A stretch of 64,000 nt of DNA from Pseudeuparius sepicola (lineage: Eukaryota; Arthropoda; Insecta; Coleoptera; Anthribidae). Of the stretch, positions 1 to 64,000 are shown in pieces; within the stretch, counting starts at the first letter, position 1, and each line of letters begins with the position of its first letter. Below the pieces are notes generated by a model. That model saw nothing but the letters and a program-made list of their open reading frames with translations, did not search any database and was not told the DNA's origin. The DNA lies in NCBI GenBank assembly GCA_963920635.1, contig OY987299.1, positions 120,157,373-120,221,372 of the forward strand. Reading direction: 5' to 3'. Position numbers and translations under genes: made by a program.

Positions 1-1325
1 CTATAAAAAGGAAATGCGAAAGAAAAATTGTTTCTCAAAGAAACGTGGAGCAAATGAAAACCTTAACATCCAAGTAACTTGACGCTTCTGCTTCTATGTC
101 AAGGTTGGCAGTGGAGAGCTATAGTTGCCCCATTTCAATCATTTTTTTGTGGAAGGTGAAACTAAAGAAATAAGAAATAGGGGAATGCTGGGCAATATAT
201 GGGGTACGAGGGTATAACTGGGTACGAGTATTTTTAGTAGATCCTAATACAGCCTAACTAAAGGAGCCAAATTTCAAATGCCCCCCTCCCACCTCTCTTC
301 GATGCAAGATCACGCCCCCGGTCAAGTCAATTCAATGTGTACCTACATAGCCATTGTTGGAAGTACCTTCCAACAACTCCCGTGTTTTAAAACTTGTGTT
401 TACGTTTACCCAAGGTAACAATTTTTATACGATTTTCGATGTGAGTTTTATTGCTTAATTAGACGTATTAGTAAGTATGATTAATCTAAATCATTTTATC
501 GAAAACAATTGTCGTTTCCAATTTTATTTAGATATATTTTATTGTAAAATGTACGTCGGGGCAAAATGGGGTATAAGAGATGGGGCAAAATGGGTAGGTC
601 CGATTTGCACCGGATGTCCTATTGAAATACCTAACAGCCTGCCTACAGGGCAATTTCGTTTCCAAATTGTCTATTGTTGGCAACTGGAAAAAAGTAATTA
701 TTTTGAATTTTCCATTGAAAGAATTGTAGCTAGGTATAGGTAGTCTACGGGATTTTTTTATGAACAAATGTAATTATTTTAAATTCTAGAACAAGCTTTG
801 TTCTCTCAATACTGAGTATCAGTTCTTTTACACCCTGTATTTATGCAACTTCCGCGATGAACACAGTTTTTGCTGTAGATCTTCAACGCTCGCAGAAGTG
901 AGGTACCCTTTTCGAATATCTACCAATGGCGCAAAAACAACCAATACCAAATTGGGCAAAATGTAACTCAAAAGTGATCTTTTTATAAAGATTTTTATTT
1001 TTACAGTAACAAAAACCGAAAATAGCTTATTAGCATCGCATCAAGCTTGCCTTGGATTATGATTAAAACAAATCAATTAGGGCCAGAAGTCATTATCTTC
1101 TGCTTAGGCCTACTTTGATCTTTATTTTTCCTAAGAAAAAATAAATCTCAAAAAACTCAAAACAGGCGTGAGCTTTTGAAAATTTTAACGCCTACCTACC
1201 TACCCCAGTTTTTTATCATGAATAAGTTATCTTAATAACATTTTGACGAGAAAGCTACAGAGAGCATACTTTTCTAAGAAAAAAGTGGGAGAAAGGGCCT
1301 TGACTTTTGAAATTTCGCAAACCCG
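1..1325. other. Intergenic, low information
   Basis: Contains 'ggggcaaaatgggg(t)' type short repeats (180-240, 545-600, 948) that recall mariner-like MITE ends, but no complete element. The frame at 477-743 has no known domain. Confidence 0.5.
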
Positions 1326-1424
1326 CTCAGTTTTTCATTCCGAACAAGTTTCCTTAATAGACCATTTGTTTTCCTTGATCTTCATATATTTCCAAGGTGT
1401 CCAGTAGCAAATTGAGACACACTG
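1326..1424. repeat. Fragment of the CAGTGTGTCCCAATTTG MITE
   Basis: Matches the right arm of 12074-12551 (ctcagtttttca..., ggtgtccagta, attgagacacactg) with an internal deletion. Confidence 0.7.
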
Positions 1425-2134
1425 TAGGTATATTTAAAAGTAGACATAGTCTGTCTGATTCGACCACTCGGTTCTCATTGTTGTAACTCAAAAACAAATG
1501 AAAATCGCGGGACACATATTTAATTTCACTCATTTTTTTGTATCCCATTTTCTTATATAGTCAAATTATTTTAACAAATCCTTACTGGGACTGTCAATTG
1601 GTAATTTCGCCATCCTAAGTTGGCACCAATGCAGCAAAAAATGCAACCGAGTCATAAGTCCAGATCAGTAACGAGCCCATTTGCACAATGGATAACTATA
1701 CTAAACACGAACAAGAACAACACAGATAACGATAAAACTCAGGAAACGTACAAAACCCGCGAATATTTTCACTGCCGAATGTTTGGACTAGTTTGAACGA
1801 TACGGAAAACCTTCACTGTCACTTTCACAACACCGAAATAAAATTTGCCTGAGCACGCACCATAGACGCACACGCAAGTATCTGATTATACCAAAATACC
1901 AAAATGAGTGTTTCCATAACGTTTGAAATTATTATTAAAATAAGTTGTAGTCATAGTTATTTTTTTTGTGGCGGTATAATTGTGATTGCAATTAGGGTTT
2001 TAATTTTATTATGTTCTTTTTTTAGTATCACTTGGGTAACTTTTCACATCATAAATCAATGAGTGACGTCCTTAATATACCAATGTTATACCCATGACAA
2101 TAAGGATGTAAGAGCGAGAGTAAATGTAATAATT

Positions 2135-2402
2135 ACAAGAAAAGGTATAATGGGCAAACACTCAAAGTTGTTGTTAGTACAAGCCCCAAAATAGGGGATG
2201 TGCTGACTGAAGCTGCAAATGTGCTGTTGGCTCCTGCTTGGACTTCATTTGCTGCTTCCCAAATCATGCCTATCTTTTGATTTGGTTAATGTTACACCGT
2301 ACTGATGATTGCCAAATAGCATGAAACACGTGTATGCGGTTACTAGTTTTTTCTTTTCTTTTTGTTAACTTTGAGTGTTTGCCCATTATCACCTTTTCTT
2401 GT
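2135..2402. mobile_element. 268-bp element with 36-bp terminal inverted repeats
   Basis: The left arm acaagaaaagg...cactcaaagtt (2135-2169) is inverted at 2367-2402 with one extra base. No coding capacity. It carries a degenerate hammerhead fold at 2296-2340. Target duplication is not clear. Confidence 0.7.
2296..2340 (+). ncRNA. Degenerate hammerhead-like ribozyme
   Basis: Stem I ACCGTA/TGCGGT (one wobble; 2296-2301, 2335-2340), CTGATGA at 2302-2308, stem II TTGC/GCAT with loop CAAATA (first pair T-T mismatched), GAAA at 2323-2326, stem III CAC/GTG without a loop, and triplet GTA with scission after 2334. The core is complete and correctly ordered, but stem II is weak and stem III can only form between two molecules. 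Activity is uncertain. Confidence 0.5.
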
Positions 2403-3917
2403 AGTTATACCCATCGTTAACAGAAAATTCCTAGGGATTTTGTGGAGAATGTCATCTGAAAAAATCGGGACTTCTTACAGTAATCGGGGTATATGATACG
2501 TGATTTCCCGATACGTAATCGTCATTGGGGTAATTCTAAAGGAAAAGTCGATAGGAAAAATAACTATGGAAGTTAAATAACACAAACCAAGACTAGGAAA
2601 AAGTTGTTTTACAGGTATACATGCTTGTAGCCCGGGATGGATTTACGTATTTTTGTTTTACTTGCTTTAGCATAAGTGCTTGTTTTTTTGAAAAAGTTAG
2701 GTTGATCTGTATAGTTGCTCTATAGACTAACCGTTGAGTAAGAAGTATATGAAGATCTTAATATTAGAAAGGGGGACACAAAGTCCAAAAATGGCCCAGA
2801 GATTTGTGAAGTCATTGTCCAATCATTGAGGTAGATGCCTATTTCCAATGCTCAATTTATTTAATTTATTATAGACAATTTGAATTAATTATATGTATAT
2901 TATGTACATACAGTTTATGAAAATCTTAACTATAGGCATACGATATGACATAATTTGGAATCAAGCGTAATAGGCGCCCTGTCGAGATAATTTCAAAATG
3001 AGTTCTCACACATATATTCCATACCAGTTTGCATTAATTATCAGTCATCAATAAATGAAAATAATGTGGCTTCATCGTAATTTATGTTAATTCCACAAGA
3101 AGATAGGGACTGTTGCTCAACTACGTCGAGGATCGATGTAGTATTAATGGTTCGGAACACGATTTAGCACAATCAATTACATCGCCAGTCGTTTATATAG
3201 GATTCATTCTCGTCTATATTATCGATTCAATATGAGCCTTTAAAGAACACCAGACACATGTCGGAACTTTATACTCCTTCAAGTTAGCTTGCTGTGTTAT
3301 TCTTAATGGCATGGCTCTCTGATCCTGCACTTGCATCTATCACCGCGCGAAGATAGAAAGGGCAGTGGATAAAGAATTATTCTCAGAAACGTTTTGGGAG
3401 CATCTTCCATAACTTGCCGGTCATTTTCCTTGAGCCCATATCCGCTCGCACTTGTGTTTCGCTGGACTGCGCATTGCACATCTCGACGTGTAGGATGCGT
3501 CCTTAAATATTCATATACGTGTCTATTACCAATTCATTATGCTCCTTTAAGTCGCATATTAATTACACAGGTGTGCGTCCGATTTTTTCCTACCACTGGA
3601 TTACGATAATTCCGCGTAAAATCGCTGATTACCATCGGGACACCGAATCGGCAGATTTCCTCGCAATGACTTATTACTATTATTAGTTGGTCTGCTGTCC
3701 CCGAAGGAAATTATCGTGTCAAGACGGAAGGTTAAGAAAAAGTTAGCGAGAATAAATTACAGGCTAGAGACATGGCGTAGAAAAGAGGAGTAAAAGTAAG
3801 TAAGTAGGCACTTCACTTATACAGGGTTACAGGGTGTTTGTGTGCGAGGAGTACCTGCATTTGGTTGAATCCGCGCTATCTCATTAAATTGGCGTCACCG
3901 TCTCAATTGGAAATCGC
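2403..3917. other. Intergenic, no feature recognised
   Basis: The frame at 3394-3609 has no known domain. A 'tacagggttacagggtg' sequence at about 3820 is a possible repeat end. Confidence 0.5.
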
Positions 3918-4997
3918 GCACAGTAAAAAATCCGGTGTTAAATTTGACGCACGAAAAGTGGTCCATATATAAGTACACACCATATCTGGTAAATTTTACA
4001 CCTTCTTTTTTGGTCAATTTCACCAAATGTTCTGGTGTCATTAAGAACTATGCCAGTGTGAATATTTAGCACGAGCACGACGTTGTGTAAGATTAACACC
4101 GTGTTGTGTTACTTTTACACGCAATTTGGTCAAAATGGTGTAATTTAATTTATTTGGTATTCCCATATTCTTTTTGTTTCTCTCTTTTACTTTTACATAT
4201 TATACTTTATTTTAAAGAAATTTCAAATGTCATTGATAAGTCCAAATTAAGGAAATGTGTTATTTGTAAAAATAAAATAAAACTAAAAGATAAAGAAGCT
4301 GTATGAACCAGGCATAATATATGTGCTTGGTCTTCAATTTAAATTATTTGTAGGAAATAATAAACAGTAATAAGTAAAGAAAATACTTTATTTCAGTTCC
4401 AAAATATATGAAAGATTTCTTACAAATAGGTATAAAAATACCAACATTTTCTTTCTTAAAGCTATAAATATATATTCATTCTCACAGCCAAAAATATTTG
4501 GTTATAAAAAAGTTATAGATAATATCGTACGAATTCTTAAGAAAAGTGTACCTATATAACCACAAACACAAGAAATGCTTTACGTTAGGAGGTTATTTAT
4601 ACTTATACTGCAAAAGAGCATTTTCTTAAAAATTCGTACATTTTAATGCGACCAAACTATTTCGTACAAATTCTCAATGTACTTACCTAAGTAACTTACA
4701 GTAACCTTACAGAGTTGTCCGTGTGAGACAAAAAGAAACTTCAAACATTGCGACCCAGCGATTTAGTTAGATAGGCATGTTCTCAAAAGCACAAGCGCAG
4801 GTCCCAACTAAGTCGGAGCCAATCAGCAGACATCAAAACAATCGGAACAGTCAGATAATTTAAAATCCGTCAATCAGTTTCGCGACTGGTTTCTGATTTT
4901 GGTGAGAGCAAACTCATATCAACACAGTCGATGAATATAGGTCAGGGGCATTGAGTAAAAGAATATTTTGTTTATTCTTTTACTCAATGTTAGGGGC

Positions 4998-6113
4998 CAT
5001 AGGCGCCGACTTCTCAAAATTTGGCTGGGTGCCCATACAGCGCCCCCCAAAATGTGATTAAATTTTTTTTTTTTAAATCGGCAGTGAAGTGTCTCAAAAT
5101 CGTCAATAGAAGCTCAAAAATCGGCACTGAAGTAGCCCATTATTGTACGATTTTTTCAATAAGTAGGCCTTGGATATCAAATGTCAGACGCGGAGCCATC
5201 GCCCGTCAAAAGTGACCAAATATTGAAAACCCAGCCAATAAATCCCATTTAACTTTTCGTACACATTGCAAAATTGTTACCTATAGCAGCGCAATCTTTC
5301 AGTATAAATATTTTAGTAGGTTTGAATATGTATCTGTTTTAACATGGGGCTGCACAACAGGCAGCAGTTTGGATTTTCTGTCAGAAAGTGCCGTGTCTCG
5401 TCATACTTGACCTAGGTAGAGCGGTCGTCAAAGTCAAGCAACGCCGCGCGTAGTCGGTTCATGGACGGGTGATCACTTATGATTATTTTTTCGCCTAATA
5501 AAACATTTTTTCCGATTTCAAAAAAATATATAATATGTACCTCGGCACTGAAGTTCTTTTTACGACTCATGTGGTTTATTTGCCTCGGCGAGAGGCCTCG
5601 GCAACTAAATTCCACATGTCATAAAAAGTTGAACTTCAGTGCCTTGGTACATAAATAACTATTATTTATAAATATAAAATAAAAGTACATAACAAAAAAA
5701 CGAACAGTTATCACCCTGATGATTAAAGAAACAAAACGTAAATAGAATGAATTAAAATAAAGGTATTTCTATAAGAAAGGCCTATCTCTTACTTCCTCCA
5801 AAGGGACACAAATGAGAGGGAGATATCAGCTGATTCATCCGGATGAGAGTCCGCTGAATTTTAAGACGCGGTCTTTAAACAAAACAAAAAACGCCTAGTT
5901 ACCTAACTTTGCGTAAATAAAGCAAAAGTGCTTAGTCTTATGGACGGTTTTATGGGGAACATTTGACATATTTTCAAATTGTTTAGTTGTCACCTTGTCA
6001 CCTTTGCTTGAGCATCCAACAACTGGCCAAACTTTTGGCCGGGTGCTCCGCACCCAGACAAATTTTTGGCCGGGTGCTCGAGCCCTGGAGCACCCGCGGA
6101 GTGGGCGCCTATG
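4998..6113. mobile_element. hAT-type element, 1116 bp, 8-bp TSD TTAGGGGC
   Basis: Ends CATAGGCGCC / GGCGCCTATG, with perfect 8-bp direct repeats TTAGGGGC at 4990-4997 and 6114-6121, the hAT signature. Non-coding. It contains a Helentron-like copy (5063-5664). The right subterminal region has two copies of 'ttttggccgggtgctc' (6032-6077). A 15-bp-stem hairpin (4952-4990) lies directly left. Confidence 0.85.
5063..5664 (+). mobile_element. Helentron-like non-autonomous element, copy 1
   Basis: Same family as 20930-21535, 22008-22605, 27763-28375 and 45593-46194. Order: 5' sub-terminal repeat (T run then aaatcgg), a segment around attgtacgatt, a 5S-rRNA-like block (5421-5474), inverted sub-terminal repeat (ccgatttcaaa), and a terminal hairpin opening ATGTACC and closing GGTACAT, then AAATAACTATTA. 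Helentrons/DINEs are known for internal-facing sub-terminal inverted repeats, a 3' hairpin and T-T insertion sites. No Rep-helicase is encoded. Confidence 0.7.
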
Positions 6114-6696
6114 TTAGGGGCTATCACCTCGGCTATCACACAGTACCTTTCGTCGTCACATTTGCACATTCGCCTGTCGTTTTAATCCATATGACTTCAC
6201 TATGAAATTTTACTTTACATAACAACACCATTTTTGCACTAGCGGTAGGTAGAATCAATTTTATACCTATTATACGCGCCACGCGGTCGGGTCACACGTC
6301 ACACAAAGCTCCGTCGCGCAACACGTTCGACAACCAACTGATGCCATGGCTTCGATTGCCTAAGATTTTACACCCATAACTGGTGAAATACCTTCCCTCT
6401 CTCATCTACCTAACACGAACTTGTGTTAATACGTTCAATTCAACACCGCTTAGTGCCAAGGGGAAGGGACACCGAATGGTGATAAGGAACACCGCGTGGT
6501 GTGAACAAACACGAAGCCGTGTTAGAAATATAAAAAATACACCCCTAATTGTTTAAATTAATGAATTTGTTGTAGTGTGAATTTTACCAAATATCAATAT
6601 TTCACCAAATTTCTTTCACCACTTACACGAAGAGGATTTACACCGATTTTTTTACTGTGCGTGCGTCGCTCTAGCTACCCTCCTTTGTGCATAGTA

Positions 6697-7999
6697 GGGG
6701 AACGGAAGGTAAAATGGCACCTTTAAGACAATTGATAAATTTTTCAAACTATATGAACTTTATTTGTAAAATCAAATTAAGCCTTTATGATAATATACCA
6801 TGTTCTTATATGTACGTATACCTCAAATAGGCTAAAAGTTAACCTCATCAGGCAAAAAAAAAAATAACTCGCTTGGTCCATTTTGCCTGCATCCGAAGGT
6901 AAAACGGATCTGGTTAAAAGTGCAAAATTTGAACACATTTCATATGCAAAAATTGCTTCATCCTGTTTGTCTTCGACCAAAGAGCAAGGAAAATGTGCTA
7001 TAAACAAAAAAGGGTAGGTTACAAGGGGGTATAAAGTGCACAGGGGTAAGTTAGACGAGGGTAGAAAACACACAACAGTAGGTTAGACGAGGGCAGAAAC
7101 ACACAAGGGTAGATAACCAGGAGGTACAAAACACACAAGGGCAGATTAGACGGGGATATAAAACACATAAGGGTAGGTTAGACGGGGGTATAAAACACAT
7201 ACGGGTAGGTTAGATGGCGGCAAAAGGGGGAGTGAACTAAATGTGACACTACAAAAGTGGAGGGATGCAAAAAGAGTGCGGAGTGTGTTCCAGAACTCTC
7301 TAACTATCCCTACTGGAAGTAGTTAAGTTTAGAGAGTTCTGGACCATCCCTGATCCCTCCACTCCTTTTGTGACATCAAATCTAGGCCCCGCCCCCACAC
7401 TACCACACCACGTTTTAGAGTTGTTTTGGGCTCTTTATATATTTCAGAGGCTTTTGTAAGCCCCATCCCAGCAAGCACCTTTTGCACGGCTTGTCTCATG
7501 GACATATTACTCTATTTCTGCTTCTCTGACATTCTCTTGTAGTTATTGATCATCTTAAATATACCAAGGAGGCAGAATGGACCGCTAGAAGGCAAAACGG
7601 TCCATATGGTCTATTTCCCGGTCCGTTTTGCCTTTGTGTAGTATCGAACAAAACAGGTGCCTTTCAAGGTTATGTCAACTCAAAGTTAAATAACAAAAGA
7701 ATGTCTTGGATAGCGGAAATACTAATCTATCTAAGGATAACTTCACTAATCCTGGTTGTGTATAACAAGGGAAACTGCAGGTTACTTGAAAATGCAAAAT
7801 TTTACATTAATTTTTATTAGAAATGACTTACTTTACTAACAGAGCATCTTTGTTTTCGTCGACCACTGGTTTACTGTCCAAGATTGCCTATTGGTAGTGT
7901 AATCTATATACACTATCAAGCGACAGATGGCGCTGTAGCCATACGTAATAAATAAATGGACCTTTTTGCCTGTAGGGTCCGTTTTACCTTTCGTTCCCC
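6697..7999. mobile_element. 1.3-kb TIR element, GGGGAACGG ends, TA-flanked
   Basis: GGGGAACGGAAGGTAAAATG is inverted as TTTTACCTTTCGTTCCCC, with TA (or TAGTA) on both sides. It contains a 32-bp tandem repeat (7050-7215) and a hairpin around agagagttctgg (7290-7345). No transposase was recognised. It resembles 34377-36311 in starting GGGG at a TA. Confidence 0.65.
7050..7215. repeat. 32-bp tandem repeat, about five copies
   Basis: Units of the form ttagacgggggtataaaacacataagggtagg with drift between copies. Lies inside the element 6697-7999. Confidence 0.8.
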
Positions 8000-9366
8000 T
8001 AGTAGTCAATATTGGCCATGCGCAGATATATTCTTTTAGGCGGGGAATTCAAAATACAACCCAATAATACTGGCGTTTTCGACAACATTCAAAATTGTCA
8101 GTATCTTGTTTAATAACGTTAAAACTTTGAGACCAATATATTTTCTCAACATAGCTTGTAGAAACACCGCAACTCCGCAATATTTCACCTAATCACTGCT
8201 CTAGGACAATATTTAAAGTGGCTTCATGATTGATACATTCTATAGACTAGGTAACGATTTTGGTTAAGATAAGAAATCTATTCTGACTCTGAAGTCTAAT
8301 TGAACTTTCATACTGTTCAAGTTCTCACCGTGGCTTCTCCATCGGCACCGCGGGTCCGAGTGAGGACCACCCAGGGACGGCTCTAGCCCCGGGGGGCCCG
8401 GGCACACCGCCATATAAATCGGGTCCCGATCACGCGAATCGTCGATTGATTGCGCCGAAATTTCGAGCCCATAAAAATAATCTCTGCTTTTACCTCCTCG
8501 TCGTTTGGCATTTTAGTGGGGGGACCAGCACATGCAGGAAAGGTTGAGAGGAAGAGAAGACATAATATGTGAGGCGCAAAAGTGACCGATTGTATACAAA
8601 TTCGATTTCAACACTATCGACAATTTCCGGTCAATTTGTAAAGGTTGTCCTAGAGTTGGCACCTCAGGATTGTTGTAAACAACAGGAAAACGAAAAATAA
8701 AATGAAACTTAGGTCTTAAATGGGACCATGGGAGGTCAATTTACCTCAGAAAAAAATATTTTGAGAACTCTGGAGAGATAACCTCGACAATTATATTTTC
8801 CCAGGAACATATTACCAAAATTTTTTCATATTTGCAAACCCTGTATTTTTCTAAATAATTTTTTTTAAAGAAACTTGTATCCGTTTTCGCTTAAAATCTG
8901 CATATATTATTGTGAAATAACTGTAAAAAATCAAGTTAACCAACGTCATGGAAAACAGTGACGGTGTTTTATACCAGTAACTGTTATCAATCATGCACGA
9001 TTAGGTATTTAAAAGTTGATATGTTCCGTACAAAAAAAAATTTGCAAGCAGGTTAGAAAGAATATTACGACACAATGAAGATGCTTTTTCTGTTAGAAAA
9101 GGAAAACTAATAAGAAGAGAAGCCGGAATAACAGTACTCTAGCGCTAGTATTGCAGTATTTCCGAAGATATTCCAAATATTTTTTTTTATTTGAGCTATA
9201 TCTAAAGTTGATATTTTCTGGATTTCAGTACTTAAATATTCAAAATTATGTAAATTAAAATCATAGCAATTTTTGTTTTGAGAATCCTTTGAATGGAAGA
9301 TATTTTTAAAATGTAACTCAAGGCAAGCTTAAATTTGTTTTAATTTTCCTGGTTGTCAATATTTTA
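8000..9366. other. Intergenic; short GC-rich patch at 8330-8460
   Basis: The patch 'ccagggacggctctagccccgg' resembles a hAT-like end, but no matching partner or target duplication was found. Confidence 0.4.
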
Positions 9367-9937
9367 TTTTCAAAATTCTTGTCGTGGGAATCAACCATCA
9401 AAATAAATGTGGTAGTGTTATCACATTAAATTTATAATTATAATATTTATTTAGTTGTAGAATGCTTACATATGTTTCGATCTGTAGTAAGATCATCTTC
9501 AGAGCAATTATAAAAACATGTTCTAATTAGTATTTTCTACTTTTTTAGGTGTTAAAAAATTATTAAAGACATATTAAAATATTTAAAAAATATACAAACA
9601 TTTTAAAAGTTAAAAAGTTAAAATTTAGATTTACTTACAAAATTTCATGTTGCATTAGACAGACATATGTCTAATGCATGTTGCATTAGACAGACATATG
9701 CATTAGACAGACATATGTCTGTCTAATGCAACATGAAATTTTGTAAGTAAACCTAAATTTTAACTTTTTAACTTTTAAAATGTTTGTATATTTTTTAAAT
9801 ATTTTAATATGTCTTTAATACTTTTTAGCACCGAAAAAAGTAGAAAATACTAATTAGAACATGTTTACAAGATTTAATGTGATAACACTACCACATTTAT
9901 TTTGATGGTTGATTCCCACGACAATAATTTTGAAAAT
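9367..9937. mobile_element. Palindromic foldback element
   Basis: Long arms meet at about 9690. The centre has several copies of gcattagacagacatatgtc. The left arm has about 80 bp absent from the right arm, and this holds the hammerhead-like motif (9461-9508). An 11-bp direct repeat aaggcaagctt flanks it at a short distance on both sides. Confidence 0.75.
9461..9508 (-). ncRNA. Hammerhead-like motif in a foldback element
   Basis: On the minus strand: TGCT, CTGAAGA, one extra T, GATCT/AGATC stem with loop TACTAC, GAAA, CATATG, TA, AGCA. CTGAAGA fits the CUGANGA core and TGCT/AGCA would be stem I. The extra T at the base of stem II and the loop-less stem III make it a weak candidate. A similar 'CTGAAGA...CGAAAC' arrangement recurs near PLE-type sequences. 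Confidence 0.3.
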
Positions 9938-10396
9938 CAAGGCAAGCTTGTCTTATTGCATTTCTGAGATATCTTTGTAACATACTATGAATCAAAATTA
10001 TTATTATACAGAGGGTGCTATCGAAAAAATATTCCAAGATAATTTATGAGTAGGTAAGTGAATTCATGGATTCACAAAAAATTGTTCCATTTCTGACTTC
10101 CAATTTGACCGGAAGTGAGCATCAATTGGTAAATTTTTTGGGACAACCTGTATATTTTCCAAGTGAAATCAAACCTCATTATAATTAACGAAATTTACCT
10201 CAAAATGAAAATTCGTTACTCGATTAGTTTAGAGATAATTACAACAAATTGACTAAAAATACATGAGTATCTCAAGAAACTGACTATAATGTAGGTCACT
10301 TTCGTCCAAAGAAGTAGACATACCCAGTATAGTAGATTTCATATTCCAATCCTCTGAAAATTCTACATAAGACTGTTTTTTTATTATTGTTCTGTT

Positions 10397-10600
10397 GGGA
10401 AACGCCGTGCCTCGTCATACTTGACCCAGGTAGAGCGATCGTCAAAGTCAAGCAACTCCGCGCGCAGTCGGTTCATGGACCGGTGATCCCTTATGATTAT
10501 TTTTTTGCCTAATAAAACTTTTTTTTTTCTGATTTCAAAAAAATATATAATATCTATTTCGGCACTGAAGTTTTTTAATGACTCGTGGTTTATTTACGTA
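10397..10600 (+). repeat. Helentron-like fragment
   Basis: Only the 5S-like block (10437-10490), the inverted sub-terminal repeat and the first arm of the 3' hairpin remain. Both ends are lost. Confidence 0.7.
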
Positions 10601-12073
10601 TAATATATAACTAAATAACTTTTCAGCCTCATTGCGTAATTGTTACTTATAACTATATCAAAACTCGTTTCAATATCTCTATTTGCGTTTGGGGAAATAA
10701 AAAATATTCGATAGATTTTTAAAATTGTAACGCCCTGTATCTTGAAAACGACATTTTCGTTTTAAAATGTGATTTTCTATCGAATGTTACGCTACAAGAA
10801 ACTGACTTGCCCCTGTAGAAAAGAATTATCTTTATTTTTTTCACATCGCCTTTATTGACGCTGATGCAATCTAACACAAAGCGGGCTTCACAAAGATCTT
10901 CCAAAGGATAAAGGGGGATTAAATACCTACCTCTGTACTCGAAACGATATCTAAACGATTCCGGTACAAAAAAAAGGCCTGGGCCGGGCTATACCTCTCA
11001 GCTTAATCCTTATTAAACTGATTACATTAACTCCGGACTGTATATGCCCGTAATCTGTTATAAATTCCGGGATAAATATTATAATGTTCGGACTTACGAC
11101 GGCGGCCCCAAACTGTAACATGCGATAAAACTTAATCGAGCGAGAAGAACACACGGGATGCCATTAATACCGAATGCCCGCGAGTAAATTGTATTGAAAG
11201 CCCTTAATTGGACGGGGAGGGGAGCCCGTAACTTCACAAAGTCGACAAATAAATAGATAATTAAAAAGCTTTCTCGATAATATGTAAGGGATACTGCGTA
11301 TTAGTGATGGGAGGGCGTTCGTTTTCTGAGAATGTCGTTGGCTTTTAAATTCGGCATGAATATTTTTGAATTTTCTTACTTCGACAAAATACCTACTGCA
11401 GTGTCGTACACATAAAGTCCCTATTATTATACGGAATATAAATTAGCATGTTACGTCAATCAATTTTACTGTTTAGGTACTGTCGATATGTAGATATCCG
11501 TATTTATATTGAAATGTTGTTCTAAAACCCACGAGTTATCCACTTGCAGATGGCCCTCTTCCCTTTTAGTTCTTCCGTGTTAGCCGTCAGTCACCATTGG
11601 AATAGGTGGTAGTATAGTAATGGAATAAATGCGGAATATGTTTTATGATATCTTTTGTTATCAATGTTTGTTTTCTTACTTCACGAAATATTGAAATTCA
11701 GCAAGTTTTGGAGAGAACTATCAAAACTACATAAACTTTGCAATCAAATGTGTAAAAAAGTTTTTTGGGATTTTTTGAAATTCTTTAGAAATATGCGGAA
11801 TTGTCTCGATTCAAAATGAAACACACTGTATAGTGTCTGATTTAGAAACATAGGATTGCTGACTCTTTAGGGTCGGCCAAATTAGGCACGATTTTTAAAG
11901 AAAGGTGCAAACCAAAGACCTATTATGTTGATTTTTTTTTGTTTTTTCGCGTTTCTAAAACGTATACATATTATAACTTTTTTCTTTGGTAAGGACATTT
12001 TTATTTTTTTTTACATAGAATTCATAGGTTATAGCGATGTTAAAGAAAAAACCTCGTGCATGGTATACAGATA
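10601..12073. other. Intergenic, no feature recognised
   Basis: Small open frames at 10719, 10951 and 11925 have no recognisable domains. 'caaaatgaaacacactgta' at about 11812 is a MITE-type end. Confidence 0.5.
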
Positions 12074-12551
12074 CAGTGTGCCCCAATTTGATACTGGACA
12101 CCTCAGAACTATATGAAGGACAAGGAAAACAAATGGTCTCTATTTTTTTATTGGTAGTCCCAAGGGAGAGTAACTCATAGGCGGTGGAGTAATTATTTCA
12201 TGGCCTGCTATGATTTTTTAAAAGAGCAAATTTTCAAGTAACCCCATTAGGGATTTTCTTACGATAAAATGTTATTAAGAGACTTTTGAAATTTTGCATT
12301 TCTACTCAGTTTTTCACTCTGAACAAGTTTTCTTAATAACATTTTATCGTAAAAAAATCCCTAATGGGGTTACTTGAAAATTTGCTATTTTAAAAAATCA
12401 TAGCAGGCCATGAAATAATTATTCCATCCAAACACCACCGCCCATGAGATACTCTCCCTTGGTACTACCAATAAAAAAAAAATAGAGACCATTTATTTTC
12501 CTTGCCCTGCATATATTTCTGAGGTGTCCAGTATCAAATTGGGACACACTG
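12074..12551. mobile_element. 478-bp palindromic MITE, CAGTGTG ends, TA-flanked
   Basis: Arms complementary over most of their length around about 12290. Ends CAGTGTGCCCCAATTTGATA and its complement, with TA on each side. A deleted relative lies at about 1326-1424. Confidence 0.8.
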
Positions 12552-12732
12552 TATATATATTTTTTTAAAGAACTAACCAAAGAAAATATCTATGTACACT
12601 AATGAATTTTACCTAATAATTTAACAAAAATGTTTTTACCGAAATCGAGAATCGAGAAAAACATGTTCAAGAAACGCGAAAAACTAAGAACACTGTAGAT
12701 AGTGTAGATATCCTGGAAAATCATGCACTGTA

Positions 12733-14280
12733 CAGGGTGTTCCCGTATATTTTGACCCTCCCCTAGAGCCTTTATGTTTCGAGTTAGAAAAAAATTACTT
12801 AAATGAAAATTGTTGGGTAACAAGGTGTATTGTCCCAAAAATAATGGATTGACAGGAATGCTCTTGTCTAAGTTGACTTGTTTTTTCCATGGCAACCTTG
12901 ATTAAGTATAAATATGGTATTTATTTGCAATTTGGAATATCATGCGAATGCTTGGAGCAAACATATAACATCCATTTAATTTTTAATTGGTTTTTTCGCC
13001 ACCAAACTGATTGAAAGACAACTTTTTCAAGTTGCCTCGAAAATTAATATATTCTTAACACTAAATAAACGAAACTTTAAACGTGTAACTCAAAAAATAA
13101 CTTCAACAAATTTGTTTTCTGAGCTTTCGGAGGATAAATCTTCCTTCTTTCTCAAAGATCATGTCACGTCAAAGTGAAGTGACAGATTAATAAATTTCAG
13201 GTTAAAATGTCATGACAACAGAAACAATAGCCTAGCCACCTGCCTGATATTTTACCCTGTGTTTTATCTAATTATCTATACTAACTTCTCTTTGAATAAG
13301 TGGCAATAATATTTTACTGAATTCCACTAAACATTCAGCAACACAGTTGCCCGTATTTCCTAGAATAAATGCAGATTCTTTAATTTTTCGTCTATTTCCT
13401 ACTTCTTCTTTTAGAATTGGTTTGGAACTATCCCACAATATCCTATGATTGTTATTAAAGGAATGTTCACATATTTTTTACTTCGAAATTTGATTTTGCC
13501 TGATATAATTTTTATGTTCTTTTAAACGAACGTTAAATGGCCTACAAGTCTCCCCAACATAGAACTTTCCACATTCACAAGGAATTTTATAAATGCAATT
13601 TTTTGAACTTTGTAACTCATTAAATGGTTTTGTTTTAACTAGCATCGATCTTAATGTATTTTTGGTTTTAAATACTGTTCTCACATTAAAACGATTGCCT
13701 ATACGTTTTAGCTTATCTGACAGTCCAGGGATATAAGGAATTATTAAATTTACTGGTCGGTCCACCAGATTTATTTCGCTAATTCTATTAGCATTGTTAT
13801 TTTGTTGGCAATCCTGAAAAACTTGCTCAACAAATTCAATAGGATAACTATTCTCCTCAACAACATGTTTCATATGTTTAATTTCCTCCTCAAATTTTGT
13901 GTTATTAGAACAAATCGTTCTAGCCCTGTCATACAAACTTTTAATTACTCCTTTTTTAACACTAATATGATGATTGGAGTTGAAATGGAGATATCTATTA
14001 GTATGTGTTGGTTTTCTATAGACATATAACATATTTTATATTGTTAGAATCTGAAAAATGCGTGCAATTCAAAAATTCACAAATATACAGGGTGTTCCAT
14101 GAAAAAAAGTAAGTTTATATTTTTTCATAAATTTGCGACGCTCATTTGTTTTATCTAGTAACAGATCCTAGCGGTTCAGAAAAAACCCTACAACTTTCAT
14201 TTAAGTAATTTTTTTCTAACTCGAAAAATAAAAGCTCTAGGGGTGGGTCAAAATATACGGGAACACCCTGTACAGTGTAC
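12733..14280. mobile_element. TA-flanked CAGGGTGTTCC inverted-repeat element interrupted by the PLE
   Basis: Left end CAGGGTGTTCCCGTATATTT at 12733 and its reverse complement ending at 14280, both flanked by TA. About 80 bp of arm is complementary. A smaller element with the same termini (14098-14280) has a shortened relative at 46458-46571, and both share the same outer flank (14041-14097 and 46400-46457), so they descend from one ancestral insertion. TA duplication and short TIRs suggest a Tc1/mariner-type MITE. Confidence 0.7.
13268..14032 (-). pseudogene. Penelope-like element ORF, 5'-truncated, one in-frame stop
   Basis: Reads 255 codons in one frame, interrupted by a TAA at 13478-13480. 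It begins in the PLE reverse-transcriptase C-terminus (VYRKPTHTNRYLHF), passes through a basic linker and ends in a GIY-YIG endonuclease: CIYKIPCECGKFYVGET, the catalytic Arg in RPFNVRLKEH and, after the stop, the His of ICEHS and the Glu of KIKES. The palm motifs are missing. 5' truncation is typical of PLE insertion by target-primed reverse transcription. Sequence left of the end holds a stem motif (13112-13150) found in other PLE-type tails. It sits inside a TA-flanked TIR element (12733-14280). Confidence 0.85.
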
Positions 14281-14478
14281 AGTGTACACCTACTTTTTTC
14301 TATCACTTCGGGAAATATGAGAAACCCCCAAAAGTGCCGAATTTGATGGAACCTTATATCTTATTTACAACACGCATGTCTGGAAGCGCCTTTCTAAATT
14401 AGAAATATCTACAAAGTTAAAAAGGATTAAATCGATCCAAAAATATTAATCTTAAGGCGGAAATCGCAGACATATACG

Positions 14479-14920
14479 CAGTGTAATAAAGTAGCAATCC
14501 TTGGGACTCGTTTTTTTCCGTTATTTTCCAACTGATTTTGATTTTTTTTTTCATTGTGTTCAGAAAAGTAATAGCAAGAGATTGGTGGTTTTACTTTTTT
14601 GATATTCTTATTTATTTAGCCAGCCGAAGAAAAGGAAAGAAAATGTCACTAAATCCCATTTTTTACTGTCATTTTTCACTTTTTTGCCGATTTAAAAAAA
14701 GGAAAGTGTTTAGAAACGTTGTACCGATGGTTTGATGGTTTTAGAATTTTGATTTTCGGCCGAGAAATACGATTTTTGAATAAATAAATAAGAATACCAA
14801 AAAAGTAAAACCATCAATCTCTTGCTATTACTTTTCTGAACACAATGAAAAAAATCATCAAAATCGGTTGGAAAATAACGGAAAAAAACAGGTCCAAAAG
14901 ATTGCTACTTTATTAAACTG
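14479..14920. mobile_element. 442-bp palindromic MITE (CAGTGTAATAAAGTAGCAATC)
   Basis: The left arm from CAGTGTAATAAAG is inverted at 14773-14920. The open frame at 14538-14735 is just the arm and loop and has no known domain. Confidence 0.75.
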
Positions 14921-15307
14921 CGAGTTCTGCCTTAAGGTATAGTAATTATATTCCTCGGTATATTATAGCTCTCCTTAATAGGTACTAAAAAAATTTAAAT
15001 TTCTAATCACCTTTCATAAAATCCACCAAACAGAAAAGTGAACATCCACATTTCAGGGATTGAAAACGTTTTTTTGTTCTGAATACATAGCTTCAGTTTA
15101 ACTCGACTTTGCTCTACTTCCAATTGAATATACAGGGTGAGTTACGTAGGCCGCGGTGGTCTATATCTTCTTAATGCATGAAAAAAGTGTAGACAAAACT
15201 TGTAGAGAATCATGAGTACTGCGTTCCGAAAATGTTTTCCAATATACAGGGTGATCCAATAAGTAGTGGCGACCCAAAGTTGTTTTTTTTAAATGGAACA
15301 CCCCGTA

Positions 15308-16258
15308 TTTTGTTACATTTTTGGAAAGCCCTTATAGAGTATGTTCGTTTTGGTACAGGGTATTAAGGGTCTCTCTTTAAAGGTTTGCAAATGAATTACT
15401 CAAAAACCAAATAAGATTTTGGGCTATAACTTGGACTGGAGATTGTCTGTTACGCTTAGTTAACAATTTTAGACTGATATTGAGATAAAGTTCTGAAGAA
15501 CATATTTTCACTTACGTAAATCCTAAGTTTACAGTGTTTACACGCTAATTTTAAATAGAACACCCTTTATTTGATTACATGTTTGGAAAGCCCTTAAAGA
15601 ATAGATACTTTTTGGTATAGGGTATTATGGGTCTAACTTTAAAGGTTAGGGAGTCATTTCCATTTTATTCTAAGAAAGGGCTTTAAAAGGGCCTATTATA
15701 TTTATGACATCGGCTTATGTTATTTATTTATGGCGTTACAGGTAGGTTTTCAACTATTTCCAATACACCAAAAATAACACGAATATATCTTTTTATTTTT
15801 TACAGCTTTAAAAGTGACATTTTGACACTCCAATCATGTAATCGGCCCTTTTAAAGCCCTTTCTTAGAATAAAACGGAAATAACTCCCTACCCTTTAAAG
15901 TTAGGCCCATAATACCCTATACCAAAAAGTATCTAATCTTTAAGGGCTTTCCAAACGTGTAATAAAATATAGGGTGTTCCATTTAAAATTAGGGAGTAAA
16001 CTTAGGATTTGCCTAAGTGAATCGCCCGGTATGTTCTTCAGAATTTTATCTCAATATCGGCCCAAAATTGTTAACTAGGCGCAACAGACAATCTCCAGTT
16101 TAAGTTATAGCCCAAAATTTTATTTTGTTTTTAAGTAAAACATTTTCAAATTGGCACCCTTTTTCGTTTAAAATTAAAATAACTCCCTAACCTTTAAAGA
16201 TAGGACCCTTAATACCCTGAACCAAAAAGAACATACTCTTTCTAAAAATGTAACAAAA
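15308..16258. repeat. 0.95-kb imperfect palindrome
   Basis: Arms of about 450 bp meet near 15765. Each arm contains two related blocks beginning at a 'ggaacaccctatattttgttaca'-type sequence, so it is both direct and inverted. TATACAGGGTG-type ends occur just left (15133, 15243). Confidence 0.7.
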
Positions 16259-17521
16259 CAACAAAGTTATATAGGTAAGGCGCATTTCAGACTTTTCTCA
16301 TGCTCAAACTTCAGAAATGATAATTATTGGGTTTGTTCCAACGTTCCAACAGCAGTTTTCAACCGGTTCTCAGCGATCTAATTGGTTGAAAACAGTTCTG
16401 GAATCACTTTTCTGCATTCTGATTCGCTAGAACTAGCTATTGTTGGAACTACTATAAAGGTCGGACACTAGGTGGTACATGAAGGTTGTGTTTTATTGTG
16501 AAACCTACCCTAACCTTTAAATTTTGTGAACTGCAGACGGCATTCCGCCTGTGATTTTTATTGAAGGTAAATTGTAAAACGAATTTAAATCGCTTCCAGT
16601 TTTCCAATTGGCCCAGGCGCGCACACGGTATTATCTGTTGCGCGGTGATGTAGTCGTCAACATTTACAGAGAATTAACTAAAATCGCTAAATATCCATAA
16701 TAAGGCTTTTCACAAAATGACTGGAATTATTAGCAAAATATTATTAGTATTTATTGGTAAAAGTGTTATATTTTTAAGGTTTTTCTAGCTTCTTTCCGGG
16801 CAAGAGTTTCTGAAATACAGCCCTGTGCGGTCTTATGCCATTTGAAGATTACAACAGGTGACAGATATATTGCTGGTCGAGAAAAAAGTATCGGCGATCC
16901 CAGTTGGGCTACTGATATAGGTGTTATTTGATATATATCACAGACCTATATAGCGACGCTATAAAGGTCTGTGATTATATAAATTGACAGCTCAGATCAT
17001 TTGGCAATACAATATTATGAGAATTGATTCGAAGCTGTAAATTTGGTGGGCCACAAATAATAATCTTAGACTTCATACCTACCTTCCTTATTCTCATGGT
17101 GGTTACTGGTTACTTATCTGCACTCCTTTCTTCTACTATTACGACACAGAAAAATGAAGAATATTCAAAAGAACTTTTCGATTATACATAATTACAAATT
17201 TTCAAAAGTCTATAACATGTTCTGCTCAATATTAGATGGAATTAAAGAGATAGTTCAGCCCTTTAAAAAGATAATTTCGGCGGTAGTATCTTAATTCGCC
17301 TTACTCAGGAATTTTTGGTATCATTTTGAGTCGTATCGATACTCATTTATGGACTAGGAAGGGAAATAAAAGACCACGCTCGTTAAGACAAGCTCTTATT
17401 AGTAAACGACTGCACGAACACATACATTATACACTGTATAAATAACTGAAGCGCTCGCTTTTTACATTATTCAACAACTATGTACAGAAAAACGTCCACC
17501 GAAACGTCCTTAACCCTAACA
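16259..17521. other. Region 3' of Wnt6, including its 3' UTR
   Basis: The 3' UTR must start at 17521 and run leftwards; I could not place a convincing poly(A) signal. A palindromic patch (agcagttttcaacc / ggttgaaaacagttc) lies at 16350-16400. Confidence 0.5.
16930..16978. repeat. Strong hairpin
   Basis: atatcacagacct(a)tatagcg and its complement cgctataaaggtctgtgat form a nearly perfect stem of about 20 bp with almost no loop. Confidence 0.7.
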
Positions 17522-17983
17522 TCACAAACAAGTACTGATCCTCGTCGTTACGTTGCAGACCTTGCACTTGACCTCACAGCAGTAAATGAACTTGCAGTGG
17601 CAGGAGTTCTGCACCTCCCTCTCGACCGTCCTGTGGCCCCTGCCGCAGCACATGATGGCGCAGCCCTTCTCCTCGGGCGAGTCCTCGCTGCACACCCTGC
17701 CCTGGGTGCCGAACGAGCCCAGCGTGCTGTTCGGCAGGCAGAAGTCCGGTGATTCCTCGGTGTAGACGAGGTCCACCTTCCCGGGCGGCTTGATGGTCTC
17801 CCCTTCGGGCATGAAGCTCTGGCCGTCGTTGCCGGCTATGACCTTGGCGGCCCCGTCGAAGCGCTCCTTCAGCTTGTTGCCGATCTCGCGGAAGTTCGGC
17901 ATTTTCCTGGTGCAGGTCCGTAAGGTGCAGGAGCCGGAGAGGCCGTGGCACTTGCACTCTGTGCGCATGTGGTTCTTGATGGC
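17522..17983 (-). CDS. Wnt6: Wnt6, last coding exon (C-terminal 153 codons plus stop)
   Basis: Encodes the C-terminal half of a secreted Wnt ligand that binds Frizzled/LRP receptors. The exon opens after a good acceptor (pyrimidine tract, ttccag) with AIKNHMRTECKCHGLSGSC; the serine of HGLSGSC is the Wnt palmitoleoylation site. It continues through a linker (FREIGNKLKERFDGAAKV), then IAGNDG, KPPGKVDLVY and SPDFC, and ends in the cysteine-rich C-terminal domain (CCGRGH, CHCKF, CCEVKC, TCL-stop). The pattern GNDG...KPPG.ADL.Y...SPDFC and the GxxGR-C spacing fit Wnt6 best among Wnt subfamilies I know. PNSTLG is a possible N-glycosylation site. Splicing from the exon at 19468-19784 is phase 0 and gives GRL-AIKNHM, as in Wnt6 orthologues. 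The exon is strongly GC-rich compared with flanking introns. The opposite-strand open frames here are shadows. Assignment to Wnt is near certain; to Wnt6 highly likely. Confidence 0.95.
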   Translation of the reverse strand, partial: AIKNHMRTECKCHGLSGSCTLRTCTRKMPNFREIGNKLKERFDGAAKVIAGNDGQSFMPEGETIKPPGKVDLVYTEESPDFCLPNSTLGSFGTQGRVCSEDSPEEKGCAIMCCGRGHRTVEREVQNSCHCKFIYCCEVKCKVCNVTTRISTCL

Positions 17984-19467
17984 CTGGAACAAGGAGAAAC
18001 GCTTTAGCGAATCGAGTGGCTGATATCTACCAAAATTTAAAGAAGAAACCCAAGCAAACGCTTGTTAGGTCAAAGGTCAAAATAACAGAATAATTGGATT
18101 TTCTCCTCCCTCAGTCAGTCTCTTGTTGCATTTCTGCGCGACTTGTTCTGTCTATAGGTTCGAAAGAAAATTATAGTTCTAATCAAATCTAAATAAAAAA
18201 AACTGATTAATATCCGTTGTGTGACACCGCTGGGACTTGTCCGGATGTGCTGACTTGCTGACTATACCCGTTGAGCCGAGAATATATTCCTTCCCTCAAC
18301 GCTATACCTAAAGGTAAGCAATTGCCTAGCACAATATTATTATTCACTATTCTTCGAGTTTTACAGATCGAGTGATTAGCCACTACCAAGTATATCAAGT
18401 AAATATCAAAGTTTAAGCATTTCAAATAATATGTTAGTCGTGTATTTAATAACTGTCTGTACAGGGTTATGCACATAACATTTTACCCCCCTTAACTCTT
18501 TTATTTTTCGTGATAGAAAAAAATGGTAAATAGAAAAGTTGTAGGGAATTTTATTGTGAGTTTAAAGAGCATGTCAGATCTGCCGATATACAGGGTGTTG
18601 TCAAGATACAAACCAAACCTATGTTTTTGTTTGTTTTTGTTGATTAAATGAAAACTTTTATGAACATTTCATGGGACAAGCTTTTTGATTTAAAAAAGTT
18701 GTCGCTATATTTGGCATTAAATTAACGAAAACCTAAACTTATCTTTCATTTAATTTTTAATTGGGTTTTTGGCCACCAAACTGATTAAAAGACAACTTTT
18801 TCAAGTTGCCAGAAAAATTCAGAAATTCTTTATTTTCTATTATTATTTATGTATTATTTATCGCGTCTCGGTATTCGGTTGGTGTATTTTTCATTACTAA
18901 TCACTGTCGTTTTCTACATCCAACGAAGCTTATGCGTGTTTGTTGACATATACCGGTAATACCGAATGTATGATAAAATTAATAAATACTCGGTCTTCCA
19001 CTAAGCATTTTGTCGAATGCCGACATTCATTAATTTCGGTCTTTCACGGTAACATATTCATTGCAAAAAAAAATAAGTGCTTTCATTATTTGTCACATAT
19101 TAGAGAAGTTGCAACTCTGCAAAAAAGTTTGTAAATAAATATTAAAATGTTGAGGACGAAGTTGCGTATATTGGATTATGGATCTAAGTATACAGATCAT
19201 TGGTATTGCCAGATCACACCATGCGATGTTGTTTTTATTAATTAAAATTTAAAATATTATTATTTCCAGTCGTATAATAAGTCACTACAATTTTTCGAGA
19301 TGTCTCGTCTCGTCTCGAGCTTGTCTCGAAGGATTTTATCTCGTCTCGTCTCGAAATTCGAGACAAAATGCTCTCGAGACGAGACAAAACGGCTTCGAGA
19401 CGAGACGAGACGTTTCGTGTCTCGTGTCCCGCGGCAACTCTAGTCGATGGCGTTCGTCGCAACTCAC
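17984..19467 (-). other. Wnt6 last intron, 1.48 kb
   Basis: Donor gtgagt and acceptor ttccag, phase 0. It holds a dispersed repeat (18590-18830) starting tacagggtgttg and sharing a 70-base block (about 18750-18820) with 12975-13040. Next to the donor lies an inverted (TCTCG)n-type array (19296-19432). The rest shows no recognisable feature. Confidence 0.8.
19296..19432. repeat. Inverted (TCTCG)n array beside the Wnt6 donor
   Basis: tgtctcgtctcgtctcgag on the left and ctcgagacgagacaaaac on the right. It ends about 35 bp from the splice donor at 19467, so it could fold near the 5' splice site in pre-mRNA. Confidence 0.8.
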
Positions 19468-19784
19468 CAGCCTGCCGGCCACGTAGTTGTGCAGCTTCAC
19501 CAGCGTCTTGATGTCACTCCTGCGCCTGTACCTCTTGTCGAGGTACTCCTTGGACTTCCTGATGCCGAACTCGACGTTCTCGCCGCAGCCGTCCCACTCG
19601 AAGTCCCTCGCCGCAGCCTTGTCGGACTTGTCGGCGCGGCCCTTCCGCAGCGCCTTCCTCTTCGCCTTGGGATGGTGGCGGTCGCAGGAGCAGCCCAGCG
19701 GCTCGCCCTTGGTGCAGGCCCTGGTCACCTGGTAGGCCACGCCGGCGGCGACCAGGGCGTGGACGAAGCCCGTCTCGCGGGTGT
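19468..19784 (-). CDS. Wnt6: Wnt6, internal coding exon
   Basis: The exon follows a ttgcag acceptor and ends in CTG followed by gtgagt. It enters in phase 1: its first two bases complete an Asp codon begun by the exon at 63112-63347, giving R-D-TRETGFVHA, the highly conserved Wnt DTRE(T/S)AF block. It then encodes AAGVAYQVTRACTKG, a CSCD cysteine pair, a basic Lys/Arg-rich insert, WDGCGENVEFG, a block ending DKRYRRRSDIKTLVKLHNY and AGRL at the donor. FEWDGCG.NV.FG and LHNY.AGR are Wnt signature segments of the N-terminal alpha-helical domain. It leaves in phase 0 into the last exon across a 1.48-kb intron. GC content is high, with G/C at most third positions. Confidence 0.95.
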
Positions 19785-19907
19785 CTGCAACAGAAGGGAC
19801 GCGCGTGATACTCGCGGTCCGCGAATTTGGAAATTTTACATTTTAAAAGTAATATTTGTTGCGCATGCGCGTTGTAGTCAGTAGCGCCATGGCAGTTATT
19901 TGTTGCA

Positions 19908-19953
19908 AAAGACCCAGACACGTTGGCTATAGCCAACGTGTCTGGGTCTTTTC
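19908..19953. repeat. 46-bp perfect palindrome abutting a hammerhead
   Basis: The sequence from aaaagacccagac to gtctgggtctttt is perfectly self-complementary around TATA. Its right half is also the 5' arm of hammerhead stem I. This looks like an inverted partial copy joined to the ribozyme unit, the same layout as the inverted copy at 34831-35395. Confidence 0.85.
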
Positions 19954-20038
19954 GGTTGAGGTGCGCTGCGTCTGCCTGATGAGGGCCAACAAGCCCGAAA
20001 CAGGTACCTGTCGTGGTCTGCACACCTCCGAAAGACCC
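19944..20038 (+). ncRNA. Type I hammerhead ribozyme near the Wnt6 acceptor
   Basis: CTGATGA at 19976-19982, stem II GGGC/GCCC with loop CAACAA (19983-19996), GAAA at 19997-20000, stem III CAGG/CCTG with loop TA (20001-20010), and cleavage triplet GTC with scission after 20012. Stem I is long: near-core wobble pairs, then GAGGTG pairing with CACCTC, CGG with CCG and GGGTCTTT with AAAGACCC. All catalytic core bases are intact. It is on the strand opposite to Wnt6, inside the long intron and 160 bp from the exon at 19468-19784, so Wnt6 pre-mRNA carries only its complement. It is preceded by a 46-bp perfect palindrome (19908-19953) that includes an inverted copy of its stem I arm. Confidence 0.88.
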
Positions 20039-20316
20039 ATACATAATTTCCATTAGACATTGGAAACTAGTTTGGTGTTGCCAATTACCAAAGCCTTTTG
20101 TCCCATATGCCACAAGCCATTTCTTTTAAAATTATAATGGGGACACTAAATATTCATTTTGTTATTTGTTGCCTTCAATGAAACATGTCTAATTTTTTGC
20201 ACAAGTGCGGGCGGTTATTAAGAAAAGTGGGACATTTCATCGAAAATGAAAGAAGGAGAACCAAATTATTACCACTGCCCATCTGTGACTCCCAGTTTAA
20301 TTTTTGTGCCTGTGAC

Positions 20317-20499
20317 TAGTGGCGTAACCAGGGGGTGGGCTTTGGGGACTTTAGCCCCTCCCCCAAAGATCTCTCACTTGGTATTTATTTCTAAATAACA
20401 GTTAGGTATTTTGAAACAACAGTTTTACCGTAAATATTACCGAAGATTTTTTTTAATAATTAGCCCCTCCCCCAACTTTACATTCTGGTTACGCCACTG
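20317..20499. mobile_element. 183-bp hAT MITE, TSD CCTGTGAC
   Basis: Ends TAGTGGCGTAACCAG / CTGGTTACGCCACTG, with perfect 8-bp repeats CCTGTGAC at 20309-20316 and 20500-20507. Confidence 0.9.
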
Positions 20500-20929
20500 C
20501 CTGTGACAGTCATCGATGCTTCCCATATATTATATTATATAACCTATTCCATTATGTTTGACACACAAAAAAAAAACACTTCACTGCCTGCAGTGCGGTA
20601 TACAGTGCCCGCCAAAAAGTCTGCACCATATGGGAAAAATTTTTAATAAATAACTTACGGAAAATTTGTTTGCGGCATCAGGTTTTGCTTGCTCTAGAAC
20701 CAAAATTGACATAATCAAATGTTGTGACGTAGTCTCTTTTATATGTCAAATTTGACATTAATGAAAAACATGTCCGAAAAATGGGCTTATTTAACCGAAT
20801 TTCGAAAAAAGTTATAAGAAAAATATGTTTCTTTCGCAATTTTATACCACTATGCAAAATTTCAAGAGCCTACTACGATTTTCATATTTTGCCCTTTGTT
20901 GGATATTATTGGACATAATAATATTTTTC

Positions 20930-21535
20930 TTGAAATCGGCATTAAAATGTCCCAAAATGTCATTAAAAGCACAGAAATCGTACAATAATGTAGCCCATTA
21001 TTGTACGATTTTTTCAATAAGTAGGCCTTGGCGAGATGTAAACATCAAACGTCAGACGCGGAGAAATCGCCCGTCAAAAGTGACCAAATATTCAAAACCC
21101 GGACGATAAAGGCTCATTTAACTTTTCGTACACATTGCGAAATTGTTTCCTATAGAACCGCAATCTTTCAGTATACATATTTTAGTAAATTTGAAAATCA
21201 ATAGATTTGTTGTGTAGGCTGCACAAGAAGCAGCAGTTTGGTTTTTCTGTTAAAAGGTGCCGTACATCATTATACTTGTCCTAGGTAGAGCGATCGGTAA
21301 AGTCAAGCAACGCCGCGCGTAGTCGGTTCGTGGACGGGTGATCCCTTATTATTATTTTCTTGCCCAATAAAACATTTTTTTCCGATTTCAAGAAAAATAT
21401 AATATGTACCTCGGCACTGAAGTTCTTTTTATGACTCATGTGGTTTATTTGCCTCGGCCAGAGGCCTCAGCAACTAAACTCCACATGAGTCATAAAAAGT
21501 TGAACTTCAGTGCCTTGGTACATAAATAACTATTA
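20930..21535 (+). mobile_element. Helentron-like non-autonomous element, copy 2
   Basis: The cleanest copy. 5' sub-terminal repeat tttttcttgaaatcgg (about 20930-20939) is inverted at 21382-21398. There is an internal hairpin around a palindromic attgtacgatt block (20976-21014), the 5S-like block at 21292-21343, and a 3' hairpin from ATGTACC (21403) to GGTACAT followed by AAATAACTATTA. It is nested in a mariner-like element (20603-23200). Confidence 0.75.
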
Positions 21536-22007
21536 AATTTTCTAGATATTTCTGATCAGATCAGCATGACAGAAATATTTGTGTGTTTTTACAACCATTT
21601 ACTATAGAAAGAAGTTTGTAAATCGAATTTATGTGTTTATCTGTAAAAATGAGATCAGTTTTGCACCAAGCGTGCTTCTTCAAAAAGCCTTCATTTTAAT
21701 TTTTTTGCAAAAAAAAAATGGAAAGATGGATATTTAGACCGTAAACTAAGTATTGTGCAGTATGTATTCAGTCAATGAGTGTTTTAAATTACATAGGATC
21801 GACTTTTATTGATTAACAAATACGGAAAAGGGTAACAAAGGGCAAAATATGAAAATCGTAGTAGACTCTTGAAACTTTGCACAGGGGTATAAAATTGCGA
21901 AAGAAACATATTTTTCTTATGACTTTTTTCGAAATTCGGTTAAATAAACCCATTTTTCGGCATTTTTTTTCATTAATGTCAAATTTGACATATAAAAACG
22001 ACTACGT

Positions 22008-22605
22008 CATTAAAATGTCCCAAAATCGTCATTAAAAGCACAGAAATCGTACAATAATGTAGCCCATTATTGTACGATTTTTTCAATAAGTAGGCCTTGG
22101 CAAGATGTAAACATCAAACGTCAGACGCGGAGAAATCGCCCGTCAAAAGTGACCAAATATTCAAAACCCGGACGATAAAGGCTCATTTAACTTTTCGTAC
22201 ACATTGCGAAATTGTTTCCTATAGAACCGCAATCTTTCAGTATACATATTTTAGTAAATTTGAAAATCAATAGATTTGTTGTGTAGGCTGCACAAGAAGC
22301 AGCAGTTTGGTTTTTCTGTTAAAAGGTGCCGTACATCATTATACTTGTCCTAGGTAGAGCGATCGGTAAAGTCAAGCAACGCCGCGCGTAGTCGGTTCGT
22401 GGACGGGTGATCCCTTATTATTATTTTCTTGCCTAATAAAACATTTTTTTTTCCGATTTCAAGAAAAATATAATATGTACCTCGGCACTGAAGTTCTTTT
22501 TATGACTCATGTTTTTTATTTGCCTCGGCCAGAGGCCTCAGCAACTAAACTCCACATGAGTCATAAAAAGTTGAACTTCAGTGCCTTGGTACATAAATAA
22601 CTATT
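22008..22605 (+). mobile_element. Helentron-like element, copy 3 (5' end lost by tandem duplication)
   Basis: Nearly identical to 20940-21535 but begins at the duplication junction, so it lacks the 5' sub-terminal repeat. 5S-like block at 22361-22412. It arose by segmental duplication, not transposition. Confidence 0.8.
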
Positions 22606-23200
22606 AAATTTTCTAGATATTTCTGATCAGCTCAGCATGACAGAAATATTTGTGTGTTTTTACAACCATTTACTATAGAAAGAAGTTTGTAAATCGAATT
22701 TATGTGTTTATCTGTAAAAATGAGATCAGTTTTGCACCAAGCGTGCTTCTTCAAAAAGCCTTCATTTCAATTTTTTTGCAAAAAAAATGAAAAGATGGAT
22801 ATTTAGACCGTAAACTAAGTATTGTGCAGTATGTATTCAGTCAATGAGTGTTTTAAATTACATAGGATCGACTTTTATTGATTAACAAATACGTAAAAGG
22901 GCAACAAAGGGCAAAATATGAAAATCGTAGTAGACTCTTGAAACTTTGCACAGGGGTATAAAATTGCGAAAGAAACATATTTTTCTTATGATTTTTTTCG
23001 AAATTCGGTTAAATAAACCCATTTTTCGGAATTTTTTTTCATTAATGTCAAATTTGACATATAAAAACGACTACGTCACAACATTTGATTATGTCAATTT
23101 TGGTTCTAGAGCAAGCAAAATCTGATGCCGCAAACAAATTTCCCGTAAGTTATTTACTAAAAATTTCTCCCATATGGTGCAGACTTTTTGGCGGGCACTG

Positions 23201-25084
23201 TATAATATCACAGAAAATATACTACGAATTTCTGTGATAATATGTCGTAGGCATCTCGCGTAATACGTCATTTCGCGGAATGTCTAGTCATTACACGTAT
23301 TGCCGGCAAAAGCTGTAATAAAATAACTATTACCACAGAATAAATAGCTTAAATAGCTTTGCAACAGAAGCCTCCTTACAGACATGTGTCAGAAATAAGC
23401 GAGTCTCCATTTCAATTTACTGAAAGACAGACAGTATTTTAAGCATAAATTTGGTTATAATACAATTTCTTTGCTATGTAGATTAATGTACAATCAAATA
23501 AAATGTACATTAATTATGTATTTAGAAGATATTTTGCTAAAAAGCGAGTCTCCTTTTGACGCATGTCGCTAAGGAATTGTCTGTATTACTCGTTAGTCTA
23601 TGCTATTACCTTGTTTGACTCATACAGTGTGGATAGAAATTGTGGAATATTGCTTATATTTCTTAAAATATTCCTCATATCAAAAACATGTTTTAATGAA
23701 AGTGTTAGGGGAAATTATTTCCCTTTTAGTGATATTAAGCAATATTTCGTAGCACAAAAAATGTGGTTGCCATGGTAACCTACTTAATTTTGTTAAATGG
23801 CATCATATACGTTTTTTGGTGAAAATTAATGCATTGGAACTTTCTGAATACGATACAATACAATTTTAATGGGGTCGCATAAGAAAAAAAATACAAAAAA
23901 TTTTAGTTTTCTATTATGCTATCGACAATGTTTATCAAAATAATTATTAACATCAAATTGTCAATGCCAAAATCAATTAAAAATTTTTTTATTAAAATAA
24001 TTAATAGGATAAGGCTGTATTTATGAAAATCAGACCCATCCAAATTTTTAAAATATTCTTGAAAAAAAAACGCAAAGCGAAATTTCTTTGACTTTTTAGG
24101 CTCTTCAATTTTCCGGACCTACCCTATGCTACTTTATCAGAAAATAAACTTAGTTTGCTATTTTGAGTAGGGGATCAGGCGTAAAAGTGATAATATAATT
24201 CTGGGGTAACAATAATTATTATCTATATCCTATATTATAAAACCATATTACGCATCTTTGGAGACATATTATAGGAATGTCTAGCTCAAAGACGTACGAC
24301 GCGGATATAATATTATTTTGTCTTGTTTATGAAATATTATAAAATAAAATATACCTACTTTCAATAAGGCTTCTTAAATTTGCAATAAAACTGGAAAGTG
24401 TAGTTGTCTTTATAGAAGTTTTATGGATGTTTTAAGACAGGTTTTATAGTTAACTTGTAGTCGTTGTTAAAATAATTCGCTCCAAGGCAAGTATGTCTTA
24501 AAGAAGTTTTATAATTTTACTCTCAGAGCTTCTATAAGATTCCCCACTTTTGACTTAAAGATGTTTTATCGTAGCCCTTAGGATATCCTGCAGGCAAAAT
24601 AGTTTTAATCCGCACCTTTGAAAAATCGTTTTATGGCTATCTTGCAGTCTTGCACGCCATAATAAAACTTAAATAGTTACTTTGAAGTGTTTTGTCAGAA
24701 CAAATTTGATTGTCTGATCTTGAACGAATCTAACAATTAGGACCTTGTCAGATAATGCCACCAAGGTTAGTTCATAGGACATTCCCACATTCTTAAACAA
24801 AACCAAAGGTGGTCCCTTTGCACCGGCAATATCGCGCGACGGTGCCGCTCTCACCAGCTGGCCTTCAGCTTGATGCCAGTGGCGTATCAAAAGGGACAAC
24901 ACAAAAAACAAAGTAAAAACAGAAACATAAAACAAAACTGCGATGCACCAACGTACTCCGTTATTTCATTGCAGAAACATTAAATTGAAGAAATAATCGA
25001 AAACAACATAAATGTACCTACGCCATAAACAAAGAACATATCAAACAAGTCTGTGTGCACCTATGGCTGGAAGAGCCAAATATT
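23201..25084. other. Intronic, repeat remnants
   Basis: An X-box-containing half-element at 23763-23890. A degenerate series of 'agaagttttat' blocks at 24370-24700. The minus frame at 24669-24935 begins with a hydrophobic stretch but has no known family. Confidence 0.4.
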
Positions 25085-25404
25085 TAGGGAGTCACGGGCG
25101 TAGCCAAGGGGGGGGGTTTCGGGGGTTCAACCCCCCCCCCCCCCGAAATAAGCAAAATATTACCTAATATTATACCGAAAAAATACGAGGAGTGAAGAGT
25201 TAAATTATTATTACGTTTGAATATATGTAGTAATAGTAGCGCCTAGCGCCATCTTTTGACGAGAGGCAGACGCAGTTGCAGCCGAACTATTTTGTATTGT
25301 AGGGACACTTTGCGTTGTTTCTCGATTATTCGCCACGCCCCTCGGTCGAAATGAGCGGAACTTTGTGGAAGTTCGTGGAAGTTTCTGGACGGCTACTGGG
25401 CTGC

Positions 25405-25445
25405 TATATAAGCGGCGCCGCGGCGCGTGACCGCGCTTACGGCAG
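25405..25445 (+). promoter_or_regulatory. TATA-box promoter of the hAT element
   Basis: TATATAAG at 25405-25412, in a GC-rich context, with a plausible start near 25436-25445. A strong splice donor (GTGTAAGTGAG) follows at about 25522, suggesting a short non-coding first exon. Confidence 0.5.
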
Positions 25446-25732
25446 TATTGTTCCATGCGAACTCGAAGCGAATAAAAGTGAAAAGTGGTGAACGAATAGT
25501 GAAGAGAATTAAGTGTACCGTGTAAGTGAGTAATTTTAGTGCGCTGTTATTCGATGACCTTGTTAAGGATAGATACGTGAATCATTATTACTGTCGAAAA
25601 ATGGAGGGGAAAAAAGGAAGGGTGATAAACTTAAAGGTATGGACTACTGGAAAAAGTGGTGTAGTCAAGGTCAAGGGGTTTCTAATAAAGAAACAAATTT
25701 GGATTTAGCTATCAAAGCTTCAGCTACCTTGC

Positions 25733-26032
25733 ATGCTGATAAGAAGACTGCCTAACCCGAAATCTAGTTTGGAATGCCTAGATATGTGCGATAAAAACCT
25801 TTATCCTAATATTTACACATTACTACAAATCTTGGCTACCATTCCTGTATCCACTGCTACCCCAGAAAGGTCTTTCTCGAGCCTAAGGAGACTGAAAAAC
25901 TATTTACGAAACACTACAAGTGAAAACAGACTTAATGGTTTGGCTCTAATGAACATTCACTATGGAACAGAAATTCATGCAGATGAAGTAGTGGATATAT
26001 TTAAAAGAAAAAGCCGAAGATTTCTTCTTTAA
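25733..26032 (+). pseudogene. hAT transposase C-terminal dimerisation domain remnant
   Basis: Encodes NIYTLLQILATIPVSTATPE followed by RSFSSLRRLKNYLR and ENRLNGLALMNIH, the conserved hAT C-terminal (Dimer_Tnp_hAT) pattern with P-V-S-x-A-x-x-E-R-S/T-F-S. The RNase H catalytic core and the BED region are absent. About 30 codons upstream (25639-25755, MDYWKKWCSQGQ...) may be the original N-terminus in another frame, joined by internal deletion. It cannot encode an active transposase but could encode a dimerisation peptide. Confidence 0.85.
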
Positions 26033-26233
26033 TGGTTTTAGATTTAGCGCAGAGGAACGAAATTAATTTATCCATTTCATTTAAAGTTAAGAACTTTATA
26101 AATATGTCGTAGTTTTTCGGATGAATATATAGATATTAAATTTCATGTAAGTATATTTTTGTTTGTTTTATTTACTTCTCAAACTAAACCCCCCCCCCCA
26201 AAACTAAATCCTGGCTACGCCCGTGTAGGGAGT

Positions 26234-27762
26234 TACTAAATCGCTAATTCACATGTAAATGCAACCAACTTAAATTCAGCCGTTCGGCCCCATGATATAA
26301 AGTTCCCTTCCAAATCGTCGAATATCCTAACCTTCCTATAAACTAACCTTATTGGCTTGCACTATTACCAACCATAAATTCAAGGTCAAGGTTTCTTCGA
26401 CAATCCAACATCCCCACCCCCAGGTTTTTTGTCAATCGATGAGAGGTTTTATTGGGTATAGGAGAGTTGGAAGGAAGAGTCATGCAAACTTTGACGTATG
26501 TGTTTCAAAATAGTCCCAATATGTCTCTAGAAGGTATATGCGACCTAACCATATAGAAGGTTCACACGCAAGACGCAGTTCATCTATAGTACAGTCGGCT
26601 GGAGATAATGGTGAAGGCGACGGGAACAAAGCGCTTCCTGAGCGGCAAGCCTTTGAGTCTCCGAAATCAAAGTACTGGCGCCAAGTGACCCTTCTATATG
26701 GTTATCATTATTCGGTTATATGGTCCTACACGAAGACCAACCGCTGCAATGGCATAACAGACAGTAAATTCAGGCTTAAAATCATTGTACAGAACAGCGG
26801 CTTGCCGTGTACCTGCGGGACCTCACAGCTTCTAATACAGGTGGCTGTCGGCAGTTGCGAAAATCGCAGCATTTACAGAGGTGTAAATTAATAGAGGACC
26901 ACAGAACGGGGATCCGTGCGAAGATAACGGCGGCCAGGTAGCCAGGACCGGGAGGCGAAATCACCGTCGTGTCGTCGCCGAGCTTTTAAACGTCCCTTTG
27001 TATATCTTAGTCGGGGCTCATTGTTGGCTACTTAAGATAAGCGGGTGACACGGCCCGACTTTAATACGGAGGGGCCGAGATTCGGCGATAGCCGAATGGC
27101 GGATTGATTTAGGGGGTACTCGAGACGGGGAGATGACAATTAGGTGAATGAAGTGGTTCCCTGACTCGCGGAAACTGCAACTTTAAAAGTGGCAAAGTCA
27201 AATTAGTGTAAAAGCGAAGATGCCAAAAATAGTGAAAGACTGCGGTGAAACCTTTCACCAAGGTATATAATTACAAATTTGTAGCACCTTCGTATGACAG
27301 AATGACATGTGGGCATGGGCGCCGTTAGTAACATAGGGGCAAACTGGGGCAGCACCTCAGGATTTTTGGATGAAAATAAAAACTGTTAGCCGTTCATGTT
27401 GAAAATCTGTCCTAAACACAAAATATACAATATTCAATTTTTACTTACGCGTCACTAAGGACAATGAGTGTTGTTTTTATTGCCAATAACTGAATTGTAG
27501 TCAGTTAAAAATGAACAATATACAGTAACTTTGTTAACACGTTTGTCTTTTCTATAAAACAAAATATTGTACTTTTTGGCTACAAACGCGGGGTTCATAC
27601 TTAACAGATAAAACAATTACCACCAGTTGATTTATGTAATATTTTATGCTCTTAACCAGTCCCAGCTTTCCACCCCTCTTTGAATTTAATTTTAATCGTA
27701 TCCATATGAAAAAATTAGTATCCCCCTGATATCCGTTTAGGAAATGAAATTCACAAAACATA
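26234..27762. other. Intronic, unique-looking with a GC patch
   Basis: 26540-26700 is bounded by accatatagaagg and its complement. 26880-27130 is GC-rich. No supported gene; the frame 26538-26891 has no known domain. Confidence 0.4.
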
Positions 27763-28375
27763 TTTTTTTAAATCGGCATTAAAATGTCCCAAAATCGTCA
27801 TTAAAAGCACAGAAATCGTACAATAATGTAGCCCATTATTGTACGATTTTTTCAATAAGTAAGCCTTGGCGAGATGTAAACATCAAACGTCAGACGCGGA
27901 GAAATCGCCCGTCAAAAGTGACCAAATATTCAAAACCCGGCCGATAAAGGCTCATTTAACTTTTCGTACACATTGCGAAATTGTTTCCTATAGAAGCGCA
28001 ATCCTTCAGTATACATATTTTAGTAAATTTGAAAATCAATAGATTTGTTGTGTAGGCTGCATAAGAAGCAGCAGTTTGGTTTTTCTGTCAGAAGGTGCCG
28101 TACATCATTATACTTGTCCTAGGAGAGAGCGATCGGTAAAGTCAAGCAACGCCGCGCGTAGTCGGTTCGTGGACGGGTGATCCCTTATTATTATTTTCTT
28201 GCCTAATAAAACTTTTTTTTTCCGATTTCAAAAAAAATATAATATGTACCTCGGCACTGAAGTTCTTTTTATGACTCATGTGGTTTATTTGCCTCGGCCA
28301 GAGGCCTCAGCAACTAAACTCCACATGAGTCATAAAAAGTTGAACTTCCGTGCCTTGGTACATAAATAACTATTA
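27763..28375 (+). mobile_element. Helentron-like non-autonomous element, copy 4
   Basis: Complete copy with 5' T run and aaatcgg, 5S-like block (28131-28182), inverted sub-terminal repeat and 3' hairpin ending in GGTACAT AAATAACTATTA. Its flanks are unrelated to those of the other copies, so it is an independent insertion. Confidence 0.75.
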
Positions 28376-31275
28376 TGAACCTAGGTTATTACTTGTCAAG
28401 AAAAAGCTTTGAATAAAGAACCCCAGGAAGGAGCAAATCGATCGGGACAGTCTCTGCATATGGCGGGAAACCGTTTCCGTTTTAACAGTGACGCGCACCT
28501 TTGAGTTGTTTCGACAAATTAATCGAGGCAGAAATCCTCATTTTTCGTGAAATCAGTACTTATACAATATAGGCAAAAAATTGTAACGCACGTTTAAAGT
28601 TTAGGAATCCTTGATAATACAGCAATTAATTCTAATTTGAAATTTCCAATTAGGTATGAAGAAGTAGGTACACCTACACAAACGCTTATGCCACTTTGGT
28701 GCATGGCCTCAAAAGGTAATTTAAATTACAAAATTACTTACCAAACGTTTTAGTTTTGGCGCTCAGGCAAGCGCCACAAGCCGCACAGCTAAGCGTATTA
28801 ACTCAAAAAAGTATCTAAATACCACATACTGACACCAATCCCCGTGTCAGATACCAAAATATTGTGTCAAAACTTGGTTACTACTCAGGGCAATTTCCGT
28901 CTCACGTATAGATAGATATATTTTTTATTACACATAGAGCTTTGACTCCTTCCTTGTGCTCTTTATTCAAAGATAAAAAGCATTAATTGGAGATTCGGTA
29001 GGTATGTTTTTAAATTAGAATTGGAGTTGAATATATCAAAAGTCCCGGGGTATGCGAGGAGAGCTAACTGCAGGGGTTCCCAACATATAAGGCATCTCAG
29101 GTTTTAGCAGAAACGATGTTTATATAAAAAAAAAGTGACAAAATTTCTAACAAATTAGTGTGTATTCATTTTTTATCTCTAACCGTTTCCGAGATATAAA
29201 CCATTGAAAATTGTTATTGGCGTTAGCAAAGATCGCACAACTTTGTTAAGGGAAGGAATATTTTATTTTGAATTTTCTACATACAGGGCGATTGAACTAA
29301 ATCTAAATATGCATTTATTATAAATTATAAAAATCAGGTTGAAATTTAGTTGTTAAAACAAAAAACCACTACATGTTGCTCAAAATTCTTAATTAAAAAA
29401 TTTTCTCTTCTATCAGAATATAAAAATTTATAAACCGATGTAAAAGGTGCGCTTTTAAAATTGCTCACTATCACATCACAGGATCCAAATCGATGGATTC
29501 GGTAAAATCTCCCTTTAAAATATTTGCTACTTGGCTAAGAAACTGAAACCCACTACTTTTTTTCCATCACATTTCTAAATTTTTAAAATATTTTGTCCCC
29601 AATTTTACCTGTGACATTTTGAAAAGCAACCTCAGATTGTTTTACCAGTCCTACACTTCGGGTTAATGGCAAATTAGATTCCTCCATTTGTGTTATTGTT
29701 TTAGAAAGAAAGCTATAATTTGCTTTTATAAAGGAAAGTTGTTTCTTTATTTCTATGTTTTCGAATAGTTGTTTAACATCTGTAAGGGACTGGGAAGATT
29801 CGTTCGAAAATTCTGAAATTAGATCTTTCAGTTGGCAAAAATTCTCGCAATATCGCAATCAGAAATAAAATGTGGAAATGGATTATCCTTTCTTATATAA
29901 ATATTTACCTATCTATAATTTATTCTGTCCTTTTCAATAATTATACTTTAATTAAATAGGTATAAATACCTACCTACTTTATTTGTTTTCAGATCACCAG
30001 GATTAGCGCCCATAAAATTATAATTTACCTATATTATTTTGGGAAAACCAGGTACCTACCTAGACACCGACCCCTGTTCCCAAAAATGAATGAAACGCCT
30101 GCCAAAGATTTAAATTATCCTAAATTCTTTCAACTATGCACAATATGCCATATTTTAAGGATACATATGTGCAAATATTTAAAAAAATGCATATAATATG
30201 CTAAATATGCAAAATATGCCTGTTACATATTTGGGTTACTTTAATAATGATTTTGATGTTTTTTTTCTCTTCGCACATGAATGAGATTAGTTTATTAAAT
30301 TAAAGAAATGAAATTAACTTTGCATCAAGTATTATGTGAGTGTTAATCATTGTAATTTCGACTACTATCGGTCGTTGAATCCTATACCTCACATCACGTC
30401 TAGATTTCGCAATGGATCGACTCATTAAAGATAGGCAATTAACAGAAGTAATAAAACGGTTCCTTACACGTTCGCAGCGAGATCCATAATTATTGCTTTC
30501 ACAACGAAGTCATTGAATTTCACAAACGCCTAACAATTTTCCCGCTTTAGTAAAAAATTGCACACTTTAAATGGAAGACCTTTTAATCTAAACTACTTAT
30601 CTGAAGGTATTTATCGGCTAGCAGTTTGATTTACCAATCGTCCGATTCCACGTTCGGGCACTTCTACTCGTGTGTCTCAATCCCGGAACACGCAGAGGCG
30701 CAGTCGAAACTCTTACTACACTGAAAAGTTATTAGATTTCCGAAAATTAACATTTCTTCCAAAGAAAATATTAATTATTGGATGACGTGGTATCCTTTTA
30801 ATAATGCCAAAACATTTCAGCAGTGGCGGCTCGTCCATAAGGGCTCCGGGGCTAGAACCCCCCCAGGGAAAAAATAATTTTGTAATAATATTTGAGCCGC
30901 GATTCTGGGGGGACAGGAGAGCGATCGGGCCGAGTCGGCTGCTTCCGCTATACGCGATTGTAGCATACGAAAAGGATCTCGGTTCTCGAGCCCCAGTCGC
31001 GCAGCCAGTCAAGTGCGTGGCACGCGTCATCGCGTTCTTACAATACTTCTCTCGGTGCCTCGCGTGTTGTAAGTAAATGAAAAATAGTGTGATTTTGAAA
31101 GAAAGTTAATTTTTAATACTTTCATTGAAAGATAAAGTTGAAATAAAAACTTTTGGGAGACCAACTCGAGATTTGCAATTACCTCAACCGGATAAAGTTG
31201 CAACTCGCAATTTTACGCGACACCTTTATAGAAATACGAGTAGATTAAAGAAATTTCGTGACTGAATGTATTAAG
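28376..31275. other. Intronic, fragments only
   Basis: Apart from the fragment at 29583-29858, a hAT-like end CAGTGGCGGCTCGTCC lies at 30822 and a possible partner gcgccactg at 31857, but no matching 8-bp duplication. AT-rich 'aaatatgc' repeats at 30150-30230. Confidence 0.4.
29583..29858 (-). pseudogene. CGGBP1/hAT-like fragment (tentative)
   Basis: A 91-residue frame containing FIKANYSFLSKTITQMEESN and LPLTRSVGLVKQ, resembling the helical region of CGG-binding-protein/hAT-derived proteins. No catalytic residues. The assignment is from pattern only. Confidence 0.35.
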
Positions 31276-31541
31276 ATGATAAAAGATGGAACTTTTAGTG
31301 GGTTTTCAGTCGAGTTGGTCTTTAAAGAAAACTATTTGTTAATTGCCAAGCTTTCGGAATAGTTTATTCCTTCTTCAGGACAGTTAACGCTAGATTTGTT
31401 TTAAAAATATATATTATTAAAAATTTTCAGATGTGTTTTTTTAACAAGACATAATTTTTTTGGCAATTAACAAATACTTTTCTTTAAAGACCAACTTGAC
31501 TGCAAACCCACTAAAAGTTCCATCTTTTATCATTTTTATAC
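31276..31541. repeat. Palindrome with a PLE-type tail motif
   Basis: Arms of about 70 bp (31276-31346 and 31470-31541) surround, on the minus strand, CCTGAAGAAGGAATA-loop-TATTCCGAAAGC. This stem motif also occurs downstream of the PLE ORF (13112-13150). It lacks a usable cleavage triplet. Confidence 0.55.
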
Positions 31542-32055
31542 AAATATATATGTAGACAAGAAAAAGTGGATATGTGGACGAGTCAAATGAAATGCGTTAT
31601 TAACTGATTAAAAAACAAAAACTCTTGTTTTATATGCGCTTTTTATATTAATTAAGCAAAAATACGTATGTAATTTCTGCTTTCTTCTTCCGAAAATATA
31701 GGTACCCACCTCGGTACTCACCAATTTTTTAAGTGACCATAGAGGGTGTTCTTTTCATAATTTTTATAAGAAAATCTTACATGGTACATATTTATTTTAG
31801 AGGACTCGAGTGTCCTATTTGCATTTTAATGTGTGTTTAGAAAATTGCAAGTCTGCGCCACTGGGTACGTTCAGCACACTTCATTGCAGAAAATGCAGAC
31901 AGATAGCGATCTCCCTCTCGCCTTGCTCGTCTGATAATAATGGTAAATTACTTTAACAGGTTTAATTATTAGCGACGAAATCGCGACGAAATCGCATTCA
32001 CTTCGAAAGATACTTACTCGTACCTGCTTGAAAGATGACAAATTTAACATAGGTA

Positions 32056-32496
32056 CAGTGTCCTCCGAAAATTTCGCACCATAGGAGAAACATTTTTAAT
32101 TAATGATTTATTTTTAAATGCAACTGTGGGGTTACCTTTTGCTTTAAAAAGTCACTAGAATGGTAAAGTTTGTGATACACAATAGTTTTTATGCAGTTAA
32201 AAGTTTTTAAAATTTTCAGAAAGTTCGAAATTAAAACATTGACATAAACAAAATCTTTTAATAGAGCATTCAAATTCATTATAGAACTGAAAAATAAGAA
32301 ACTTATTCAAGTAAAAATTTTTGAAATTTTAACAAATAAACCCACTTTTAGCGATTTAATTTTTATGTCATTTATGGAAGATAGCGAAAAAGTCATCTTT
32401 TTTAAAGCAAAAGATAAATCCAAAGTTACATTTCAAAATAAATCATTAATTAAAAAATTCCCCTCCCCCATGGTGTGAACTTTTTGGAGGACACTG
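32056..32496. mobile_element. 441-bp palindromic mariner-type MITE
   Basis: Ends CAGTGTCCTCCGAAAA and TTTTTGGAGGACACTG, flanked by TA. The arms are complementary throughout. Confidence 0.8.
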
Positions 32497-32500
32497 TATA

Positions 32501-33329
32501 CAGTGTGGTCATTTAAGTTTGCAACATTTGGGATTTTTTTTAAATTAATTCCACAACGAGCATACAAATATTCCTGAAAGTTGGTGCATGTTCGATAATC
32601 ATATTAGGCGCACTTAGAATGGTTGCAGGTCAAACAGCGTACAGGGTAGGTCAAAAAATATAAAAATTGTACAAGAGTAAAGTACCCTTATTTCAGAAAA
32701 TTCAGCAAAATGTTATTAATAAAAGTTGTCTAGAATTAAAAGTTACGTCTAGATACCAAGACATGGCCTCCTAAGGAATATTTTTTTAAATCAAAATTAA
32801 ATCAATTTCGCATAAACTTGTTCAAATTCAAGCATATTTGCAAAATTAACTTAGATTTCTATAAGGGAATTACAAACTTCATGTTTGTTGCAACGATATT
32901 AAAGAAAACTTTAAAATTTCGCAAAAATTCTTTTGAACAAGGTAAAAGGTTAGTAATGATAATGTGTATATTAAAAAACTCTCATTTAAGGTGCAACATT
33001 TTTATTTTAAATATTTATTAAGAAACTGTGGACATTAATTGACGAAAAACATTTTTCTTCGGAGGCTATGTTTTAATATTTAGGCATAGCTTTTAATTAT
33101 TAACAACTTTTCTTAATAACCTTTTGCTGAATTTTTTGAAATAAGGGTACGTTACTCTTGTACAATTTTTTTATTTTTTGCCCTACCCTGTATGCTTTTT
33201 AACTTGCAACCATTCTCAGTGCACCTAATATGATTATTGAACATGCATCAACTTTCGGCAATGTATGAATTTTGGTTGTGCAATTAACAAAAAAAGTCCC
33301 ATATGTTGCACATTTAAATGACCACACTG
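32501..33329. mobile_element. 829-bp palindromic MITE, CAGTGTGGTCATTTAA ends
   Basis: TA-flanked. The arms are complementary around about 32910. Only a TATA separates it from 32056-32496. The open frame 32818-33021 spans the centre and has no known domain. Confidence 0.8.
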
Positions 33330-34376
33330 TACACAAAGAGAAAACTTAGTGATTTTGTTGGTGCCTACTTGGATGTAAGAAACCTGAATCTCAAATCTAT
33401 TTGAAGTCATAAATTTCATTATTTCTATTTACTACTTCTATAGGCTATTAGATGTAACTTTTAGGCAAAGGATAATAAGGATTCCTACTGTTCCCGATCA
33501 GATCATTTCCTGTGTAATTTCTTCTTAGTATTTGTCTGTTTTGTTATAATAATAATACTAATAATTATCACCCTCCCACAATTCGGCCCTTTGCGGCTAG
33601 GGCCGAATTTTCCCAATAAAACTAGTACAGCATTCGCCCAAGTAGGTATTACGGAAAACCCTAGAAAACCGTAGTAATCCTAGTGAGTGTAGGAGAATTA
33701 GTATATTACGCAGATACAGCTATTAAGGAGCAATACCGTGAATGTACAATTTGTCCAGCGCTCTTAGCCATCATCAGTGGTTTTCTATAAAGACATGTGC
33801 GTGCAGTCTGCCTCGACCTCGATTCGAAACAAGGTTGATCGAAGGCAGAAAAACATGCAGTCTAAATAGTTAAAATGCTTCGAACATCGCCACGGCGGCT
33901 CCGCGATACTCTGTTCGTTATTATTTTTACTATAGTCACTGTTCTTTTCGTACATATTTTTCTGTTGTGGTTATTCTAGTCATATTTTGCCTGGGATTAA
34001 GTGTAACAACTACAAGTTCGTTTCCGATGTCATTAATAAACGACACGAACGCAAGGGGCCCAACAAGCGATTTCTGAAGCGTCTATTGTCCGGTGGCGAG
34101 AGGTCCGTGGCCTAAGCGTCAAGTTCCTTGCCAAAAAAGTGTGCAAAATCTCGACGGGCGTCTGACGGGAGGCCAACGGCCAGCACGGCCAACTTGGACT
34201 AGACGATTTACGGCCGGTGCCGCTAGCACGGAGTACCTGATGCGGAATTCGGTCGCTATCTGAGCCCATCAAGACGCCGTCGTTTTTATGCAGTCGGTTG
34301 CTGCGATCTGCGACTCGAAAATTGGAGGAGGCAGGCCTCCTTCGCCGATCTCAACAACTAAAAAAAACCTAATATA
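33330..34376. other. Intronic, no gene
   Basis: A short hairpin aattcggccct/agggccgaatt at 33581-33611 and a CG-rich stretch at 34030-34340 without a recognised protein. Confidence 0.4.
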
Positions 34377-35023
34377 GGGGAGAGTCACCATGAATGGGAC
34401 ATTTTTTTTATAAATGCGTATAATTTTGAAACAATTAAAGTTTTGCAGAAAACAAATTTTACTCAAATCATAAGGTGGTGTTAACCATCGCAAAATCGGG
34501 ATGTAAGCAATATATGTTATTTTTTTATAACAGAAAAAGGTATTTTTTTAAAAACTTGTATAGTGTCCCATTCAAGGAACATATACCATGTACGGGACAC
34601 GTGTTGTTTTTGAATGGGACATTGATAATAAAATCCAGGTTTCGTTTAGGAAATGCATGGGGTTGGGTTTTGTATAAAAAAATTACTCTAACAACAAATA
34701 ATACATAAGCAAATGAAAATATATTTCTAAAAATATAACCAAATTCAACAAAAAATTCTGTCAATATTAAAATAAAAACAATTAAAACAAAAAAAACGTG
34801 AAAATAAAACAGGTCACATTATTTTTCCATATATAAGGAATCAATCAATTACCGAAGCAATTAATTGATCATGGAGTATTATAATGATAGCACACCCGAA
34901 GGTGCGGGACAAAGCCACTGGTCTTGATCGGCAAAGGCTCACGCCACAATTACCGAGACCCGCCATCTGCCGTCTCCACGGCGTCGGTTAACCAACCGAA
35001 AACATCGATAGAACAAAAAGAGT

Positions 35024-35091
35024 GATAGTCGACCATATACAGTACTGTTTCGGGACGGTAATCCCTCATCAGTATGGCTCACCCGACTATC
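35024..35091 (-). ncRNA. Type I hammerhead ribozyme (minus-strand copy)
   Basis: This is the reverse complement of the copy at 35313-35380: same core, stems, loops and GTA cleavage triplet. Predicted scission on the minus strand falls between 35038 and 35037. It lies within the complete 300-bp monomer (34879-35178). Having both orientations within 360 bp means either transcript direction would carry an active-looking ribozyme. Confidence 0.88.
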
Positions 35092-35312
35092 AAGTGGTGT
35101 AGACAAACGTGCCTAGACGATAGATTTACTATATAAGGAATCAATCAATTACCGAAGCAATTAATTGATCATGGAGTAAAGACCAGTGGCTTTGTCCCGC
35201 ACCTTCGGGTGTGCTATCATTATAATACTCCATGATCAATTAATTGCTTCGGTAATTGATTGATTCCTTATATAGTAAATCTATCGTCTAGGCACGTTTG
35301 TCTACACCACTT

Positions 35313-35380
35313 GATAGTCGGGTGAGCCATACTGATGAGGGATTACCGTCCCGAAACAGTACTGTATATGGTCGACTATC
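35313..35380 (+). ncRNA. Type I hammerhead ribozyme (plus-strand copy)
   Basis: The full core is present in order: outer stem GATAGTCG/CGACTATC (35313-35320, 35373-35380), stem I CCATA/TATGG (35327-35331, 35367-35371), CTGATGA at 35332-35338, stem II GGGA/TCCC with loop TTACCG (35339-35352), GAAA at 35353-35356, and stem III CAG/CTG with a two-base loop (35357-35364). The cleavage triplet is GTA, with scission after 35366. Every invariant core base is kept. The very short stem III is typical of retroelement hammerheads, which often work as dimers. The internal loop in stem I (GGTGAG) is placed for the usual loop-loop contact with loop II. Confidence 0.88.
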
Positions 35381-35587
35381 ACTCTTTTTGTTCTACATTA
35401 TTTTTAGATATATATTTTCTCTCTTCTAAAAATTTCATCCCCAAAAAACAAATATGATTTTATACGAGATGTTCCAGGAACTTCGACCGGGCTAAGCTTC
35501 TTCAAAATAGACTCTTTTTTTACATCACAAATGTCTTAATTGTCGGGAAAATGGAATTTATTTCTTGTTCGTCTCAGAAAAGCAACA

Positions 35588-35836
35588 TTAAAAGTTTCTT
35601 CTTCTATTTTTAAATAACCTTCTGTTTCCTATATTTGACGAATGTTTATATAAATCAATTGTCAAATTTCTAACAATTTCCACAGCTCTATGCAGGGACG
35701 TTTTCGAAATTCCCGTACATTGTGCAACCTCTCTTATTGAAGATGCATTTAGGTACAACAACTTTACGCACAGCCGCTTCCATAGCACCTGAAGATGTCC
35801 GCTGTCTTTTATTTGGCTCCATTCTACAGCCTGCAA
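35588..35836 (-). pseudogene. Transposase helix-turn-helix remnant
   Basis: 82 residues with SIREVAQCTGISKTSLHRAV, a typical psq/HTH recognition helix pair as in the N-terminus of pogo/Tigger transposases. No DDE core was found. The name rests on the HTH and the TA/TIR context. Confidence 0.5.
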
Positions 35837-38395
35837 GCTAAGATTTTATACTTACCTAATTTTTATTTTTATTTCATCACCAAACTAGAACATGCCCCTT
35901 GAATGGGACGTGTCCCAATCAGGGAACACAAGTTCGTCCCATTCAGGGAGCCAGCCACCATATTGGAAATGAATTATTTACTTCCCAACCCCAAAATATA
36001 AAACACATTTTTTTGTTTAAAATCATAGTTTAATGCAAGGAGTTTTAATAACAGAATTCATTCTTACCTGTTGTATAGCTATCCTGGTATATAGCTAATC
36101 TAATAGGGCTTCAATTATTTACTTCTAAAAGTCAAATTAAACAAAATTTTAACAAAGACGCACTATACAACATCCAGCACTGAAATTCCGTTTGGAAGAT
36201 TGCATTCTCATGCGCCACCTATTGACAAAGTGCCAAACCCTCCAGTTCAAGCATTTAGTTTTCTTTTAGATGTCCCATTCAAGGAGCGTCCCATTCATGG
36301 TGACTCTCCCCTACAGAAGCACACTGGAGAAAAAATAACTATTTGACATACTTTGACATTTTTTGTTTGAAAATTTCCCGAAATATTATGTGATGATTTC
36401 GGGAAATGAATTGAACCTCATGACTTTAAGGCCCGCCAGCTGGCGACGCGAAACGTTACTACGTAATCACAGCGTGGTGGCTTTTTGTAGTTGTTTACGT
36501 TTACTTGTCTGGCGATTTTCCTGTTTTAAAGAACGTTTGTTGTGTTTATTGTTTTTTGGACTGTGTTTTTTTAGTAATATAGGACGTGGAGTTTTATTAA
36601 TACGGTGATATAACAGCAGTGGTTCAGAATTCGGACTTCGGACTTATTTAAATCACGCCGTGAAAGTGCTTCGTATCCTTAGACCACAGAAAATATACGC
36701 TACGCGGACAGAAGTTCCACACAATGTAATTATTTGGCAGCCCGAAAGGAAGCCGGCTCTCGAAAGCCGGCTTACCCTGGCTTTCAGCAGTGTCTATAGA
36801 AGAATTCTTCCATAGTTCTGCCTTGACGGCCGTGGTACTTTCATTACTCAATACTAGGCGGCAGCACGCTAGGAAAAAGCATCCGAAAGCGGCGTTGCCG
36901 GATTGTGCAAACAGTCGGTGGTTTTACCGAACTATAAAAATAAAGAGAAGATCTTTAATAAAATGAGCTTGCCCATTTAGAATCCAAGGTTAACAGTGAC
37001 GCTGTCAGCAGTAACTATAGAATTCTTCCCTCGAGAGATTTATTTTTTTCGTCGTTCTTGGAAAGGGCATTCAATAATTATTTTACGAATCCGTGGCTGA
37101 AAAAAATTACTGCGCAAAAACCACCCCTGCACCCCTCAAGGAACAAAATAATAACTACATTATTCTTGTATTCTTGGTCCGATTATCTGCGCCGTTTTTA
37201 GCAACGACGTTCCAAATGATTCCAGATGCATGAACATGAACCCGTGGTAGAAAAATTTACAAGCAAAAATTATCCCTTCCAACTTCCAACCCTCGGATAG
37301 ATTGCTTTTGGTCCGACTATGATAGTTTTTTGAAAGCCTAGCCACTATAACTCTTATTTCACGAATCCGTGGTAGAAAAAAATCATCGTACAAAAGCTAC
37401 CCCAGTGGCGTCGCGTCGGGGGGGGGGGGCAGGGGGGCACGGGCCCCCCCAGTTTTTGTTAGGTGGGAATTTTATAACACTACCTACCTAAGGTAAAAAT
37501 GGAAATAATTCACAGCAATCACTTAATTAATTACATGAGCGGTGTGATGGTGCCTATAGTTTTGGCCTCATGGGCTACGGTAGGCACCGCATGGCCGCGC
37601 GTGCATAGATTTGTCTTAACCTGACTCGCCTCGCACTTGATAGAATGTTTTACCCAAAAAAGCAGTCGAAGAATGAAGTTTTATTGAGTAAATATGATGT
37701 GCCTGACCTGTAAAAGATGCATGATATTTTTACAAGCTTTTATTTAACTTGTCCGCATCAATAAGACTGCTCACGACTGTCGCGTCTGACACTTTTTTGG
37801 GCCACCATGCGCCCTTCCGAGACAAAATACAATGCAAAAGGCATTGTTGGTTATTTGCGCCAACTTCTTTCAGGGACATGAAGTTATAGTCGAGTCGTGA
37901 GAAGTCTTTATAAATACGTCAGTCAATGCTATTTCTGCACAACCTATTTGACATGGGTATGAAATGACGAGTACAAAAAAATAAGTGGCGTCATACTAAA
38001 TCCAATATAGCGGATGTCCCAAGATGGTGGACTAAATTTCTTTACCACCCTCCTGATATTGAGAATCAAATAAAATAAAAGTTAAAAAAACTTTGTCAAA
38101 ACAAGCTTTTATTTAAACCATATACTAAAACGAATAAAATAATATAAAATAAGTCTAGGTTTTCAGTAAAGATAATTCAACGCCAAACTGCGTTTTTGTA
38201 AATCAAAAAGCATGTCGCGCGAGATGTTCATTAACGTAAGTACCAATTAATTTTGTTGGACAGTGATTGGTTGATAAGCAAGTACCTATTTGCCAAAGTA
38301 TGTATTTTCCTTAAAATTCGCGCGAAAAGCTTTCAGATTTATAAGAACTTGTCGCAATTTGACATTGAATTATCTTAACAAAAACCGATACTAAA

Positions 38396-38746
38396 ATCGA
38401 GCAATCCGTACGCCTGGCGTAAATAAAACCACGTGTTCAATGACGATCCGCGATTGGTCGGTAGTCTATAAAGTTTCACCCGAGTCGGCAACAGGGAGGT
38501 ACTCGATCGAAAAAGTGTAGTTACGCCGTTTTACCTTGTTGTTTTCAGCTATTTAGACACTGCCACAAATAATTTTATCGATGTTTTGAACCATTTTAAT
38601 TAAGCCAGTAATTCTTTTCCCAAATATTTTGATGTAAACCATTGTAAAACTAACATTAAATAAAGGCCATGCCTCAGTGCGGCCCTGGCGAATATTTCAA
38701 CTCACGTGGTCTTGTTTACGCCAGGCGTAAGAGTTGCTCGATTTTA
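38396..38746. mobile_element. 350-bp TIR element with promoter-like core
   Basis: About 38-bp inverted ends (ATCGAGCAA..., TACGCCTGGCGTAAA..., CCACGTG). Inside are GATTGGTCGG (reverse CCAAT) at about 38451 and TCTATAAAG at about 38466, an arrangement like a Pol II promoter. Confidence 0.6.
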
Positions 38747-38807
38747 CTATATACTTATTTTATTTTATTCATTTTAGTACATGGCTTAAATAAAAGCTTC
38801 TTTTTAA

Positions 38808-39417
38808 ATAGTATATTTCATTACGAGTCTGGAAATAAAGATTTTTCCCTGCACGCGTGACATATTTCCGTGTTCGGCTGCGCCTCACACGGGAAGTCAT
38901 GCAAGCACGGAAAAATCTATTTCGGGACGTATAATGAACGATATTTTTTATTATACTTCTTTGAAAACGGAAACTTAAAACATTTTATCGGCATATTATA
39001 ATAAGTTTAGTTGACAAAAAATAAACAATGCAGACAATATAGTGTTTGGTATGTTTGATGCGTTTCCATGGTTACTCTCAAATTATTTGAAAGGTGCGCT
39101 TTGTTGTAAATTCGTTATTGTCAGATAAGGTGAATAAAACGTCAACAATATTACAGCAATGTATCTAAATATTGAAACACTTACGAACTAAAATACAAAA
39201 TAGGTATATGTTAAATATCATAGAGCATATAGAGTTTCTTAAATTTAGTTACTTTGCTGTATATTTCTATTTTAAAGCTATATATTCGGTATTTTTATTC
39301 AGCGCACGGAAAGTTTTTCCATGCGCTGTTTCCGTGCGCTACCCCGAAAAACCCCATCTTTCATTATTGCTAAAACAGATGAAAATAAGGTGTTTTCAAA
39401 GAAGTATAATAAAAAAG
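38808..39417 (+). repeat. Dispersed repeat, empty-site copy
   Basis: Matches the reverse complement of 61409-62415. It carries two strong hairpins (38870-38920 with CCGTGTtcggctgcgcctcACACGG; 39300-39345 with gcgcacggaaa). The other copy is interrupted by a Helentron-like insertion. Confidence 0.85.
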
Positions 39418-41815
39418 TTTTTCTAAATTATTTTATTTTTAGATGTTATTTATTTTTTGTTTGTATTAATGATAGGACAGTACATACAACTTGTTTTATT
39501 TTGGAAGTTTTTTCTGACAGTGACAGTACAAGTTTTTTTTAATTTCGGAATTTTTTTTTTGTTTTTGATTCATGTATTATTTGTCTCGTTGGTTCATTAA
39601 AAATATGAAAATAAACGAGTACCTAATTGTTTTCTTTTCCCATTTTTGTTTCAGTTCAACTAAAATTGCGATAAAAAAATATTGAAATGTTGTTCATTGT
39701 CTTGAGAAAAAAAAAAATTAAGGTGCCCCCCCTGCTTCCGAAGTCACGCGACGCCACTGAGCTACCCCATGCACCCCCTGAAAAATTGATAATTCCATTG
39801 TTCTTAGTTCGATGTTCACCGTTTTAGCAAGGACGTTCCAAATGATTCCAGATGCACAAATTAGTGGTTGAAAAAATTTGTCAGGAAAAAACTACCCCCT
39901 CCACCAGAGATATTGTTTTTGAGACGATTATTTAGTCATTTTTTGAAAAGGCATTACTATATACCTACCTTATTTCACGAATCGGTGGTTGAAAACATTT
40001 ACGGGGCAAAAACTACCCCTTCCCACCCCCGAAAGTTTATTTTTAATTAGATTATTGTCGTTCCTTGAAAAGACATTCACTATTTCCCTTATTTCACGTA
40101 TCCGTGGTTGAAAACATTTACGGGGCAAAAACTACCCCTTCCCCCCCGAAAGCGTATTTTTAATTTGATTATTGTCGTTTTTGAAAAGACATTCACTATA
40201 TCCCTTATTTCACGAATCCGTGGTTGGAAACATTTACGGGGCAAAAACTACCCCTTCCCACCCCCGAAAGTTTATTTTTAATTTGATTATTGTCGTTTTT
40301 TGAAAAGACATTCACTAATATTCACTGTATCCTTTATTTCACGAATCCTTGATTGAAAACATTTACGGGGCAAAAACTACCCCTTCCCACCCCAGAAAGT
40401 TTGTTTTAAATTTGATTATTGTCGTTTTTTGAAAATGCAATCACTATATTCCTTATTTCACGAATGTGTGGTTGAAAACATTTGCGGGGCAAAAACTACC
40501 CCTTCCCACCCCAGAAAGTTTGTTTTTAATTTGATTATCGTTTTTTTAAAAGACATTCACTATATCCCTTATTTCACGAATCCGTGGTTGAAAACCTTTA
40601 CGGGGCAAAAACTACCCCTTCCCACCCCCGGACCGGAAGTTTGTTTTTAACTTGATTATTGTCGTTTTTTGAAAATGCAATCACTATATTCCTTATTTCA
40701 CGAATCCGTGTTGAAAACATTTGCGGGGCAAAAACTACCCCTTTCCACCCCGAACTGATTTTTTTAATTTGATTATTGTCGTTTTTTGAAAGGTATGCTG
40801 GGGGTATTATTCGCCCAACAATTTTTTTAACCACGAATTTGTGCATCTGGAATCTTTGCGAACGTCCTTGCTAAAATTGGCGAGGATCCGACAATATAAG
40901 TTATCATTTTTGTTCTTAAAGTTGTGCTGGGGGTAGTTTTCGCACAAGAATTTTTTTCTACGGCGAATTCGTGAAAATAGAGTCATTATATAAGGACGTA
41001 GTTGCTAAAATCGGCCAGGATCAGACAATGAAGTTATAATTTTTTTAAAAGGGTACTGGGGTAGTTTTCGCCCAACAATTTTTTTAAAGTACAAATTTGT
41101 GCATCGGGAATCATTAGGAACGTCCTTGCTAAAAACGGTGGGAATCGTACCATGAAATTTTCCTTTTTTTCCTTAAGGGGTAGTGGGGGGTAGTTTTTGC
41201 CCAACAAATTTTTTCAACCACGAATTCGCGCATCTAGATTCAACCGCGAATTCGTGAATCTAGAATCATTTAGAACGTACCTACTTGCTAAAATCGGCCA
41301 AGATCCGACAATAATAAAGTTATCATTTTTGTTTTTAAAGGGGTCCTGAGGGTATACTTAGTTTTCGCACAAGAAATTTTTTCAACGGCGAATTCGTGAC
41401 TCTAGTCATTAAAAACGTACTTGCTAAAATCGGCCAGGATCCGATAATGAAGTTATATTTTTTTAAAAGGGGTGCTGGGGGTAGTTTCCGACCAACAACT
41501 TTTTTAAAGTAGGTACAGATTTGTGCATTATCTGGCATCATTAGGAACGTCCTTGCTAAAAACGGTGGGAATCGTACCATGAAAGTTATCTTTTTTCTTT
41601 AAGGGGTAGTGGGGGTAGTTTTCGCACATCAAATTTTTTCAACCACGAATTCGCGCATCTGGAATCATTAGAAACGTTCCTTGCTAAAATTGGCGAGGAT
41701 CCGACAATGAAGTTATCATTTTTGTTCTTAAAGGGGTGCTGGAGGGTAGTTTTCGCCCAACAATTTTCTTCAACCACGAATTCGTGCATTTGGAATGATT
41801 AGGAACGTCCTTGCG

Positions 41816-44800
41816 GGGATCATGATATCAAATGAATATTTCAATTTCAACAAGTATTCAGTTAAGTCCCAAAATTAAATAGTAAAACCGATAAATTTGG
41901 CATCATTGACATCCTGTACATATTTTCTACATTGTAGAACAAATATTTACCGTATACTAAGTGTATAGGTAATTAGTAAATAAAATAGGCAGGAATAAAA
42001 TATATTATTTGTAACATCTTGGTATATTTTAATTAGATAATGATTAGCTCTGAAGCACTCTGTATAACTTAGTATACGTCATACGACTTCTGCAAAGACG
42101 AAGCAAATAATAAATCCCACTATTATTTCCTATAGTTCAAGGCCTCTGACCATCTGCCGGGAAATAGATTTTGATGACCGAAAGCGGCCGCCAGCATAGA
42201 CAGCGTTTATGAAACCTTTATTCCTAAACCACCGGCAACACGGTTAGGCTCTTCAGCTGACTGCTGGCGCCTCTAGCGGTGACTTTTAGCGGAGGGCATT
42301 TTACGGTTTTAAAAATGGAACGATTCTGCATCCGAGCGCTATCTGTTAGGCCAAGGCAAAACCAAGTTTCGGTGTGCTATACATATTTTACGAGCCCGAT
42401 GCTACTGGCACTTCTGTCCGCGTAGCGTATATTTTCTGTGCCTTAGACAAGGGAGGGGAGAGAGGACGCCTAACCTGGCCAAATTGAGTGTGCCCAGTTT
42501 GACACCACCAATGGCGTATTGCGTGGGACTGGTAAAGAATGAAAAATGCCTATAAAGCATTACTGTTGGTTTGTACCTAAAGGGACCAAATTTCGACAAA
42601 GCAACACAATTTTAGTTGTTTGAGACGGTACACAAATAATACAATATCTTTTTTTCCTTGAAGCTATTTTTCTAACTATAAAATATTTACCTATAATAAT
42701 AATAATAATTTATTTATATTCAATATACAAGGATTCAATATACAAAAGATTACTATGACTATCATAATGTATATGCAAATATGAAGGATGAATATAAATA
42801 GTTTATTCGCAAAAGTTCGAAAGGTTTCCTACCTATTTACATCTCTTTTCCTTATTTTTACCTTTAATGACACCTATGTTGTTTGTAGCATTGTCTTGTG
42901 TTTTGTATAAGTGAGATTAAAATTCCTGGCATACAAATAAGTATTCAAACAAAATAACAAAATAGGGTAGTTTCCAATAAACAGATTAATAACGAAAAAA
43001 GATAATAAATACAAAATAATAAAAAATGTAAAATAAGTCATCTGAAAATAACGCCGAAAATCCAAATAAGAAAGTAATAGAGATCTCAAAAATTTCCCAC
43101 GCAAACACGCATTTTTATAATTTTTAGTAACTATGCTATTAATGTTTATTTGTGAATTAGAGTAAGTTATAAAACAAAGTACGCCATTTTGATCAATCCA
43201 CTATTTCGATTGGATTTTAAACCTTTTAAGATCAGTCTCGATGGCAGCGTCTGTTTTCATTAAATTGAGTATTTTTGGTCCCAAATACTGACAAAAACCT
43301 TTGCCCAACGGTTTTCCTCATTTTTGGTATTTTTGCCAATCCTTGAACCCTTTGCCTTGTATGGTAGTCATGATTTAGGGGTGTATGATTTACGTCAGAG
43401 TTTTAGGTTATTCCTGATACTTTTGCAACCACAAGCTGAACAAAACACCATTATGATGCCACAACAATATCAGTTAGACCGGGAGATAGTGACAGATTTT
43501 TGGACGTGATTTTACTCAGTATGCCTTTCAAAGGGCATTAAGTGGCACATATTCTCACAATAATAAGGTATGAATCAGAGAGTCGTCCTGGGTTCTTCAT
43601 GTGAAAAACTGAGTTTTCAATTATTCGAAAAATATGCGTTTTGATATGATTTTATACAGGCTGCCATGTGTTTTATAATGAACTTATATAATGAAAAAAT
43701 AGGCATACCGTTAGGGTGGGTCCAAAGGGCTATTATTGCCACGTGATCTTGTATTTTAATAATTAATTTTTCCACGTTTCTGAACAGGCTGCCAATGAGA
43801 AGTATGCAAGGTCTTATTATGAAAATGCTGAAAAAAAGATGGCATACCTTTCGCGCATGTCCTCTCAACCATACCTACACTTATGACTTTAAAAATTGTG
43901 TTTAACAAAAACTCATAACTCATATCAAATCTGAGCTCTATATTTTAAAAACAGAAAATATTTGTAGACATGTCAAGCTATAATAGTATAAACAATATAA
44001 TATAGCGTAATAAGTATAGGAGTATTTTGCTAACCAAATCTTAAATCACAATAAGTGTGTTCACTAATTTTTAATTGTAACGAAAATCGATAGATCCAAG
44101 TCTATAGAAACATGTCGATCATAAAACCGCTTTAAATAAAATTAATATCGAAATAAATGCAAAGCAGAAACAATGAATTTGGCGCGGCTATAAAACGATA
44201 GTTAAGTTCCTGCTGTGGTAATATGCACACAGGACAGCAGCTAGAGGGACACACGCACGCTCGCTTCCTCACTGAGGCAGTGACGTCAAACTAACGGACA
44301 GCATTCGACGAATTCGAACGAGTGCATAGATACCTACTTGTCGCTATTTTTGCTAGATAAAATAATATTTGTTTTTTTGTTGTATTTCACACATTTACTT
44401 CGGAGACTGTTTACGTCCATTTTATTTTTTACTTTGAACTAAAGATACTTTCTAACTTCTATGAATCCGAAATCTAAGAAACTAGTTCAAAACAATCTTT
44501 TTTTAATGTTTAGTAGGTACATACGTTACCGCTTTGTAGTTTTAATGCTTGGGCTTTACCATAAACTGTTGCCCATAAAAAAGCGAGATTTTCAGAAAAG
44601 CTATGAAAAATTAGTATTTTTATCGCTTTTCATATTAAAAAATATTCACACAATTTTTGTATCATTATGAAATTAATTCAGGGAATTATTATTTGGCTCG
44701 ATTCAGACCGACACCAAGGGAGGTGGGCCTAAGGCGCCAAATTCAAATTTCAAGATATCTACTTGGTAAATTTGGTAAAAATTACTTTAAACTGTTTGTT

Positions 44801-44849
44801 TACATACATAATATATATAGCTTATGGTTTTACAACACGGATAAAAATC
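41816..44849. other. Intronic, no feature recognised
   Basis: Unique-looking AT-rich sequence with a CG-containing patch at 42130-42480 and an (AAT)n run at 42695. Open frames here have no recognisable domains. Confidence 0.4.
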
Positions 44850-45060
44850 TACGAGAGTGAAAGTCACATTTTCAAGGGCTTTTGGAACAGTCCAAACCAA
44901 AACCACTATTACCCTGGAAGACTGTGTAGGAACAAAATCTCTTTTGAAGGCCTTAATTCACCTTTTACTTAAAATGGGGTATTTAGGGAAGGAAAAAGCG
45001 AGAGTAAAAGTCACATTTTCAAGGGCTTTTGGTGTATCTACCGGTAAAATTGTCGTAAAT
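44850..45060 (+). repeat. Short direct repeat pair
   Basis: gaaagtcacattttcaagggcttttgg (about 44858) recurs at about 45005, spacing about 147 bp. The open frames overlapping it show no known domain. Confidence 0.6.
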
Positions 45061-45085
45061 GCCAATTATTTCTCAAGCTCTTATG

Positions 45086-46379
45086 CATATTCTGCATAAT
45101 CCTATCAAGTCGATTTTGTTTTACCTCTCATAATGTGGTTGCTATGGCAACGAACTTTTTTTCAAATGGGATCATATCTTTTTTAATCGATTTTTGGAAT
45201 CAGCTACTTATTCTGCATACAACGGCATACAAAAATCTATAGGTTACATAAGGAAAATTTTGAGAAATAAATTATTTTTATTTTTTCCGATTTAAAAGTG
45301 GACGTTATCAGTAAACTCGATGGAGGCAAAAAATACGCTACATTAAAATTGTTTGATGGTTCTGCCATAATGAGAATGGTAAATCTTTCGAATCCAATTA
45401 AATGTACCATTTTAACTTGCAAGACATAAAATACATAAAATACTGATTAAATTTTTCGTCCAATGTGAATTTTTTATAAGAAAAGCAAAAAGAAAAGAAG
45501 CAAAACCATCAAACAATTTTAATGTAGCATATTTTTTGCCTCCATCGAGTTTACTGATAACGTCCACTATTAATTCGGAAAAAATAAAAATAATTTTCTT
45601 GAAATCGGCAGTAAAGTGTCCCAAAATCGTCATTAAAAGCATTAAAAGCACAGAAATCGTACAATAATGGGCTACATTATTGTACGATTTTTTCAGTAAG
45701 TAGGCCTTGGCGAGATGTAAACATCAAACGTCAGACGCGGAGAAATCGCTCGTAAAAAGTGACCAAATATTCAAAACCCGGCCGATAAAGGCCCATTTAA
45801 CTTTTCGTACACATTGCGAAATTGTTTCCTATAGAAGCGCAATCCTTCAGTATACATATTTTAGTAAATTTGAATATCAATAGATTTGTTGTGTAGGCTG
45901 CACAAGAAACAGCAGTTTGGTTTTTCTGTACGAAGATGCCGTGTCTTGTCTTACTTGACCTAGGTAGAGCGATCGTCAAAGTCAAGCAACGCCGCGCGTA
46001 GTCGGTTATTATTATTTTCTTGCTAATAAAACATTTTTTTTTCCGATTTCAAAAAAATATAATATGTACCTCGGCACTGAAGTTCTTTTTATGACTCATG
46101 TGGTTTATTTGCCTCGGCCAGAGGCCTGGCAACTAAATTCCACATGAGTCATAAAAAGTTGAACTTCAGTGCCTTGGTACATAAATAACTATTATTTCTC
46201 TAAATTTTCCTTACGTAACCTATAGATTTTTTTATGCTGTTGTATGCAGAATAAGTAGCTGATTTCAAAAATCGATTAAAAAAGATATGATCCCATTTGA
46301 AAAAAAAAGTTCGTTGCCATAGCAACCACATTATGAGAAGTAAAACAAAATCGACTTGATTGGATTATGCAGAATAGGT
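45086..46379. mobile_element. Nested palindromic element hosting Helentron copy 5
   Basis: Outer arms (45086-45260 and 46195-46379) and inner arms (45285-45365 and 45485-45580) are complementary. Both outer arms carry an X-box-like GTTGC(T/C)AT(G/A)GCAAC. A related half-element lies at 23763-23890. Confidence 0.8.
45593..46194 (+). mobile_element. Helentron-like non-autonomous element, copy 5
   Basis: Complete at both ends but the 5S-like block (45971-46018) is deleted at its 3' part. It is inserted in one arm of a palindromic host element (45086-46379). The undisturbed other arm (45258-45300) shows the pre-insertion sequence and places the insertion at or next to a T-T step. Confidence 0.8.
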
Positions 46380-46457
46380 CACACTGTAAGTTTTATTTAA
46401 CAGATTTATATTGTTGGAATCGGAAAAATGCGTGCAATTCAAATATCCACAAATATA

Positions 46458-46571
46458 CAGGGTGTTCCATTAAAAAAATAAATTTTATTATTTCCATAAA
46501 TTTGCGACGCTCATTTGTTTTATCTAGTAACATATCCTAGCGGAAAAATAAAGGCTGTAGGGAACACCCTG
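46458..46571. mobile_element. 114-bp CAGGGTGTTCC MITE, TA-flanked
   Basis: Starts CAGGGTGTTCCA and ends GGAACACCCTG, with TA on each side. It is related to 14098-14280, including about 55 bp of shared flank to its left (46400-46457). Confidence 0.7.
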
Positions 46572-48110
46572 TACATACAAGTCGAGTGGAATGTCCATAT
46601 CCACTCTTGTTGTAGGTAAAACTACAAACTATACTATTCCGCCATAAATAATATACCTTAAAGGAAAAAAAATATTACGAACTCTTTATCACAGTCCACA
46701 ACAACATTATTTTACTTCTATCCAATGTCCAGCTCCTCTTCGATGGAGGCATTCCCGGTATTCTCGTGTGCGTGAGGTAAAAAATGCGCCCCAGTCATAT
46801 CTCGCATCTGCCCAACTAATTCTGTAAATTACTGGGGACCTCTGTTTATATTTCTCCTGTCGATTAAAATCTCAAAATCGGTACGGAGATCGGGAGATTG
46901 GGTGCGCTGCCATCGCTGGAATTTCATAAATTTCGAGGGTGATCTCGATCTCGGATCCAAATTAAAGTGGAATTTGTGCTCTTCGGGGAAAGACAAAACG
47001 GCGCACAATAACTCTATATTAATTAAAATCTTGATAGGCACATTATATTGTAGCACAGGCAAAGCTTGGAGTATAATTTAAAAAATAGGCAGAGTTAAAT
47101 ATAAAAAATTGCCAAGAAAAGACAAGCAATACAAAACCACTACTAATGGTCACTATTTCCAAATATATAACTTCTTTAAAATCTATAAATAACAAAGCGA
47201 CATATTTTCCTTTTCCAAAATAATTCCTTGGCCCAAAAAAAATTCAATTAGTTAAGTACCTAGTCAATACAGATTGACAATTTTCAACTTTAATTAAACT
47301 ATGTAAAAAAACAACTGCTAACATCATTTCTTAGCAATAATATTGTAGAAGAAGAAAGATCTAAACGAAGGAGGCAAATTTTAATTATATTCTTAAAGAG
47401 TTGAGAAGCAGGCGAATATTTTTCAAATTTTCAAGGTCAAACAGTCTAAATAAATGGCAAATGTTTAATTATATTTTTAAAAATTATTAATATCACATCA
47501 TGCATTGTTCCAAATTTCAAGATTAAACTGTTCGAACGAATAGCAAAATTTCTAATTAACAAATTATGAGCATCAATGGCAAGGTCAAGTATGGTGTGCA
47601 TTTTTCTTTGCGGTGTCATTTATTAATTATTGGGTCCATCCATAACCATTTGTACAGTAACCAAAAAGTACTTTTTTTCCTTTAATAGAAGTTACAAAAA
47701 TAATACAAAGTTACTGTTTATTATTGTTAACTGACATACCTACAATTACCAGGGAAAATAAATAGACCAAGTAAGAAATAATTTTATGATTTGAAGATAA
47801 AGTACCTCTTGTATAATTTTTTTTCTACAGAATAACAGTTATCAGGTAATTCGATTTTCTTTATTCTTTCCGAATTTTACTGAGTATTTGTTATTCTTCG
47901 TTCAAACTCAAATGTTGCCCGTTATGTGTAGAACTGTAGGGGACATCAAGTACCACGGGAGATTTTTTATTTTAATTTTTTTATCTCTCTCGAAAAATTT
48001 CAAGTTTTTGCCCTTACGAATCATTAATTTTCTATTTTCATATCTTTTTGTAAATATTTATCTAAAAATTCAGTTCATTATTTCTTTAATGTTTTAAAAT
48101 ATTTAAAAAC
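46572..48110. other. Intronic, no feature recognised
   Basis: AT-rich, without repeats I could match elsewhere in the window. Confidence 0.4.
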
Positions 48111-49910
48111 ACTGGCGTGCATAGAAATCGGCCCACCGTTCAAGGTTACTTTATAGGAAGGTTAGGAATGGAATGGGAGGGGGTGAGAGAGGCCAAGGGG
48201 ACGAAAGCCGAAAGCGTGAATTAAGTTGTAACATTTACACGTGAATTGGCGATTTAGTAACTCCCTAAATAGTTAACGCTTTCAGCCATAGGGGCACACA
48301 AACGTTTTTGGCATATTCATTTGACGCTTGCAGTCAAAGGCGTGTTTCGCGGGTATTTTAGTTTACGCGTAAATTTCTAATATCACTTTGGCTATTTTCC
48401 CTCTTAGAATGTCTAGGTATTTATTTTTCGACTTTCGGTAAATGCGTTACTCCTGCTGATACGCCACTGTCATCAAGGTGTGAGAAGAAGAAGAACAGTT
48501 GGTGGAGGCGGCACCGACGCGCGATGTGGCCGGTGGTGGAGGACTACATTTGCTTTTGTTTAAGAGTGGGGGAATGTTCTAACTTTCCTATATAAACTAA
48601 TATTGCCACCGTTATATTTTTTAGCAATTATTCATCAGATCAAAAAATATGCTAAATTGGCACATTTCACGTTTTTTTCTGATAAGCTCAGATGATAGCT
48701 TTGACTAAAATATACTTATGGATTTTTTTTTAAAATTTTTTTGAAGGTCCGTTTGGCCGAAAAAAAATTAAAATGTCCACGGAGTGAGTATAGGTACTTT
48801 TTGTAGGTCCGGCAACGCCGCAAAACGGTCAGGTTCAAATTTAAACAGCCCGCCCACCTTTCTGTCAAATCACAGCTGTGACCTATTTATTGCGTTGGTT
48901 TGTTTTTTACAAAAAGAGGTTAGCGGCTTTATGGGACTATAAATTTTGGCAACTGGTAATATCATACCAACATCCAATTTCTAATGGATGTGCCGATGCT
49001 TTCTTATTTGTATCGTTCGGGAAGGTTTGTTTTTGTTGGTTATTCGTTTGGCTAGCCATCGTTTACGTTTTGTTGTGAGTTACTGCTTAATATAATAGTG
49101 TTCAGCATGGAAGGCGGCTTTGTTAAAGCACAGATAACCCAAGTTATCTGTGGTTAATAATGAATAATAAAAAAACTCTCAACACAAAGAACAAATCACC
49201 AACTATAGATGAGGTTAAATCCGACGACGTAAGATGTAAACAATCGAAATGACAGTGGTGCGATGTTGCCGGCTATTTTGTCGTCTACCTGGGAGGGTTT
49301 ATTACTTTAAAATGTCCTATTTAAATTACATAATAAAACTATAATTAAACTATAATCTGGTTATAATGGTTTGCCATATAATTAATACACCCCAGTTGTA
49401 TACCTTTTATTAATAATAAGTGTTAAAAAACAAGTAAGTCTATTAAATTTTTTAGCCCGAACTTATGAAACTGACTGGTAAAGGTTCCAGCTGACGTCAG
49501 CAGGACCCCGATTTTCAAATTTCAATTCTAATTTTTGGCCTAGTTAAAGATAATAAAAACAAACGGGTGGACTTTTCGGTACTTTGAAGACATAATACAT
49601 AAAGTAAACGCAAAGAAAACAAAAATTTTTTTTTATGAAATGACCCCATTCAAAAAATCGAAAAATACTAAAAAAACATGCAATTTCGAAGAGTGGTTGT
49701 GGAGGCCTCTAGGACGGATTTTTTCGAGGGTCCCCCAGGGATAAGGTTTTTTAACTTTCGGAGCTTGACTGATTGAGATTGGAATTTTTATATCAAGGCA
49801 TATTAAATTGTATTTTAAACTGCATTTCTTTTTTGATCTTTAAAATAATTTCTAAAAAAACTATAGTAAAAGTCAAAAGTTTAATGGTGGGCCGATTTGC
49901 ACGCAAATTT
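48111..49910. mobile_element. Possible 1.8-kb repeat containing an empty hAT site
   Basis: Imperfect inverted ends (gcgtgcatagaaatcggcccacc at 48115; ggtgggccgatttgcacgc at 49885). Its left part matches, in reverse, the flanks of the hAT element at 25093-26225 with a single TAGGGAGT (48260-48267 on the opposite strand). Confidence 0.5.
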
Positions 49911-50104
49911 ATTATTTCCTAATAATATCATTATTTACTTTTTATATTTGAAAGAGGAGTAATTTATAGTTTCATCTATTAACAATTGGCATTAATATTT
50001 ACATAAAAACAAAAAATAATGTTGAAATATCAAAATTTCGTCTCTATTTTATTATACATTTTTGGTGATTCATGTTTTCTCTTGTTTTCTGATATACCCC
50101 ACCT

Positions 50105-50222
50105 CACGAGCTGCCAACATCCCAGCAACGCGCATTGGCTAAGAAATTACAAGGCACATTGATACTGGTCGAGGGAGCTCCCAACACCAGGAACTTGAAA
50201 AGAACGAAGCAAAGAAGATCCT
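50105..50222 (+). other. Exon-like frame of unknown identity
   Basis: About 39 codons with good codon texture (HELPTSQQRALAKKLQGTLI, then LVEGAPNTRNLKR) ending in TGA. I do not recognise the protein. Could be a captured gene fragment or chance. Confidence 0.25.
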
Positions 50223-50323
50223 GATAGGTTTGCTAGCCACTCGTACAACAAAAGCCTCCAAGGAGAGCAACCTTTTTATTTTATTGTAAAAATCACCAAA
50301 AATTAGACTATTATTATTATTAT

Positions 50324-50413
50324 CGACTTAGCCAAAAGGCATTCACACTCCCTCTACGGGGAACATTCACTCAGATCCCGGGTATCGCGGATACCATAAG
50401 GATCTGGCTCGGA
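50324..50413 (-). other. 3' UTR and (TAA)n tail of the Dong-like element
   Basis: About 90 bp after the stop codon, ending ggctaagtcg then TAA units (50310-50323). The same UTR ends the second copy at 52727-52840. Confidence 0.8.
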
Positions 50414-52710
50414 CTAGACCCTTGCCATGTTATCGGGCCTTTTAGGTGACATTGATGTTGTCGGACGTTCCTGCATTCCCATGAATTTCCTGACGGTTCG
50501 GGCTGTCGCAAGTAGTACCGCTTTCTGCATGGACCTGTAAAGACTATCAGTTAGACCCAGCTCTTTTATGTTTCTCAGCAAACTTTTTGGTATAACACCA
50601 GTTGTTGACACGATAATTGGAATCGTCTTGACGTTTTCCATTTCCCATTGCCTTCTAATTCGTTCTTCTAAGTCTCTGTACTTCGCGATCTTCTCGACTT
50701 GCTTCACACGCAGGTTGTTGTTGTTCGGGATGGCCACATCAATCAGAGTTGTCTTCCTAGAAATTTTATCAACTATTATAAGGTCCGGTCTGTTATGGAC
50801 AACTCGTTGATCTGTCAGAACTGTACGATCCCAGTACATCTTGTAGTTGCTGTTCTCAAGAACAGGCTCCGGTGTGTAGATGTAATATGGGACCCTCTCT
50901 GCCTGCACAAGCAGCAGTTTTTCCCCCAGTTCCTGGTGCAAGATCTTGGCAACCGAATCGTGTCGTTCCTTATATTCCGTTGATGCGAACATCTGACATC
51001 CTCCTGTTATGTGCTGGATTGTTTCTGAAGTTGGGCACCCGTATCTGCATCTGTCATCCACTACCGATGCATCTCCTACAATGAATTTTAGGTAGTTGCG
51101 AGTTGGTATAACCTGATCTTGTATGGCCAGTAAGAAGCCTTCCGTCTCGGGGAACATTCTTCCCGAGGTCAGCCAGTAGTTCGACGCTAACTTGTCGACA
51201 TGTTCCTGGTTGACCTCATTAGGATGCCTCCCGTGCAGCGGCTTCTCCAACCACCTCTGTAGTGTATCGTTGTCGGTTCGGTGGTGATTTTGATGCTCGT
51301 GTTCCGTCAGACGTAGCGGTGTTGAGACGTCTGCTCCGCATATAGCTTTATGTAGTGTGGAGCTGTTGGCCTGTCTCTGGAAATAATTACGCAGATTTAT
51401 TATTTGTTGGTCCAATTGCTTGCTGAGGTCTGCCAATCCTCTTCCTCCTAGTTGACGTGGCAGAGTAGTTCTTTCTACGGCGCTACGGGGATGATGTTTA
51501 TGAGCTTTTGTCAGTAGTGTCCTAACTTTTCGCTGCAGGTTGTTGATGTCCGTGTTGGTCCAATTCACTATTCCAAACGAATAGCTGAGTACAGAGCACG
51601 CATACGTGTTCAGGGCCTTAAACAAATTCCTGCTGTTAAGATCAGTTCGCACTACTTGTCTTACTCTCTTGATGAATTCATTCCTTAAATCGATCTTCAT
51701 TGTTCGATGGTCTATCCTTTGAGCTTGTTTCATCCCGAGATACTTGTATGTATCTCCCATGCTCATTGCTTCGATCTCCTGGCCGTCCTGCATCTCGTGT
51801 GCGCCCTGTTCGAGCCTTCCCCGGACAATGTTAAGGGTGCGGCACTTGTCCAGTCCAAACTGCATTCCGATGTCCCTGGAGAACTCCTCTACAATTTTAA
51901 GCATTTGCGTTAGTTGGTTTTTGGTTGCGGCCATCAGTTTTAAATCATCCATATATAATAGGTGATTCAACTTGATCGCTTCTGCGTTGTTGCTTTTGAT
52001 AGCGAAGCCGTATTTTGTAGAGTTCAACCGATGTGATAGAGGGTTCATCGCCATGCAGAACCACAGTGGACTGAGTGAGTCTCCTTGGAAAATCCCTCTT
52101 CGGATGTTGATTGTGTCGGTCTCGATGTTGCTGCTTGCGGTTCTGAGTTGTATCTTAGTGCGCCAGGTTGTCATAACGTGTTCTAAAAAGGAAACTGTAT
52201 GATGATCTATTTTATACAGCTTTAAGATACCTGTTAGCCAGTCGTGAGGTACGGAATCAAATGCTTTTTTGTAGTCCACATAAGCCATGTAGAGGTTTCG
52301 TTGCTTGGAATGAGCCTGGTTGCAGATGACAGAGTCTATGATGAGTTGCTCTTTGCATCCCATTGCGCCCTTCGCGCAGCCCTTCTGCTGCATTGCCATG
52401 ATGTTGTTCCGCTCGCAGTGAGCATATATTCGCTGCGTAAGGCAAGAAGTGATTATCTTGTACAGCGTAGGCAAGCAGGTTATTGGGCGGTACTTGGCAG
52501 GGTTATCCGTATTCCGCTGGTCTTTTGGTAACAAGTAGGTGGCACCCTCTGTAAGAAACAATGGCATTTTCAGAGGATCGAGCAAGACTTCATTAATTAA
52601 GGTAGTTATTTGTTCATGCGTGCACCACAACTTCTTAATCCAATAATTTTGGAGATGATCTGGACCTGGTGCCTTCCAGTTGTGGGAATTCTTGATGACA
52701 TTGGAGACCT
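50414..52710 (-). CDS. Dong/R4-like non-LTR retrotransposon, RT plus restriction-like endonuclease (5'-truncated)
   Basis: An uninterrupted frame of about 765 element-derived codons. Numbering from the open frame's first Met (52774): NWKAPGPDH near 33-40, fingers motif RPITCLPTLYKIITSCL 96-112, DYKKAFDSVPHDWL 167-180 (first catalytic Asp), GDSLSPLWFCMA 231-242, YMDD 274-277 (catalytic pair), thumb, then a zinc knuckle C576-x3-C580-x7-H588-x4-C593 and a PD-(D/E)xK nuclease (RPD 662-664, D679, KY 698-699). This order, with no apurinic endonuclease, defines the R2/R4-type group. The 3' end is in (TAA)n, the known target of Dong. The N-terminal zinc fingers are missing. The intact frame suggests a young insertion. 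Confidence 0.85.
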
Positions 52711-52726
52711 CATTATTATTATTATC
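52711..52726 (-). repeat. (TAA)n junction between tandem Dong-like copies
   Basis: Four TAA units separate the 3' end of one copy from the truncated 5' end of the next. Read in frame they encode NNNN in the fused reading frame. Confidence 0.85.
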
Positions 52727-53459
52727 TCGACTTAGCCAAAAGGCATTCGCACTCCCTCTACGGGGAACATTCACTCAGATCCCGGGTATCCCGGATACCA
52801 AAAGGATCTGGCTCGGACGAGACCCTTGCCATGTTATCGGGCCTTAGGTGACATTGATGTTGTTGGACGTTCCTGCACTCCCCATGAATTTCCTGACGGT
52901 TCGGGCTGTCGCAAGTAGTACCGCTTTCTGCATGGACCTGTAAAGACTATCAGTTAGACCCAGCTCCTTGATGTTTCTCAGCAAACTTTTTGGTATAACA
53001 CCAGTTGTTGACATGATGATTGGAATCGTCTGGATGTTCTCCATTTCCCATTGCCTTCTAATTCGTTCTTCTAAATCTCTGTACTTCGCGATCTTCTCGA
53101 CTTGCTTCATACGCAGGTTGTTGTTGTTCGGGATGGCCACATCAATCAGAGTTGTCTGCCTAGAAATTTTATCAACTATTATAAGGTCCGGTCTGTTATG
53201 GGCAACTCGTTGATCTGTCAGAACTGTACGATCCCAGTACATCTTGTAGTTTCTGTTCTCAAGAACAGGCTCAGGTGTGTAGTTGTAATATGGGACCCTC
53301 TCTGCCTGCACAAGCAGCAGCTTTTCCGCCAGTTCCTGGTGCAAGATCTTGGCAACCGAATCGTGTCGTTCCTTATATTCCGTTGATGCGAACATCTGAC
53401 ATCCTCCTGTTATGTGCTGGATTGTTTCTGAAGTTGGGCACCCGTATCTGCATCTAAAA
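52727..53459 (-). pseudogene. Second Dong/R4-like copy, C-terminal endonuclease only
   Basis: Very similar to the 3' third of the element at 50324-52710: zinc knuckle, RPD...D endonuclease and 3' UTR. 5'-truncated at 53459, where homology stops. A one-base insertion near 52890 changes the last residues (KFMG then SAGTSNNINVT). Its (TAA)n tail is the junction with the longer copy. Confidence 0.9.
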
Positions 53460-53464
53460 ATCAA

Positions 53465-54260
53465 ATCTTTAATGGTTCTTTTAGCGAATAGCATGCAAAA
53501 AAACTACCTTTCGGATGCCTGGATGATTTTCCTTGCGGGTGTCGTACTCCTTTCTTATGTTATCCAAAAATCCTCTCGAAAATCACAAGAAGCACTAGGT
53601 AACTGGTTGCCAGTCGAATCGCTTTTTCCGAGGCTTTTTCGCAGTATTTGAAGAATATTGACGCAACCATGTATCATTTGGTGTATGTGGAGATTAAATA
53701 AATAAATAAATAATTTTTGGACAACTCCTTAAAAGTTCTTTTAGCGAATAGCTCGACGAATAGCATGAAAAAGCCTACCTTTGAGATGCATCGATTATTT
53801 TTACTATTTTCTTGTGTTTAGATACTATCCAAAAATCTTCACAAAATCACATAAAGCACTAAGTACCTACCTAACTAGTGGCACTGTTTTTATACGATGG
53901 TCGCGAAGGTATAACACTTCATAGTCTCTTTTTACGGAAATACGAACAAAACACTTGTTTTTTTTTCACTGCACACTTAAAGCGGCGCGATGCCAAATAT
54001 TAGGGACGTCTCGGTTTCCCTCAGCTGATTTATTCCAACGGGGACTCGACTAGGTGGATTGTACAATTAGATCCATACCGTATGCGTCTAATAAAACCCG
54101 AATTTTCGCGAACCCTTGAAGCTGCTTCTTTTATCCTCGCGCGTAATTGGGGTACCTAGTAGGAACCTATCTAGCACTGTTTTCATACGAAGGCCGCGAA
54201 CGTTTAGCACTGCATTTCTTAACGGAAATATGAAAAAATCACTTGTTATTTCACTGCAAA
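53465..54260. repeat. Degenerate tandem repeat, about 265-290-bp period
   Basis: gttcttttagcgaatagc...tatccaaaaatc...cacaa-aagcacta occurs at 53475 and 53730. The block 'agcactgtttt-atacga-ggtcgcgaa' occurs at 53880 and 54170. A (TAAA)n stretch lies at 53695. Confidence 0.65.
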
Positions 54261-54589
54261 TTCGTAGCGGCAATTGCAACAGGTTTGGACATCACTGCTG
54301 GTCCAAAAAAATGGCGGACGGATCTGGAAAAATGTACAGAAGCAGGTTCAGTTCCGACGACAGTTCGTAAAACAAAGCAAAGTAACGGAACAATATCGGT
54401 TAGCGAGACGCGACGTTTGCATACGCGTCCACGTTTTGGAAACAGAATTGTTATACCACAGAATAGCCACACGTAAGGCATTCTGTATAATAATAAATTG
54501 CTTGTTGAAGCTGGCGCTCCCAAAAATTACAGGCGGACGCGGATCGATATCAATCAGCTGTTAAATCCCATAATAATCGGACGGACGAT

Positions 54590-55370
54590 CTTCGACTAGC
54601 GCGTCGGCTACGGCGCGGCGGTACGGTGACGGCGCACAAGCTTTCCCCCATACCATTCAATACCACTATTCGGTGTTGCCGTTTATGCCGACATGTGCCC
54701 AAACTGACTTAAAGTCCCTTAAATCCGATTTTTGATTTTCGCGGATTTATACGGGGTTTCTTTCGTTATAAGTTAATCTACTATCTCGTATAATTATTAC
54801 GCACAAAAACGGGTAAATCCATGTAAAAATCCACTACACAATTAAATTTATACGGATTTAAATTACTAAATCAGGTAAATTTTCAGCACACTTGGCAACA
54901 TAGTAGCGCCGCCCCGAGAGAAGTAGGGGCCGCGAGCCGCGAGCCGCGATTGGCTAATATCGCGCACTAGTTATGAGTAGTGGGGATCACCTGTAGTGTC
55001 GATGTCAAGTGGCGCCCCGCGCTTGCGCTCCTCGCCCAGCTGTAATTTAGTAGGTCGGCCGGGCCGGGCGGCGTGGAAATGGAGCAAAATCGAGTGAATC
55101 AGTGCCAGTGAATTCATTCGTAATTGTAATTATTGCGCGATTCGGCGCGGCGTCGTTTTTGTGTGAAGTTGGCGTCGGACGCCAGCGCCCGACGCCAACG
55201 TCATATGCCCGCGCCTGGCGAATCTCGGCGAAGGAATGTCGGGCAGTAGTCAAGGGCACGCAGAAGCTTAAATTCACCAGGAGGAGTCGCTGTTTTTCGG
55301 TTTTTGGGGACATTACGCGACATTTCGCCACCAAGTTTTTACGAAAAGTAAGAGGAATGGTAAGGAATTA
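54590..55370 (+). promoter_or_regulatory. GC/CpG-rich island, possible promoter
   Basis: GC-rich stretches (54600-54640, 54900-55250) in AT-rich surroundings, a reverse CCAAT box (gattggct, 54948), and a possible donor (aaaagtaaga, about 55345). There is an inverted pair ggcgtcggac/gcgcccgacgcc (55170-55200). No conserved protein frame. It could be a non-coding first exon or transposon sequence. Confidence 0.3.
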
Positions 55371-55379
55371 ACTTGAGAG

Positions 55380-55930
55380 AGTTCCGAAACGGCAAAGGGT
55401 TAAAAAATGCGGAAATGATAAGCACGCCAATTTGACAGTCTTCCCCAACTATTTTCGGAACCGAATAATTTTTTATTTACAACCATGTATGTAATATCGA
55501 CATTTCTGACTTTTTAGAAGTTTGAAAGTGTCAATTTTTTGACTTTTACTTCCCGCCCTCCCGCCCGGGTGGAAAGTTTACTTTATCTCGAGACACCTCG
55601 GTGTGTAATATACTATTAAAAGTAGACAATAGACAGGACAACAACCCTGAGGGGGTTTAAAAGTGGCGCACCATCAGGCAAGGGTAGAAAAATATTAAAA
55701 ACGATGAACAAATCGGGGCCGCGCGTTAAATTCACATCAAATGACAGTCTTCCCCCACTTTTTTCGGAAACGAATAATTTTTTAAAAGTAGATAATACAT
55801 AGGACCACAACCCTGAGGGGGTTTAAAGGTGGCGCACTATCGGGCAAGGGTTGAAAAATATTAAAAACTATGAACAAATCGAAGCCGCGCGTTAAATTCA
55901 CGTCAAATTACAGTCTTCCCCCACTTTTTT
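55380..55930. repeat. 167-bp tandem repeat, two full units plus partial
   Basis: Units starting aaagtaga at 55618 and 55785 share 'ccctgagggggtttaaa', 'aaatattaaaaac' and 'cagtcttccccc'. A more diverged partial unit precedes at about 55395-55475. Confidence 0.85.
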
Positions 55931-58082
55931 CGAGATGATAGGGCTACAGGCGAACACTCGCTAAAAAAAAGTAACGCGCCGCTGCTCTACGCTCTACCCT
56001 GTGGGTGGTTGTGGAAATTTGCAATTTTTACAGATAATTTGTATTTTAAAACAAATACTTTATTCAGTTGATTGCCGATCAGAAATTTATTATCCCAAGG
56101 TGTCCCAAGAGATGGCTAATTATTAGTATAAAAAAATTGCGGCCTGAAAATCAGTTGTAAAATAGGTAGGTAGGTAGATACCTACTCCACAAAAGACTTG
56201 TCAAAAAATTATGAGTGTGAAATCAGCAATGAGTTTTCTAGCAATGACTTCTCCGAGCGGCGCTCGGATACATTTCTGCTGCCTAGGGACTTAAAATAAC
56301 AGTAAAGTGATAAAAACTGACGTGTTTGTTAAATTATTGTGTGCGCCTGTGAAGAAAGCAATAAACAGTTCGTCACAGCAACCGACATCATAAAAAAACG
56401 TGGATACCTACCAGCAGTAATTTTCAAAGGTACCTAGGTACCTAATTCTGCAAGCAGATTTATTCCACTCTGACATGCGGCAACGTCGCGGTATTCCCCT
56501 TCCTAATCTAACGTTATTCCCCTCCATCTCCTAGGGAGAGGTTAGACCTCCCCTCTCAGCGCTTCTAGTGACGATCCAGCGGCGTGCATTGAGCACGGAT
56601 AAAGATTGATTTGCCCCATTTTCTAAACATCGATTAAAAAAATTTTTTTTTTCATTTTTCGGTTTTATGAACGTCCCCGATTACGTGGTTAAAATTTCTG
56701 TACCTATCAAAGATACACCCTGTATAGGAAAAAACGCCATGAATAAATAGCAATAAAATACTTACAAAATCTTACTTCTAAGGATATTTTAGAATTTATA
56801 ATAACTGTTAGAGAGAGACAGTTTTGAAGGAGCTTTATTTTACACCAAGACCAACAAAATCGGACAAAAAAGAAGTTAACACGGGTGGGAATTTTATATA
56901 AAGAACCCTATTTGTGTAGTCAGTTAAATGTGTAAGCTTATATTCCATTACAAATATCTTGCTGATAAAAAAAATAGCATTTGATGACAGCGTTTTATTA
57001 TGTTTAGGTAGCTTAAATTTAGTTCTTTAATTTTCACAGGTTCACTTTTCCGACATAGATTTTGAGTGTTAGGTTGTGCTGAAGAAAGGATCATCTCCTG
57101 CAACGTTTGATGAACGTGACTTTAGCAAGAAAGAACCATTATTAAATATGTATAAATTTCTGAGAACTTGTACTAGTTTGATTTTTCCTATTTACTTACA
57201 ATGTATCTTTGAAAACAAAAATACTGTTGTCTTCTTTATTGAAATGTAGATGATCTCTCTTGCATTAAAAAGTTATTAACTTTTATTTTACAAAAAAAGA
57301 ATGAGAAACTAATATATCGATATTAAATACCTAGGTACTCATTTTTTTATTCAGCCTAATTCCTATTATTAGTGGTTGATTCATATTACCAAAACAAACT
57401 TTCCAACTTTTGGTTCCGTACAAATTTCAGTATTAATTGTCTTAAAATTATGGTGGTAGATATAAGAAGAGAATTTGAAGAAACAAAACCATACAGTAAA
57501 ACCATTTAAAAGACCTTTTCTAATTTTATTTTTAAATGAAAGGAATAATAATTATTATTGCAGCTACGATTCCCATTGAAGAAATATTCGAAAGTTTGGT
57601 TAGTTGGTATGCTAGAGCCTAGTTTAATTTTATGTACATACCTATCTACATATACCACCCTCCTACAAAAATTTAATAAATGTTTTTATCCTGATATCCT
57701 AAAATTGTTGTTTTCTTGGAACAAATTATATGTTTCTTTACTTTTCTATTCAAACTTCAATAATTATTATTAGTGAAGCTTTGCAAATAACATACTACTA
57801 CCTAACCTATTTATTGGTTTTATCTATATTTTTATATATTTTAAACTGTGCCCTCATCTACCTACGCTTATGGCAGTTAACTGTCGTTAGCTTAACCTTA
57901 AAATCCAATTTTGATACATCAAGCTCTAGGGAAATGATAGAAAGAGCGAAAAAATATATGTCTGTTGCACAAAATGAATTTCATAGGGAAAATAAGACCC
58001 TCGCCAGAGAGAGAGATCCGATCGTTGTCCAACCTCTGTTAAAACGAATAACTGTCACTTTTCTTGTCATACAGGGCCTCTA
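55931..58082. other. Intronic, no feature recognised
   Basis: Contains taggtaggtaggtag runs (56165) and nothing coding that I can support. The 57558-58083 frames are AT-rich and hydrophobic without family features. Confidence 0.4.
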
Positions 58083-59101
58083 GGTTGCCTCAATTAATAT
58101 GGGCCCGATCATTGTTATTTAAAGAAGTTGTGTTCAATTTCTAGAAAAATCTACTCTTATACGATTATAGATCAAAATAGGAAAGAAGGCCCATGGAGCA
58201 ACAATAAAGAAGGGTCTCTTGGTCCTTTAGAAATCCGATAGGAGTATTTTCGAGGCCCCGAAAATCCTTCGCTGTTAAATACGGCGCGAAAGACGGGGGC
58301 AAGTCCGGACCTCGGGGACGCGAGTTGTGTGCCAAATCCCTCTATACAGCCAGTACCATATACCTACCGTTTGATGCCCAGGAAAATTTCTTTTTCAAAC
58401 ACGTTTTTTCGGAGATTTGGGATTTGACGGTATAGGGCGAGAGGACCGGAGAACGGGTCAACATATTTAACGAAACTTTTTCAGGTAAATTATTTCCCGT
58501 TTTCGAGTTATTAAGGAGTTTCGGCGAAAAAAACGACCAACGCAGGTGGGGCGCATCTTTTTTACGTGATTGGTCGGCATTTCCCGTCACTTAAAAGCCA
58601 AAGTCCGAAAACTGTCAGAAATTGCCCTTTTTCGCCGAGCTACAGCTAAGTTATTTTGGCTCGGGGCTCCGGGATCCGAATTTTTAAAGCTTCCCTCAAG
58701 TCTTCAGGTGAGGTGCACATGATTCTGGTGTCCCCGAAAAATCAAAAAATGAGAAAAAAATACACAATTTCCAAGAGCGGTTCCTCAGGGATTTATCCCG
58801 TCAATTTCGCTAATTCCACAGCCGTCCCGTTTCTCGAAACTTGAAAATCGGGAGTCGGGAAATTTGGTTAAATATCGGATTTTCGAGGTTTCTTTCGGTA
58901 CTGGAGGAAAGTACAAGACCCAATTAAGAAATTTACCGCCTCCTTCGATTTTAGAACGTCACTTTTCGAATTTATCAAAAGACTTTTGCGAAAAAGTGGT
59001 AAATATATGTACGTGGGAGGGGTTGTACCTATTAAAAAATTAAAAATTAACATCAACTTCTTTCAATAACAATGATCGAGCCCATATTATATGAGGCAAC
59101 C
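58083..59101. mobile_element. 1-kb TIR element, GGTTGCCTCA ends, TA-flanked
   Basis: About 50-bp inverted ends (GGTTGCCTCA...ATATGGGC.CGATCATTG). Internal sequence is moderately GC-rich without a recognisable protein; open frames at 58342, 58656 and 58868 have no known domains. Confidence 0.75.
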
Positions 59102-59845
59102 TACTCGCTTCAAGTAAAGAAATATACTCTCTCTACATGTTACATAACATCTTATTCTATAATCTTATTAGGCCGGATCTTGAACTATTAGTGCACGGCC
59201 ACATATAATAAGGCGGACGGCGGAGCGGAGAGCAGAGCGGAAAGCGGAGATTAGTGCGGGTAGTGTCCACACAGTCAGCGGATTGTGACAGCTTTGAAAG
59301 GCGTATTGCGCAGAGAGGTTGGAAGTAAAGTGGAAACATTGCAAAGTCGAACTTCATAGAAACAGCTATAAAAATGTCGATTTCTACATTATTTTTATGT
59401 GAAAATTCACAACTCAAATTTCGGATTTTGCAAAATAAACGTGCAGTGTGTATAAATGAAATAAACCCAATCAGGGAAACACTTGGTGAATTCCATCATC
59501 TGTACAAAAATAATTTTGGAAATCTCGACCCAAAGATTGCCTAAAACATCTCGATTGTAATGATGTGTATATGAGTTGTCCCATATAGGGGTTTGCGACT
59601 AAAAACTTCAATAATTAGCATTTCGCAATCCATATTGTTCATTATTAAGTAGGTATATATTAAGAATACAACGCTCAATTTTCGAGGTTAAATATGCGCC
59701 AATACTTCGGAAAATGTCAAATGACTTGAACGCTGCGCTACCAGTGAGCAAACCCGCTTTACTCTCCGCTCCCCTCTCTGCGGTATGTGTGAAAACGATA
59801 GTAGGCTTCCTATTGTTTTGAAAGCTCCGCTATATCTCGACCATA

Positions 59846-60665
59846 GAGATCATATATATAGGTAGAGTGCTGAACAAGTCCCTTTTTATGGCAAATTGTG
59901 GATTTGCGCATGGGCCTATGGAACATGCGCATTAGACCATCAGATCACCGCGCAATTCAAAACAGTGGTTGTTTTTCTGAATTACTATCTCCCTACAAAC
60001 TTGTATATTGATAATAAATTAAGCTCACCTCAACGTGGACTGGTCAAGACTTCGATAACTACAACTAGGTTCGTTTATACTTGTAAAACTAGTTTCGTCC
60101 AAACTACTAGAATTTGCTTCACTGATGCTAGAACTTGACTTGTTTTCATCTACCTTTATAACTTTAACACTAAAACAAATAAGCTACTAATAGTTTCTTA
60201 CACCACAATCATGTTAATATACTTACTTAAATGATGGTTTAACTGGTAGGTATATTAATAGAAGAGTTGGTACCGCATTTTCAATTAGCTGCGTTTAGAC
60301 TCGTTTCGTTTTTAAACACTCTGGTGTAAAATGCGGAGAACATATTTGAGATGATCACTTAATTAGATAAAACACTCAAACAACTAAAACGCGAAGAAAC
60401 TATTAATAATTAGCTGAAAATCGAAAAAATTATGCCACAAAGCGTCTATATGATGCAAACAACGGTAGGTTATACTTATTAGTTTGACGCTGTCAAATGG
60501 CTGTCAAAGAGTATCAAGTTTCACAAAACACTACCTCAAATTGCAAATGCGCATGTCCACTGGGCCTATTTATTACTATTTTATGATTTTAAATCCGTCA
60601 AATATTTTGTGCGCATCCTATGTATAAAAAACATCGTCCAGCACTCTACCTATATATATGATCTC
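59846..60665. mobile_element. 820-bp TIR element, GAGATCATATATATAGG ends
   Basis: 27-bp near-perfect inverted ends (…GGTAGAGTGCTG), TA-flanked. A subterminal 'gcgcatg' motif near both ends. Confidence 0.75.
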
Positions 60666-60738
60666 TATGATCATGCACTCAATATGGCTATGGCGGCTGA
60701 GGATGTCAGAGCCCTCTGTCGGATGGCTAAAATTTTGC

Positions 60739-61235
60739 GACTCGAAAAGCATCTAAACGTATCGAAAAGCACCTAGGCGGCTCGAACAGCATCTAAGTGA
60801 CTCGAAAAGCATCTAATCGACTCGAAAAACGTCTAATCTACTCGAAAAGCGTCTCGAAGCGTCTCGAGACGCTTCCTACGAGCATTCTGAAACGGAAGTG
60901 AATTAATCAAGATGGCCAGTAAGTTGACGGTCAATAATCTCCCATCTAACCGGCTGTATTGATGAATTCACATCCACTCCAGAACGCTGGTAGGAAGCGT
61001 CTCGAGAATATTCGAAATGCTTCTCGAGTGACTTAGATGTTTTTCGAGTCGCATAGACTTTTTCGAGTCCTTTTTCGAGTAGTTTAGACGCTTTTCGAGT
61101 CGCCTAGACGTTTTTGCGTTGTTTTTCGAGTCGCTTAGGCGTTTTCGAGTCGTTGTCGAGACGTCTAGACACGTTTCGACTCGCGTAGATGTTTTAAAGT
61201 CGTTTTTCGAGACGTTTAGACGCTTTTCGGTGTTT
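60739..61235. repeat. Inverted array of about 20-bp units (ctcgaaaagcatctaa)
   Basis: Left: six or more units 'gactcgaaaagc(a/g)tctaa'. Right: their reverse complement 'gcttttcgagtcgcctagac'. They meet around 60940. A foldback minisatellite. Confidence 0.8.
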
Positions 61236-61408
61236 TGATAATGACCTGGCGGAAGCGGTTTGTGTGAACTTAACTACGCTTTTGCCAGCCACGATTTTTG
61301 ACGTAGCGATTGTTGAATAGGAATTTTATTTCTCGGGTTTCGTGAAACGCGGGTACAGCAAACGGTTTTGGGTTTAGAGCGCTTACGGCTAAAGACTAAC
61401 TCTGAAAA

Positions 61409-62415
61409 GTAATTTTTATTATACTTCTTTGAAAACACCTTATTTTTATCTGTTTTAGCAATAATGAAAGATGGGGTTTTTCGGGCTAGCGCACGGAAAC
61501 AGCGCATGGAAAAACTTTCCGTGCGCTGAATAAAAATACCGAATATATGGCTTTAAAATAGAAATATACAGCAAAGTAAACTAAATTTAAGAAACTCTAT
61601 ATGCTCTCTGATATTTAACATATAGGTACCTATTTTGTATTTTAATTCGTAAGTGTTTCAATATTTAGATACATTTCTGTAATATTTTTGACGTTTTATT
61701 CACCTTATCTGACAATAACTAATTTACAACAAAGCACCTTTGAAATAATTTGAGAGTAACCATGGAAACGCATCATACATACCAAACACTATATTGTCTG
61801 CATTGTTTATTTTTTGTCTATTAATGGTTATTTATGTATCAAGGGAATTATAAGGGCCTTAATTACCGATGGCAAAGTTTGCGTCCCGGGGGCCTCCGGC
61901 CCGAGGGACAGCAATTGCCTGACGTTATTAAGGCCCATTAATTCCCGTGGTACATAGATAATTTTATTTCTGACCGATTTCAATAAAATATTGTTCATTT
62001 TTAAAACGGAAAAAATGTAACAATTTATTACCTTCCCGGTATATTTCAATCAGGTACCATTGATTATAAGAGTTTTGTTGTTGCTAGGTTGTTGCTATGT
62101 TACTTGTTTATTTTATTTTTACTTGTGATAGGTAGAGGGAATTATAGAATCTATAATGTCCCAAGGGAGTTATGTCCCTCTTTATTGATAGCGTAACTAT
62201 TACGATATAAGCTTATAATATCAAGGTCAGAAATAAATTTATTATAATATGCCGATAAAATGTTTTAAGTTTCCGTTTTCAAAGAAGTATAATAAAAAAT
62301 ATGTTCATTACACGTCCAGAAATAGATTTTTCCGTGCTTGCATGACTTCCCGTGTTCGGCTGCGCCTCACCCGGGAATTTGTCACGCGCAGACTCGTAAT
62401 GAAATATACTATTGC
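61409..62415 (-). repeat. Dispersed repeat, copy with Helentron-like insertion
   Basis: Reverse-complement counterpart of 38808-39417, split by the element 61823-62240. The short open frames within it are not conserved proteins. Confidence 0.85.
61823..62240 (-). mobile_element. Second Helentron-like family, 418 bp
   Basis: On the minus strand it starts AATTTATTTCTGACC, whose inverted repeat GGTCAGAAATAAAATT lies at about 61957-61972. A hairpin follows that opens ATGTACC, runs through GGGAATTAATGGGCC and its complement, and closes GATACAT then AAATAACC. This is the same architecture and nearly the same terminal string as the 5S-carrying family, although the interior is unrelated. It is inserted in a repeat whose empty counterpart is at 38985-39025. 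Confidence 0.65.
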
Positions 62416-63111
62416 CAATACAATGAGAATTTTCCACGTTTTCCAGTTCCGTTTCACAAGACCAATACTGCAGCTAGATAGGGCATACTTTTGAAGGTGA
62501 CTTTGTGGGTAAGCAATTTTCTTTGTCTACCCGTGTTGAAGGTTGAAAAAAATTGCAAACCAACCGGTAATTTGCCAATACAATGACACTTTACCAAGTT
62601 ACAAAATTTTAATTTTTTTCAACCCTTGAAACGGGCAGGATTGTTTCTACAGGATTTTTCCTGTTTAAATGCAAATTATAATAAGGCCTGCCGACCGCAT
62701 TCTCTCTATTGGATCTCTATAATTCATTTCATTTCTCTTAACATGCTTTAAACAAGTTTGCAATTTGCAATTTATTAAATAGAGATTACTAAATTTGTAA
62801 GGTAAAGGAGATTTTGAAAATTACGGATTCTTGTTTTCAACGTTTGAGATAAAAAAAAACTAGGCTATGTCCAATTACTCTGGGTCGCCATGTCGCCATT
62901 CGGCGCTTTGACGCCTTTTGGCGTACGTGGCGCCTGTGTGCGCCGCACACATTGCACACGTGGACGGCGCGGTACACTTTCCTCACCGCGGACGCAGTCT
63001 TTCGCTGCGCGTGTACCTATAATACAATCACGGATGCCTTCATCGGCGGCGTACGGCGCACGGGTTGGCGGCGCACGACCGTCCCGGGCCAATCCCGGCG
63101 CTACCACTCAC
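62416..63111 (-). other. Wnt6 intron start, GC-rich near the donor
   Basis: GC content rises from about 62870 towards the donor at 63111. The reading frames here follow composition. No separate gene is supported. Confidence 0.5.
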
Positions 63112-63347
63112 CTCGCGCCACTACCCTGCGGATGCTGCGCCGCGCCGCCGTGCAGTTCCAGCGCCTGTGCCGGAACTGGTGCCCGCACTCGTCCTGCGCG
63201 AGGCGCACGCCGGCCGTCGCGTGCGCCAGCAGCGCCGGGTGGCACGCGCCGCCGCCGCTGCCAGTCGGGGCGGCGAGGCCGGCGCGGGCGCGCTTGCCGC
63301 GGCGGCACGCCGCCGCCGGGTCGGCGACTAGGAACGTCCCGGAGGCC
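63112..63347 (-). CDS. Wnt6: Wnt6, N-terminal-domain exon
   Basis: Encodes LVADPAAACRRGKRARAG, aligning with the Wnt6 N-terminal block (DPxxICRKxRRLxGK), then a Gly/Ala-rich stretch, ACHPALLAHATAGVRLAQDE, CGHQFRHRRWNC and TAARRSIRRVVAR. The QFRxRRWNC motif is diagnostic for Wnt proteins and NCT is a conserved glycosylation site. The donor is CGAG|gtgagt (phase 1), matching the exon at 19468-19784. The acceptor gttgcag lies at about 63348. The first base completes a split codon, so an upstream exon with the signal peptide must lie beyond the window. An insertion of roughly seven Ala/Gly-type residues is present where other Wnt6 proteins read KLAEIC, and the exon is about three-quarters GC. Other-frame reading frames over this stretch are compositional shadows. 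Confidence 0.9.
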
Positions 63348-63761
63348 CTGCAACGGAAACGGGGGTTGTGGAGATGTGGGGACATCCAGTCAACGATTGG
63401 CATTGGAAAATCAAAAGGCGAGTCGAAAAGGTAATAAACTAACTTAGACTATGATGTTTTTATCGACACAGCAGAATATGTCGTTATTTTTGACTTTTCT
63501 GTGAAAACGTAAGCACCTACATTTACGATATATCGTGCAACTGCGCACCAGCCTTGACGAGTAAGCTTACCAGCTGAAGACGCAAGCGCCATTAGGTGAG
63601 GGTTTTAATGCACCTCGAAAAATATATTTTTATTTTTTCTTGGCTGACTTTAGAATTTTCTAAATTTCATATTCGTATTAGGCTATTTCTCTTCCACATG
63701 TGGCTACATTTTTTTACTTCATGACTGAATCACCCTGTGTAATAGCATAAGTTGACAATAA

Positions 63762-64000
63762 CGCCGGGTCGGCGACTAGGAACGTCCCGGAGGCCCTGCA
63801 ACGGAAACGGAGGTTGTGGAAATGTGGAGACATTCAGTCAAGGATTGGCATTGGAAAATCAAAAAGCGAGTCGAAAAGGTAATAAATTAACTTAGACTAT
63901 GATGTTTTTATCGACACAGCAGAATATGTCGTTATTTTTGACTTTTCTGTGAAAACGTAAGCACCTACATTTACGATATATCGTGCAACTGGCAACTGCG
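63762..64000 (-). pseudogene. Partial duplicate of Wnt6 exon edge and upstream intron
   Basis: Repeats 63314-63550 at an offset of 448 bp with several substitutions. It includes about 34 bp of the exon (GTFLVAD coding part), the acceptor and the intron. The duplicate exon part stops at 63762, so it would be a truncated decoy exon upstream of the real one. The window ends inside or just after it. Confidence 0.85.

Follow-up and report, generated by a model that had tools for sequence, protein, structure and literature searches.

A retrozyme-like hammerhead unit inserted as more than one lap and an inverted partial lap in the beetle Pseudeuparius sepicola

Here, we describe within a window of the Pseudeuparius sepicola genome (the whole stretch of 64,000 nucleotides analysed, from contig OY987299.1) an insertion in which a 300-bp unit with a predicted hammerhead ribozyme is present for more than one lap and then again, in inverted orientation, for part of a lap. 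The overall sequence observation behind the original prediction, a 300-bp unit with an inverted copy and one hammerhead on each strand, is confirmed. On sequence grounds, the element resembles the animal retrozymes and would be a new member among them, an assignment that rests on one locus. Its genomic arrangement, in which over one lap is followed by an inverted one, appears to be a new variant. We favour, as the somewhat more probable account, that the insertion arose from a retrozyme-type RNA through Penelope-type machinery that was primed from both target strands.

The insertion lies between two exact copies of an 11-bp sequence, ACATTATTTTT, at 34816-34826 and 35395-35405 (both + strand), and a flanking repeat such as this one arises in 5 of 195,124 usable random draws from the local sequence. 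The left target-site duplication is followed by three bases, CCA (34827-34829, + strand), that are foreign to the 300-bp unit, and then by the first copy, which spans 349 bp or 1.16 laps of the 300-nt unit (34830-35178) and has its ribozyme sense on the - strand. A single complete unit with a G+C content of 46% occupies 34830-35129 (- strand). The 49 bp at 34830-34878, which do not include the ribozyme, recur with 100% identity at 35130-35178 (both + strand) at a spacing of exactly 300; the spacing agrees with the original prediction, but the length of the direct repeat, previously given as 48 bp, does not. At 35178/35179 the first copy meets the second, inverted copy in a head-to-head (5'-5') junction, with neither microhomology nor a palindrome right there as judged by eye. 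The second copy measures 217 bp or 0.72 lap (35179-35395, ribozyme sense on the + strand) and has its final base in common with the right duplication. Its reverse complement corresponds to unit positions 180-300 followed by 1-96, and the previously claimed inverted copy with a second hammerhead is thereby borne out, in register with the unit. Compared with one 300-bp circle, there are 0 mismatches over the 349 positions of the first copy and 0 over the 217 of the second, and all 266 redundant positions agree. This agreement suggests that the insertion is young, although the perfect identity of the arms may instead come from exchange or conversion between them. The 11-bp flanking duplication, the CCA at the left end and the position of the ribozyme outside the 49-bp repeat had all gone unreported.

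The single 11-bp direct repeat around the whole locus argues for one insertion. Two separate insertions would fit poorly with one duplication around the whole and with flanks that are not inverted. Perfect inverted repeats are also typical of assembly and sequencing artefacts, such as a missed hairpin adapter or a chimeric read. In that case, however, the unique flanks should be inverted too, whereas here the inversion ends at the ends of the element, where the 11-bp duplication brackets it, and two other loci in the window, described below, carry an inverted copy on the same side. We therefore regard an artefact as extremely improbable.

Each copy contains one predicted type I hammerhead ribozyme, with helices II and III closed and helix I open. 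In the first copy it is located at 35024-35091 on the - strand, with cleavage expected between 35038 and 35037; the identical ribozyme of the inverted copy is located at 35313-35380 on the + strand, with cleavage expected after 35366. Sequence analysis thus reproduces the cleavage positions that had been put forward for both strands. A first motif descriptor returned three sites in the window, the ribozyme twice and a further motif at 19976 once, compared with 2 matches in 200 dinucleotide shuffles, both strands included. The second descriptor, which was written after a motif at 2302 was known and was shaped to admit it, found the ribozyme twice and the 2302 motif, not the one at 19976; 100 shuffles gave 0 matches with a perfect core and 1 with one mismatch. 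On the antisense strand of the 300-nt unit, neither descriptor finds a hammerhead.

With the core kept open, a 75-nt piece is predicted to fold into the expected three helices: helix I with 6 inner pairs, a 5-nt bulge and an outer helix, helix II with 5 pairs, and helix III with two pairs next to the A-U pair of the core, closed off by a GUAC tetraloop. The unconstrained fold of the same piece favours another structure by 5.0 kcal/mol, and a hand-drawn hammerhead on 68 nt is less stable than the minimum by 12.0 kcal/mol. When the core is kept open in the complete 300-nt circle, helices II and III form and other pairs replace helix I, at 4.8 kcal/mol above the minimum. Because the models behind folding programs do not cover the hammerhead core, self-cleavage of the RNA remains a prediction here. 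The descriptors and the core-open fold of the 75-nt piece support the earlier claim of a complete type I hammerhead, yet the covariance-model search that had been proposed alongside it leaves the ribozyme unrecognised at the Rfam cut-offs. Over the whole window there was no match at the gathering score, and over the 621-bp locus at E<=10 there were six sub-threshold matches, none of them to a hammerhead. A 96-bp hammerhead piece matched Hammerhead_3 alone, at 12.1 bits (cut-off 48.5, E 4.1), with the core aligned and the closing helix unexpected.

What was the template of the two copies? With the RNA numbered from the expected cleavage site onward, the first copy starts at nt 208, descends to 1, continues at 300 and stops at 160 (349 nt); the second starts at nt 28/29 and likewise passes 1 and 300 before it stops at 113. 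Both cross the expected cleavage site without a scar, and neither starts at nt 300, as would be expected if priming had taken place at the end of a cleaved monomer. As the cleavage site is read through twice and one copy exceeds one lap, the two copies were made from a closed circle or from an uncut multimer and not from a cleaved linear monomer. Of these two we infer that a circle is the most likely. According to the consulted part of PMC11167929, uncut RNA was the main substrate of the Penelope protein PAc and ribozyme mutants were inserted as well, which would speak for an uncut multimer no less than for a circle.

The same coordinates bear on whether the inverted copy could stem from self-copying of the cDNA. 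The second segment is nowhere contiguous in the first (longest prefix 169 and longest suffix 96, of 216), so that it cannot be a single fold-back copy of the first copy as it is present now, and that candidate was rejected. A more elaborate version would have a cDNA that snapped back and copied itself, with the centre of the palindrome later losing 47 bp on one side. It requires a longer original cDNA and an asymmetric deletion, and self-priming on a sense template would produce a tail-to-tail arrangement, by an argument in the consulted part of PMC3846280. The same part of that work relates that palindromes at Penelope junctions prompted a self-priming proposal, and a perfect palindrome, 46 nt in length, is present at the junction of the 19976 locus. 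Taken together, we consider fold-back improbable.

We propose instead that the inverted pair would have formed by priming on both target strands. The template would be an RNA of 300 nt that carries a single type I hammerhead, is continuous over the cleavage site and is most likely circular. A Penelope-type enzyme would make a staggered cut, offset by 11 bp, in AT-rich DNA, after which the 3' end on one side would prime a 349-nt cDNA of more than one lap and the opposite 3' end another one, of 217 nt, from the same or an identical circle. The two cDNAs would then be joined where they meet, ribozyme 5' side to 5' side. In both copies the 3' side of the ribozyme faces outward at the target and the 5' sides meet, as is expected of two cDNAs primed from both sides of a staggered cut.

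This arrangement resembles that of Penelope-like elements with an endonuclease, which share the inverted head-to-head partial copy, the short AT-rich target duplication and the hammerhead (consulted parts of PMC3846280 and PMC11167929). Penelope-like elements are described there as having an adjacent inverted terminal repeat that is most often head-to-head, and as having 8-10 bp duplications in several copies, with others lacking a duplication or showing direct repeats only (PMC3846280, rotifer). The PAc protein cuts both strands of its target and extends them, with a preference for AT-rich DNA containing ATT, as reported in the part of PMC11167929 considered here. Unlike Penelope-like elements, the 300-nt unit is without a reverse-transcriptase or GIY-YIG ORF (longest open run 57 codons). 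Moreover, the start sites of the two copies are 120-121 nt apart on the circle and are not AC-rich; this distance differs from the 31-bp tail of Penelope-like elements and from the two adjacent sites of PAc, as far as the consulted text describes these, and it counts against the reading we favour.

A further point against two-strand priming by a Penelope-type enzyme is that twin priming by LINE machinery would yield a similar polarity. In the consulted parts of PMC2837659 and PMC2912911, LINE-1 twin-primed (5'-inverted) insertions similarly consist of an inverted, truncated copy with a target duplication, and the 15-bp duplications of Nematostella hammerhead repeats have been likened to those of LINEs (part of PMC4918200). 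The window itself contains a 785-aa reverse-transcriptase ORF (RVT_1) at 50414-52774, non-LTR by our reading. Sequence resembling the C-terminal part of this ORF recurs at 52844-53503. In contrast to LINE-1 twin-primed insertions as described in those parts, the present locus has a short unit that is copied beyond one lap, a read-through of the ribozyme cleavage site and, by eye, no poly-A start. Both start points are internal on the circle, and inverted copies at three of three hammerhead-like loci are more Penelope-like. An L1-like twin priming of a retrozyme RNA therefore seems unlikely to us, to the same degree as fold-back.

The two other hammerhead-like loci in the window support the same direction, less strongly. 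The older one, with a minimal core at 2302 (2096-2403, + strand), was first noticed as a weak BLAST match and is flanked by 11-bp repeats, GTTATACCCAT, at 2085-2095 and 2404-2414. It has an inverted 41-bp partial copy 5' of the core, whose arms, at 2129-2169 and 2367-2408, match except for one mismatch and one indel. As judged by eye, the two 3' ends of this locus are offset by 33-38 nt, close to the 31-bp tail of Penelope. The other locus, with its core at 19976 (19917-20030, + strand), is flanked by a 9-bp repeat, AAAGACCCA, at 19908-19916 and 20031-20039; on its 5' side lies a perfect palindrome of 46 nt (19907-19952), which contains the left copy of AAAGACCCA. In Rfam this locus scores 27.0 bits for Hammerhead_HH9, below the cut-off of 52. 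The flanking repeats of the 2302 and 19976 loci are weak, as 1,106 and 373 of 20,000 random placements, respectively, match as well. All three hammerhead-like loci in the window carry an inverted partial copy on the 5' side, whereas, of 3,000 random positions outside these loci, 125 have an exact inverted repeat with arms of at least 23 nt (the shortest of the three) nearby. Three out of three is not expected by chance, in a tally that is small and was made after the fact. The window also contains a broken C-terminal piece of a Penelope-like element at 13271-14023 (- strand), some relatives of which have GIY-YIG or reverse-transcriptase domains; its top match is from Exocentrus adspersus, at 55%.

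These loci also bear on a model with a single priming event, in which a sense circle was copied for 349 nt before a jump to an antisense RNA of the same family. A jump of this kind can leave a junction without microhomology, as seen here by eye. RNA-RNA replication is considered possible for retrozymes and antisense templates have been proposed for Penelope (consulted parts of PMC7229834 and PMC3846280, respectively). However, both RNA polarities would be required, the antisense unit is without a hammerhead by either descriptor, and the ribozyme 3' sides face outward in three of three hammerhead-like loci as two-sided priming predicts, three being few. We consider such a template switch not very likely.

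How does the element compare to known retrozymes? Metazoan non-LTR retrozymes are described in the consulted part of PMC7229834 (Cervera and de la Pena 2020) as having units of 170-400 nt with a G+C content below 50%, a helix III of two pairs with a tetraloop, and target duplications of more than 4 bp. Similar to these, the element has a type I hammerhead with a two-pair helix III and a tetraloop, a non-coding 300-nt unit of 46% G+C with a fairly stable predicted circular fold, and a target duplication of more than 4 bp, here 11 bp. The circle has no coding capacity of note (the 57-codon run being the longest), in line with the earlier description of a small, non-coding hammerhead element with a retrozyme-like ribozyme. 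Its circular fold is predicted at -89.3 kcal/mol with 190 of the 300 bases paired, against a mean of -76.5 +/- 5.2 for 100 mononucleotide shuffles, 2 of which are equally stable; the antisense circle reaches a z of only -1.3. A tRNA, sought as a tRNA-like promoter, was not found by ARAGORN within the 64-kb window.

Unlike the metazoan non-LTR retrozymes in the consulted part of PMC7229834, the locus does not have tandem ribozymes in the same direction and consists of 1.16 laps plus an inverted 0.72 lap. As the tandem that would release monomers is absent, we class it as an insertion derived from a retrozyme-like RNA rather than as a functional retrozyme. Neither "inverted" nor "head-to-head" appears in the main text of PMC7229834. 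In the consulted passages of papers that name retrozymes (PMC7761336, PMC4918200, PMC11722881, PMC8969392), no description of an inverted retrozyme copy was found, and the literature searched gave no co-mention of retrozyme with head-to-head.

Alternatively, an exogenous viroid-like or satellite RNA circle could have been copied into the genome by chance. One copy of the element is known, and its size and circular logic are alike to those of such RNAs. In contrast to satellites and Avsunviroidae, where ribozymes on both polarities are common, the ribozyme is present on one polarity only by both descriptors. Helix III is of the invertebrate retrozyme type and two further hammerhead-like insertions lie nearby. 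The exact 26-nt core had 0 matches in viral contigs, where two looser patterns gave 0 and 1 and the pattern of the 19976 ribozyme 0, and the one pattern scanned against prokaryote genomes had 0 matches, in pattern scans that may leave out host genome records. The sole viral match was rejected as a relative: it is an unrelated 98,667-base contig with a lone hammerhead-like motif (L001:4256-4295) and no unit-length repeat. The free fold of that motif already has the hammerhead form. We consider an exogenous origin very improbable.

Could the inserted copy itself give rise to new circles? The 49-bp direct repeat excludes the ribozyme, so that neither strand carries two tandem hammerheads. With segments of 1.16 and 0.72 unit and one ribozyme per strand, the locus lacks the additional cleavage site of like orientation that would be needed to free a 300-nt monomer. 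The original prediction had regarded the locus as a tandem hammerhead unit of the kind that produces circular RNAs, which does not agree with one ribozyme per strand and a repeat of only 49 bp. It had also regarded ribozymes facing both ways as unusual; the two are one and the same ribozyme, seen again in the inverted copy, and the arrangement is known from the terminal repeats of Penelope-like elements (consulted part of PMC3846280). The predicted folds of the two 568-nt strands reach -371.7 and -386.9 kcal/mol, and in the full-length fold of either strand the entire 26-nt core of the ribozyme pairs with the sequence complementary to it. As predicted from these folds, transcripts of the locus can bury the ribozyme within a 170-bp hairpin. 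The inserted copy is probably a dead end, unable to cut out a full circle, and looks like a product rather than a source.

The element is nested in a DNA transposon, which appears to lie within a Wnt6 intron. The transposon spans 34375-36313 and has perfect terminal inverted repeats (26 of 26 bp, 34375-34400 and 36288-36313) with TA ends. Of a transposase, only sub-threshold helix-turn-helix matches remain in this interval, the best being HTH_23 at 16.9 bits against a cut-off of 24.6. Wnt exon pieces, all on the - strand, lie at 63.1 kb (profile positions 16-54), 19.3-19.8 kb (59-153) and 17.5-18.1 kb (151-304) and fit consecutive stretches of a single Pfam profile; from the order of the pieces we infer that they belong to one gene, which would place the hammerhead element inside an intron of about 43 kb, between the pieces at 63.1 kb and 19.3-19.8 kb. 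Of the nesting that was originally predicted, a terminal-inverted-repeat transposon within a Wnt6 intron is supported by these repeats and by the profile order, whereas the name Tigger-like is not established with a helix-turn-helix match below threshold. The top match of the Wnt6 exon is from Rhamnusium bicolor, with 83% identity across 85% of the exon. Rhamnusium bicolor and Exocentrus adspersus, which gave the top match of the Penelope fragment, are both longhorn beetles. The 19976 motif lies just upstream of a Wnt6 exon. Elsewhere in the window, we observe a hAT transposase C-terminal dimerisation fragment at 25709-26032 and tandem arrays with units of about 119-131 bp at 39864-41814.

In conclusion, the return of retrozymes to DNA by Penelope-like elements on a circular template has been proposed and is favoured but unproven, according to the consulted part of PMC7229834. 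The present locus, an insertion free of internal mismatches, allows its ends, lap length and orientation to be read at single-base resolution. It speaks against copying from a cleaved linear monomer and shows the insertion style of Penelope. As a tentative generalisation, Penelope-type enzymes might mobilise retrozymes by copying a single closed circle simultaneously from the two strands of a staggered cut; copies that exceed one circle and head-to-head copies would then be the direct trace of this act, which would also make the inverted repeats of Penelope elements. The locus thereby offers a testable clue to how self-cutting circular RNAs enter genomes.
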